From an uncultured Variovorax sp. (lineage in GTDB: Bacteria > Pseudomonadota > Gammaproteobacteria > Burkholderiales > Burkholderiaceae_C): DNA of 52,563 nt. The notes under the pieces were generated by a model. The model did no database searches, had not been told where the DNA came from, and worked only from the letters and a program-made list of their open reading frames with translations. The stretch covers positions 1-52,563 of the forward strand of contig CAJYQC010000370.1 in the NCBI GenBank assembly GCA_913776885.1, in the 5' to 3' direction. The translations under genes were made by a program, and so were the position numbers. Shown here one piece after another: positions 1 to 52,563 of this stretch (positions are counted from its first letter, which is position 1; each line of letters begins with the position of its first letter).

Positions 1-791
1 AACTGCGACTTCACGTCCGCCGCCTGCATCGAGGTGATGGCAGCGTAGGTCGTGCCGCCCTTGGAGGTCACGCGCTCGCGCAGCACCGACGGCGGCTCGG
101 TCGCGCTGTGTGCCAGCGACGATGCGCCCACGAAGGTGCCGATGGCCAGCCGCTGGGCCTGCTCGGGCGTGAGGCCCATCTCGACGCCGGCCTCGGTCAT
201 CGCCTCGATGAAATAGAACACGTAGGCTGGGCCGGAGCCCGACATGGCGGTGACCGCGTCGAGCGCGGGTTCGGTGTCGACCCAGAGCAGCTCGCCGGTG
301 GGCGCCAGCAGCTGGCCGACCGTCGAGCGGTCGGCGCTCTCGACGCCGGGCCGCGCGAACAGGCCGGTCATGCCCTTGCCGACCAGCGCGGGCGTGTTGG
401 GCATGGCGCGCACCACGCGCTCGGTGCCGAGCCAGCGCGCGATGCTGTCGGAGGGAATGCCGGCGGCCACGCTCAGTTGCAGGGCCTGGGCGGCGAAGGG
501 GCGCACCGCCTTCGCGGCATCGGCGAATGTCTGGGGCTTGACCGCCCAGACCATCACGCCGCAGCGCGACAGCGCCTCGCTCGCCTCGGGCCTGGCGACG
601 ATGCCGAAGGACTGCGACAGCTTCGCGCGGGCCTCCTCGAAGGGCTCGACCACCTCGAAGGCATCCGCCGGGGTGCCTTGCTGGATCAGGCCGCCGATGA
701 TGGCGCTGGCCATGTTGCCGCCCCCGATGAAGGCGACGGGAGGCAGCGGCGCGGGGCCGGTGCGGGGCAGGAAGGTCACGGCGATGGTCAT
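1..791 (-). CDS. proC: Pyrroline-5-carboxylate reductase, C-terminus truncated by the window edge
   Basis: Minus-strand translation from 791: MTIAVTFLPRTGPAPLPPVAFIGGGNMASAIIGGLIQQG...; GGGNMA dinucleotide-binding motif and SGSGPAYVF motif. Not in the ORF track because it is open at the left edge. Confidence 0.93.
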   Translation of the reverse strand, partial: MTIAVTFLPRTGPAPLPPVAFIGGGNMASAIIGGLIQQGTPADAFEVVEPFEEARAKLSQSFGIVARPEASEALSRCGVMVWAVKPQTFADAAKAVRPFAAQALQLSVAAGIPSDSIARWLGTERVVRAMPNTPALVGKGMTGLFARPGVESADRSTVGQLLAPTGELLWVDTEPALDAVTAMSGSGPAYVFYFIEAMTEAGVEMGLTPEQAQRLAIGTFVGASSLAHSATEPPSVLRERVTSKGGTTYAAITSMQAADVKSQ

Positions 792-1969
792 GGTCGGTCG
801 GCGTATTCGAAAGCGGCGAACTGGGTGATTTGAAGCGGATTGAAATTGTCGTCGCTCACGACCACCAGCATGCGCCCGCCGCCGGGCAGCGGCGGGCCCC
901 AGCACATGCCTTCGGTGTTGTCGAGCCTCGACAGGCCAAGCGCGGCGAAGTCGGCCACCAGCGTCTTGGCCGCCGGCCGGTGGTTGCCGGGCGCCAGCGC
1001 GTCGACGGCGAGCACGTCGCTGGCCGCGCGGGTGTCTATTTCATACAGGCGCAGCGAGTTGCCGCGGCCGGTGGCGTAGGCGCGCTCCAGCACCAGCATG
1101 CGGTCGGCTTCGAGCATCAGGATCTCGCTCACGCCGTTGTCGGCATAGCTGCCCGGAATCAGCGGGCGCAGCGGGATGGCGTCGGGAACATAGGCGATCT
1201 GGCGGTCGGCCTGGCCGGTCTGCAGGTCGATCCGGGTGAAGCGGCAGGGGCCGCCGGGAGCGCCGATGGCGGGTTCGGGGCCGTCCTGGACCAGCGCGTT
1301 TTCCATTCCCAGCCAGGCGAAGCGGCCGTCGGGCGTGAGGCTGACGCCCTCGAAGCTCAGGTTGTCGCGCGGACCGCGACGTCTGGCAGGATCGGGCTGG
1401 AACATGCCCGGCATCCGGAATTCGCGCAGGAAACGGCCGCCGCGGGCGGATTCGTACAAGGCCGGGCCGAAGCCGCGGGCGACGTCGCCCTCGCTGGTCC
1501 AGAGCAGGGTGTTGGTGACTGGGCGCAGCCGCAGGCCCTCGGGATCGGGCACCGGCAGGCCATCGACCGCGTCGCGCCGGCTGGGCCACTGGCCACCGCC
1601 GGGGCGTTGCAGCTGCACCACGCCCGTCGCCTCCGGAGCAGCGGCCTGCGGGGAGGGCCAGCGGGCGGTGTAGTAGCGCACGGGAGCGAGATCCGACCGG
1701 TCATCGCTGATGAGCAGGTACTCACCTCGGACCGGGTCGTAGTCGATGCCCGAAAGGCCTCCGGCCGTGGTTCCCTCTATATGAAGGCGGTGCGGCCAGC
1801 GTGCCTCGGCGAGGAGGCGCAGCCGGCCTGTGTCCGGTTTCGGCGTCGCTGCGCCCTTGCAGCCGGGGAGTGCCAATAGCCCCCCGAGCCCCGCCAGGCC
1901 GGCACCGCCGGCCAGCAGCAGGCGCCGCCGCAGCAGCGATGAGGTCGAAAGGGTGGTTTTTCCGGGCAT
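788..1969 (-). CDS. Esterase-like activity of phytase family protein, lipoprotein/Tat-like N-terminus
   Basis: ORF 788..2164; likely start at 1969 (MPGKTTLSTSSLLRRRLLLAGGAGLAGLGGLLALPGCKG). Motifs SGIDYDPVRGEYLLISDDR and LSFEGVSLTPDGR. ATGA overlap with proC. Confidence 0.75.
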   Translation of the reverse strand: MPGKTTLSTSSLLRRRLLLAGGAGLAGLGGLLALPGCKGAATPKPDTGRLRLLAEARWPHRLHIEGTTAGGLSGIDYDPVRGEYLLISDDRSDLAPVRYYTARWPSPQAAAPEATGVVQLQRPGGGQWPSRRDAVDGLPVPDPEGLRLRPVTNTLLWTSEGDVARGFGPALYESARGGRFLREFRMPGMFQPDPARRRGPRDNLSFEGVSLTPDGRFAWLGMENALVQDGPEPAIGAPGGPCRFTRIDLQTGQADRQIAYVPDAIPLRPLIPGSYADNGVSEILMLEADRMLVLERAYATGRGNSLRLYEIDTRAASDVLAVDALAPGNHRPAAKTLVADFAALGLSRLDNTEGMCWGPPLPGGGRMLVVVSDDNFNPLQITQFAAFEYADRP

Positions 1970-2017
1970 GCGCACGCCCCGCAGTCTAGTGGCTGCGTTT
2001 GCTGGCATGCAGGCCTG

Positions 2018-2046
2018 TTGACTTCCGGCTTCTTGCGTGCAACAAT
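2018..2046 (+). promoter_or_regulatory. Candidate sigma70 promoter of the spc operon
   Basis: TTGACT (2018-2023), 17-nt spacer, AACAAT (2041-2046), about 145 bp upstream of rplN. Confidence 0.45.
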
Positions 2047-2189
2047 CGCGGGCTTCGCTTTCAAAAGGCGGAGCTTTCAGCCCAAAGCGGAAGTGCCCCG
2101 AGTGGTTCGGGGTATGGACGACGGGCCCAAGACTGACTGATTTGCCTCCCTCCTGGAGGCGCATCGGTACAAGTTGGGAATATCAAGAA

Positions 2190-2558
2190 ATGATCCAAAC
2201 TGAATCCCGGCTCGAAGTGGCCGACAACACGGGCGCGAAATCCGTCCTGTGTATCAAGGTGCTCGGTGGCTCCAAGCGGCGTTACGCCAGCGTGGGCGAC
2301 GTCATCAAGGTCAGCATCAAGGAAGCCGCTCCGCGTGGTCGCGTCAAGAAGGGCGAGATCTACAGCGCTGTGGTGGTGCGCACCGCCAAGGGCATCCGCC
2401 GCGCCGACGGCTCGCTCGTGAAATTCGACGGCAACGCAGCAGTGTTGCTCAACGCCAAGCTGGAGCCCATCGGCACCCGCATCTTCGGACCGGTCACGCG
2501 CGAACTGCGCACCGAGAAGTTCATGAAGATCGTGTCGCTGGCACCCGAAGTTCTCTAA
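2190..2558 (+). CDS. rplN: 50S ribosomal protein L14
   Basis: [37 protein letters not shown]; 122 aa. Confidence 0.98.
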
Positions 2559-2570
2559 GGACACAACGCC

Positions 2571-2903
2571 ATGAACAAGATTCGCAAGGGCGACCAGGTC
2601 ATCGTGTTGGCCGGCCGCGACAAGGGCAAGCGGGGCACCGTCTCGTTGCGCAAGGACGACTCGCATGTGGTCGTCGAAGGCATCAACCTCGTCAAGAAGC
2701 ACACCAAGCCCAACCCCCTGAAGGGTACGACCGGTGGCATCGTCGAGAAGGCCATGCCGATTCACCAATCCAACGTGGCGATCTTCAACGCCGCGACCGG
2801 TAAGGCCGATCGCGTGGGCGTCAAGGTCACCCAGGATGCTGACGGCAAGCGCGTGGCTGTTCGCGTGTTCAAGTCGAGCGGCGAAGAAATCAAGTTCGCC
2901 TAA
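2571..2903 (+). CDS. rplX: 50S ribosomal protein L24
   Basis: [24 protein letters not shown] (KOW motif). Confidence 0.98.
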
Positions 2904-2914
2904 GAGGTACTCAC

Positions 2915-3454
2915 ATGGCACGTCTCCAACAACACTATCGCGAAAAGATCGCGAAAGACCTGACCGAAAAGTTCGGCTACACGTCGCCGATGCAGGTCCC
3001 GCGCCTCACCAAGATCACCCTGAACATGGGTGTGGGTGAAGCCGTCGCCGACAAGAAGGTTCTCGAGAACGCAGTCGCCGACCTGACCAAGATCGCTGGC
3101 CAGAAGCCCGTGGTCACCAAGTCGAAGAAGGCCATTGCCGGCTTCAAGATCCGTGAGAACCAGCCGATCGGCTGCATGGTCACGCTGCGTGGCGTGCACA
3201 TGTACGAATTCCTGGATCGCTTCGTGACGATCGCGCTGCCGCGCGTTCGCGACTTCCGTGGTATCTCCGGTCGCGCTTTCGACGGCCGTGGCAACTACAA
3301 CATCGGCGTCAAGGAACAGATCATTTTCCCCGAGATCGAGTACGACAAGGTCGATGCCCTGCGCGGTCTCAATATCAGCATCACGACGACGGCCAAGACC
3401 GACGAAGAAGCCAAGGCGCTTCTGGCCGGCTTCCGTTTCCCGTTCAAGAACTGA
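2915..3454 (+). CDS. rplE: 50S ribosomal protein L5
   Basis: [43 protein letters not shown]. Confidence 0.98.
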
Positions 3455-3462
3455 GGTGACCT

Positions 3463-3768
3463 GTGGCTAAAGCATCTTTGATCCAGCGCGAACTCAAGCG
3501 CGACAAGCTGGTTGCCAAGTTCGCAGCGAAGCACGCCGAACTGAAGGCGGCTTCCAACGACCTGAAGAAGACCGAGGAAGAGCGCGCTGCTGCTCGCCTG
3601 GCGCTGCAGAAGCTGCCGCGCAACGCGAACCCCACGCGCCAGCGCAACCGTTGCGAAATCACCGGTCGTCCCCGTGGCACCTTCCGTCAATTCGGTCTGG
3701 CCCGCGCCAAGATCCGTGAACTGGCTTTCAACGGCGACATCCCTGGTGTCACCAAGGCCAGCTGGTAA
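3463..3768 (+). CDS. rpsN: 30S ribosomal protein S14
   Basis: GTG start; [17 protein letters not shown]...[26 protein letters not shown]. Confidence 0.97.
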
Positions 3769-3788
3769 GCCAGGCAGGAGCAAACAAC

Positions 3789-4184
3789 ATGAGCATGAGT
3801 GATCCCATTGCCGACCTGCTGACGCGTATCCGCAACGCGCAGATGGTGGCGAAGCCCACCGTGTCGGTCCCGTCTTCGAAGGTGAAGGTCGCGATCGCAC
3901 AAGTCCTGAAGGACGAGGGCTACATCGACGGCTTCCAGGTCAAGACCGAAGCCGGCAAGAGCGAACTGGAAATCTCGCTGAAGTACTACGCTGGCCGTCC
4001 GGTCATCGAGCGTATCGAGCGTGTGAGCCGCCCTGGTCTGCGCGTCTACAAGGCCAGCGCTTCCATTCCGCAAGTCCAGAACGGCCTCGGCGTCGCCATC
4101 GTCACGACCCCCAAGGGCGTGATGACCGACCGCAAGGCTCGCGCCTCCGGTGTCGGCGGCGAAGTCCTGTGCTACGTCGCCTAA
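3789..4184 (+). CDS. rpsH: 30S ribosomal protein S8
   Basis: [18 protein letters not shown]...GGEVLCYVA. Confidence 0.98.
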
Positions 4185-4208
4185 CCGAGACATCGAGGAG
4201 TAACTGAA

Positions 4209-4742
4209 ATGTCCCGAGTAGGAAAATCGCCGGTCGCCATCCCCGCAGGCGTGGATGTGTCGATCAAGGAAGACCAGATCAGCGTCAAGGGTACGGGCGG
4301 CACGCTCAACCTTTCGCGCAACGCGCTGGTCAACGTCGTCAACAAGGACGGCAAGCTGAGCTTCGAGCCCGCCAACGAATCGCGTGAAGCCAACGCGATG
4401 AGCGGCACGGTTCGCCAGCTCGTGAACAACATGGTGGTCGGTGTGACCAAGGGCTTCGAGAAGAAGCTCAGCCTGATCGGCGTCGGCTACAAGGCTGCTG
4501 CCCAGGGCGCCAAGCTGAACCTCCAGGTCGGCTACTCGCACCCCGTCAACATCGACATGCCCCAGGGCATCACGGTGACGACGCCCAGCCCGACCGAAGT
4601 CGTGATCAAGGGTGCCGACCGCCAGCGCGTCGGCCAGGTGGCCGCTGAGATCCGTGCCGTTCGTCCGCCAGAGCCCTACAAGGGCAAGGGCATCCGCTAT
4701 GCGGACGAGAAGATCGTGATCAAAGAGACCAAGAAGAAGTAA
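4209..4742 (+). CDS. rplF: 50S ribosomal protein L6
   Basis: [17 protein letters not shown]...[16 protein letters not shown]. Confidence 0.98.
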
Positions 4743-4753
4743 GGGGCAGCAAA

Positions 4754-5122
4754 ATGATGTTGACCAAAAAAGCACAGCGTCTCCGCCGCTCGCGCCAGAC
4801 CCGCATCCGCATCGCGACGCAGGGCGTGGCCCGTCTGACGGTGAACCGCACCAACCTGCACATCTACGCCACCGTCATCTCCGGCGACGGCGCCAAGGTG
4901 ATTGCAACCGCATCGACCGCAGAAGCCGAAGTGCGTACCTCGCTCGGCGGTTCGGGCAAGGGCGGCAACGCTGCCGCAGCCACCGCCGTCGGCAAGCGCA
5001 TCGCTGAAAAGGCGAAGGCTGCCGGCATCGAGAAGGTCGCATTCGACCGCGCAGGTTTCGCGTACCACGGCCGCGTCAAGGCGCTGGCCGAAGCCGCCCG
5101 CGAAGCCGGCCTGCAGTTCTAA
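4754..5122 (+). CDS. rplR: 50S ribosomal protein L18
   Basis: [18 protein letters not shown]...[22 protein letters not shown]. Confidence 0.98.
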
Positions 5123-5140
5123 CCGGACACGAGATTCAAA

Positions 5141-5659
5141 ATGGCAAAGATTCAGGCAAGAACCCAGAACGAAGGCCCCGAGGACGGTTTGCGCGAGAAG
5201 ATGATCGCGATCAACCGCGTCACCAAGGTGGTGAAGGGTGGTCGTATCCTCGGTTTCGCAGCGCTGACCGTGGTCGGTGACGGCGATGGCCGCGTCGGCA
5301 TGGGCAAGGGCAAGTCGAAGGAAGTGCCCGCTGCAGTGCAGAAGGCAATGGAAGAAGCGCGTCGCAACCTGCTGAAGGTTTCGATCAAGAACGGCACGCT
5401 GCACCACCAGGTGCAGGGCCACCACGGCGCTTCGACGGTCGTGATGTACCCGGCTCCCAAGGGTACCGGCATCATCGCCGGCGGCCCGATGCGCGCCGTG
5501 TTCGAAGTGATGGGCATCACCGACATCGTGGCCAAGAGCCACGGCTCGTCGAACCCGTACAACATGGTTCGCGCCACGCTCGACGGGTTGAAGAACTCGA
5601 CGACCGCCAGCGAAGTGGCTGCCAAGCGCGGTCTGACCGTCGAAGAAATCTTCGCCTGA
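5141..5659 (+). CDS. rpsE: 30S ribosomal protein S5
   Basis: [36 protein letters not shown]. Confidence 0.98.
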
Positions 5660-5694
5660 GCGCAGGCCGTCGCAAGCCTCAAGGAAGCATTCAA

Positions 5695-5877
5695 ATGACG
5701 CAACAACAAACCCTCAAGGTGCAGCTGGTCAAGAGCCCGATCGGCACCAAGGAATCGCATCGCGCGACCGTGCGTGGCCTCGGCCTGCGCAAGCTCAACA
5801 GCGTGAGCGAACTGCAAGACACGCCCGCTGTGCGCGGCATGATCAACAAGATCAGTTATCTGGTCAAAGTCCTGTAA
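5695..5877 (+). CDS. rpmD: 50S ribosomal protein L30
   Basis: 60 aa: [30 protein letters not shown]. Confidence 0.97.
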
Positions 5878-5888
5878 GAGAGACTGAT

Positions 5889-6320
5889 ATGGAACTCAAT
5901 GGCATCAAGCCGGCCGATGGCGCCAAGCACGCCAAGCGCCGTGTCGGCCGCGGTATCGGTTCCGGCCTGGGCAAGACCTCGGGTCGCGGCCACAAGGGCC
6001 AGAAGTCGCGCGCAGGCGGTTTCCACAAGGTCGGCTTCGAAGGCGGTCAAATGCCGCTGCAGCGTCGCCTGCCGAAGCGTGGCTTCAAGTCGCACCTGCT
6101 GAAGTTCAACGCCGAAGTCACGCTGACCGCTCTCGAGCAGCTCGGCCTGGCCGAAGTGGACATCCTGGCGCTGAAGCAAGCCGGCCTCGTGGGCCAGCTC
6201 GCCAAGGTCGTCAAGGTCGTGAAGACCGGTGAGCTCACCAAGGCCGTCAAGCTGACGGGCGTGGGTGCAACGGCTGGCGCCAAGGCTGCCATCGAAGCAG
6301 CCGGCGGCAGCATCGCCTGA
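5889..6320 (+). CDS. rplO: 50S ribosomal protein L15
   Basis: [25 protein letters not shown]. Confidence 0.98.
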
Positions 6321-6347
6321 TCATCATCGGACTGAAAGAAGTTCTTC

Positions 6348-7661
6348 GTGGCAACTAACGCGGCAACGATCGCAAAGACAGGCAAGTTCGGTGACCTCCG
6401 TCGCCGGCTCGTCTTCTTGCTGCTCGCGCTCGTGGTCTACCGGATCGGCGCCCACATCCCTGTGCCGGGTATCAACCCGGACCAGCTGGCTGCGCTGTTC
6501 CAGGGCCAGCAGGGCGGCATTCTGAGCCTGTTCAACATGTTCTCGGGCGGGGCGCTGTCGCGCTTCACCGTGTTCGCGTTGGGGATCATGCCGTACATCT
6601 CGGCGTCGATCATCATGCAGCTGATGACCTACGTGCTTCCGACCTTCGAGCAATTGAAGAAGGAAGGCGAGGCCGGCCGCCGCAAGATCACGCAGTACAC
6701 GCGCTATGGTGCGCTGGGCCTGGCCCTCTTCCAGTCGTTCAGCATCGCGGTGGCTCTCGAGTCGTCGGCAGGCCTGGTTATCTCGCCCGGCTTCGGCTTC
6801 CGCATCACTGCCATGGTGAGCCTGACGGCAGGCTCCATGTTCCTGATGTGGCTCGGCGAGCAGATCACCGAACGCGGCCTGGGCAACGGGATCTCGATCC
6901 TGATCTTCGCGGGTATCGCGGCTGGCCTGCCCAACGCCATCGGCGGCCTCCTGGAGCTGGTGCGTACCGGTGCCATGAACGTGATCGTCGCGCTCTTCAT
7001 CGTCGCCGTGGTGGTGCTGGTCACCTACTTCGTGGTGTTCGTTGAACGCGGCCAGCGCAAGATCCTCGTGAACTATGCGCGTCGCCAGGTCGGCAACAAG
7101 GTGTACGGCGGCCAGTCGTCGCACCTGCCGCTGAAGCTGAACATGGCCGGCGTGATCCCGCCGATCTTCGCCTCGTCGATCATCCTGCTGCCGGCGACGG
7201 TGGTCGGCTGGTTCAGCACCGGCGACGGCGGTTTCCGCTGGATCAAGGACGTCGCCAGTGCGCTGCGCCCCGGCGAGCCGATCTACGTGCTGCTGTATGC
7301 CGCTGCGATCGTTTTCTTCTGCTTCTTCTACACGGCGCTCGTGTTCAACAGCAAGGAAACGGCCGACAACCTGAAGAAGAGTGGTGCATTCATTCCTGGC
7401 ATCCGCCCGGGTGACCAGACCGCTCGCTACATCGACAAGATCCTGGTTCGCCTGACGCTGGCGGGCGCGGTGTACATCACCTTCGTCTGCCTGCTGCCAG
7501 AGTTCCTGATCCTGAAGTACAACGTGCCGTTCTACTTCGGTGGTACCTCCCTGCTGATCATCGTGGTCGTCACGATGGACTTCATGGCCCAGGTGCAAAA
7601 CTACATGATGTCCCAGCAGTACGAATCGCTGCTGAAGAAGGCGAACTTCAAGACATCGTAG
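6348..7661 (+). CDS. secY: Preprotein translocase subunit SecY
   Basis: 437 aa multi-span membrane protein; [32 protein letters not shown]. Confidence 0.98.
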
Positions 7662-7725
7662 GGCTGTGTTTCAGTATTGAGTCCGGGCGGTAGACCGCCA
7701 CGTTAAACAGTTTTAGGAGAGTGAA

Positions 7726-7839
7726 ATGAGAGTTTCGGCCTCGGTCAAAACCATCTGCCGTAATTGCAAGGTCATCCGCCGCAAGGGTGTGGTGCGCGTG
7801 ATCTGCACCGACCCGCGCCACAAGCAGCGCCAGGGTTGA
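7726..7839 (+). CDS. rpmJ: 50S ribosomal protein L36
   Basis: [37 protein letters not shown] (37 aa); below the ORF-track length cutoff. Confidence 0.97.
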
Positions 7840-7862
7840 TTGAAGAGTATTAGAGGACGCAC

Positions 7863-8228
7863 ATGGCACGTATTGCTGGCATCAACATCCCGCCGCACAA
7901 GCACGCTGAAATCGGCCTGACCGCCATCTTCGGCATCGGTCGCACCCGCGCCCGTCAGATCTGCGAAGCGAGCGGCATCGAGTATTCGAAGAAGATCAAG
8001 GATCTGACCGACGCCGATCTCGAGAAGATCCGCGACCAGATCGCTCTGTTCACGATCGAAGGCGACCTGCGTCGCGAGACGACGATGAACATCAAGCGCC
8101 TGATGGACATCGGCTGCTACCGCGGCTTCCGTCATCGTCGCGGCCTGCCGATGCGCGGCCAGCGCACGCGCACCAACGCCCGCACCCGCAAGGGTCCGCG
8201 CAAGGCTGCGCAGTCCCTGAAGAAATAA
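7863..8228 (+). CDS. rpsM: 30S ribosomal protein S13
   Basis: [30 protein letters not shown]. Confidence 0.98.
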
Positions 8229-8240
8229 GGATAGAACAGC

Positions 8241-8645
8241 ATGGCTAAAGCACCTGCAAACAACGCCGCACAGCGCGTTCGCAAGAAGGTTCGCAAGAAC
8301 GTCGCGGACGGTATCGCTCACGTGCACGCTTCGTTCAACAACACCATCATCACGATCACCGATCGCCAGGGCAACGCCCTGTCGTGGGCTTCGTCGGGTG
8401 GCCAGGGCTTCAAGGGCTCGCGCAAGTCGACGCCGTTCGCTGCGCAGGTCGCTTCCGAAGTGGCCGGCCGTGCTGCTGTCGAACAAGGCATCAAGAACCT
8501 CGACGTCGAGATCAAGGGCCCCGGCCCCGGTCGCGAATCGTCGGTGCGCGCACTGGCTGCGCTCGGCATCCGGATCAATTCCATTGCCGACGTGACGCCC
8601 GTTCCGCACAACGGCTGCCGTCCCCAGAAGCGTCGCCGCATCTGA
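8241..8645 (+). CDS. rpsK: 30S ribosomal protein S11
   Basis: [34 protein letters not shown]. Confidence 0.98.
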
Positions 8646-8660
8646 TCGTCAGTCCGCAAG

Positions 8661-8701
8661 GCGCAGCCGGCTTTGAATAGCGGCTGCGCGTTTGTTTTTT
8701 T
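8661..8701 (+). terminator. Intrinsic terminator-like hairpin between rpsK and rpsD
   Basis: GCGCAGCCG (8661-8669) / CGGCTGCGC (8681-8689), perfect 9-bp stem, followed by GTTTGTTTTTTT. Confidence 0.8.
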
Positions 8702-8713
8702 ACTAAGCCCACC

Positions 8714-8754
8714 GCCATCGGCAATCCGCTGATGGCTCCCGCAGGCAACTGCGG
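8714..8754 (+). promoter_or_regulatory. Two tandem hairpins in the rpsD leader, the second capped by a GCAA (GNRA) tetraloop
   Basis: GCCATC...GATGGC (8714-8719/8731-8736) and CCGCAG-GCAA-CTGCGG (8739-8754). Confidence 0.5.
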
Positions 8755-8776
8755 CAGATGACACAAAGGAAAAATC

Positions 8777-9400
8777 GTGGCACGTTACCTCGGCCCCAAG
8801 GCCAAACTTTCCCGCCGTGAAGGCACCGACCTGTTCTTGAAGAGCGCTCGCCGTTCGATCCAGGACAAGGCCAAGTTCGACTCCAAGCCCGGCCAGCACG
8901 GTCGCACCTCGGGTCAGCGCACCTCCGACTATGGTCTGCAGCTGCGCGAGAAGCAGAAGGTCAAGCGCATGTACGGCGTGCTCGAGAAGCAGTTCCGCCG
9001 CTACTTCGAAGAAGCCGATCGCCGCCGTGGCAACACCGGTGCCAACCTGCTGTCGATCCTCGAATCGCGCCTGGACAACGTCGTCTACCGCATGGGCTTC
9101 GGCTCGACCCGCGCCGAAGCGCGCCAGCTCGTGTCGCACAAGGCGATCACGGTGAACGGCCAGTCGGTCAACATCCCGTCGTACCTGGTCAAGACCGGCG
9201 ACGTGATCGCCGTGCGCGAGAAGTCGAAGAAGCAGACCCGCGTTGTCGAAGCACTGCAACTCGCCCAGCAAGTCGGTATTCCGGCATGGGTCGACGTGAA
9301 TGCCGACAAGGCCGAAGGCACGTTCAAGAAGGTGCCCGATCGCGACGAATTCGCAGCCGACATCAACGAATCGCTGATCGTCGAACTGTATTCGCGTTGA
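8777..9400 (+). CDS. rpsD: 30S ribosomal protein S4
   Basis: [42 protein letters not shown]. Confidence 0.98.
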
Positions 9401-9409
9401 TTTTTTCTA

Positions 9410-9454
9410 CCCGCCTGCGCTCTCACGCGCCGGCGGGAGATTGTTTTTGTTGTT
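9410..9454 (+). terminator. Terminator-like hairpin between rpsD and rpoA
   Basis: CCCGCC-T-GCGC-TCTCAC-GCGC-C-GGCGGG followed by AGATTGTTTTTGTTGTT. Confidence 0.65.
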
Positions 9455-9542
9455 CACGTTCCTGTTCCGCGCTTTGCCGCGGCTCAGGTGCTTCACCAGC
9501 CTTACCGGTGTAACGAGCCGGGGGTATTGAGAGGAAGTCTGC

Positions 9543-10532
9543 ATGCAAACCACCCTGCTGAAACCCAAGACCATCCAGGTCGAGCAACTTGCCGCCAACA
9601 AGGCCAAGGTGACGCTCGAGCCTTTCGAGCGTGGCTATGGCCACACGCTCGGCAACGCGCTGCGTCGCGTACTGCTGTCGTCCATGGTGGGCTACTCGGC
9701 CACCGAAGTCACGATCGCTGGCGTTCTGCATGAGTACTCGTCGATCGACGGCGTGCAGGAAGATGTCGTCAACATCCTGCTGAATCTCAAGGGCGTGGTG
9801 TTCAAGCTCCACAACCGCGACGAAGTCACGCTGAGCCTGCGCAAGGACGGCGAAGGCCCGGTGCTGGCGTCCGACATCCAGACCCCGCACGACGTCGAGA
9901 TCATCAACCCCGACCACGTGATCGCCCACCTGTCGCAAGGCGGCAAGCTCGACATGCAGATCAAGGTCGAGAAGGGCCGCGGCTACGTGCCCGGCACGAT
10001 GCGCCGCTATGCGGACGAGCCGACCAAGTCGATCGGCCGCATCGTCCTCGACGCCTCGTTCTCGCCCGTCAAGCGCGTGAGCTATACGGTCGAAAGCGCC
10101 CGCGTGGAGCAGCGCACCGACCTGGACAAGCTGCTGGTCGAGATCGAGACCAACGGTGCGATCACCGCCGAAGACGCGGTGCGCGCATCGGCTAAAATCC
10201 TGGTCGAGCAGCTCGCCGTGTTCGCGCAGCTCGAAGGCGGCGAACTCGCTGCATTCGACGCTCCGGCTCCGCGCAGCGCACAGCAGTTCGATCCGATCCT
10301 GCTGCGCCCTGTCGACGAACTCGAACTGACGGTGCGTTCGGCCAACTGCCTGAAGGCCGAAAACATCTACTACATCGGTGACCTGATCCAGCGCACCGAG
10401 AACGAGCTGCTCAAGACCCCGAACTTGGGTCGCAAGTCGCTCAACGAAATCAAGGAAGTGCTCGCCTCCCGCGGCCTGACCTTGGGCATGAAGCTCGAAA
10501 GCTGGCCGCCGGCCGGCCTCGACAAGCGTTGA
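9543..10532 (+). CDS. rpoA: DNA-directed RNA polymerase subunit alpha
   Basis: 329 aa; [21 protein letters not shown]; alpha-[26 protein letters not shown]. Confidence 0.98.
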
Positions 10533-10627
10533 TATTTGAATTTTTGAAAAAGGCCCCCTGAAAAGGGCCAGTGCACCGGGCAGTACCTGACACGGCTGCC
10601 TGTTTTTATAAAGTAAAGGAAAGCACC

Positions 10628-11026
10628 ATGCGTCACGGACACGGACTCCGCAAACTCAACCGCACCAGCTCGCACCGCCTCGCGATGCTGCAGAACATGA
10701 TGAACTCGCTCATCGAGCACGAAGTCATCAAGACCACGGTCCCCAAGGCCAAGGAACTGCGCCGCGTCATCGAGCCGATGATCACCCTGGCCAAGAAGCC
10801 CACCGTCGCCAACAAGCGCCTGGCCTTCGACCGCCTGCGCAGCCGCGACAGCGTCGTGAAGCTCTTCAACGACCTCGGTCCGCGTTTCGCAGCGCGTCCA
10901 GGCGGCTACACCCGCATCCTGAAGATGGGTTTCCGCGTTGGCGACAATGCACCGATGGCGCTCGTCGAACTGGTTGATCGTCCTGAAATTAAAGAAGACG
11001 CAGCCGAGCAAAACGCTGCTGAATAA
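10628..11026 (+). CDS. rplQ: 50S ribosomal protein L17
   Basis: Start at 10628: [27 protein letters not shown]-track start (10571) is too early. Confidence 0.97.
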
Positions 11027-11044
11027 GCTATAATCTAAGTCTGC

Positions 11045-11121
<77 letters not shown>

Positions 11122-11126
11122 AATTG

Positions 11127-11164
11127 AAAAGGCCCTTTGAGAAATCAAAGGGCCTTTTTCTTTT
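11127..11164 (+). terminator. Intrinsic terminator after tRNA-fMet
   Basis: GGCCCTTTGA-GAAA-TCAAAGGGCC followed by TTTTTCTTTT. Confidence 0.92.
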
Positions 11165-11221
11165 GCTCTTCGATTTCCTTTTCCTTGCCGATCCACTGCC
11201 ATGAATGGCCAACGGATTCGC

Positions 11222-11252
11222 AAAAACAAATGCCCTCTCGATGAGGGCATTC
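11222..11252 (-). terminator. Intrinsic terminator of the aminobenzoate-type operon
   Basis: Minus strand: AATGCCCTCATCGAGAGGGCATTTGTTTTTG. Confidence 0.75.
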
Positions 11253-11277
11253 CTGCTTTGGGGCTGGCGGTGAAGGG

Positions 11278-11676
11278 TCAGTCCGGAACGACCGCCGTCA
11301 CCTCGATCTCGACCTTCGCCCGGTGTTCCACCAGCGCCGCCACCTGCACGCAGGTCATGGCCGGGAAGTTGCGGCCCATGGCTTCGCGGTAGACCGGCCC
11401 GAGCTCGCTCAGCCGCCGGCTGTATTCGTCGCGATCCGTCACGTACCAGGTCATGCGAACCATGTGCTCGGGGCCTGCACCGCCTGCTCGCAGCACCTCG
11501 ACGATGTTGCGCAGCGCGAGGCCGCATTGGTCGATGAAGTCGTCCGACTCGAACTGCTGTTGCGCATTCCAGCCGATCTGGCCACCGACGAAAAGCATCG
11601 TTCCGCGAGCGGCGACGCCGTTCGCATAGCCTTTGGGGGGCAGCCAGCCTTCGGGTTGCAGGAGTTTGTTGATCAT
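11278..11676 (-). CDS. RidA family (YjgF/UK114) protein
   Basis: 132 aa; LFVGGQIGWNAQQ, ALRNIVEVLRAGG, VEHRAKVEIEVTAVV. ATGA overlap with the upstream ligase. Confidence 0.85.
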   Translation of the reverse strand: MINKLLQPEGWLPPKGYANGVAARGTMLFVGGQIGWNAQQQFESDDFIDQCGLALRNIVEVLRAGGAGPEHMVRMTWYVTDRDEYSRRLSELGPVYREAMGRNFPAMTCVQVAALVEHRAKVEIEVTAVVPD

Positions 11677-13298
11677 GATGTCGTTGTGTTGGGTTGTCTC
11701 AGTTTGAATCGCTGGAGCTTGCCGGTTTCAGTGCGCGGCAGCGCCGGCACGAACTCGATCTCCCTCGGGTATTTGAACGGTGCGATGGTGGCCTTCACGT
11801 GGTCCTGCAGCGCCTTCACCAGGTCGGCATCGCCCTCGTTGCCAGGCTTGAGGACGCAGAAGGCCTTCACGATCATGCCGCGCTCCGGATCGGGCTTGCC
11901 GATCACGCCGCATTCGGCCACTGCGGGGTGCTTGAGCAGCGCGTCCTCGACCTCCGGCCCGCCGACGTTGTAGCCGGCGGTGATGATCATGTCGTCGGCC
12001 CGTGCCTGGTAGAAGAAGTAGCCGTCGTCGTCCTGCACGAACGAATCGCCCGGGTAGTTCCAGCCGTTCTTGACGTAGTCGGTCTGCCGCGCGTCGTCGA
12101 GATAGCGGCAGCCCACGGGCCCCTGCAGCGCAAGCTTGCCGACCGTACCGTGCGGCACTTCGTTGCCCTGGTTGTCCACCACCTTCGCGGTGAAGCCTGG
12201 CACCGCCTTGCCGACCGCGCCGCGGCGCACGTCGGCGCCGGCAGCCGATATGTAGATGTGGAAGACCTCGGTCCCGCCGATGCCGTCCAGCATCTCGATG
12301 CCGGACGCTTCCTTCCACAGCTGACGCGTGGCGTCTGGCAGGGCCTCGCCCGCGCTCACGCTGATGCGCAGGGTGGGCATGCCGTGCTGCTTCACGAATG
12401 GCGCCATCTGGCGATAGAACGTGGGCGCCGTATAGCAGATGGTCGCGCCGACTTCGTTGATGAGTTTCACCAGCCCTTCGGGCGTGAACGGCGCGTCGGG
12501 AAAGTAGACCGAGGCACCCGCCCACATCGGAAACACCAGCAGTCCGCCGAGCCCGAAGGTGAAGGCCAGCGGTGGAGATCCGACCACGATGTCGTCGCTG
12601 CGCGCGCGCAGCACGTGGCGCGGCCAGGTCTCGCACATCGCGAGAACGTCGCGGTGCGTGGTGACCGGCGCCTTCGGCTTGCCGGTGGTGCCCGATGTGA
12701 AGGCCAGCAGCGCGATGTCGTCGGATGCCGTGGGGCAGGCTTTGAACACGCCGCTCTTCTTCGCTGCCCTGGCCGACAACGAGTCGTCCGCGTCGGGCTT
12801 GTTGAACGCGATGACTGTGGCAAGCACCGGGTGCGCCTGCTGCGCGAGCAGCAACTCGTCGAGCAGCCGCCCGTCGCACAGCGCGGCCACGGGCTGCGAT
12901 TTCTCGATGATGTCGCCCAGCTCCTTGGCGCGCAGCAGCGGCATCGTCGCCACCGCGATCAGCCCGGCCTTCACCACCGCCAGCCACGCGAGCGCCATCG
13001 CCACCGAATTGCCGCCGCGCAGCAGCACGCGATTGCCCGGCACCAGCTTGAGATCCTCGACCAGCACCTGCGCGATGCGGTTCACCTCGACGGCCGCCTG
13101 CGCATAGGTCAGCGTGCCCTGCGGCGAGCGCAGCATCGGCTTGTCGCCGAAGCCCTTGGCCGCCGCCTTGTCGAGCAGTTCCTCGACCAGGTTGAGCTGG
13201 TCGGGCAGCTGCAGCTCGGGCAGGTCGTAGCGAAAGACGGGCAGCTGTGCCGCGGGCGGCAAGCGGTCGTGAACGAAGCGGTCGACTTGGGCAGACAC
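11673..13298 (-). CDS. AMP-binding benzoate/2-aminobenzoate-CoA ligase-like protein
   Basis: 541 aa; LAFTSGTTGKPKAPVTTHRD and YKTGD-like WNYPGDSFVQDDDGYFFYQARADDMIITAGYNVGGPEVE. Confidence 0.82.
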   Translation of the reverse strand: MSAQVDRFVHDRLPPAAQLPVFRYDLPELQLPDQLNLVEELLDKAAAKGFGDKPMLRSPQGTLTYAQAAVEVNRIAQVLVEDLKLVPGNRVLLRGGNSVAMALAWLAVVKAGLIAVATMPLLRAKELGDIIEKSQPVAALCDGRLLDELLLAQQAHPVLATVIAFNKPDADDSLSARAAKKSGVFKACPTASDDIALLAFTSGTTGKPKAPVTTHRDVLAMCETWPRHVLRARSDDIVVGSPPLAFTFGLGGLLVFPMWAGASVYFPDAPFTPEGLVKLINEVGATICYTAPTFYRQMAPFVKQHGMPTLRISVSAGEALPDATRQLWKEASGIEMLDGIGGTEVFHIYISAAGADVRRGAVGKAVPGFTAKVVDNQGNEVPHGTVGKLALQGPVGCRYLDDARQTDYVKNGWNYPGDSFVQDDDGYFFYQARADDMIITAGYNVGGPEVEDALLKHPAVAECGVIGKPDPERGMIVKAFCVLKPGNEGDADLVKALQDHVKATIAPFKYPREIEFVPALPRTETGKLQRFKLRQPNTTTS

Positions 13299-13303
13299 GG
13301 TGT

Positions 13304-14497
13304 TTATCCCCGTAGAACGGATTTGCCGATGATCAGTTGTTGAACTTCCGTCGCGCCCTCGTAGATGCGCAGCGAGCGGATGTCGCGGTAGAGGCTTTCA
13401 ACCTTCGTACCAACCTTCACGCCGAGGCCGCCGTGCATCTGCAGCGCCATGTCGATCACCCGGCTCGCGTTCTCAGTGGCGCACATCTTGGCCATGGCCG
13501 CGGCGGCCGACACGTCGCCCACTGCCGGTGCACCGCGCTGCTCTGCGTCGTCGCGCATCCATGCGGCGCGGTAGGTGAGCAGCGCTGCGCCGTCGATCAG
13601 CGCGGCCATCTCGCCGAGCTTGGCCTGCGTGAGCTGGAAGTCCGCCAGCGTCTGGCCGAACATGCGGCGCTTCTTCGAATGGGCGATCGCTTCCGCCAGC
13701 GCGCGCCGGCCCATGCCGAGCGCCGCCCCGGCCACCGAGGCGCGGAAAATGTCGAGTGTGCGCATCGCGAGCTTGAAGCCGCCGTTGAGCTCGCCCAGCT
13801 GCGCGGTACGCGGCACGACACAGTTCTCGAAGCGCAGCGTGGCCAGCGGGTGCGGCGCCATCACGTCGATGTGCGCGGAGGTGTCGAGGCCCGGCGTCTT
13901 CGCATCGACGATGAAGGCGGTGATGCCGCGCGTGCCGCCTTCAGGGTTGGTCTTAGCGAACACGCAGTAGAAGTCGGCGATGCCGCCGTTGCTGATCCAG
14001 GTCTTCTCGCCGTTCAGCTTCCAACCGTCGGCGGTCGCCTCGGCGCGCATCGCCATCGCGCCCACGTCGGAGCCTGCTTCGGGCTCGCTGAGCGCGAAGG
14101 CCGCGATCTTGCTGCCCTTGGCCACGGCGGTCAGGTAGTCGGCGTGCTGCAGCGGCGTGCCCGCCAGCGTGATCGCGCCGCTGCCCAGGCCCTGCATCGC
14201 GAAGGCGAAGTCGGCCAGCGGCGAATGGTAGGCGAGCGTCTCGCGCAGCAGCACCAGGGCGCGCGAATCGAGCCGCTCCAGCGCGCCGCCGGAACTGCCC
14301 GGCACGCAGTAGCGCAGCCAGCCGCCGGCGCCGAGGCGTTGCACCCAGTCGCGGCAGGCCGCGCGGTCGTCGTGTTCGTCGACTTGCTGCGCGTCGGCCC
14401 AGGGCAGCAGGCCATCGGCCAGCGCGCGGTGCGCATCGTCGAAGAAAGGCAGCGCGAGGTGCGCGGTCGAGGGTGGTGCGGGAGCCTTGGTCAACAT
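13304..14497 (-). CDS. Acyl-CoA dehydrogenase family protein
   Basis: FALSEPEAGSDVGAMAMRAE...GEKTWISNGG...MHGGLGV...RIYEGATEVQQLIIGK. Confidence 0.9.
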   Translation of the reverse strand: MLTKAPAPPSTAHLALPFFDDAHRALADGLLPWADAQQVDEHDDRAACRDWVQRLGAGGWLRYCVPGSSGGALERLDSRALVLLRETLAYHSPLADFAFAMQGLGSGAITLAGTPLQHADYLTAVAKGSKIAAFALSEPEAGSDVGAMAMRAEATADGWKLNGEKTWISNGGIADFYCVFAKTNPEGGTRGITAFIVDAKTPGLDTSAHIDVMAPHPLATLRFENCVVPRTAQLGELNGGFKLAMRTLDIFRASVAGAALGMGRRALAEAIAHSKKRRMFGQTLADFQLTQAKLGEMAALIDGAALLTYRAAWMRDDAEQRGAPAVGDVSAAAAMAKMCATENASRVIDMALQMHGGLGVKVGTKVESLYRDIRSLRIYEGATEVQQLIIGKSVLRG

Positions 14498-14501
14498 CGC
14501 G

Positions 14502-15356
14502 TCAGTCCCCGCCGAAGACCGGCTTGCGCTTGGCCGCGAAGGCTTCGTAGGCGCGCTTGAAGTCTTCGGTCTGCATGCAGATGGCCTGTGCCTGAGCTTC
14601 GGCTTCGATGGCCTGGTCGATGGTCATCGACCATTCCTGCGACAGCATCGTCTTGGTCATGCCATGGGCGAAGGTCGGGCCTTCGGCGAGCTCGCGCGCG
14701 ACCTTGGTGGCGGCGTCGAGCAGCGCGTCGCCTTCATGCAGCGCGTTGAAGAAGCCCCACGAATGGCCTTCCTGCGCCGTCATCGCGCGGCCGGTGAAGA
14801 GCAGTTCCGACGCGCGTCCCTGGCCGATCACGCGCGGCAGCAGTGCGCACGCGCCCATGTCCGCGCCGGCGAGGCCCACGCGCGTGAAGAGGAAAGCGGT
14901 GCGCGTGGCGGGCGAGCCGTAGCGCAGGTCGCAGGCCAGCGCGATCATCGCGCCGGCACCCGCGCACACGCCGTCGATCGCGCCGACGATGGGCTGCGGG
15001 CAGGCGCGCATCGCCTTCACCAGGTCGCCCGTCATGCGCGTGAACTCCAGCAGCTCGGGCATGCGCATGCCGGTCAGCGGGCCGATGATCTCGTGCACGT
15101 CGCCGCCGGAGCAGAAGTTGCCGCCCGCGCCGGTCACCACGATCGTCTTCACGTCGGTGGCGTAGACCAGCGCGCGGAACAGGTCGCGCAGCTCGGCGTA
15201 CGAGTCGAAGGTCAGCGGGTTCTTGCGGTCGGGCCGGTTCAGCGTGATGGTGCCCACGCCGGCCTCGAAGCTCCATGCGAAGTGCTCCGCCTTGTAGGCC
15301 GCCTTGGGTTCGAATTGCGCGCGCATGGGATTGCCCGCGCCGATGTAGTGCTTCAT
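14502..15356 (-). CDS. Enoyl-CoA hydratase family protein
   Basis: From 15356: [56 protein letters not shown]...[15 protein letters not shown]. Confidence 0.88.
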
Positions 15357-15835
15357 TCGGTCTCCGCCATCAGTAGTTGGTTGTGCGAGTGCTGCTTGAC
15401 CTTGCCCAGCAGCTTGTGCAGTTGCGCGATCTCCTTGGCGCTGAGGCCCGCGAAGGCCTCGACGATCCAGTCCTCGTGCTGCTGCGCCATGTCGTTGAAG
15501 AGCTTGCGCCCGCGCGGCGTGAGGCGCACGCGCCATGCGCGGCGGTCGCCCTCGACGTTGATGCGCTCCACCAGCCCTTCGGACACGAGCTGGTCGGTGA
15601 TGCCGGTCACGTTGCCGCCCGTCACCATCATGCGGCGGGAGAGCTCGTTCATCTTCAGGCCCTCGGGCGAACGCTCGAGCTGCGACATCAGGTCGAAGCG
15701 CGGCAGCGTGGTGGCGAACTGCGAGCGCAGCTCGTTGCGCACCTGCTTCTCGATCAGCTGCGTGCAGGTGAGCAGCCGAAGCCACAGCCGCAGCGCCTCC
15801 GGGTGTTCGCTGTGCGCGCGCGCTTCGAGGTCCAT
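15353..15835 (-). CDS. MarR family transcriptional regulator
   Basis: [87 protein letters not shown] overlap with the hydratase. Confidence 0.9.
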
Positions 15836-15836
15836 G

Positions 15837-18221
15837 TCAGTGCGTCTCCTCGCTGTTTTGTGCGGCCATCGCCGCATTGGCGGCGGCCGCGAGCTGCTGC
15901 TGCTTGGCGATCTCGCGGTACATCTGGTCGCGCCCACTCAGGTACTGCCGCGGCCATTCGACGTCGCGGCTCTGCAGCTTGGCTGCCTCGTGCAGGGTCC
16001 AGGCAGGGTCGGCAAGATGCGGGCGTGCGATGGCGCACAGGTCGGCGCGGCCGGCCGCGATGATGCTGTTGGCCTGGTCGGCGTCGGTGATGGCGCCCAC
16101 CGCGATGGTCGAGATGCCGACCTCGTTGCGGATGCGGTCGGAGAACGGCGTCTGGTACATGCGGCCGTACACCGGTTTCGCGGCGCGCGTGGTCTGGCCG
16201 GACGACACGTCGATGAAGTCGGCGCCGGCCTCCTTGAACAGGCGCGCGACCACGATGGCGTCGGCATCGGTGTTGCCGCCGGGCGCCCAGTCGTGCGCCG
16301 AGATGCGCACGCTCATCGGCCTGTCGGCGGGCCAGGCGGCGCGCATCGCGCGGAACACCTCGAGCGGATAGCGGCAGCGCGCCTCGATGTCGCCGCCGTA
16401 CTCGTCGGTGCGCAGGTTGGTGAGCGGGCTGATGAAGGCCGACAGCAGGTAGCCGTGCGCGCAGTGCAGCTCGAGCCAGTCGAAGCCGCACTCGGCGGCG
16501 CGGCGGGTCGAGTCGACGAACCGGTCGCGCAGCGTGTCCATCTCGGCGCGCGTGATCGCAGCGGGCAGCTGGTTCTGCTCGCCGTAGGGCAGCGCGCTGG
16601 CGGCCAGCAGCGGCCAGTTGCCGCTCTCGAGCGGCTCGTCGGTGCCTTCCCAGCCCACGCGGGTGGAGCCCTTGGGGCCGCTGTGGCCGAGCTGCATGGC
16701 GATCTTGGCGCTGGACTGCGTGTGCACGAAGTCGACGATGCGCTTGAAGGCCGCCTGCTGCTCGTCGTTGTAGAGGCCCGTGCAGCCGGGCGTGATGCGG
16801 CCTTCGGGCGTCGGGCTCGTCATCTCGACGAACACCATGGCGGCGCCGCCCAGGGCGCGTGCGCCCAGGTGCACCAGGAGGAAGTCCTGCGGAACGCCAT
16901 CGACCGCGCTGTAGGTGGCCATCGGCGACACCAGGATGCGGTTCTTCAGCGTGAGGCCGCGTACCTTGTAGGGCATGAGCATCGGCGGCATGGCCTTGCC
17001 GCCGGCGAGCCACTGCTCGTAGCCGCCGAGCCACTGCGTGTCGCGCAAGCGCAGGTTCTCGTGGCTGATGCGCTGCGAGCGGGTGAGCAGCGAGTACGCG
17101 AACTGCTCGATCTGCATGCCGGTGTAGCGCGGCACGTTCTCGAACCACTCCGTGGAGTTGCGTGCAGCGTTCTGGATCTTCAGCACCTCGACGCTGCGGC
17201 GCGCCTCGTAGCCTTCGAGCACGTGGTCGACGGTGCCGCCCTGCGCGAACTCGTTGGCCAGATCGATCGCGTCTTCGAGCGCCAGCTTGGTGCCCGAGCC
17301 GATCGAGAAGTGCGCCGTGTGCGCCGCGTCGCCCATCAGCACCACGGGCACGCTGCGGCCCTCGACGTCGATGCGGTGCGTCCAGCGTTCGCACACCACG
17401 CGCGGAAAGCGGATCCAGTTGGCAGAGCCGCGCAGGTGCGTGGCATTGCTGATGAGCGAATGGCCACCGAGGTACTTGGCGAAGAGCTTCTCGCAGAAGG
17501 CGATGGCCTCGGGCTGCTCCATCTGGTCGAGGCCGTGGGCCTTCCAGACGGCCTCGGGCGTCTCGACGATGAAGGTGGATGTCTTGTCGTCGAACTGGTA
17601 GGCGTGGGCCTGGAACCAGCCGTGCTCGGTCTGTTCGAACGCGAAGGTGAAGGCGTCGAAGGTCTGGTGCGTGCCCAGCCACACGAAGCGGCAGTTGCGC
17701 AGGTCGATGTCGGGCCTGAACACGTCGGCGTAGCGCTGGCGGATACGGCTGTTGAGGCCGTCGCTGGCGATCACCAGGTCGGCCTTGTACTTGGCGGCCA
17801 TCGCCTGGTCGTCGGAGACGTCGGTCTCGAACACCAGCTCGACGCCCAGCTCGAGGCAGCGCTCCTGCAGGATGTTGAGCAGGCGCTTGCGGCCGATGCC
17901 GCAGAAGCCGTGGCCGCCGGAGCGCACCTGGCGGCCCTTGAAGAAGACCTGGATGTCGTCCCAGTGGTGGAACTCGTTGCCGATGAGGGCTGCGGTGGGC
18001 GCGTCGGCCGCGCGCAGGTTGGCAAGCGTCTGGTCGCTCAGCACCACGCCCCAGCCGAAGGTGTCGAAGGGGCGGTTGCGCTCCACCACGGTGATCTGCA
18101 GCGCCGGGTTGCGCGCCTTCATCAACAGGGCGAAGTACAGGCCTGCCGGCCCGCCGCCGATGCACAGGATGCGTTGGAGGTCCGAGGCGGGAGCGGACTT
18201 GGACGGGTCGAGGCTGTTCAT
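15837..18221 (-). CDS. Fused FAD-dependent monooxygenase / OYE-type NADH:flavin oxidoreductase (2-aminobenzoyl-CoA monooxygenase/reductase or salicylyl-CoA 5-hydroxylase-like)
   Basis: 794 aa. N-terminal [28 protein letters not shown] and [24 protein letters not shown]-terminal OYE motifs [56 protein letters not shown]. Confidence 0.88.
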
Positions 18222-18230
18222 GGCTAAATA

Positions 18231-18244
18231 GTTTAGACATAAAC
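18231..18244. promoter_or_regulatory. Candidate MarR operator
   Basis: GTTTA-GACA-TAAAC inverted repeat just upstream of the monooxygenase start codon (18221). Confidence 0.4.
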
Positions 18245-18352
18245 AATCCGATGTCAATCCGGGTTCGCTCAGGCTGCAAGCCGCCCCAGATCGCGGCTTG
18301 CGCCGACACGGGAAGTCATGCAAAAGCTTGGAAAAATCAATACCATGGCCCC

Positions 18353-19624
18353 ATGCAACACTTGATACCCAAGATCGAGTCGCAGCTGGCGTCGCTGCCT
18401 GTCCCCATCGCGCTCGAACTGCCCGATGGCCGGCGCGTCGCACAGGCCGGAGCCCGCGTCACGCTGGCCTTCAAGGAATGGGCGGTGCTGGCCAAGCTGG
18501 CGGCACGACAGGTTGGGGCCATCGGCGAGGCCTACGTCGAGGGCAAGGTGCAGATCGAGGGCGCCATGCGCGACCTGATCGATGCCACGGTCGGCATGCT
18601 CCCCGGCAACCCGGCGGAGACCGACACCGGCTGGTGGAGCCGCCTGCAGCACCGGGCCAAGTCGCACGGTTCGCATTCGCTGCGCAAGGACGCGGCGCAG
18701 ATCGAGTTCCACTACGACGTCTCCGACGATTTCTACGCGCTGTGGCTGGACCCGCGCCGCGTGTATTCATGCGCCTACTTCCGCACGCCCGACCTCACGC
18801 TGGCCCAGGCGCAGGAAGCCAAGCTCGACCACATCTGCCGCAAGCTGATGCTGCAGCCCGGCGAGCGCTACCTCGACATCGGCTCCGGCTGGGGCGCGCT
18901 GCTGCTGTGGGCGGCCGAGCACTACGGCGTGGACGCCACCGGCATCACGCTGTCGAAGAACCAGCACGCTCACGTGCAGCGGCTCATCGAGGAAAAGGGC
19001 CTGCAGGGCCGCGTGCGCGTGGAGCTGCGCGACTACCGCGAAGTGCCCAACGACAAGCCCTTCGACAAGATCTCCTCCGTCGGCATGTTCGAGCACGTGG
19101 GCGCGGCCAACATGCCGACCTACTTCCGCAAGATCCATTCGCTGCTGAGGCCCGGCGGCCTGGTGATGAACCACGGCATCACCTCGGGCGAACTCAACTA
19201 CCGCCAGCTCGGCGCCGGCATGGGCGACTTCATCGAGAAGTACATCTTCCCCGGGGGTGAACTGCTGCACGTGACGCACGTGCTGCGCGAGACGGCAGCA
19301 GCAGGACTGGAGATGGTCGACACCGAGAGCCTGCGGCCGCACTACGCGCGCACGCTCTGGGCCTGGTCGGACGCGCTGGAGTCGCAGCTCGACACGGCGC
19401 GCGAAGTGCTGCAACGAAGCGGTGGCCGCCAGCAAGACAACGCGGAACGCATCCTGCGCGCCTATCGCCTGTACCTCGCAGGCTCGGCCATGAGCTTCGA
19501 GCAGGGCTGGATCTCGCTGCACCAGATGCTTTCCACCAGGCCCGACGGCAATGTCGAACACGGCGTCCTTCGCGGCGCGCAATCGGTGTACCCTTTTGCG
19601 CGTGACTACATCTACAACAAGTGA
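18353..19624 (+). CDS. Cyclopropane-fatty-acyl-phospholipid synthase family SAM-dependent methyltransferase
   Basis: [27 protein letters not shown]...[32 protein letters not shown]. Confidence 0.92.
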
Positions 19625-19959
19625 GTGAGAACTACATGCTCTATCGATTCCAGTCCCGGGCCGCTCCCGATTTCGTGATGCTCGAAGTGCATGCGCGACA
19701 GTTGCTTGATATCGTCGGCAAGTCCGCTGCCCCGCAGGGCATCATTACCGTCGAGCAGATCCCCGGCGCCATCTCGGCCCTCGAAGCCGCCCTGGCGCGC
19801 GAGGGTTCCAACACCCACAACAACGACGACTACGCCGTCGAGGGCCACGCCAACGACGCCGAGAAGCAGCACGTCGGCCTGCACCAGCGCGCGATCCCGC
19901 TGCTGCACATGCTCAAGGACTCGCTGGCCGAAAAGAAGGACGTGACCTGGAAGACCTGA
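19621..19959 (+). CDS. DUF1840 domain-containing protein
   Basis: MLYRFQSRAAPDFVMLEVHARQLLDIVGKSAAPQGIITVEQIPGAISALEAAL. GTG at 19621 overlaps the upstream stop; ATG at 19636 is also possible. Confidence 0.75.
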   Translation: MSENYMLYRFQSRAAPDFVMLEVHARQLLDIVGKSAAPQGIITVEQIPGAISALEAALAREGSNTHNNDDYAVEGHANDAEKQHVGLHQRAIPLLHMLKDSLAEKKDVTWKT

Positions 19960-19995
19960 TCACCAAAGATCAGCCACCCTCGGTCTTTACGTGAA

Positions 19996-20083
19996 ACGCC
20001 GCGGAACCGGCTCTGCCGGGCCGCAGGCGTTGTCCCCTGCAAGGGGGTTGGCGAAGCGACACGAAGTGCGCGCAGCCTGAGGG
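19996..20083 (-). repeat. Structured 3' repeat, copy A
   Basis: Core GCGCACTTCGTGTCGCTTCGCCAACCCCCT followed by two hairpins; abuts the stop of the Bug/TTT gene. Confidence 0.85.
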
Positions 20084-21106
20084 TTAGTCAACTTTCGCGC
20101 CGGAGTCCTTCACCACCTTCGCCCACTTCACATGCTCGCTCGCAATGAGCTTGGTGAAGTCGGCAGGCGAATTCCCGCTCGGGATCGCGCCCTGCGCGAG
20201 CATCTTCTCCTTCATGGCCGGCGTGCCCAGCGCCTTTGCCACTTCCTGCTGGATGCGGTTGACGATCTCCGGTGACGTGCCCGCCGGCGCCAGCAGCCCG
20301 AACCACGAGCTCGCCTCGAAGCCCTTGAGCGTCGGGCCGCCCACTTCCGCCACCGTCGGAACGTCGGGCAGGGCCGGCGAACGCTGCGCGCTCGTCACCG
20401 CCAGCGCGGTGAGCTTGCCCGCCTTGATCTGCGCCATCGACGAGGGCAGGTTGTCGAACATCACGTCGGCGTTGCCGCCCACCATGTCCAGTAGCGCAGG
20501 GCCCGAGCCCTTGTACGGGATGTGGGCCATGAAGGTGCTCGTCATGCTCTTGAACAGCTCGCCCGCCAGGTGGATCGAGGTGCCGCTGCCGCTGGAGGCC
20601 ATGTTGAGCTTGCCGGGGTTGGCCTTGGCGTACTTGATGAAGTCCTGCACGTTGTGGATGTTCAGCGACTTCGCCTTGTCGGCGTTCATCTCCATCACGT
20701 TAGGCACCGCGGCCACCAGCGTGATCGGCGCGAAGTCCTTGATCGGGTCGAAGGGCAGCTTGGGGTACAGCGCGCGGTTGATGCCGTGCGTGCCCACCGT
20801 GCCCATCAGCAGCGTGTAGCCGTCGTTGGGCGCGCGCGCCACGATCTCGGCGCCCACGTTGCCGCCGGCACCCGCGCGGTTGTCCACGATGAACTGCTGG
20901 CCGAAGGCCTTGGAAAGCTCGGGCGCGACGGCGCGCGCCAGGATGTCGGTGGTACCGCCGGCCGCGAAGGGCACGACGATGCGCACAGGCTTGGTCGGCC
21001 AGGTGCCCTGGGCCCACGAGGGAGCGGTGATGAGGGTCAGCGCGGCGGCGACGGATGCGGCCAGCGCGGTACGGCGATTCAGGGAGAGAAAAGTCTGATG
21101 GTTCAT
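20084..21106 (-). CDS. Bug family tripartite tricarboxylate transporter substrate-binding protein
   Basis: Signal peptide; [57 protein letters not shown]. Confidence 0.92.
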
Positions 21107-21196
21107 GCGCGCGTTTGTACAGGGCCACGCCTTTGGCGTCGCGGGTGAAAACCCCGTGGACCCATGAGGTTGTCGCGGCCTGGTTGCGAAGGCGCC

Positions 21197-22135
21197 TCAG
21201 GCCACCTGCATCCGCTGCGCGAACCGCTCTTCGCGGAAGCGCTCCAGCACGAAATCGATGAACACCCGCGTCTTCGGCGGCAGCAGCTTCTTGCTCGGGT
21301 AGTAGAGCCACACCGCCCCCGCATCCTGGTACCAGTCGGGCAGCAGGCGCATCAGTTCCCCGCTGCGCAGCCCGCGCTCCACGAAGGGCAGCGGCAGCAT
21401 CGCCGCGCCCAGGCCCATCAGCGCGGCGTGTGCGATCGCCTCGGGGTCGTTGAAGATGGCGCGCGGCCGGGGCAGCTCGACGCTGACCTCGCCTTCCCCG
21501 GCGCCGCCGCGCACGCGCCGCAGCGTCCAGCCGCGCACGCGACCCGTGGGGGATGAGCGGCGCATCAGCGTGTCGAGCGCCGCCAGGTCCGACGGATGCC
21601 GGGGCGGCTTGCGCCCCTCCATGTATGCGGGCGAGGCCACCGCCACCACGTGGATTCGCGCCAGCTCGCGCGCCACCAGCCCGGCCGGCAGCTCGATGCC
21701 GCCGCCGATGGCCGCGTCGAAGCCTTCGCCCACCAGGTCGACCTGCTGGTTGTCGAAGTGCCAGTCGGGAACGATGGCCGGGTAGCGCGCGAGAAAGCCG
21801 CCCATCAGCGGCAGCACATGCTCGCGCCCGAATGCCTGGCCCATGCTTACCTTCAACGTGCCCGAGGGCTGGCCGTCGTCGGTGTCGACGCCCGCCACTG
21901 CCTCGCGCAGCGTGGCCAGCGCGCCGCCGATCTGCGCGAGGAAGCGCTCGCCGCCCTCCGTCAGTGTCAGGCTGCGCGTACTGCGCTGGAACAGCCGCAA
22001 GCCCAGCCGCGCTTCCAGCCGCGCCACGTTCTTGCTGACGGCGGCCGGCGTCACGCCCAGCCGCCGTGCGGCCTCGGAGAAGCTGCGGCCCTCAGCGCTC
22101 TGCACGAAGGATTCGAGGTGGTTCAGCGGTTCCAT
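21197..22135 (-). CDS. LysR family transcriptional regulator
   Basis: MEPLNHLESFVQSAEGRSFSEAARRLGVTPAAVSKNVARLEARLGLRLFQRSTRSLTLTEGGERF. Confidence 0.93.
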   Translation of the reverse strand: MEPLNHLESFVQSAEGRSFSEAARRLGVTPAAVSKNVARLEARLGLRLFQRSTRSLTLTEGGERFLAQIGGALATLREAVAGVDTDDGQPSGTLKVSMGQAFGREHVLPLMGGFLARYPAIVPDWHFDNQQVDLVGEGFDAAIGGGIELPAGLVARELARIHVVAVASPAYMEGRKPPRHPSDLAALDTLMRRSSPTGRVRGWTLRRVRGGAGEGEVSVELPRPRAIFNDPEAIAHAALMGLGAAMLPLPFVERGLRSGELMRLLPDWYQDAGAVWLYYPSKKLLPPKTRVFIDFVLERFREERFAQRMQVA

Positions 22136-22156
22136 GGCCGCATTGTGGCGCTCATC

Positions 22157-22173
22157 TTCAACCATTGGTTGAA
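22157..22173. promoter_or_regulatory. Candidate LysR operator in the lysR/SDR divergent region
   Basis: TTCAACCA-T-TGGTTGAA, perfect 8-bp arms. Confidence 0.6.
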
Positions 22174-22258
22174 TCTGATTGGCCGGATTGATGACTACCG
22201 AAGAGGGAATGAATCGCCCAAACTGAGGCCTTCCTTCTCCACCTCAACGGAAAAAATC

Positions 22259-23044
22259 ATGGCCTCCGACACTGCAGCTGCTTCCTCGTCATCTTCATCT
22301 TCATCCCCCGTCCTTGCCAGCAAGGTCGCCTTCGTCACCGGGGGCTCGCGCGGCATTGGCGCGGCCATCGTGCGCCGCCTGGCACGCGACGGCGCCGCCG
22401 TGGCGTTCAGCTACGCCGCTTCGGCCGCGCCGGCCGACGAGCTGGTGCGCAGCATCCAGTCGGAAGGCGGCCGCGCCCTTGCGCTGAAGATCGACAGCGC
22501 CGACGCCGCGGCGCTCACCGCCGGCATCGACGAAGCCGCCCGCACCTTCGGCAGGATCGACATCCTCGTGAACAATGCCGGCGTGTTCCTCGGCGGCACC
22601 CTCGACGAGTTCTCGCTCGAAGACTTCGACAAGACGCTGGCCATCAACGTGCGCGCCGTCTTCGTCGCCGCCAAGGCGGCCTCGCGCCACATGGGCGAGG
22701 GCGGCCGCATCATCAACATCGGCAGCACGAACGCCGAGCGCATGCCCTGGCCCGGCGGCAGCGCCTACGCGATGAGCAAGTCGGCGCTGGTCGGCCTGGT
22801 GCAGGGCCTGTCGCGCGACCTCGGCCCGCGCGGCATCACGGTCAACAACGTGCAGCCCGGCCCGGTCAACACCGACATGAACCCCGTCGACGGCCCCAAC
22901 GCCGCCTCGATGCACGGCCTGATGGCGCTGGCCCGCCACGGTCATCCTGATGAAATCGCCGCCATGGTCGGCTACCTTGCCAGCCCCGAAGCCGGCTTCG
23001 TGACGGGCGCGAGCCTCAACATCGACGGTGGCTTCGCGGCTTGA
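22259..23044 (+). CDS. SDR family oxidoreductase (3-oxoacyl-ACP reductase-like)
   Basis: KVAFVTGGSRGIGAAIVRRLARDGAAVAFSY...NNAGVF...SAYAMSKSALVGLVQGLSRDLGPRGITVNNVQPGPVNTDMNP. Confidence 0.92.
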   Translation: MASDTAAASSSSSSSSPVLASKVAFVTGGSRGIGAAIVRRLARDGAAVAFSYAASAAPADELVRSIQSEGGRALALKIDSADAAALTAGIDEAARTFGRIDILVNNAGVFLGGTLDEFSLEDFDKTLAINVRAVFVAAKAASRHMGEGGRIINIGSTNAERMPWPGGSAYAMSKSALVGLVQGLSRDLGPRGITVNNVQPGPVNTDMNPVDGPNAASMHGLMALARHGHPDEIAAMVGYLASPEAGFVTGASLNIDGGFAA

Positions 23045-23138
23045 CTTGGCTTGCCCCCCAGGCTTCGCGCACTTCGTGTCGCTTCGCCAACCCCCTTCCG
23101 GGGCAACACCAACGGCCCGGCAAAGCCGGTTCCGTGGT
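23045..23138 (+). repeat. Structured 3' repeat, copy B1
   Basis: Begins directly after the SDR stop; same core as copy A; tandem with B2. Confidence 0.85.
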
Positions 23139-23140
23139 AG

Positions 23141-23240
23141 CACTTGGCTCGCCCCCAGGCTTCGCGCACTTCGTGTCGCTTCGCCAACCCCCTTCCGGGG
23201 GCAACACCAACGGCCCGGCAAAGCCGGTTCCGTGGTGTTC
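23141..23240 (+). repeat. Structured 3' repeat, copy B2
   Basis: Near-identical tandem copy of B1. Confidence 0.85.
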
Positions 23241-23272
23241 TGAAATGGGGTCTGGCCTGCTCGTGGTTGCGG

Positions 23273-23698
23273 TCAGGGGCTGCCGCGCTGCACGGCTTCG
23301 ATGAGCTTGTCGAGCGTGGCGTCGAGCCGGGCCAGCTCGGCTGCGTCGATGCCGCCGAACAGCGCGACTTCGCGTTCGCGGCCCAGCGCGCCCACTGTCT
23401 CGTGCAGCGCCTTGCCGGCGGCGGTGAGGTAGAGGCGGCTGCTGCGCCGGTCGGTTGGGTCGTCGTGGCGCTGCATGCGCTTGTGGCGCAGCAGGCCGGC
23501 CAGTGCGCGGCTCACTGCCATCTTGTCGAGGCCGGTCTGGTCTGCCACCTGCGTGGCGTTGAGGCCGGGCTGCGCGGCGAGCACTGCCATGGCGCGCCAC
23601 TCGTTGAGCGTGAGCTTGTGCTCGCGGCCCACGCGCTCGTGAAAGGGCCGCGCCGTGAGATTGACGACCCGCACCAGCTTGAAGAAGAGCGGGTCCAT
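23273..23698 (-). CDS. MarR family transcriptional regulator
   Basis: MDPLFFKLVRVVNLTARPFHERVGREHKLTLNEWRAMAVLAAQPGLNATQVADQTGLDKMAVSRALAGL. Confidence 0.9.
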   Translation of the reverse strand: MDPLFFKLVRVVNLTARPFHERVGREHKLTLNEWRAMAVLAAQPGLNATQVADQTGLDKMAVSRALAGLLRHKRMQRHDDPTDRRSSRLYLTAAGKALHETVGALGREREVALFGGIDAAELARLDATLDKLIEAVQRGSP

Positions 23699-23711
23699 GG
23701 CCGGTCGTGCT

Positions 23712-24671
23712 TCAGCCGGCGAGCCTCTTCGCCGCGGCCACGATGGCTTCCGCGCCAATGCGCGACTGCGCCTCCAGCACCGGCGCGTAGCCGACCGGAA
23801 TGCGCGGGGCGCCCAGCCGCGCGACGCGGCAGCCGGTTGCCTCCGCCGCACTGGCCGCGATCTCCGCGCCGAAGCCCGCAGCCTGCACCGCCTCGTGCAC
23901 CACCAGCAGCCGGCCGGTGCGCGCACAAGACGACAGCACCGTCTCGCGGTCCCACGGCCACAGCGTGCGCAGGTCGATCAGGTCCACCGCGATGCCTTCG
24001 GCGGCCAGCGTGTCGCAGGCCGCCGCGCAGGCCTGCATCTGCCGGCTCCAGCTCACCAGCGTGAGCGCATCGCCCTCTCGCGCGCGCGCGGCCTTGCCCA
24101 GCGGCACGGCGATGCTTTCGTCGACCTCGCCGCGCGCGCCCCACAGCGTCTTGTGCTCGATGTAGACGACGGGGTCGCCGCACTGCAGGGCGGCGCGCAG
24201 CAGGCCATGGTTGTCCTGCGGCGTCGAAGGGCACACCACCACCACGCCCGGCAGGTGCGCGAACCAGGCTTCGAGCGACTGCGAATGCTGCGCCGCCGAG
24301 GCGTCCCAGATGCCGCCGGGCATGCGCGCCACCAGCGGCACGCGGCCCTGGCCGCCGAACATGAAGCGGTTCTTGGCGGCCTGGTTCACCAGCTCGTCCA
24401 TGCCGCACAGCGCGAAGTCGACCACGCGCATCTCGACCACCGGCCGCAGCCCCGCGAGCGCCATGCCCACGCCGGCGCCCATGATCGCCGCCTCGCTGAT
24501 CGGCGTGTCGATCACGCGGCCTTCGCCGAAGCGCTGCAGCAGCCCCCTGTATTGCCCGAAGATCCCGCCGCGCCCCACGTCCTCGCCGAGCACCACCACG
24601 CGCGGGTCGGCTTCCATCTCGCGCTGCAGGGCGAGCAGGGCCGCTTCCGAATAGCTGAGTTCGTGTTTCAT
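23712..24671 (-). CDS. Alpha-ketoacid/acetoin dehydrogenase E1 beta subunit-like (transketolase family)
   Basis: MKHELSYSEAALLALQREMEADPRVVVLGEDVGRGGIFGQYRGLLQRFGEGRVIDTPISEAAIMGAGVGMAL. Confidence 0.9.
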   Translation of the reverse strand: MKHELSYSEAALLALQREMEADPRVVVLGEDVGRGGIFGQYRGLLQRFGEGRVIDTPISEAAIMGAGVGMALAGLRPVVEMRVVDFALCGMDELVNQAAKNRFMFGGQGRVPLVARMPGGIWDASAAQHSQSLEAWFAHLPGVVVVCPSTPQDNHGLLRAALQCGDPVVYIEHKTLWGARGEVDESIAVPLGKAARAREGDALTLVSWSRQMQACAAACDTLAAEGIAVDLIDLRTLWPWDRETVLSSCARTGRLLVVHEAVQAAGFGAEIAASAAEATGCRVARLGAPRIPVGYAPVLEAQSRIGAEAIVAAAKRLAG

Positions 24672-25711
24672 CGCCACTGGCCCTCCCCGACGGTCTGCAC
24701 GTCGGTGAAGGCGGCTGCCGGCTCTGGCCAGGGCGCCGCGTCGGCGATGGCGAGGGCGGTGTCGACCTCGTCGCGCGCGGCGTTCTCGATGGCGTCGAGC
24801 GCAGAAGCTGCCACGCCGGCCGAAAGCAGATGGGCGCGCGCCCGCGCGATAGGGTCGGTTTCGAGCGCGGCGGCCAGCTCGGCCGGGTCGCGGTACGCCG
24901 CCACGTCGACCGACACATGCCCCTTCACGCGGTAGGTCAGCGCATGCAGCAGGCGCGGCCCGCCGCCGGCGCGCACCTGCGCCACCAGCCTTGCGGCGGC
25001 CGCGTGCACCGCGAACACGTCGTTGCCGTCGACCTGCGTGGACGCGATGCCGAGCGACTCGGCGCGCACCGAAGCGCCTTCGCCAGCGGTCATCGGCCCG
25101 CTCGCGGTGGTTGCGCTCCAGCGGTTGTCCTCGCAGACGAAGAGCACCGGCAGTTCGTACACCCGCGCCCAGTTCAGCGCCTCGAGGAAGGGGCCGCGGT
25201 TGATCGCGCCGTCGCCGAAGAAGCAGACGGTGATGTCGTCGGCCTTCTTCAGCAGCTTCTGCGCGTGCGCCGCGCCCACCGCGATCGGCAGCCCCGCCGC
25301 CACCACGCCGTTGGCGCCCAGCATGCCGACCGAGAAGTCGGCGATGTGCATCGAGCCGCCCTTGCCGCCGTTGAAGCCGGTGGCCTTGCCGAACAGCTCG
25401 CACATCATCCGCGCGAGGTCGGCGCCCTTGGCCAGCGTGTGGCCGTGGCCGCGGTGGGTGGAAGTGAGGTAGTCGGCGGCGCGCAGGTGGGCGCAAACGC
25501 CGGCCGGCACCGCCTCCTGCCCGGTCGACAGGTGCAGCGGCCCGCGCACCTTGGCAGCGCCCGCCGCCTGCTGGCCGTAGGCGCTCACACCGCCCTGGCT
25601 GGCGGTCTCCGCCGCGTTCTCGAAGGCCCGTATCCGCACCATGACGCGGTACATGGCCACACCCGCGCCGTTCGCGCCATCGGCGGCGCTGCCGGAAATG
25701 CTCGAGTCCAT
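24668..25711 (-). CDS. TPP-dependent dehydrogenase E1 alpha subunit (acetoin/pyruvate dehydrogenase-like)
   Basis: YLTSTHRGHGHTLAKGADLARMMCELFGKATGFNGGKGGSMHIAD...CFFGDGAINRGPFLEALNWA; ATGA overlap with E1 beta. Confidence 0.92.
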   Translation of the reverse strand: MDSSISGSAADGANGAGVAMYRVMVRIRAFENAAETASQGGVSAYGQQAAGAAKVRGPLHLSTGQEAVPAGVCAHLRAADYLTSTHRGHGHTLAKGADLARMMCELFGKATGFNGGKGGSMHIADFSVGMLGANGVVAAGLPIAVGAAHAQKLLKKADDITVCFFGDGAINRGPFLEALNWARVYELPVLFVCEDNRWSATTASGPMTAGEGASVRAESLGIASTQVDGNDVFAVHAAAARLVAQVRAGGGPRLLHALTYRVKGHVSVDVAAYRDPAELAAALETDPIARARAHLLSAGVAASALDAIENAARDEVDTALAIADAAPWPEPAAAFTDVQTVGEGQWR

Positions 25712-25753
25712 CTTGTCTCCGACGCCCTTGGAGCGGGCGTTCCGGAAAAAATC

Positions 25754-25769
25754 GTATCAAGCGATACGG
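25754..25769. promoter_or_regulatory. Candidate MarR operator upstream of the E1 alpha operon
   Basis: CGTATC-AAGC-GATACG, perfect 6-bp arms, 42 bp upstream of the E1 alpha start. Confidence 0.5.
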
Positions 25770-25809
25770 ACTCGCGGCACCGGGCTTACCCGCCGCTCGT
25801 CCTGCGGAT

Positions 25810-28020
25810 TCAGGCCACCGGCGGTAGGCGATCCAGCAGCTTGTCGAGCGTGATCGGGTAGTCGCGCACCCGCACGCCCGTCGCGTTGTAGACGGCATTC
25901 GCCACCGCCGCGGCGACGCCGCACATGCCGAGCTCGCCGACGCCCTTGGCCTTCATCGGCGAGGAGATCGGGTCGGTCTCGTCGAGGAAGACGACGTCCT
26001 GGTGCGGAATGTCGGCGTGAACCGGCACCTCGTAGCCCGCCAGGTCGTGGTTGACGAAGAAGCCGTGCCGCTTGTCGAGCGCGAGCTCCTCCATCAGCGC
26101 GCCGCCCACGCCCATCGTCATCGCGCCGATCACCTGGCTGCGCGCGGACTTCGGGTTCAGGATGCGCCCCGCGGCGCACACCGCGAGCATGCGCCGCACG
26201 CGGATCTCGCCGGTGGCCGCGTCGACGCCGACCTCCACGAAATGCGCGCCGAAGGTCGACTGCTGGTACTTCTTGTCGAGGTCGCCGAACTCGATGCTGT
26301 CCTCCACCACCAGCCCCTGCGGCCCCGCCGCCTCGGCCAGCGGCACCGCGCGCGAGCCGGCGCGCACCATGCCGTCCGCGAACTGCGCCTCGGCCGCCGG
26401 AAGGCCCAGCCTGGAGGCGACCGCTTCGCGCAGCTTCATGCAGGCGGCGAAGACGCCCGAGGTCGAGCTGTTGGCGCCCCATTGCCCGCCGGAGCCGGCC
26501 GAGACCGGATGTGCCGAATCGCCCAGGCGCACCAGCACCTTGTCGAGCGTCACGCCCATGGTCTCGGCGGCGGTCTGCGCGATGATGGTGTAGGTCCCGG
26601 TGCCGATGTCGGTCATGTCGGTTTCCACCGTGACCATGCCGCGGTCGTCCAGGCGCACGCGCGCTCCCGACTTCGAGACCAGGTTGTTGCGGAATGCGGC
26701 CGCCATGCCCATGCCGACGAGCCAGCGGCCGTCGCGCTGCTGCCCCGGCGCGGGGTTGCGCCTGTTCCAGCCGAAGCGCTCGGCGCCGGTGCGCAGGCAT
26801 TCGATCAGCCTGCGCTGGGAGTAGGGGCGCTGCGGTTTCTCGGGGTCGACCTGTGTGTCGTTGAGCACGCGGAACTCGACAGGGTCGATGCCCAGCTTCT
26901 CGGCCATCTCGTCCATGGCGATCTCCAGCGCCATCATTCCGGGCGCCTCGCCGGGCGCGCGCATGGCGTTGCCCTCGGGCAGGTCGAGCACGGCCAGGCG
27001 CGTGGTCGTGAGGCGGTTCGCGCCCGCGTAGAGCAGGCGTGTCTGGTTCACGGCGGTCTCCGGCTGGCCGCCGGGCAGGTCGCCCGACCAGCCTTCGTGG
27101 GCGATGGCGGTCAGCTTGCCGTCCCTGCCCGCGGCCAGGCGGATGCGCTGGATGGTCGCGGGCCGGTGCGTGGTGTTGTTCGCTATCAGCGGCCGCTGCA
27201 GCGCCACTTTCACCGGCCGCCGCGCAGCCCGCGCGCCGAGCGCCGCAAGCAGCGCGTCGGCCCGCACGAACAGCTTGCCGCCGAAGCCGCCGCCGACGAA
27301 GGGCGAGATCAGCCGCACGTTGGCCTTGGGGATGCCGAGCGTCTTGGCGACGTCGCCGGTACCCCAGGCGATCATCTGGTTGGACGTCCAGATGGTGAGC
27401 TTGTCGCCCTGCCACTGCGCGATGGAGGCGTGCGGCTCCATCATCGCGTGCGACTCGTCGGGCGTGGTGTAGGTCGCGTCGAGCTGAACGGGGGCGGCCG
27501 CGTAAGCGCTGGCGAAATCGCCCGTCCTGGTCTGCGGCTCGCCAGAGAAGGCAGTGGCCGCGGGCATCTGCGCCGCGTTCTTCTCGGCGGCCAGATCGAA
27601 GCGCCCGGGCGTGCGCTCGTACTCGATGCGCAGCAACTGCGCCGCCGCGCGCGCCTGCTCGAAGGTCTCGGCCACGACCAGCGCCACCGCCTGGTGGTAG
27701 TGGTCGATCTCAGGGCCGCCCAGGAGCTTGGCCGTGTTGAAGTCGCCCTTGGCGAGCTTGCCCGCATTGCGCGCGGTGACGATGGCCAGCACGCCCGGCG
27801 CCGCCCGGGCAGCGGCTGCGTCCATCGACGCGATGCGGCCCTTCGCGATGCCTGCGCCCACGACGTAGCCGTAGGCTGCGCCGGGCATCTCGGTGCTGCG
27901 CTCGTAGGCGTAGCGCGCGGTGCCGGTGGTCTTCATCGGGCCGTCGATACGGTCCGTGGGCCTGCCGACGATCTTCAGCTGGTCGATGGGGTTGGTCGTG
28001 GCAGGGGTGTCGAATTTCAT
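25810..28020 (-). CDS. paoC: Aldehyde/xanthine oxidase family molybdenum cofactor-binding subunit (PaoC-like)
   Basis: MKFDTPATTNPIDQLKIVGRPTDRIDGPMKTTGTARYAYE...RLISPFVGGGFGGKLF...MRAPGEAPGMMALE. Confidence 0.88.
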   Translation of the reverse strand: MKFDTPATTNPIDQLKIVGRPTDRIDGPMKTTGTARYAYERSTEMPGAAYGYVVGAGIAKGRIASMDAAAARAAPGVLAIVTARNAGKLAKGDFNTAKLLGGPEIDHYHQAVALVVAETFEQARAAAQLLRIEYERTPGRFDLAAEKNAAQMPAATAFSGEPQTRTGDFASAYAAAPVQLDATYTTPDESHAMMEPHASIAQWQGDKLTIWTSNQMIAWGTGDVAKTLGIPKANVRLISPFVGGGFGGKLFVRADALLAALGARAARRPVKVALQRPLIANNTTHRPATIQRIRLAAGRDGKLTAIAHEGWSGDLPGGQPETAVNQTRLLYAGANRLTTTRLAVLDLPEGNAMRAPGEAPGMMALEIAMDEMAEKLGIDPVEFRVLNDTQVDPEKPQRPYSQRRLIECLRTGAERFGWNRRNPAPGQQRDGRWLVGMGMAAAFRNNLVSKSGARVRLDDRGMVTVETDMTDIGTGTYTIIAQTAAETMGVTLDKVLVRLGDSAHPVSAGSGGQWGANSSTSGVFAACMKLREAVASRLGLPAAEAQFADGMVRAGSRAVPLAEAAGPQGLVVEDSIEFGDLDKKYQQSTFGAHFVEVGVDAATGEIRVRRMLAVCAAGRILNPKSARSQVIGAMTMGVGGALMEELALDKRHGFFVNHDLAGYEVPVHADIPHQDVVFLDETDPISSPMKAKGVGELGMCGVAAAVANAVYNATGVRVRDYPITLDKLLDRLPPVA

Positions 28021-28022
28021 GG

Positions 28023-28973
28023 TCAGCTCCTCGCTTGCGTGATGGCTGCGGCCAGCGTGCGCTCGGCGAGCTGCAGCTTGAACGCGTTCTCGTGGGTGGG
28101 CTGCGCGTCGGCAAGGAGCCGCGCGGTCACGGCCTTCGCGCCCTGCGGCATGGCGGACTCTGCAGCCTCCATGCGCCACGGCTTGTGCGCGACGCCGCCG
28201 AGCGCCACCCGGCCGGAGCCGTCGCGCTGCACGATGGCAGCGACCGACACCAGCGCGAAGGCGTAGGAGGCGCGGTCGCGCACCTTGCGGTAGACGTGCG
28301 TGCCGCCCACGGGCCTGGGCAGCGTGACGCCGGTGATGAGCTCGTCGCGCTCCAGCGCCGTTTCGACGTGGGGCGTGTCGCCGGGCAGGCGGTGGAAGTC
28401 GGCGATCGGGATCACGCGGGCGCGCCCGTCGGGCCGCACGGTCTCGACCGAGGCGTCGAGCACGCGCATCGCCACCGCCATGTCGCTGGGGTTGGTGGCG
28501 ATGCAGGACTTGCTGCCGCCGATCACCGCGAGCTGCCGCGTCACGCCGCCGATGGCGCTGCAGCCGCTGCCGGGGCGGCGCTTGTTGCAGGGCTGGTCGG
28601 TGTCGTAGAAGTAGGGGCAGCGCGTGCGCTGCAGCAGGTTGCCCGCGGTGGTCGCCTTGTTGCGCAGCTGGCCCGATGCGCCGGCCAGCAGCGCGCGGGA
28701 GAGCACGCCGTAGTCGCGACGCACGCGCTCGTCGGCCGCCAGGTCGGTGTTGCGCACCAGCGCGCCGATGCGCAGGCCGCCTTCGGGCGTCGGCTCGATG
28801 CGGTCCAGCGCCAGGCCGTTCACGTCGACCAGGTGCACCGGCGCCTCGATCTGCAGCTTCATGAGGTCCAGCAGATTGGTGCCGCCGGCGATGAACTTCG
28901 CGCCGGGCCGGCCCGCAACGGCCGACGCCGCCTGCGCCGGGGTCGCGGCGCGCTCGTAGGTGAAAGCCTTCAT
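28023..28973 (-). CDS. paoB: FAD-binding subunit of xanthine/aldehyde oxidase family (PaoB-like)
   Basis: [39 protein letters not shown]...[30 protein letters not shown]. Confidence 0.88.
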
Positions 28974-29650
28974 GCCTTGCTCCCCGCCACTTCGGTGATG
29001 GCCTCGACGATGTTGGAGTAGGCGCCGCAGCGGCAGATGTTGCCGCTCATGCGCTCGCGCAGTTCCTCCGCCGAGAGGATGGGGCGGGCCGTGAGGTCGG
29101 CGCTCACGTGGCTCGGCACGCCGCGCTTGACCTCGTCGATCACCGCCACCGCCGAGCAGATCTGGCCCGGCGTGCAGTAGCCGCACTGGTAGCCGTCGTG
29201 CTTGACGAAGGCGGCCTGCATCGGATGCATGTTCTGCGGCGTGCCGAGCCCTTCGATGGTCGTGACCTGCGCGCCCTCGTGCATCACGGCGAGCGTCAGG
29301 CACGAGTTGATCCGGCGGCCGTCGACGATGACCGTGCAGGCTCCGCACTGGCCGTGGTCGCAGCCTTTCTTGGTGCCCGTCAGCTGCAGGTTTTCGCGCA
29401 GCGCGTCGAGCAGAGTGGTGCGCGTGTCCACGTCGAGCGCACGCGCGGTGCCGTTGACGCTGAGCGACAGCTTCATGCGGAAGCCGCCCGCCGCGCTGGC
29501 GGAGCCTGCGGACGCGGCTGTAGGGGCGGAGGCGGAAGATGTCTGCGCCGAGGCGGGCGTCGCGCTGGACGCGGAAACCGCCGCAGCGGTTGCGGCGCCG
29601 ACGATGAGGGCGTCGCGCCGCGAGATCAGTGGGGTCGTGGGACTGTCCAT
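28970..29650 (-). CDS. paoA: 2Fe-2S subunit of aldehyde oxidoreductase with Tat-like leader (PaoA-like)
   Basis: [28 protein letters not shown] leader; [26 protein letters not shown]...[13 protein letters not shown]...[12 protein letters not shown]. Confidence 0.9.
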
Positions 29651-30166
29651 GTCAGCTCCTGCTGTTTCGTTCGAGGGTTTCGTGGGAATGGCGGATACCG
29701 TCATATCCCGGGCGACGGGCGGCGTCGGTAGGAAAACGGCGGCTGTTGGCCACTGCTCGCGGCTTGTTCTGCGTGCGGGGTGCGAGCCGTCGATCCCCAT
29801 TCTTCTGGAGCCGCGCGCGGATCGAAAAGCGCGATCCTCCTGATTTCCTGCCTGATCCGATGAGCCGCCGCTCTCGGCACCCCGCGCGCCGCCGTGCGCA
29901 GCACCGCCATGTCGCGCCATGAGTGGGGCGATGACGGGGGCCGCATCCGCGGCTGAATCGCCTGGCACCACCGGACGGAGCGGGCACCTGCCTGTCCTCC
30001 TACATCGTTGCGGGATGTTTCTGCGAACCCGTGCAGGACAAACGCCCGACCCGACTTCGGAGGCTCCGCTTCGCACGAGCCTGTGGCATCGTGACGAACT
30101 CCTTCCGCTGCCTGCCAATACGCTCGCTTGCGGCCCCCAACAAACACATCACAGGAGGCTCATCAC

Positions 30167-30799
30167 ATGATCAAGATCGGCATCGTCGACGACCACGCCG
30201 TCGTCCGCACTGGCCTGAAGTCGTTCTTCTCAACTTTCGTCGACTTCCGCGTGGTAGGCGAGGCCGGCAGCGGCCGCGAGGCCATCGACCTCGTGCGCAC
30301 GACCGACATCGACGTGCTGGTGATGGACCTTTCCATGCCCGGCCAGAGCGGCATCGACGCGCTCGCCATGGTCCGCGCCAAGGCGCCCGATCTCGGCGTG
30401 CTCATCCTCAGCGGCTACCCCGAAGAACACTACGCGGTGAACCTGATCCGCCAGGGCGCCTCGGGCTACCTCAACAAGGAATGCGATCCCGAGGAGATCG
30501 CCAAGGCCATCCGCACCATCGCGCTGGGCCGCCGCTACATCTCGCCGTCGGTGGCCGAGCTGCTCGCGGGCCAGCTGGAACGCAAGGACAACGCGCCGCC
30601 GCACGAGCACCTGTCGGAGCGCGAGTTCCAGGTGTTCCTGAAGCTGGCCAAGGGCGAATCGGTGGGCGCCATCGGCGAGGCGCTGTCGCTGTCGGTGAAG
30701 ACCATCAGCACCTACCGCACGCGGCTGATGGAGAAGATGAACCTCTCCACCAACAGCGACCTGACCTACTACGCGATCAAGACGCAGCTGATCGACTGA
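30167..30799 (+). CDS. NarL/FixJ-type response regulator with LuxR HTH
   Basis: MIKIGIVDDHAVVRTGLKSFFSTF...DVLVMDLSMPGQSG...LSEREFQVFLKLAKGESVGAIGEALSLSVKTISTYRTRLMEKM. Confidence 0.94.
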   Translation: MIKIGIVDDHAVVRTGLKSFFSTFVDFRVVGEAGSGREAIDLVRTTDIDVLVMDLSMPGQSGIDALAMVRAKAPDLGVLILSGYPEEHYAVNLIRQGASGYLNKECDPEEIAKAIRTIALGRRYISPSVAELLAGQLERKDNAPPHEHLSEREFQVFLKLAKGESVGAIGEALSLSVKTISTYRTRLMEKMNLSTNSDLTYYAIKTQLID

Positions 30800-30819
30800 C
30801 GCTTTGATCGGCACATCGT

Positions 30820-32127
30820 TTGGGCAGGCAGTCTTCGCGTCCTGAAGTGCGCCGCCGAGGGTCGCTCAGGGCGATCGTCTGGACTTTCGTCCTGACGGTG
30901 GCCGCCACGCTGCTGGTGCTCAACTTCACCAGCGGCGAGAAGAAACTCGACGAGCAGGTCAAGCGCGAGTACGCCCTGCACGACGCGCAGTACCAGCGCG
31001 CGCTGGGCGTGATGCTCGGGCCTCCCATCACCGGCGGCAACCGCTTCGAGGCCTTCCAGAACGGCGACAAGATATTCCCGCCGATGCTCGCCGCCATCCG
31101 CGGCGCCAAGCGAAGCATCACCTTCGAGACCTATATCTACTGGTCCGGCGACATCGGCCGGCAGTTCGCCGACGCGCTTTCGGAGCGCGCCCGCGCGGGC
31201 GTGAAGGTGCACGTGCTGCTCGACTGGGTGGGCAGCGCCAAGGTCGACGCCGACTTCGTGCGCGAGATGGAAAGCGCGGGTGTGCAGATCCGCAAGTTCC
31301 ACAAGCCGAGCTGGTACGACATCGCGCGCATGAACAATCGCACCCACCGCAAGCTGCTGGTGGTCGACGGCCGCACCGGCTTCACCGGCGGCGTGGGCAT
31401 CGCGCCCGAATGGACCGGCAACGCGCAGGACGCCGAGCACTGGCGCGATTCGCACTACAAGGTCGAGGGCCCGGTGGTGGCGCAGATGCAGGCCGTGTTC
31501 ATGGACAACTGGGTGAAGGTGTCGGGGGACGTGCTGCACGGCGAAATCTACTTTCCGCCGATCTCTGCGGCGGGCGATGGTCGCGCGCAGATGTTCAGCA
31601 GCTCGCCCTCCGGCGGCAGCGAGAGCATGCACCTCATGTACCTGCTGTCGATCGCGGCGGCCACCAAGACCATCGACCTGTCGAGCGCCTACTTCGTGCC
31701 GGACGACCTGACCGTGGGTGCGCTGGTCGCGGCCATGAAGCGCGGCGTGCGGCTGCGCATCATCACGCCGGGCCCGATCATCGATTCGCAGACCGTGCGC
31801 GGCGCCTCGCGCGCGGCATGGGGTCCGCTGCTGGAGGCGGGTGCCGAGATCAGCGAATACCAGCCGACCATGTTCCACTGCAAGGTCTTCACGGTCGATG
31901 GGCTGCTGGTATCGGTGGGCTCAACCAACTTCGACAACCGCTCCTTCCGCCTGAACGACGAGGCCAACCTCAACATCTACGACGAGGCCTTCGCCGCCGA
32001 GCAGACGGCGCAGTTCGAGGCCGACCTGCGCCAGTCTAGGCGCCTGACGTACGAGGCCTGGAAGGACCGGCCGCTGCGCGAGAAGGCGATGGAGCACCTG
32101 GCGGCGCTGCTGTCTTCGCAGCTCTAG
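30820..32127 (+). CDS. Cardiolipin synthase / phospholipase D family protein
   Basis: Two HKD motifs: NRTHRKLLVVDGRTGFTGGVGI and FHCKVFTVDGLLVSVGSTNFDNRSF; N-terminal TM helix. TTG start assumed. Confidence 0.9.
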   Translation: MGRQSSRPEVRRRGSLRAIVWTFVLTVAATLLVLNFTSGEKKLDEQVKREYALHDAQYQRALGVMLGPPITGGNRFEAFQNGDKIFPPMLAAIRGAKRSITFETYIYWSGDIGRQFADALSERARAGVKVHVLLDWVGSAKVDADFVREMESAGVQIRKFHKPSWYDIARMNNRTHRKLLVVDGRTGFTGGVGIAPEWTGNAQDAEHWRDSHYKVEGPVVAQMQAVFMDNWVKVSGDVLHGEIYFPPISAAGDGRAQMFSSSPSGGSESMHLMYLLSIAAATKTIDLSSAYFVPDDLTVGALVAAMKRGVRLRIITPGPIIDSQTVRGASRAAWGPLLEAGAEISEYQPTMFHCKVFTVDGLLVSVGSTNFDNRSFRLNDEANLNIYDEAFAAEQTAQFEADLRQSRRLTYEAWKDRPLREKAMEHLAALLSSQL

Positions 32128-32152
32128 TGCCGCGCGGGGGCACACTCGCGCG

Positions 32153-32839
32153 ATGACTGCACCGCATGAACTCTCCATCGATGTGAGGCCCGGCATTGCG
32201 GTGTCGGCCCTCGCGATGTCGCCACCCTCTGCCGACGCCTGCCTGGTGCTCGCGCACGGCGCGGGCGGGGGCATGGCGCATCCCTTCATGCAGGCCGTGG
32301 CCGAAGGCCTCGCCGAGCGGCGCATCGCCACGCTGCGTTATCAGTTCCCCTACATGGAACAGGGCAGCAAGCGTACGGACGCACCGCCGCTGGCGCATGA
32401 CACGGTGCGCGCGGCTGTGGCCTGCGCATCGGCGCGGCTGCCGGGCATGCGCCTCTTCGCGGGCGGCAAGTCGTTCGGCGGCCGCATGACATCGCAGGCC
32501 CAGGCACTGGCGCCGCTTGCGGGCGTCGAGGGGCTGGTCTTTCTCGGGTTTCCGCTGCACCCGTCGGGTGCGCCCGCGAAGGCGGCCGAGCGGGCGGCGC
32601 ACCTGCGCGAGGTCGAGGTGCCCATGCTCTTCGCGCACGGGCCGCGCGACACGCTGGCAGAGCCGGCTTGCTTCGACGCCACCGTGCAGGCGCTGGGGCC
32701 GATCGCCACCGTGCTGGAGATCGACGGCGCCGATCACTCCTTCCATGTGCTCAAGCGCACCGGCCGCACCGACGAGGAGGCGCTCGACGAAGTGCTAGAC
32801 GGCATCGCGGTGTGGCTGCAGGCCTGGCGCATCGGCTGA
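32153..32839 (+). CDS. Alpha/beta-hydrolase (KANL3/Tex30-like dienelactone hydrolase fold)
   Basis: CLVLAHGAGGGMAHPFMQAVAEGLAERRIATLRYQFPYMEQG...FAGGKSFGGRMTSQA. Confidence 0.8.
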   Translation: MTAPHELSIDVRPGIAVSALAMSPPSADACLVLAHGAGGGMAHPFMQAVAEGLAERRIATLRYQFPYMEQGSKRTDAPPLAHDTVRAAVACASARLPGMRLFAGGKSFGGRMTSQAQALAPLAGVEGLVFLGFPLHPSGAPAKAAERAAHLREVEVPMLFAHGPRDTLAEPACFDATVQALGPIATVLEIDGADHSFHVLKRTGRTDEEALDEVLDGIAVWLQAWRIG

Positions 32840-32999
32840 CGCCGGCCGGCGCGGGGTCGTCCTACGACGTGTCGCCCGACGGGACGACGCGGTGGGAGCA
32901 CAGCTTTTCTGACGATGTGCATTCGACGGACGGCAAATCGAAAAGAGTCAGACAGCCATCCAAGTCCAAGGAACATCATCAACTGAAAGGATCAACGCC

Positions 33000-33503
33000 A
33001 TGGCATACGAAAACACTTCCCTCGACACCATGCAGCCGACCGGCCCCGTGCTGGCGCAGGACGACGTGGTGGACGTGCTCAACGACCTGCTGGAGAACTC
33101 GCGCGACGGCGAGTACGGGTTCCGCGCCTGCGCCGAGGAGGTCGAGAGCCCCGCGGCGAAGCAGCTGTTCGCCAACCGCGCCGAGGAGTGCCGCAAGGCC
33201 GGTATCGAACTGATGGCCCTCATCACTGCCTACGGCGGCAAGCCGGCAGACGGCGGCACCGCCAGCGGTGCGCTGCATCGCGGGTGGGTGCACGTGAAGG
33301 GCTCGCTGGGCGCCAACAGCGAACTCTCGATCCTCGAATCGTGCGAGCGCGGTGAAGACACCGGCGTGGCGCGCTATCGCAAGGCGCTGAAGCAGAACCT
33401 GCCTGCCGACGTGCGCAGCGTGGTCGCTGCCCAGGCCGAAGGCGCGCAGCGCAACCACGACCAGATCCGCGACCTGCGCAACGCAGCGCGCGCTCGCGAC
33501 TGA
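33000..33503 (+). CDS. PA2169/DUF2383 family four-helix-bundle protein
   Basis: DDVVDVLNDLLENSRDGEYGFRACAEEVESPAAKQLFANRAEECRKAGIEL. Confidence 0.82.
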   Translation: MAYENTSLDTMQPTGPVLAQDDVVDVLNDLLENSRDGEYGFRACAEEVESPAAKQLFANRAEECRKAGIELMALITAYGGKPADGGTASGALHRGWVHVKGSLGANSELSILESCERGEDTGVARYRKALKQNLPADVRSVVAAQAEGAQRNHDQIRDLRNAARARD

Positions 33504-33532
33504 TCGATCGCCGCCAAGCGTTTCTCGCATGA

Positions 33533-33556
33533 AGGCCGGGCTAGCCCGGCCTTTTT
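33533..33556 (+). terminator. Intrinsic terminator after the DUF2383 gene
   Basis: GGCCGGGCTAGCCCGGCC followed by TTTTT. Confidence 0.85.
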
Positions 33557-33613
33557 CATGGGCGCCGCACGCTCCGGGAATTCCCCGATGCCCATGTCCG
33601 TGGCTCGATGGGA

Positions 33614-33640
33614 TAGTTAGTTCGGCCTTCAAACTAACTA
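33614..33640. promoter_or_regulatory. Candidate ROK/XylR operator upstream of xylF
   Basis: TAGTTAGTT-N9-AACTAACTA, perfect 9-bp arms. Confidence 0.65.
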
Positions 33641-33689
33641 ATTTCTTACTTGGCTGTCGCCCTGCGGGCGAATCATTCAGGAGACATCG

Positions 33690-34724
33690 ATGCGACTGAA
33701 ACAAACCTTGGCCGCCATGGCCTTCGCCACGGCACTCGGTTCCACGGCCGTGGGCGCGATGGCGCAGACCGTGGTCGGCGTGAGCTGGTCCAACTTCCAG
33801 GAAGAGCGCTGGAAGACCGACGAGGCGGCCATCAAGGCCGAGCTGGAGAAGCTCGGCGCCAAGTACATCAGCGCCGATGCGGGCGGCTCGCCAGAGAAGC
33901 AACTGGGCGACATCGAGGGCCTGATGTCGAAGGGCGCGAAGGCGCTCATCGTGCTGGCGATGGACAAGGACGCCATCCTGCCGGCCGTCACCAAGGCCAC
34001 GCGCCAGAAGGTGCCCGTGATCGCCTATGACCGGCTGATCGAGGCGCCCGGCGTCTTCTACATCACCTTCGACAACGTCGAGGTCGGCCGCATGGAGGCG
34101 CGCGAGGTCTTCAAGGTCAAGCCCAAGGGCAACTACGTGATCATCAAGGGCTCGCCCAGCGACCCGAACGCCGACTTCCTGCGCGCGGGCCAGCAGGAGG
34201 TGCTGGACGCCGCCATCAAGAAGGGCGACATCAAGATCGTCGGCGACGAATACACCGAAGGCTGGAAGCCCGAGGTCGCGCAGAAGAACATGGAGCAGAT
34301 CCTCACCAAGAACGGCAACAAGGTCGATGCGGTGGTGGCTGCCAACGACGGCACGGCCGGCGGCGCGGTGGCGGCGCTCACTGCCAAGGGCATCCGCGGC
34401 ATTCCGGTATCGGGCCAGGACGCCGACTTCGCGGCGCTCAACCGCATCGCGCTGGGCACGCAGACCGCCACCATCTTCAAGGACTCGCGCGAGCTGGGCC
34501 GCGAAGCCGCCATCGCGGCGATCGCGCTGTCGCAGGGCAAGCCTGTCGACAAGGCCGCACCGTGGAACTCGGGGCCGAAGAAGGTCTCGCTGCAGTCGCG
34601 CCTGCTGACGCCGGTGGCCGTGACCCGCGACAACCTCGACCTCGTGGTCAAGGCCGGCTGGATCAAGAAGGACGAGCTCTGCAAGGGCGTCTCGGGCGCC
34701 AGCGCGCCCGCGGCCTGCAAGTAA
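33690..34724 (+). CDS. xylF: D-xylose-type ABC transporter substrate-binding protein
   Basis: Signal peptide; [49 protein letters not shown]...[12 protein letters not shown]. Confidence 0.9.
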
Positions 34725-34748
34725 GGCCACACCAAAGACGAGCAGCGC

Positions 34749-34786
34749 GCCGGCGCCATCCTCGCAAGGGGCGCTGGCCTTTTTTC
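34749..34786 (+). terminator. Terminator-like hairpin between xylF and xylH
   Basis: GCCGGCGCC / GGCGCTGGC (one G-T wobble) followed by CTTTTTT. Confidence 0.7.
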
Positions 34787-34878
34787 TCCTTCCCATGCAA
34801 CGCACCAGCTGCCGGCGCAAACGCGTCCGGCCGGCGGGGGCCTGCGCATCCGTCCGTCACCCCGAGGGGATCTGAATC

Positions 34879-36078
34879 ATGAGCAACCCATCGTCGTCCA
34901 CGCCGGGCTGGTGGCGCCGCAGCGGCATCGACCTGCGGCTCATCCTGATGTGCGTGCTGCTGGTCGTCATGGCCGTGGTCTTCAGCGTGATGTCGGGCGG
35001 CGTGTTCCTCTCGCCCGAGAACCTCTACAACGTCGCGCAGCAGACGGCGGTGGTGGGCATCGTGTCCACCGTGATGGTGCTGATCATCGTGGCGCGCCAC
35101 ATCGACCTGTCGGTGGGCTCGGTGATGGGCTTCGTGGGCGTGCTGATCGCCTACCTGCAGTACACCTCCGGCTGGTCGTGGCCCACGGCCTGCCTCGCGG
35201 GGCTCGCTGTGGCGCTGCTGGTGTCCATCTACCAGGGCTGGCTCACGGCGGTGCTGGGCGTGCCTTCGTTCGTAGTCACGCTGGGCGGGCTGATGTCCTT
35301 TCGCGGCGCGGCCTTCCTGGTGGCCGACGGCAAGACGCAGCCGGTGAACGACGAGTTCTTCCAGCGCCTGGGCGGCGGCTACGACGGCGGCATCGGCGTC
35401 ACCGCGAGCTGGGTGCTCGCCGCGCTGGTGGCGGTGGTGCTGTTCGTGCGCATGGTGCAGAAGCGCCGCGCGCGCCAGCGCTACGACATGCCCACCGAGG
35501 CGCTGTGGCTCGACGTGCTCATCACCGCAGTGCCGGTGGCGGTGGTGTTCGGCTTCGCGTGGGTCATGAACAGCTACCAGATCTCGTCCAAGAACGAGCC
35601 GCAGGGCATTCCCATTCCGGTGCTGATCTGGGCGGTGGTGGCCATCGTGCTGTCGTTCATCGTGCACCGCACGCGCTTCGGGCGCTACGTGTTCGCGATG
35701 GGCGGCAACCCCGACGCGGCGGCGCTGGTGGGCATTCCGGTCAAGCGCGTCACGCTGATGCTGTTCGCGCTGCTGGCGGTGCTGGTCACCATCGCGGCCA
35801 TCGTGTCGATCGCGCGCCTGAACGCCGGCACCAATTCGCTGGGCACGGGCATGGAGCTGTACGTGATCGCCGCGGCCGTCATCGGCGGCACGGCGCTCGC
35901 GGGCGGCAGCGGGTCGATCTTCGGCTCGGTGCTGGGCGCGCTCATCATGCAGTCGCTCGACAGCGGCATGCTGCTGCTGGACGTGCCCATCGGCAAGCGC
36001 ATGGTCATCATCGGGCAAGTGTTGATCGTCGCTGTGGTGTTCGACGTTCTCTACCGGCGCAAGTTTGGGGAGAACTGA
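34879..36078 (+). CDS. xylH: Sugar ABC transporter permease (XylH-like)
   Basis: [28 protein letters not shown]...[28 protein letters not shown]. Confidence 0.9.
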
Positions 36079-36079
36079 A

Positions 36080-36880
36080 ATGGCCGACATCGACACAACC
36101 AAACCCCTCGTCGAACTGCGCGACATCCGCAAGGCCTTCGGCGGCGTGAAGGCCGTGGACGGCGTGAGCGTGAACCTATATCCCGGCGAGGTGGTCGCGC
36201 TGCTGGGCCACAACGGCGCCGGCAAGTCCACGCTGATGAAGATGCTCGCGGGCGCCTACCCGATCGACTCGGGCGACACGCTGATCGCGGGCGAGAAGGT
36301 CAGCATCCGCACGCCAGCCGAGGCGCAGGCGCAGGGCATCGAGACCATCTACCAGACGCTCGCGCTGGCCGACAACCTCGACTCGGTGGCCAACCTCTTC
36401 CTCGGCCGCGAGAAGATGACGCCGTGGAACACGCTCGACGACCACTTCATGGAAGTGCAGGCGCGCAAGGTGTTCCAGCGGCTGAACAGGAACTTCACCA
36501 ACATCCGCGTGCCGGTGCGCAGGCTCTCGGGCGGGCAGCGGCAGGTGGTGGCGATCTCGCGCGCGCTGTACTTCAATGCGCGCATCCTCATCATGGACGA
36601 GCCCTGCGCCGCGCTCGGCCCCGAAGAGACGGCGATGGTCGGCGGCTTGGTGAAGCAGCTCAAGGCCGACGGCGTGGGCATCTTCCTCATCACGCACGAC
36701 ATGCCCGACGTGTTCTCGCTGAGCGACCGCCTCGCGGTGATGAAGAACGGCAGGCTCGTGGGCACCTACCGCACCGCCGACGTGACCGAGGACGAGGTGC
36801 TCGGGATGATCATTGCCGGCAAGCGCCCCGAGGGCAAGGAGCAGGCCCATCACGCGGACACCGCCGCGGCGGCTGCCTGA
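36080..36880 (+). CDS. Sugar ABC transporter ATP-binding protein, single NBD
   Basis: [17 protein letters not shown]...[34 protein letters not shown]; 266 aa. Confidence 0.92.
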
Positions 36881-36904
36881 GCGGAGACTCGGCAGAGGCC
36901 CGAC

Positions 36905-38068
36905 GTGACCACCACCGCCGACCAGCAGCTCGTCAAGCGCATGAACCGCAGCGTGCTGCTGCGGCTGCTGCGCGCGCAGCCGGGCCTCTCGCGCGCGCGG
37001 TTGGCCGGCGAGAGCGGCCTCACCAAGTCGACCGTGAGCCTGCTGGTGCGCGAGCTGATCGACGAGGGCTGGCTCAGCGAGGCCGGTGCGATCGCGGCCG
37101 ACGGCCTTGGTCGGCCTTCCACGCCGCTGCAGATCGACGTGGGCGTGCGCGCGCTCATGGGCGTGGAGATCGCCGTGGAGACCGTGCGCCTCGTGTGCAT
37201 GTCGCTGCAGGGCGATGTTCTGCATTCGCAGAGCCTCGAGCTGACCGACGGCTCGCCCGCGGGCGTGTGTGCGCAGGTCGCGCGCATGGCGGCCGCCGGG
37301 CATGCGAAGCTGCGGCAGCTCGGCCTGCAGCTGTCGGGCATCGGCGTGTGCGTGCCCGGCGCGGTGGACGACTGCACCGGCGTGGTCCGCTTCGCGCCCA
37401 ACCTCGGCTGGCGCAACGTGAGCCTGCTGCCCGCGCTCGAGCAGGCCTTTGCGGCCGCAGGCCTGCCGGGCGTGACCGTGCAGCTGCAGAACGACGCCGA
37501 CGCCGCCGCGCTCGGCGAGTACGAGTTCGCGGCCAGCGTGGGCCAGGAGGGCGAAGATCCGCTGGTCTTCGTCAATTGCGACGTGGGCGTGGGGGCAGGC
37601 GTGGTGCTCAACGACCGGCTGTTCACCGGTGCGCAGGGCATGGCCGGCGAGATCGGCCACACCATCCTGCAGCTCGACGGCCCGCTGTGCTCTTGCGGAC
37701 GGCGCGGCTGCGCCGAAGCCTTCTTCGGCTCGCGCGTGCTGGAGCGCGAAGGCGCCGACCTGAAGCGCGCCGCGGCCTTCTTCGGCGTGCTGCTGCAGAA
37801 CCTGTGGGTCACCTTCAACCCGCGCGCCATCGTGCTCGGCGGCAAGGCCTGCGCCGACCACCGGGGCTTCGCGCAGGCGGCATTCGAATGCGTGAAGCGC
37901 CATGCGGACGATGCCGGCATGCCGGCGCCGGAGCTGCGCACCGCGCGCTATGCGGAACTCGCACCCGCCGTGGGTGCCGCCGCACTCGCGCTGCACGAGT
38001 ACTTGAGGCCGCTGCAGCCCGATGCGAAGGCGCGCCGGGCGCGCGCGTTGGCGCGCGCGGCGGTCTGA
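36905..38068 (+). CDS. ROK family transcriptional regulator (XylR-like)
   Basis: N-terminal wHTH (LLRLLRAQPGLSRARLAGESGLTKSTVSLLVRELIDEGWL) plus ROK motifs (GEIGHTILQLDGPLCSCGRRGCAEAFFG). Confidence 0.92.
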   Translation: MTTTADQQLVKRMNRSVLLRLLRAQPGLSRARLAGESGLTKSTVSLLVRELIDEGWLSEAGAIAADGLGRPSTPLQIDVGVRALMGVEIAVETVRLVCMSLQGDVLHSQSLELTDGSPAGVCAQVARMAAAGHAKLRQLGLQLSGIGVCVPGAVDDCTGVVRFAPNLGWRNVSLLPALEQAFAAAGLPGVTVQLQNDADAAALGEYEFAASVGQEGEDPLVFVNCDVGVGAGVVLNDRLFTGAQGMAGEIGHTILQLDGPLCSCGRRGCAEAFFGSRVLEREGADLKRAAAFFGVLLQNLWVTFNPRAIVLGGKACADHRGFAQAAFECVKRHADDAGMPAPELRTARYAELAPAVGAAALALHEYLRPLQPDAKARRARALARAAV

Positions 38069-39373
38069 TCAGCCGGCCGCGTCGTCTTTTTCTTCGCCGG
38101 CGTCGCGCCAGCCGCGCAGCCGCCGGTAGAGCGTGCCGCGCGACACCCTCAGCTGTCGCGCCGCCTGCGACACATTGCCGCCGTGCGCGGCGAGCGTCTC
38201 CTCGATCAGCTTTCGGCTGTGCTCGCGCAGCGTGGTCTCGGCCTGGGGCGAGGCCTCGGCGTCGTCCGCATCGGCGCGGGCCTCGGCCGCCGCGAGCTGC
38301 ATCTGCCGGGCTTCGCGCGTCTCGATGGCCAGCGGCGGCGCTTCGCCCGGCATCGCCACCGCGTGGCGGAAGTCCGCGCCGTCGGCGCCGCCCTTGAGCT
38401 GCGCCTGCATCCACACGCCCAGGCCGCTGGCCAGCCGCAGCGGCTGCGCGGCCTCGCGCCGGCCGAGCCGCAGCAGGCTCGCGAGGTCGTGGCCCAGCAG
38501 GAACTCCACGTCGCGCTCGTCCGCCGCCTCGGGCAGCCGCCCCAGCAGCCGCGCGCCGGCGTTGTTGAGCCAGGCGATGGTGCCGTCGGGCGCGATGCCG
38601 GCCAGCGCTTCGAGCGGCGTGCCCAGCAGCGTCGGGCTGGCCTGGAAGCGCAGGATCAGGTGGTCGCGCGACTGCGCCTGCAGCAGCCTGTTCTCGATGG
38701 TGGTGGCGTACAGCGCCACCATCGCTGCCGCGTCGAAGCCGAAGCGCCGCTCCTCCACCGTGAGATCGAGCACGCCCGCCAGCCGGCCCGTCACGTCGCG
38801 GATCGGCGCGGCGGCGCATTGCATGTGGCACAGCAGGTCGAAGTAGTGCTCGGCGCCGTCCACCGTGCAGGCCTGGCCGGTGCTCGCGACGATGCCCGGT
38901 GCCGTGGTGCCGACGATGTGCTCGGCGATGTTCACGCCCACGCGCGCCGTCTTGCGCAGCACCGGCTGGTGCGCCGCGGCCGGCTGCTGCGTGACGTGCA
39001 CCACCACGCCCTCGCGGTCGGTGAGGATGACGCGGCAGTCGGTGCCTGCGAGCGCGTGCTCCATCTGCCCCAGCTCCTGGCGCGCTGCTTCGAGCAGCTG
39101 GCGGTTGCGCGCGAGCGTGGCATGCAGCCGGCTCGGCGTGACCGGGTCGAAGGGCACGATGCGCTGGCGGTCGGCGTGGGTGCGGCTGCAGCGCATCCAC
39201 GACTGGATCACCGCCTCGCCCACCAGCCCCGAGGGCCGCACGCCCTCCTCGAAGAACTGCTGCCGCGCGAGCGCCACGCGCTGCGCGGGCGTGCTGGCGA
39301 AGAGCTGGCGCGGGGCATCGGGCGTGCCGATGCCTGCATCGCGGCCTCCAGCAAGGCTTCTGTCGAGGGCCAT
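38069..39373 (-). CDS. AcoR-like GAF-PAS-Fis HTH regulator lacking the sigma54 AAA+ domain
   Basis: SWMRCSRTHADRQ; GAF-like NIAEHIVGTTAPGIVASTGQACTVDGAEHYF; PAS-like IAPDGTIAWLNNAGARLLG; Fis HTH LIEETLAAHGGNVSQAARQLRVSRGTLYRRLR. No Walker A/GAFTGA found. Confidence 0.85.
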   Translation of the reverse strand: MALDRSLAGGRDAGIGTPDAPRQLFASTPAQRVALARQQFFEEGVRPSGLVGEAVIQSWMRCSRTHADRQRIVPFDPVTPSRLHATLARNRQLLEAARQELGQMEHALAGTDCRVILTDREGVVVHVTQQPAAAHQPVLRKTARVGVNIAEHIVGTTAPGIVASTGQACTVDGAEHYFDLLCHMQCAAAPIRDVTGRLAGVLDLTVEERRFGFDAAAMVALYATTIENRLLQAQSRDHLILRFQASPTLLGTPLEALAGIAPDGTIAWLNNAGARLLGRLPEAADERDVEFLLGHDLASLLRLGRREAAQPLRLASGLGVWMQAQLKGGADGADFRHAVAMPGEAPPLAIETREARQMQLAAAEARADADDAEASPQAETTLREHSRKLIEETLAAHGGNVSQAARQLRVSRGTLYRRLRGWRDAGEEKDDAAG

Positions 39374-39417
39374 GGGTTCGCTGCCTCCCGTTTCAGGATT
39401 CACACCGGCGTCGAATG

Positions 39418-39434
39418 TGTTCCGCAATGGAACA
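39418..39434. promoter_or_regulatory. Candidate activator site between the AcoR-like regulator and the PQQ-ADH
   Basis: TGTTCC-GCAAT-GGAACA perfect inverted repeat. Confidence 0.55.
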
Positions 39435-39510
39435 GCGCCGGACTGGGGAAATCCCGAAGATGAACGCGCGGCCCGTCCCGACGATTCTTGGCGCACAAAG
39501 GAGACCTGCG

Positions 39511-41628
39511 ATGAAAAGAACACACTCCAGGCTGCTCGTGCTCGCCGGCGCCTTGCTGTGCCTGGGCGCGACGAACACCGCCGCGGCCCAGAACAACGCA
39601 CAGGACCGCGCCGCCGCCGCGACCCAACGCGTGGACGGCGCATTCATCCGCGCCAACGCCGCGCAGAAGAAGACGCCCGACTGGCCCAGCGTGGGCCTGG
39701 ACTATTCGGAATCGCGCTTCAGCCAGCTCGACCAGGTGAACGCCAGCAACGTGAAGGACCTGGGGCTGGTCTGGTCGTACAACCTCGAGTCCACGCGCGG
39801 CGTCGAAGCCACGCCGCTGGTGGTCGACGGCATCATGTACATCACCGCGTCCTGGAGCGTGGTGCATGCCGTCGACACGCGCACCGGCCAGCGGTTGTGG
39901 ACCTTCGATCCGCAGGTCGACAAGTCCAAGGGCTTCAGGGGCTGCTGCGACGTGGTGAACCGCGGCGTCGCCATCTACGAAGGCAAGGTCTACGTGGCGG
40001 CCTACGACGGGCGGCTCATCGCGCTCGATGCCGCCACCGGCCAGAAGGTCTGGGAGAAGAACACCATCGAGGGCCAGAAGGGCAGCTACACCATCACCGG
40101 CGCGCCGCGCGTGTTCAAGGGCAAGGTCATCATCGGCAACGGCGGTGCCGAGTACGGCGTGCGCGGCTTCGTCACCGCCTACGACGCGAAGACCGGCGAC
40201 CAGAAGTGGCGCTGGTTCGTGGTGCCGGGCAACCCGAGCAAGCCCTTCGAAGACGAGTCGATGGCGCGTGCCGCCAAGACCTGGGACCCCAGCGGCAAGT
40301 ACTGGGAGGCCGGCGGCGGCGGCACCGCCTGGGACAGCTTCGCCTTCGACCCCGAGCTCAACCTGATGTACGTGGGCACCGGCAACGGCTCGCCCTGGTC
40401 GCACAAGGCGCGCAGCCCCAAGGGCGGCGACAACCTCTACCTGGGCTCGGTGGTGGCGCTCGATCCCGACACCGGCTAGTACGTGTGGCACTACCAGGAG
40501 ACGCCCGGCGACAACTGGGACTACACCTCCACGCAGTCGATGATCCTGGCCAACGTGAGGATCGGCGGCAAGCAGCGCAAGGTGCTGCTGCACGCGCCGA
40601 AGAACGGCTTCTTCTTCGTCATCGACCGCACCAACGGCAAGTTCATCTCGGCGAAGAACTTCGTCGAGGTCAACTGGGCCACCGGCTACGACAAGAACGG
40701 CCGCCCTATCGAGATCGCCTCCGCGCGCGACGGAACCAAGCCCTACGACGCCATTCCCGGTCCGTTCGGCGCGCACAACTGGCACCCGATGTCGTTCAAC
40801 CCGCAGACCGGCTTCGCCTACCTGCCCGCACAGCACGTGCCGATCAACCTCATGGACGACAAGGACTGGAAGTTCGACGAGAACGCGCCGGGCCGCCCCC
40901 ATTCGGGCCTGGGCTGGAACCTGGGCAAGTTCGCCAACGCCGAGCCGCCCAAGAGCAAGCCATTCGGCCGCCTCGTGGCCTGGGACCCGGTGGCGCAGAA
41001 AGAAGCCTGGGGCGTGGACTACGCATCGCCCTGGAACGGCGGCACCCTCACCACCGCCGGCAACCTCGTGTTCCAGGGCACGGCCGACGGGCGCCTGCTG
41101 GCCTACAACGCGAAGACCGGAGAGAAGCTCTGGGAGACACCCACCGGCACCGGCGTGGTGGCCGCCCCATCGACGTACATGGTCGACGGCAAGCAGTACG
41201 TGTCGGTCGCGGTGGGCTGGGGCGGCGTCTACGGCCTCGCGCAGCGCGCCACCGAGCGGCAGGGTCCGGGCACCGTCTACACCTTCGCGGTCGGCGGCAC
41301 GGCCAAGATGCCCGACTTCGTGCAGTACCGCATGGACAAGCTCGTGCAGGGCGTGAAGTACGACCCCGCCAAGGTCCAGGCCGGCACCATGCTCTACGTG
41401 AGCAACTGCGTCTTCTGCCACGGCGTGCCGGGCGTCGACCGCGGCGGCAACATCCCCAACCTCGGCTACATGGACCCCGCCTACATCGAGAACCTCGACA
41501 AGTTCGTCCTCAAGGGCCCGGCCATGTCACGCGGCATGCCCGACTTCACCGGCAAGCTCTCCAACGACGACATCGAAAGCATCAAGGCCTTCATCCAGGG
41601 AACCGCCGACGCCATCCGCCCGAAGTAA
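39511..41628 (+). pseudogene. Quinohemoprotein (PQQ plus cytochrome c) alcohol dehydrogenase interrupted by one in-frame TAG at 40477-40479
   Basis: Two same-frame ORFs (..40479 and 40483..41628) give [31 protein letters not shown]; adjacent Cys pair GCCDVVNRG; C-terminal heme motif CVFCH. Confidence 0.88.
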
Positions 41629-41634
41629 GAAGCA

Positions 41635-41672
41635 GAAAAAAAAAGAAGCCGCCATCCCAAAAGACAGCGGCT
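41635..41672 (-). terminator. Intrinsic terminator of the Bug/TTT gene, downstream of repeat copy C
   Basis: Minus strand: AGCCGC...GCGGCT followed by TCTTTTTTTTT. Confidence 0.7.
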
Positions 41673-41690
41673 CCAAGCATTCAATTCCAG

Positions 41691-41780
41691 GAACACCGAG
41701 GAACCGGCTCTGCCGGGCCTCAGGTGTGCCCCCGGAAGGGGGTTGGCGAAGCGACACGAAGTGCGCGCAGCCTGGGGGAG
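41691..41780 (-). repeat. Structured 3' repeat, copy C
   Basis: Same core as the other copies; lies between the TTT stop codon and the terminator. Confidence 0.85.
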
Positions 41781-41787
41781 AACCAGG

Positions 41788-42762
41788 TCAATCGGCGTAC
41801 ACGCCGGCAGCCTTGATGATCGGGCCCCACTTCGCGATTTCCGACGAGACGAACTTCTTGTGTTCGGCCGGCTCGGTGCGCTTGTCGGTGGTGATCACCG
41901 CGCCCAGCGCTTCTTCACGCTGGATGAAGCCAGGGTCCTTCATGGCGGCCTTGATGGCTTCGTTGAGCTTCTTCAGCACCGGTGCGGGCGTGCCCTTGGG
42001 CGCGTACACGCCGTGCCAGATCGTCACTTCGAAGCCCTTGAGGCCCGACTCGTCCAGCGTGGGCAGATCTTTCAGCGCGGGCGTGGTCAGGCGCTTGCTC
42101 GTGGTCACGGCATAGGCCTTGACCTTCTTGGCCCCGATCTGCGAGGAGGTGTTGGTGGTCTGGTCGCACAGCAGGTCGATCTGGCCGCCCAGCAGGTCGG
42201 CGATGGCCGGTGCGGTGCCCTTGTAGGGAACCGGCGTCATCTCGACCTTCAGCGCGCTCTGGAACAGCAGGCCGCACAGGTGCGACGCGGCGCCCAGGCC
42301 GGCGTTGCCCAGATTGATCTTGCCCTTGTTGGCAGCGATCCAGGTCGTCAGCTCCTTGTAGTTGTTGGCCGGCAGGCCGGGCTTGCCGATCAGCGTCATC
42401 GGCACTTCGTTGACCATGCCCAGGTATTCGAAGTCGGTCTCGACGTTGAAGGGCAGCTTGCGATAGAGCGCCGGCATGGTCGACATGCCGATGTGGTTGA
42501 GCAGCAGCGTGTAGCCGTCGGGGTTGGCGCGCGCCACCTTGGCGGTGCCGATGGAACTGCCCGCGCCGGCGGTGTTGTCCACCACGATGGTGGTGCCCAG
42601 CGTCTTCTGCATGGCCTCTGCCAGGTCGCGGGCGACACGGTCGGTAGGGCCGCCGGCGGCGAACGGCACCACCAGCGTCACGGTCTTGCCGGCAGGGAAA
42701 TCCTGGGCGTGTGCACCGACGGCCGCGGCGGCAATCGCCGCGAGGGCGAACAGTTTCTTCAT
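41788..42762 (-). CDS. Bug family tripartite tricarboxylate transporter substrate-binding protein
   Basis: [72 protein letters not shown]. Confidence 0.92.
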   Translation of the reverse strand: MKKLFALAAIAAAAVGAHAQDFPAGKTVTLVVPFAAGGPTDRVARDLAEAMQKTLGTTIVVDNTAGAGSSIGTAKVARANPDGYTLLLNHIGMSTMPALYRKLPFNVETDFEYLGMVNEVPMTLIGKPGLPANNYKELTTWIAANKGKINLGNAGLGAASHLCGLLFQSALKVEMTPVPYKGTAPAIADLLGGQIDLLCDQTTNTSSQIGAKKVKAYAVTTSKRLTTPALKDLPTLDESGLKGFEVTIWHGVYAPKGTPAPVLKKLNEAIKAAMKDPGFIQREEALGAVITTDKRTEPAEHKKFVSSEIAKWGPIIKAAGVYAD

Positions 42763-43046
42763 GTCGTCTCCGGAAAAGGGGGGGATTGAAAACGCCGCGA
42801 TCTTAAGGGCTGACCAGGGGCTGACCTATAGCGAATAGCCCTTAGCCTTTGGCCGTCATGCGCACCTTGTCGGGGCGCTCGGAGGAGCTGCCAAACCCCG
42901 GCCTGGCACGCGGGTTTGCGGCGGCATGCTTGCGGCAATGCGGCCGGCGTGGTCCGCTCGTCCTGCGGGCGTCGACACGCCGGGCCTTCCAGGTCCATTC
43001 ATCCACCCCAACTTCAGTTCGCACGAACGCCAGGAGACCCTCACCG

Positions 43047-44513
43047 ATGCAGACCATCCAGCTCAAAGACCCGGCCCTGCTGCGCCAGCAGGCCTACATC
43101 GCAGGCGCCTGGGCCGACGCCGACAGCGGCGAGACCGTGGCCGTCACCAACCCCGCCAATGGCGAGCAGATCGGCACCGTGCCGATGTGCGGCGCCGAGG
43201 AAACCGCACGCGCCATCGCCGCCGCCGAGGTCGCCCAGCGTGCGTGGGCGAAGCTGCCCGCGAAGGAGCGCTCGGCGGTTCTGCGAAGGCTCAACGACCT
43301 GATGCTCGCCAACGTGGACGACCTCGCGCTCATCATGACCACCGAGCAGGGCAAGCCCATGGCCGAGAGCCGCGGCGAGATCGCGTACGCCGCTTCCTTC
43401 ATCGAATGGTTCGCCGAGGAGGCGCGCCGCGTGTACGGCGACACCATTCCCGCGCCGCAGGCCGACCGCCGCATCCTCGCGCTCAAGCAGCCCGTGGGCG
43501 TGACGGCCGCCATCACGCCGTGGAACTTTCCCGCCGCCATGCTCACGCGCAAGGCCGGGCCCGCGCTCGCAGCCGGCTGCGCGATGGTGGTGAAGCCCGC
43601 CACGCAGACGCCCTTCTCCGCGCTGGCCTTTGCGGAGCTGGCCGAGCGCGCGGGCGTGCCCAAGGGGCTGCTGTCGGTGCTCACCGGCTCGGCCGGCAAG
43701 ATTGGCGGCGAGATGACGCGCAACCCGGTCGTGCGCAAGCTCACCTTCACCGGCTCCACCGAGGTGGGCCGCACGCTGATGAAGCAGTCGGCCGACACCA
43801 TCAAGAAGCTGTCGCTCGAGCTCGGCGGCAACGCGCCCTTCATCGTGTTCGACGACGCCGACGTGGACGCGGCCGTCGAGGGCGCGATGGTCTCCAAGTA
43901 CCGCAACACCGGCCAGACCTGCGTATGCGCCAACCGCATCTACGTGCAGCGCGGCGTGCTCGACGCCTTCACGCGCAAGCTGGTGGCGAAGGTCGAAGCG
44001 CTGAAGGTGGGCGAGGGAACCGCGCCCGGCGTCACGCAGGGTCCGCTGATCGACGCCAAGGCCGTCGAGAAGATCGAGGAGCACGTGGCCGATGCAGTGG
44101 CCAAGGGCGGCAAGGTGCTCACCGGCGGCAAGCGCCATGCGCTGGGCGGGCTCTTCTACGAACCCACCGTGATCGGCGGCGCCACCGCGGGCATGCTCTT
44201 CGCGCGCGAGGAGACCTTCGGCCCGCTCGCACCGATCTTCGCCTTCGACACCGAGGAAGAAGCCATCGCCGCCGCGAACGACACCGAGTTCGGCCTGGCT
44301 TCTTACTTCTACGCGCGCGACATCGGCCGCATCATGCGCGTGGCCGAGGCCCTGGAGTCGGGCATCGTGGGTGTGAACACCGGGCTGGTGTCCACCGCGG
44401 AGGCGCCCTTCGGCGGCGTGAAGCAATCGGGGCTCGGCCGCGAGGGCTCGAAGTACGGGCTCGACGATTTCCTGGAGGTGAAGTACGTGTGCCTCGCGGG
44501 GCTCGACACGTGA
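43047..44513 (+). CDS. gabD: NAD-dependent succinate-semialdehyde dehydrogenase family protein
   Basis: TPWNFPAAMLTRKAGPALAAGCAMVVKPA, LELGGNAPFIVFDDAD, NTGQTCVCANRIYVQ. Confidence 0.88.
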   Translation: MQTIQLKDPALLRQQAYIAGAWADADSGETVAVTNPANGEQIGTVPMCGAEETARAIAAAEVAQRAWAKLPAKERSAVLRRLNDLMLANVDDLALIMTTEQGKPMAESRGEIAYAASFIEWFAEEARRVYGDTIPAPQADRRILALKQPVGVTAAITPWNFPAAMLTRKAGPALAAGCAMVVKPATQTPFSALAFAELAERAGVPKGLLSVLTGSAGKIGGEMTRNPVVRKLTFTGSTEVGRTLMKQSADTIKKLSLELGGNAPFIVFDDADVDAAVEGAMVSKYRNTGQTCVCANRIYVQRGVLDAFTRKLVAKVEALKVGEGTAPGVTQGPLIDAKAVEKIEEHVADAVAKGGKVLTGGKRHALGGLFYEPTVIGGATAGMLFAREETFGPLAPIFAFDTEEEAIAAANDTEFGLASYFYARDIGRIMRVAEALESGIVGVNTGLVSTAEAPFGGVKQSGLGREGSKYGLDDFLEVKYVCLAGLDT

Positions 44514-44662
44514 CGGGCAGCAGGCATGCGCACCACAGGTAAGTGAAGTTTGCAGGCCGTCGAACTGTCCGACAGGCAGAGCCGGCGCCGGACGATGCGG
44601 CGGGTGCTTGCAGGGCCTAGGGTGGAAAGCTTTCAGCAACGAGCCTCAAGGAGTTTTCACCC

Positions 44663-45244
44663 ATGCCCGACATCAATGCAACGTCATCCACGCTCGAGGG
44701 AATGAAGGTCGCCATTCTCGTGTCCGACGGCTTCGAGCAGGTCGAGACGACCGAGCCGCGAAAGGCGCTCGACAACGCCGGTGCGCGCACGCGCATCGTC
44801 TCGCCGGTCCAGGGGGGCAGCGTGCGCGGCTGGAACCATCATGACCCGGCCGACAGCTTTCCGGTCGACGTGCCGCTGAAGATCGCCAACCCCGACGACT
44901 TCGACGCGCTGCTGCTGCCGGGCGGTGTCGTGAACCCCGATACGCTGCGCATCGACGAGAAGGCGGTCGCGTTCGTGCGCGCCTTCGTGGAGGCCGGCAA
45001 GCCCATCGCGGCCATCTGCCATGGCCCCTGGACGCTCATCGACGCTGGCGGCGTCGAGGGCCGCAAGATGACCTCGTGGCCCTCGCTGCATGCCGACTTG
45101 CAGAACGCCGGCGCGCAATGGAGCGATGCCGAGGTGGTGGTCGACCGCGGCCTGGTCACCAGCCGCAAGCCCGACGACATTCCCGCCTTCAATCGCGAGA
45201 TGACGAAGCTCTTCGAGCAGGCGCGGGAATCGGCGGCGCATTGA
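44663..45244 (+). CDS. DJ-1/PfpI family type 1 glutamine amidotransferase-like protein
   Basis: KVAILVSDGFEQVETTEPRKALDNAGA...LLLPGGVVNPD...PIAAICHGPWTLIDAGGVEGRKMTSWPSL. Confidence 0.9.
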   Translation: MPDINATSSTLEGMKVAILVSDGFEQVETTEPRKALDNAGARTRIVSPVQGGSVRGWNHHDPADSFPVDVPLKIANPDDFDALLLPGGVVNPDTLRIDEKAVAFVRAFVEAGKPIAAICHGPWTLIDAGGVEGRKMTSWPSLHADLQNAGAQWSDAEVVVDRGLVTSRKPDDIPAFNREMTKLFEQARESAAH

Positions 45245-45482
45245 GTTCTGCCACCTGCCGATCGACCAGGTGAAGAAGGGAAGGGGCGGCAGACCCTCCC
45301 GCAGTCGGTCGGCTCCGCTCCCGCGCTGTGGGAGTCGAAAGCAGTCTGAAAAGCTGCACTCAGCCGCACTCGCGCACTGAACCTACAGGGAGCGTGCGCG
45401 TGCATCCGATACGCTCGCCTTTCCCGCAGGGCACAGGTCTACACCCGCGCCCTGCATCGTGAAAGGTGAAAGTATTTCTTCC

Positions 45483-46505
45483 ATGACGGCGACTTCCCTT
45501 CAGTCGCAGGCGCTGCGCCTGCCGCGCGATCTCGCGCTCATCACCGTGGTCATCAGTGCCGTGATGCTGTTTGTCAGCATGGCCGCGCGGCTCCTGCCCG
45601 ACTCGCCCGATTCGCAGCAGCTGCGCAGTGCCTATGCGCTGCCCGGCGTGTGGATCCCGATGGTCTGCAGCATCGCGATGGGCTGGGTGCTCTCGGCCGC
45701 GATCGCGTGGTGCCACGGGCGCAATGCGCTGGAAAGGCGCGGCGCCGGCAGCGTGGCGAGGCTGCCGCAGCCGCGCCTGCGCTACGCCGCGGCCTACGTC
45801 GTGGTGCAGCTGCTGAACGCCTACGCGCTGAGCCCGCTGCTGTACGACCTGCAGCTGCTCTTCATGCCGGGCGGTCGCTTCCATGAGTCGCTCGGCTTCA
45901 CCTCGATGAGCGCCGCGATGCCTGTGTTCGTGTTCCTGCAGTCGGTGGCCCAGCTGATCGTGCTCGTGCTGGGCATATGGCTCTCGGCATGGATCGCGCT
46001 CAGGGGCGCTCGTGCCGAAACCGAGGGATCCACCGGTGCGCACGGCGATGAAGCGATCCACTGGGCACCCCCGCGCCGCGCGGTGGCGCTGGTGGCGGCC
46101 AGCGTCTTCGCATCGCTGCAGATGTGGAGCGGCGCGGTGATGAGCCGATGGAGTTCCGTCGCCCAGGACATGAACGCTGCGCAGCTGCTGGTCGCCTGGG
46201 TGGTGCCACCGCTCGCGGCTTTCGGGATGGCGTTCTGGGGCACATGGATGGGCGCCGCGCCCATCGTTTCGCGGGTGCGGCCGTTCAGGGCCATGGGCGC
46301 ATCCGTGCTCGCGTTCGTGCTGGTGCAGCTGCTGTGCATCGCGGCCGGGCTCGCCTGGCTGTCGGTGGCGTTCTCGCTGCACGGCTTCAACAGCAGCCCG
46401 GGCAGTCTCATCGGCTTCGCGCTGATGCTCGTGCTGCTCTACATCCTGTGCACCGTGCTGCTGACGCGCGCCATCACGCGCGGGCTGTACCGCCGCTACT
46501 TGTAG
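45483..46505 (+). CDS. Hypothetical multi-spanning membrane protein
   Basis: ATG at 45483 (MTATSLQSQALRLPRDLALITVVISAVMLFVSMAARLL); several hydrophobic helices. Confidence 0.65.
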   Translation: MTATSLQSQALRLPRDLALITVVISAVMLFVSMAARLLPDSPDSQQLRSAYALPGVWIPMVCSIAMGWVLSAAIAWCHGRNALERRGAGSVARLPQPRLRYAAAYVVVQLLNAYALSPLLYDLQLLFMPGGRFHESLGFTSMSAAMPVFVFLQSVAQLIVLVLGIWLSAWIALRGARAETEGSTGAHGDEAIHWAPPRRAVALVAASVFASLQMWSGAVMSRWSSVAQDMNAAQLLVAWVVPPLAAFGMAFWGTWMGAAPIVSRVRPFRAMGASVLAFVLVQLLCIAAGLAWLSVAFSLHGFNSSPGSLIGFALMLVLLYILCTVLLTRAITRGLYRRYL

Positions 46506-47746
46506 CTGCGCGCGTCCTCGATCACCTTGCCGTCGTTGGGCAGCGAGCCCGCGCCCACCACGACGACCTCGCCGCGCAGCTTGGTCACCTCGCGGATCGC
46601 ATCGCCCACGCGCGCTTCGAGTCCTTCAGAAGCCGCCTCCGCGCATTGGAGCTGCAGGGTCATCCTGTCGTCGCCCGTCTCCCCCGAAACGACCAGCCGT
46701 GCGCGCTGCACCTCGGGAAAGCGCCGCGCGATCTCCGCCACCTGAGACGGGTGCACGAACATGCCGCGCACCTTGGTGGTCTGGTCGGCACGGCCCATCC
46801 AGCCCTTGATGCGCTTGTTGGTGCGGCCCGTGGGGCAGGTGCCCGCGAGCACGGCGGAAAGATCGCCGGTGCCGAAGCGCACCAGCGGGTAGTCGGGGTT
46901 GAAGGTGGTGACGACGATCTCGCCGACTTCGCCGTCGGGCACCGGGTCGCCGGTGCCGGGGCGCACGATCTCCACCAGCACGCCTTCGTCGAGCACCAGC
47001 CCCTCGCGCGCGCTGGTCTCGTAGGCGATGAGGCCCAGGTCGGCGGTGGCGTAGCACTGCGTGCCCTTCACGCCGCGCGCCGCGATCCAGTCGTGCAGGC
47101 TCGGCGGAAAGGCTTCGCCCGAGACCAGCGCCTTGGTCAGCGAGGGCAGCTTCAGGTTCTTCTCCTCGGCCTTCTCCAGCAGGATCTTCAGGAAGCTCGG
47201 CGTGCCCGCATAGCCCTCGGGCCTGAGGTCCACCATCGCCTCTAGCTGCTGCTCGGTCTGGCCGGTGCCACCTGCGAACACGGTGCAGCCCATGGCGTGC
47301 GCGCCGCTTTCCATGATGGAGCCCGCGGGCGTCATGTGGTAGCTGAAGCTGTTGTGGATGAGTTCGCCGCTTCTGAAGCCTGCCGCATGCAGTGCACGCG
47401 CAGTGCGCCAGTAGTCGCGTGCCTCGCCTTCGGGCTCGTAGATGGTGCCGGGGCTCGCGAACACCCGCGGCATTCGCGCGCCGCGCACGATCGACGAGAA
47501 GCCGCCGAACGGATCGTCCGCACGGCGAGCCTTCTGCAGTTCGAGCAATTCCGATTTGCGCGTGACCGGTAGTTTCGCAAGCGCCTCGCGCGTGGTGACG
47601 TCGCCGGGCTTCACGCCGTCGAGGATCTTCGCGAAGGCGGGGGCCGCGGTCTGGGCCTGCGCGATCTGCTTCGGCAGCGCGGCCAGCAGGTCGCGTTCGC
47701 GTTCGGCGGGGTCCCGGATCTCGAGCTTGTCGTAGTGGTCGGTCAT
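46496..47746 (-). CDS. Phenylacetate-CoA ligase family (PaaK-like) AMP-forming enzyme
   Basis: MTDHYDKLEIRDPAERERDLLAALPKQIAQAQ...KLPVTRKSELLELQ...KGWMGRADQTTKVRGMFVHPSQVAEIARRFPEV. Confidence 0.88.
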   Translation of the reverse strand: MTDHYDKLEIRDPAERERDLLAALPKQIAQAQTAAPAFAKILDGVKPGDVTTREALAKLPVTRKSELLELQKARRADDPFGGFSSIVRGARMPRVFASPGTIYEPEGEARDYWRTARALHAAGFRSGELIHNSFSYHMTPAGSIMESGAHAMGCTVFAGGTGQTEQQLEAMVDLRPEGYAGTPSFLKILLEKAEEKNLKLPSLTKALVSGEAFPPSLHDWIAARGVKGTQCYATADLGLIAYETSAREGLVLDEGVLVEIVRPGTGDPVPDGEVGEIVVTTFNPDYPLVRFGTGDLSAVLAGTCPTGRTNKRIKGWMGRADQTTKVRGMFVHPSQVAEIARRFPEVQRARLVVSGETGDDRMTLQLQCAEAASEGLEARVGDAIREVTKLRGEVVVVGAGSLPNDGKVIEDARSYK

Positions 47747-47804
47747 GTCCGTACCCTTTGTCTTGCAATTCGGTTTTTCAACCACACTGATGTGTTCAGG
47801 GTGC

Positions 47805-47900
47805 GTGCACAGGCCACCGGGTACTCCCTTGCGCGAATGACCCCCGGCCTGCGGCCTCCTCCTTTATTTCGCTGCGGGGAGCACCCGGTACCCTGTGCAC
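47805..47900. repeat. MITE-like element with imperfect ~24-bp terminal inverted repeats
   Basis: GTGCACAGGCCACCGGGTACTCCC (47805-47828) vs reverse complement of 47876-47900, GTGCACAGGGTACCGGGTGCTCCCC. Confidence 0.75.
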
Positions 47901-47960
47901 GAGACACGCTGTCGGCGTGATCGCGCCCCGAACGGCAACGCGGCGAAAACGTCGAAGCAG

Positions 47961-48773
47961 TCAAGCCAGCCACCTCTTGCGCCGCTTGTAGCTCTTCACG
48001 TCGCGGAAGCTCTTGCGGTCCGCGCCGCCGACGCCGAGGTAGAACTCCTTCACGTCCTCGTTCTCGCGCAGGCTCTTCGCCTCGCCGTCCATCACGATGC
48101 GGCCGTTCTCCAGGATGTAGCCGTAGTCGGCGTAGCGCAGCGCCATGTTGGTGTTCTGCTCGGCCAGCAGGAAGGTCACGCGCTCCTTGGCGTTGAGGTC
48201 CTTCACGATCTCGAACACTTCCTCCACGATCTGCGGCGCCAGGCCCATCGAGGGTTCGTCCAGCAGCACCATGGTCGGGTTGGCCATCAGCGCGCGGCCG
48301 ATGGCGCACATCTGCTGCTCGCCGCCCGATGTGTAGGCCGCCTGCGAGCTGCGGCGCGTCTTCAGGCGCGGGAAGTACGCGTAGACCTTCTCCAGTGTCT
48401 GCTGCACCGCGGCCTTGCCGTCGGTGCGCGTGTAGGCGCCGGTCATCAGGTTCTCTTCGATCGTCAGATGAGCGAAGCAGTGACGGCCTTCCATCACCTG
48501 GATCAGCCCGCGCTTGACCAGCTCGGCCGGCGACAGCGCCTCGATGCGCTCGCCGCGCAGCTCTATGGTGCCCTTGGTGACCGCGCCGCGTTCGCCGGCC
48601 AGCAGGTTGCTCACCGCGCGCAGCGTGGTCGTCTTGCCCGCGCCGTTGCCGCCGAGCAGCGCCACGATGCCGCCGTCGCGCACCGTCAGCGACACGCCCT
48701 TGAGCACCAGGATCACGTGGTTGTAGATGACCTCGATGCCGTTGACGTTGAGGAGGATGTTGGATTCGCTCAT
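47961..48773 (-). CDS. livF: Branched-chain amino acid-type ABC transporter ATP-binding protein
   Basis: MSESNILLNVNGIEVIYNHVILVLKGVSLTVRDGGIVALLGGNGAGKTTTLRAVSNLL...SGGEQQMCAIGRALMANPTMVLLDEPSMGLAP. Confidence 0.92.
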   Translation of the reverse strand: MSESNILLNVNGIEVIYNHVILVLKGVSLTVRDGGIVALLGGNGAGKTTTLRAVSNLLAGERGAVTKGTIELRGERIEALSPAELVKRGLIQVMEGRHCFAHLTIEENLMTGAYTRTDGKAAVQQTLEKVYAYFPRLKTRRSSQAAYTSGGEQQMCAIGRALMANPTMVLLDEPSMGLAPQIVEEVFEIVKDLNAKERVTFLLAEQNTNMALRYADYGYILENGRIVMDGEAKSLRENEDVKEFYLGVGGADRKSFRDVKSYKRRKRWLA

Positions 48774-48850
48774 GGTGTGGTCCGAAGCATTCGAAAGAAC
48801 CGACGCGATGCCGTTCTTTCGGATGCCCGCTTGGCCCACCTCCTTTCGGG

Positions 48851-48941
48851 GAACACCGCGGAACCGGCTTTGCCGGGCCGCAGGTGTTGCCCCCTGCCAG
48901 GGGGTTGGCGAAGCGACACGAAGTGCGCGAAGACTTGGGGG
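48851..48941 (-). repeat. Structured 3' repeat, copy D
   Basis: Same core and hairpins; 5 nt after the SBP stop and upstream of livF. Confidence 0.85.
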
Positions 48942-48946
48942 TCAGC

Positions 48947-50278
48947 TCAAGACTGGCAATCCGCCGATTCGCGGCGCGTGAGCTTCTTCTCGCCCGCGTA
49001 CTTGTCGGCAGCCGCCTTCGCCATCGGCTTGATGATCTGCTCGTCGGCCTGGTACCAGTCGGACATGTCGCCCCACTTCGCGCCGTCCCAGGTGTGCACG
49101 CGCGCCCAGGTCGAGCCCATGTGGTCCTGGCAGGAGGTGCTCAGCGGACGCATCACGCCGGAGAAGCCCAGCGCGTCGAGCTTCTTCTGGTCGAGCGCGA
49201 GGTTCTCCATGCCCCAGCGCACCTGCTCGCCGGTCATGACCTTGCCCTTGCCGAAGCGCTCCTGCGCGCGCTTCACGGCCTCGATGGTCAGCATCTGGAT
49301 GATCACGCCGCGCGTGTAGAGCACCGAGCCCACTTCTTCCTTCGGACCCGTGCCCTGGCCCTTGTCGTGCACCTGCTTGAGGATGTCCTGGATCACCTTG
49401 GGCTCGGTGCCCGAGGTGTTCAGCGCCAGCGCGTGGTAGCCCTTGGCGTTGGCGCCCACGTCCTTCACGTCGGGCTCGGCGCCGGCCCACCACACGCCAT
49501 ACATCTTGTCGCGCGGGTAGCCGGTGGCCACGGCCTCCTTCAGTGCGGTGGAGTTCATCACGCCCCAGCCCCACAGCAGCACGAAGTCGGGGCGCTGCTG
49601 GCGCACCTGCAGCCACGCCGACTTCTGCTCCACGCCGGGCGCGGTCACCGGGATCAGCGAGAGCTCGAAGCCGTTCTGCTTGGCGCGCTCCTGCAGCAGC
49701 GGAATCGGTTCCTTGCCGAATGGCGAGTCGTGGTAGACGAGGGCGATCTTCTTGCCCTTGAGCTTGTCCATGCCGCCTTCCTTCTTCCCGATGTGCTGGA
49801 TCAGGATGTCGGCCGCGGTCCAGTAGGAGCCCATCAGCGGGAAGTTCCACTTGAAGACGCCGCCGTCCTGCGAGGCGGCCAGGCCGTAGCCCAGCGTGAT
49901 CAGCGGGATCTTGTCGGTGGGCACCTTGTCGGTCAGCGCGAAGGTGATGCCGGTGGCCTGCGGGTCGAACAGCGCCACGCCCGGGCGGCCCTTCAGGCGC
50001 TCGTAGCACTCCACGCCCTTGTCGGTGGCGTAGCCGGTCTCGCACTCCTCGTACGCGATCTTCACGCCGTTGATGCCGCCATTGGCATTGACCAGCTTGA
50101 TGTAGTCCTGCTTGCCGTTGGCCCAGGGCGTGCCGTTGGGCGCGTAGGGGCCGGTGCGGTACACCAGCAGCGGGAAGAACTGCTCCTTGGCCTGCGCGCC
50201 GGCCACGGATGGCGCGAGCGCGGCGCCGAGCGTGCCGGCCACCAGGGCGGCGGTCAGAGCGAGCGATTTCAGTTTCAT
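48947..50278 (-). CDS. Liv-type ABC transporter substrate-binding protein
   Basis: MKLKSLALTAALVAGTLGAALAPSVAGAQAKEQFFPLLVYRTGPYAPNGTPWANGKQDYIKLVNANGGINGVKI. Confidence 0.9.
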   Translation of the reverse strand: MKLKSLALTAALVAGTLGAALAPSVAGAQAKEQFFPLLVYRTGPYAPNGTPWANGKQDYIKLVNANGGINGVKIAYEECETGYATDKGVECYERLKGRPGVALFDPQATGITFALTDKVPTDKIPLITLGYGLAASQDGGVFKWNFPLMGSYWTAADILIQHIGKKEGGMDKLKGKKIALVYHDSPFGKEPIPLLQERAKQNGFELSLIPVTAPGVEQKSAWLQVRQQRPDFVLLWGWGVMNSTALKEAVATGYPRDKMYGVWWAGAEPDVKDVGANAKGYHALALNTSGTEPKVIQDILKQVHDKGQGTGPKEEVGSVLYTRGVIIQMLTIEAVKRAQERFGKGKVMTGEQVRWGMENLALDQKKLDALGFSGVMRPLSTSCQDHMGSTWARVHTWDGAKWGDMSDWYQADEQIIKPMAKAAADKYAGEKKLTRRESADCQS

Positions 50279-50336
50279 GCCTGTCTCCTTTGTGGGCACC
50301 TCGGTGCCGGGTTTTCTACGAACGGGAACTCGTCAA

Positions 50337-51401
50337 TCAATGCGGGAAGGGCCACAGCCGCAGCTTCTCCTTGGCCGTGGACCACAGCCGCGCCAGGCCG
50401 TGCGGCTCGACGATCAGGAAGAACACGATCAGCGCGCCGAAGATCATGGTCTCCAGGTGCGAGGCCAGCGCGGTGGAAATCGAGAAGCCCAGCCAGCCCG
50501 GCAGCTGGTTGAGCAGCAGCGGCAGCAGCACGATGAAGGCGGCGCCGAAGAAGCAGCCCATGATCGAACCCAGCCCGCCGATGATCACCATGAACAGCAG
50601 CTGGAACGAGCGGTCGATGCTGAACGCTGCCGGCTCCCACGCGCCCAGGTGCACGAAGCCCCACAGCGCGCCGGCCACGCCGACGATGAAGCTGCTCACC
50701 GCGAAGGCCGTGAGCTTGGCGTACACCGGGCGGATTCCGATCACCGCTGCCGCCACGTCCATGTCGCGCATTGCCATCCATTCGCGGCCGATGGCGCTGC
50801 GCACCAGGTTCTTGGCCAGCAGCGCGAACACCGACACGAAGATCAGGCAGAAGAGGTACTTCTGCGCCGGCGACTCGATCGGAAAGCCGAACACGTTGAG
50901 CCCCGCCACGCTCACCGAGCCGGAAGAAGAATTGTTGGTGAACCACTGGATGCGCAGGAAGGCCCAGTCGGTGAAGAACTGTGCCGCCAGCGTGGCCACG
51001 GCCAGGTACAGCCCCTTGATGCGCAGGCTCGGAATGCCGAACAGCACGCCGATCACCGTGGCGCACAGCCCGCCCAGCAGCAGCGACGCGATGAGCGGCA
51101 TGCCCTCGATGCGCACCTGGAAGTTGTAGGCCGCGTACGCACCCACCGCCATGAAGGCACCCGTGCCCAGCGAGATCTGCCCGCAGTAGCCCACCAGGAT
51201 GTTCAGCCCCAGGGCAGCGAGCGAAAGAATGAGGAAGGGCGTGAGGATCGCGCGCATCCAGTAGTCCGACACGCCCAGCGGCACGACCACGAAGGCCACG
51301 ACGAGCAGCGCCAGGATCGCGAAGCGGTCCTGCGCGATCGGAAAGATCTGCTGGTCGGCGCGGTAGCTCGACTTGAATTGGCCGTTTTCTCTGTAGAACA
51401 T
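50337..51401 (-). CDS. livM: Branched-chain amino acid-type ABC transporter permease
   Basis: LNILVGYCGQISLGTGAFMAVGAYAAYNFQ...MRDMDVAAAVIGIRPVYAKLTAFAVSSFIVGVAGAL. Confidence 0.92.
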   Translation of the reverse strand: MFYRENGQFKSSYRADQQIFPIAQDRFAILALLVVAFVVVPLGVSDYWMRAILTPFLILSLAALGLNILVGYCGQISLGTGAFMAVGAYAAYNFQVRIEGMPLIASLLLGGLCATVIGVLFGIPSLRIKGLYLAVATLAAQFFTDWAFLRIQWFTNNSSSGSVSVAGLNVFGFPIESPAQKYLFCLIFVSVFALLAKNLVRSAIGREWMAMRDMDVAAAVIGIRPVYAKLTAFAVSSFIVGVAGALWGFVHLGAWEPAAFSIDRSFQLLFMVIIGGLGSIMGCFFGAAFIVLLPLLLNQLPGWLGFSISTALASHLETMIFGALIVFFLIVEPHGLARLWSTAKEKLRLWPFPH

Positions 51402-51423
51402 GTCAGTAGGTCGAATGCGGGAT

Positions 51424-51547
51424 CGGACAGCCGAACGCAGAGGTCGCGAAGGTTTCGCAGAGGTCGCAGAAGGAATGCAGAAAATCTTGAGGTTTTCTTC
51501 TGCGACCTCTGCGCAACTTTTGTATTTCTTCTGCGTTCGGCTGTCCG
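51424..51547. repeat. Nested 124-bp inverted repeat between livH and livM
   Basis: Outer arms CGGACAGCCGAACGCAGA (51424-51441)/TCTGCGTTCGGCTGTCCG (51530-51547); inner arms CGCAGAGGTCGCAGAAG (51456-51472)/CTTCTGCGACCTCTGCG (51497-51513). Confidence 0.92.
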
Positions 51548-51565
51548 TATTCGAAGTTCTTCATC

Positions 51566-52495
51566 TCACACCCGATCGATGATCTTTTCGCCGAAGAGGC
51601 CCTGCGGACGTACCAGCAGGAACACCAGCGCCAGCACGTAGGCGAACCAGATCTCGATGCCGCCGCCGAACATCGGACCGAGATAGATCTCGGAGAGCTT
51701 CTCGCCCACGCCGATGAGCAGGCCGCCGATGATGGCGCCCGGAATGGAAGTGAGCCCGCCCAGGATCACCACCGGCAGCGCCTTCAGCGCTACCAGCGAG
51801 AGCGAGAACTGCACGCCCAGCTTGGAACCCCAGATGATCCCGGCCACCAGCGCCGAGAAGCCGGCCACCGACCACACGATCACCCAGATGCGCTTGAGCG
51901 GAATGCCGATGGACTGCGCGGCCTGATGGTCGTCGGCCACCGCGCGCAGGGCCCGGCCGGTGGCGGTCTTCTGGAAGAAGATGGCCAGCACCACCACCAG
52001 GCCCGCCGCCACCAGCGCGGCGATCAGGTCTTCCTGGCTCAGCAGCAGGCCGCCCTGAAAGGTGCTTTCCAGCACCATCAGCGGCTCCTTGGGCATGCCG
52101 ACGTCGATCTTGTAGATGTCGTTGCCGAAGATGGTCTGGCCCATGCCGTCGAGGAAGTAGGCGATGCCCAGCGTTGCCATCAGCAGCGTGATGCCTTCCT
52201 GGTTCACCAGCTTGCTCAGCGCGAGCCGCTCGATGAGCCATGCCACGACCACCATCACCGCCATGGCCGCGACGAAAGCCAGGATGTTGGCGAGGATCTG
52301 GTTCTGGAAGCCGAACCACTGCGGGAACCACTCGGCGAAGCGCGCCATCGCCAGCGCTGCGAACAGCACCATCGCGCCCTGCGCGAAGTTGAAGACGCCG
52401 GAGGCCTTGTAGATCAGCACGAAGCCGATGGCGATCAGCGAATAGAGCATGCCGACCATCAGGCCGCCGAAGAGGGTTTCGAGGAAAAAGCCCAT
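51566..52495 (-). CDS. livH: Branched-chain amino acid-type ABC transporter permease
   Basis: MGFFLETLFGGLMVGMLYSLIAIGFVLIYKASGVFNFAQGAMVLFAAL. Confidence 0.93.
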   Translation of the reverse strand: MGFFLETLFGGLMVGMLYSLIAIGFVLIYKASGVFNFAQGAMVLFAALAMARFAEWFPQWFGFQNQILANILAFVAAMAVMVVVAWLIERLALSKLVNQEGITLLMATLGIAYFLDGMGQTIFGNDIYKIDVGMPKEPLMVLESTFQGGLLLSQEDLIAALVAAGLVVVLAIFFQKTATGRALRAVADDHQAAQSIGIPLKRIWVIVWSVAGFSALVAGIIWGSKLGVQFSLSLVALKALPVVILGGLTSIPGAIIGGLLIGVGEKLSEIYLGPMFGGGIEIWFAYVLALVFLLVRPQGLFGEKIIDRV

Positions 52496-52496
52496 G

Positions 52497-52563
52497 GTCA
52501 GTTTCTTTCCTGTCTTTCTCCCTCCCCCAGCGGGGGAGGGAGAAAGACAGGAAAGAAACTGAC
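52497..52563. repeat. Perfect 67-nt palindrome (32-bp arms, 3-nt loop) ending at the last base of the window
   Basis: GTCAGTTTCTTTCCTGTCTTTCTCCCTCCCCC-AGC-GGGGGAGGGAGAAAGACAGGAAAGAAACTGAC. Confidence 0.95.

Follow-up and report, generated by a model that had tools for sequence, protein, structure and literature searches.

The window, i.e. the whole 52,563-nt stretch of DNA analysed here, which comes from an uncultured Variovorax sp., carries five copies of a repeated element at the 3' ends of four genes (Table 1). An earlier note made from the sequence of the window had placed five copies there, next to unrelated host genes. All five are present, with corrected C-tract starts and element spans, and the hosts, two TctC/Bug receptors, one SDR oxidoreductase and one Liv-type substrate-binding protein, are indeed unrelated. 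The best-scoring frame of the copy D host ends at 48947, not at 48942, and an ABC ATPase gene comes after this host gene. Copy C is placed between the stop codon of its host and an intrinsic terminator.

Table 1. Copies of the element, their host genes and a neighbouring terminator in the window.
Feature	Position	Strand	Stop-to-C-tract gap (nt)	Remarks
Copy A	19993-20083	-	0	C-tract 20079-20083; hairpin A core 20056-20071
Copy A, hairpin B	about 20033-20047	-
Copy A, hairpin C	about 19995-20031	-
Host gene of copy A	20084-21106	-		TctC/Bug receptor; stop abuts element
Host gene of copies B	22370-23044	+		SDR oxidoreductase; alternative upstream start possible at 21596
Copy B1	23055-23137	+	10	First tandem unit; hairpin C shortened at GGTAG
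Copy B2	23152-23242	+		Second tandem unit, 97 nt after B1; z = -3.95
Copy B2, C-tract	23152-23156	+
Copy B2, hairpin A	23164-23179	+
Copy B2, hairpin B	23188-23201	+
Copy B2, hairpin C	23203-23239	+
Terminator	41645-41674	-		Intrinsic; GC stem followed by a T-run; past copy C
Copy C	41688-41778	-	9	Follows the stop of a TctC gene
Host gene of copy C	41788-42762	-		TctC/Bug receptor
Copy D	48850-48941	-	6	Follows the stop of the Peripla_BP_6 gene
Host gene of copy D	48947-50278	-		Periplasmic Liv-type binding protein (Peripla_BP_6)

In the reading direction of the host gene, a unit of about 91 nt follows the stop codon after 0-13 nt and consists, in this order, of a C-tract (CCCCCAG), hairpin A, CUUCGCCAA, hairpin B and hairpin C. 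The unit had been described as having two hairpins; it has three, as the 30 nt previously taken for an invariant segment fold as hairpin A (GCGCAC-UUC-GUG-U-CGC, with a bulged U). The invariance holds inside the element's own lineage, where the UUC loop and the bulged U hardly vary, and fails elsewhere, since across genera unrelated hairpins often stand in for hairpin A. Hairpin B is made of CCCCC and GGGGG around a loop of 4-5 nt, and hairpin C, with a conserved internal loop, approximates AACACC-N-GCGG-C-CCGGC-AAA-GCCGG-UU-CCGC-GGUGUU. The five copies of the window fold 1.8-4.0 SD better than dinucleotide shuffles (z about -2 to -4), and the GC content of copy B2 is 68%. In the predicted minimum-energy fold of copy D the G-tract is paired with C-tract 1, not with C-tract 2; the lengths of C-tract 1 and the G-tract show too little variation for an analysis of their covariation. 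Pairing of the leader (TTGGC) with GCCAA was rejected, being no more frequent than in shuffles (267 vs 264). Family-wide, the two unpaired sites in the internal loop of hairpin C vary jointly, C occurring with TT and A with AT (GGCCCGG..CCGGTTCC vs GGACCGG..CCGGATCC), a hint that this loop is under constraint.

The C-tract, hairpin B and the core of hairpin C persist across genera, and the segments at the position of hairpin A outside Variovorax (48 distinct ones) have a median z of about -2 relative to mononucleotide shuffles. At three loci, L046 (minus-strand copy at 4012), L050 (2067) and L062 (5279), the C-tract and hairpins A and B are kept and hairpin C is replaced by a second module (GGGCCGGCCGCTTCGGGCGGCCGTGCGCGGCGGCC), thus module swapping also occurs at the 3' end.

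The suspicion of a lineage-specific REP-like family was borne out. In the 5.48-Mb source genome the 30-nt core had 82+84 = 166 matches with up to 3 mismatches and the hairpin-C pattern had 220, and the reversed patterns had 0+0 and 0, respectively. V. paradoxus 110B, which is very close to the source genome, has 286 copies. At least one match was found in 76 of the 151 genomes of the family sample; among the carriers are Variovorax, Hydrogenophaga, Ramlibacter, Rhodoferax, Curvibacter, Hylemonella and Rubrivivax. Outside the family, the pattern had only two matches in a class-wide sample of 291 genomes, both with 3 mismatches and probably due to chance. A covariance model, which is more tolerant, detected the architecture also in two sampled genomes of a second Burkholderiales family. 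The units of this second family (genomes G563 and G603, loci L421-L430) are shorter and heavily tandem, they have GAAGCGC-UGC-GCGCUUC as hairpin A and an A/A internal loop in hairpin C, and their first copies lie 4-33 nt past stops, some at 19-33 nt, so that the positional rule is looser there. The element was not found in phages, and its plasmid occurrences are confined to secondary replicons of Variovorax and Comamonadaceae. No Rfam family matched above the gathering score, which fits the uncharacterised repeat that had been suspected.

Gene ends were called with a codon-usage gene finder, and the placement counts rest on 93 mapped copies out of some 220 in the genome. Upstream of 89 of these lies a gene on the same strand, and 72 start 0-13 nt past a sense-strand stop codon. 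Nearly all the others stand second or third in head-to-tail arrays, in which the units are direct repeats 97-99 nt apart; no copy of the source genome falls inside a called gene. In other genera, which were judged independently, 145 of 157 elements are on the sense strand, and of the 135 sites with a placeable C-tract all except 2 have a gap of 0-13 nt. If insertion were uniform in the available intergenic space and orientation random, the joint probability of the observed arrangement would be about 10^-70; the constancy of orientation and stop distance, noted previously for the window copies, goes far beyond what such insertion would give. An annotated, RefSeq-derived record fits the rule: its CDS ends at 1201 and the C-tract begins 4-5 nt further on. 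In a second record a truncated unit stands right after the stop and is followed by a full unit. Hairpin A starts 12-25 nt beyond the stop codon, presumably at the edge of the terminating ribosome.

All three stop codons are used at the 72 sites (TGA 41, TAG 19, TAA 12) and the C-termini of the proteins are unchanged between orthologs with and without the element, thus the stops are native, and a role of the element in supplying the stop codon is ruled out. An ATG beside the stop is enriched (49% vs 21%). A small ORF starting from this ATG was dismissed because its frame is not kept from copy to copy when the loop of hairpin B changes in length. The filled/empty pair L246/L247 shows that such an ATG can be what was formerly the start codon of the following gene: the element lies inside a TGATGA stop/start overlap, with ATGA left of the element and another ATGA at the present start of the next gene. 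In Variovorax genomes without the element, unrelated long inverted repeats often stand right after the same ftsZ or infB stops (loci L229-L236, L257, L258, L261, L271 and L273), so the post-stop site seems to be a niche open to structured repeats in general.

Strong GC-rich hairpins directly past a stop codon, in some cases between convergent genes as with window copies A, B and C, could be taken for a terminator or attenuator, stopping or reducing transcription past the upstream gene. We consider this quite unlikely. The consensus of the element has no U-tract, and of the 70 first copies 56 have a co-directional gene after them, often at 20-80 nt; the likely operon hosts infB, kdpA and urtB, each with a close co-directional gene downstream, are among these contexts. 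The co-directional share (80%) is not below the background of other gene ends (77%), and ordinary intrinsic terminators come after window copy C and after plasmid copies. Genes for substrate-binding proteins are over-represented among the hosts (12/72 vs 2/72, p = 0.009). In E. coli, REPs occur after binding-protein genes, and the malE-malF REP is the classic setting.

The compensatory base changes described in the earlier note are statistically well founded. In the 83 aligned copies of the source genome 97.4% of the cells were paired, and in hairpin C eight pairs had changed on both sides, a result equalled in none of 500 shuffles. The further claim, that the family is maintained as an RNA element, found no such support. 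RNA-level selection on the individual copies should favour G.U over A.C, and such selection was not seen: mismatched states of hairpin C, read on the sense strand, were G.U in 24 and A.C in 36 cases (p = 0.16). Moreover, copies are gained and lost between close relatives. The symmetry of G.U and A.C suggests either that many of the one-sided changes are young and nearly neutral, or that conversion or a process acting on the DNA also keeps up the pairing. Coupled A-T to C-G changes are among the differences between orthologous copies of the source genome and of V. paradoxus 110B; at a divergence of about 4% they are difficult to account for by point mutation.

The element was found in 5 of 29 Variovorax orthologs of infB and in 4 of 29 orthologs of ftsZ (source genome included in both counts), in the same place and with unchanged C-termini. 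This patchy presence means that no host gene needs the element. Across the syntenic 52 kb, G165 and G169 share copy A, G160 and G154 retain C-tract remnants of it, and V. paradoxus 110B (G159) has it with an altered hairpin C. Copies B are shared with G159, copy C with G174 only, and copy D with G159, G165 and G157; species lacking the element at site D carry another stable hairpin there. Thirty copies of the source genome have an orthologous flank in V. paradoxus 110B, of which 25 were scored as filled and 5 as empty. Two of the five "empty" sites contain a changed element and two look like tandem-number differences, leaving window copy C as the clear empty site. The number of units in arrays also differs between the two genomes. 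The 24 shared copies differ by 4.5%, a value biased low because only copies matching the consensus entered the comparison, and the next 50 nt by 8.3% (p = 2e-5); the 3' flank also has many more gaps than the element. Exact insertion boundaries and target duplication could not be read, the non-coding flanks being unalignable even at 97% identity. The gains and losses between close species make mobility or gene conversion part of the story.

Much of this would be expected of a selfish, REP/MITE-like DNA repeat, whose hairpins serve its own copying and which is tolerated after stop codons without any host function, copies at these places breaking neither the gene nor the start signals of the next one. 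The absence of a G.U bias, the homogeneity of hairpin A within the lineage, the tandem-number changes, the lineage-specific gains and losses and the frequency of compact junctions (median intergenic length before insertion 65 nt) all point in this direction, and the coupled changes between orthologous copies resemble conversion or template switching. Tolerance, however, leaves unexplained why the orientation is fixed and why the 13-nt edge is kept where the intergenic space is 150-400 nt. Neither the lower divergence of the shared copies relative to their flank nor the lack of a transposase that follows copy number is easily reconciled with this explanation, which we regard as possible, if doubtful. 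A RAYT/Y1 transposase as the mover was rejected, as neither linkage nor copy-number correlation was found. The source genome has one Y1_Tnp gene, with no element within its 3.3-kb locus, the presence of Y1 transposases is unrelated to copy number, and 4 of the 24 genomes with at least 10 copies have none. A member of the family, genome G016 (a single contig of 4320685 bp), has about 20 Y1_Tnp matches, several of them near-identical; these represent an IS200-like element that has expanded there and has no relation to the repeat.

It is interesting to compare the element with known repeats. It is probably the BRE (Beta-proteobacterial repeat element) of Hot et al. 2011 (PMC3110155), matched by description and not by sequence. 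BREs are intergenic, 75-91 bp long with 69% GC, occur in tandem in variable number with few nt between units, and are patchy between related strains (PMC3110155); our element is likewise intergenic, 91 nt long with 68% GC (copy B2), and forms tandem arrays of 97-99 nt periodicity whose unit number varies between relatives. BREs were reported from Bordetella and from Comamonadaceae (Polaromonas, Acidovorax, Delftia, Rhodoferax) (PMC3110155). Our element occurs in Comamonadaceae genera, and its architecture was found in a second Burkholderiales family; the units of G563 and G603 are possibly BREs of the Bordetella type. The reported BREs differ in copy number, at most 29 per genome as opposed to about 220 here, and are sometimes within coding sequence (PMC3110155). 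They were described without a stop-codon rule, an architecture or a function (PMC3110155), and a literature search on Variovorax and Comamonadaceae with REP-type names returned no prior description besides BRE. The stop-codon rule, the three-hairpin architecture and the module swapping are new.

The BREs were discovered via transcribed small RNAs of Bordetella (PMC3110155), which brings up the possibility that the element is a protein docking or sponge site in the 3'-UTR, for example of ProQ or Csr type, or the source of a 3'-UTR-derived small RNA. The near-invariant loop and bulge of hairpin A, the conserved internal loop of hairpin C and the hundreds of near-identical sites would suit such a role, but the free exchange of hairpin A outside the lineage, in other genera, argues against one sequence-specific binder of this hairpin. 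Overall we find a docking site or small RNA source very unlikely.

The REP/PU and BIME repeats of E. coli offer a further parallel: they too are hundreds of dispersed 3'-UTR hairpins, many near stops and in tandem clusters. Like them, the element is an imperfect-palindrome hairpin in more than 100 intergenic copies. A REP is, however, a single palindrome of 20-50 nt arranged in inverted pairs (BIME), whereas the element is a 91-nt, three-hairpin unit arranged in direct repeats. About 11-52% of REPs are near stops, and the element is nearly always within 13 nt of one and on the sense strand; the REP/RAYT system has a linked Y1 transposase flanked by repeats, a linkage missing here. REPs located less than 16 nt from the stop codon lower translation and stall ribosomes, and 260 of 496 sit there (PMC12306157). 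REPs also act as exonuclease barriers. By this analogy the element likely works as REPs do, but it falls outside the REP/RAYT class because of its unit structure and its lack of transposase linkage. ERIC, Correia/NEMIS, BOX and RUP are short, dispersed, structured intergenic repeats as well, with sequences and ends unlike those of the element, and we know of none that follows a strict post-stop, sense-only rule.

Position, orientation, the likely placement within transcripts and the enrichment of binding-protein genes favour, as far as can be told from sequence, a role in the 3'-UTR. Our preferred interpretation, to which we assign a probability of about 0.55, is that of a REP-like dispersed element kept as a stop-proximal 3'-UTR structure that tunes the upstream mRNA. 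This three-hairpin Burkholderiales element would spread by copying and be retained almost only on the sense strand, as the first feature past a stop. Its stable structure, 12-25 nt past the stop, would stand just outside the footprint of the terminating ribosome. There it would most likely act on the upstream message, blocking 3'-to-5' exonucleases, so that the upstream cistron is favoured over the downstream one, and/or slowing terminating ribosomes, as do E. coli REPs within 15 nt of the stop. We infer transcription of the element, its effect on exonucleases or ribosomes and its mode of spreading. An unlikely variant would be a mobile element coupled to translation termination itself, gained only beside native stops, inside the footprint of the terminating ribosome, and acting as a ribosome-gated RNA switch. 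In such a switch two C-tracts would compete for one G-tract: hairpin B would form while a ribosome covers C-tract 1, and C-tract 1, once uncovered, would take the G-tract for itself, the pairing predicted for copy D.

It has long been asked whether REP-type repeats are junk, mobile DNA or regulators in the 3'-UTR, and E. coli gives a blurred picture, since some of its REPs lie near stops and others do not. In the present family of 220 copies, one positional rule is followed by nearly every array. The presence/absence pairs at infB, ftsZ and the Bug/Liv receptors in close species make an effect on mRNA or translation testable, and a function for BRE-type repeats could follow.
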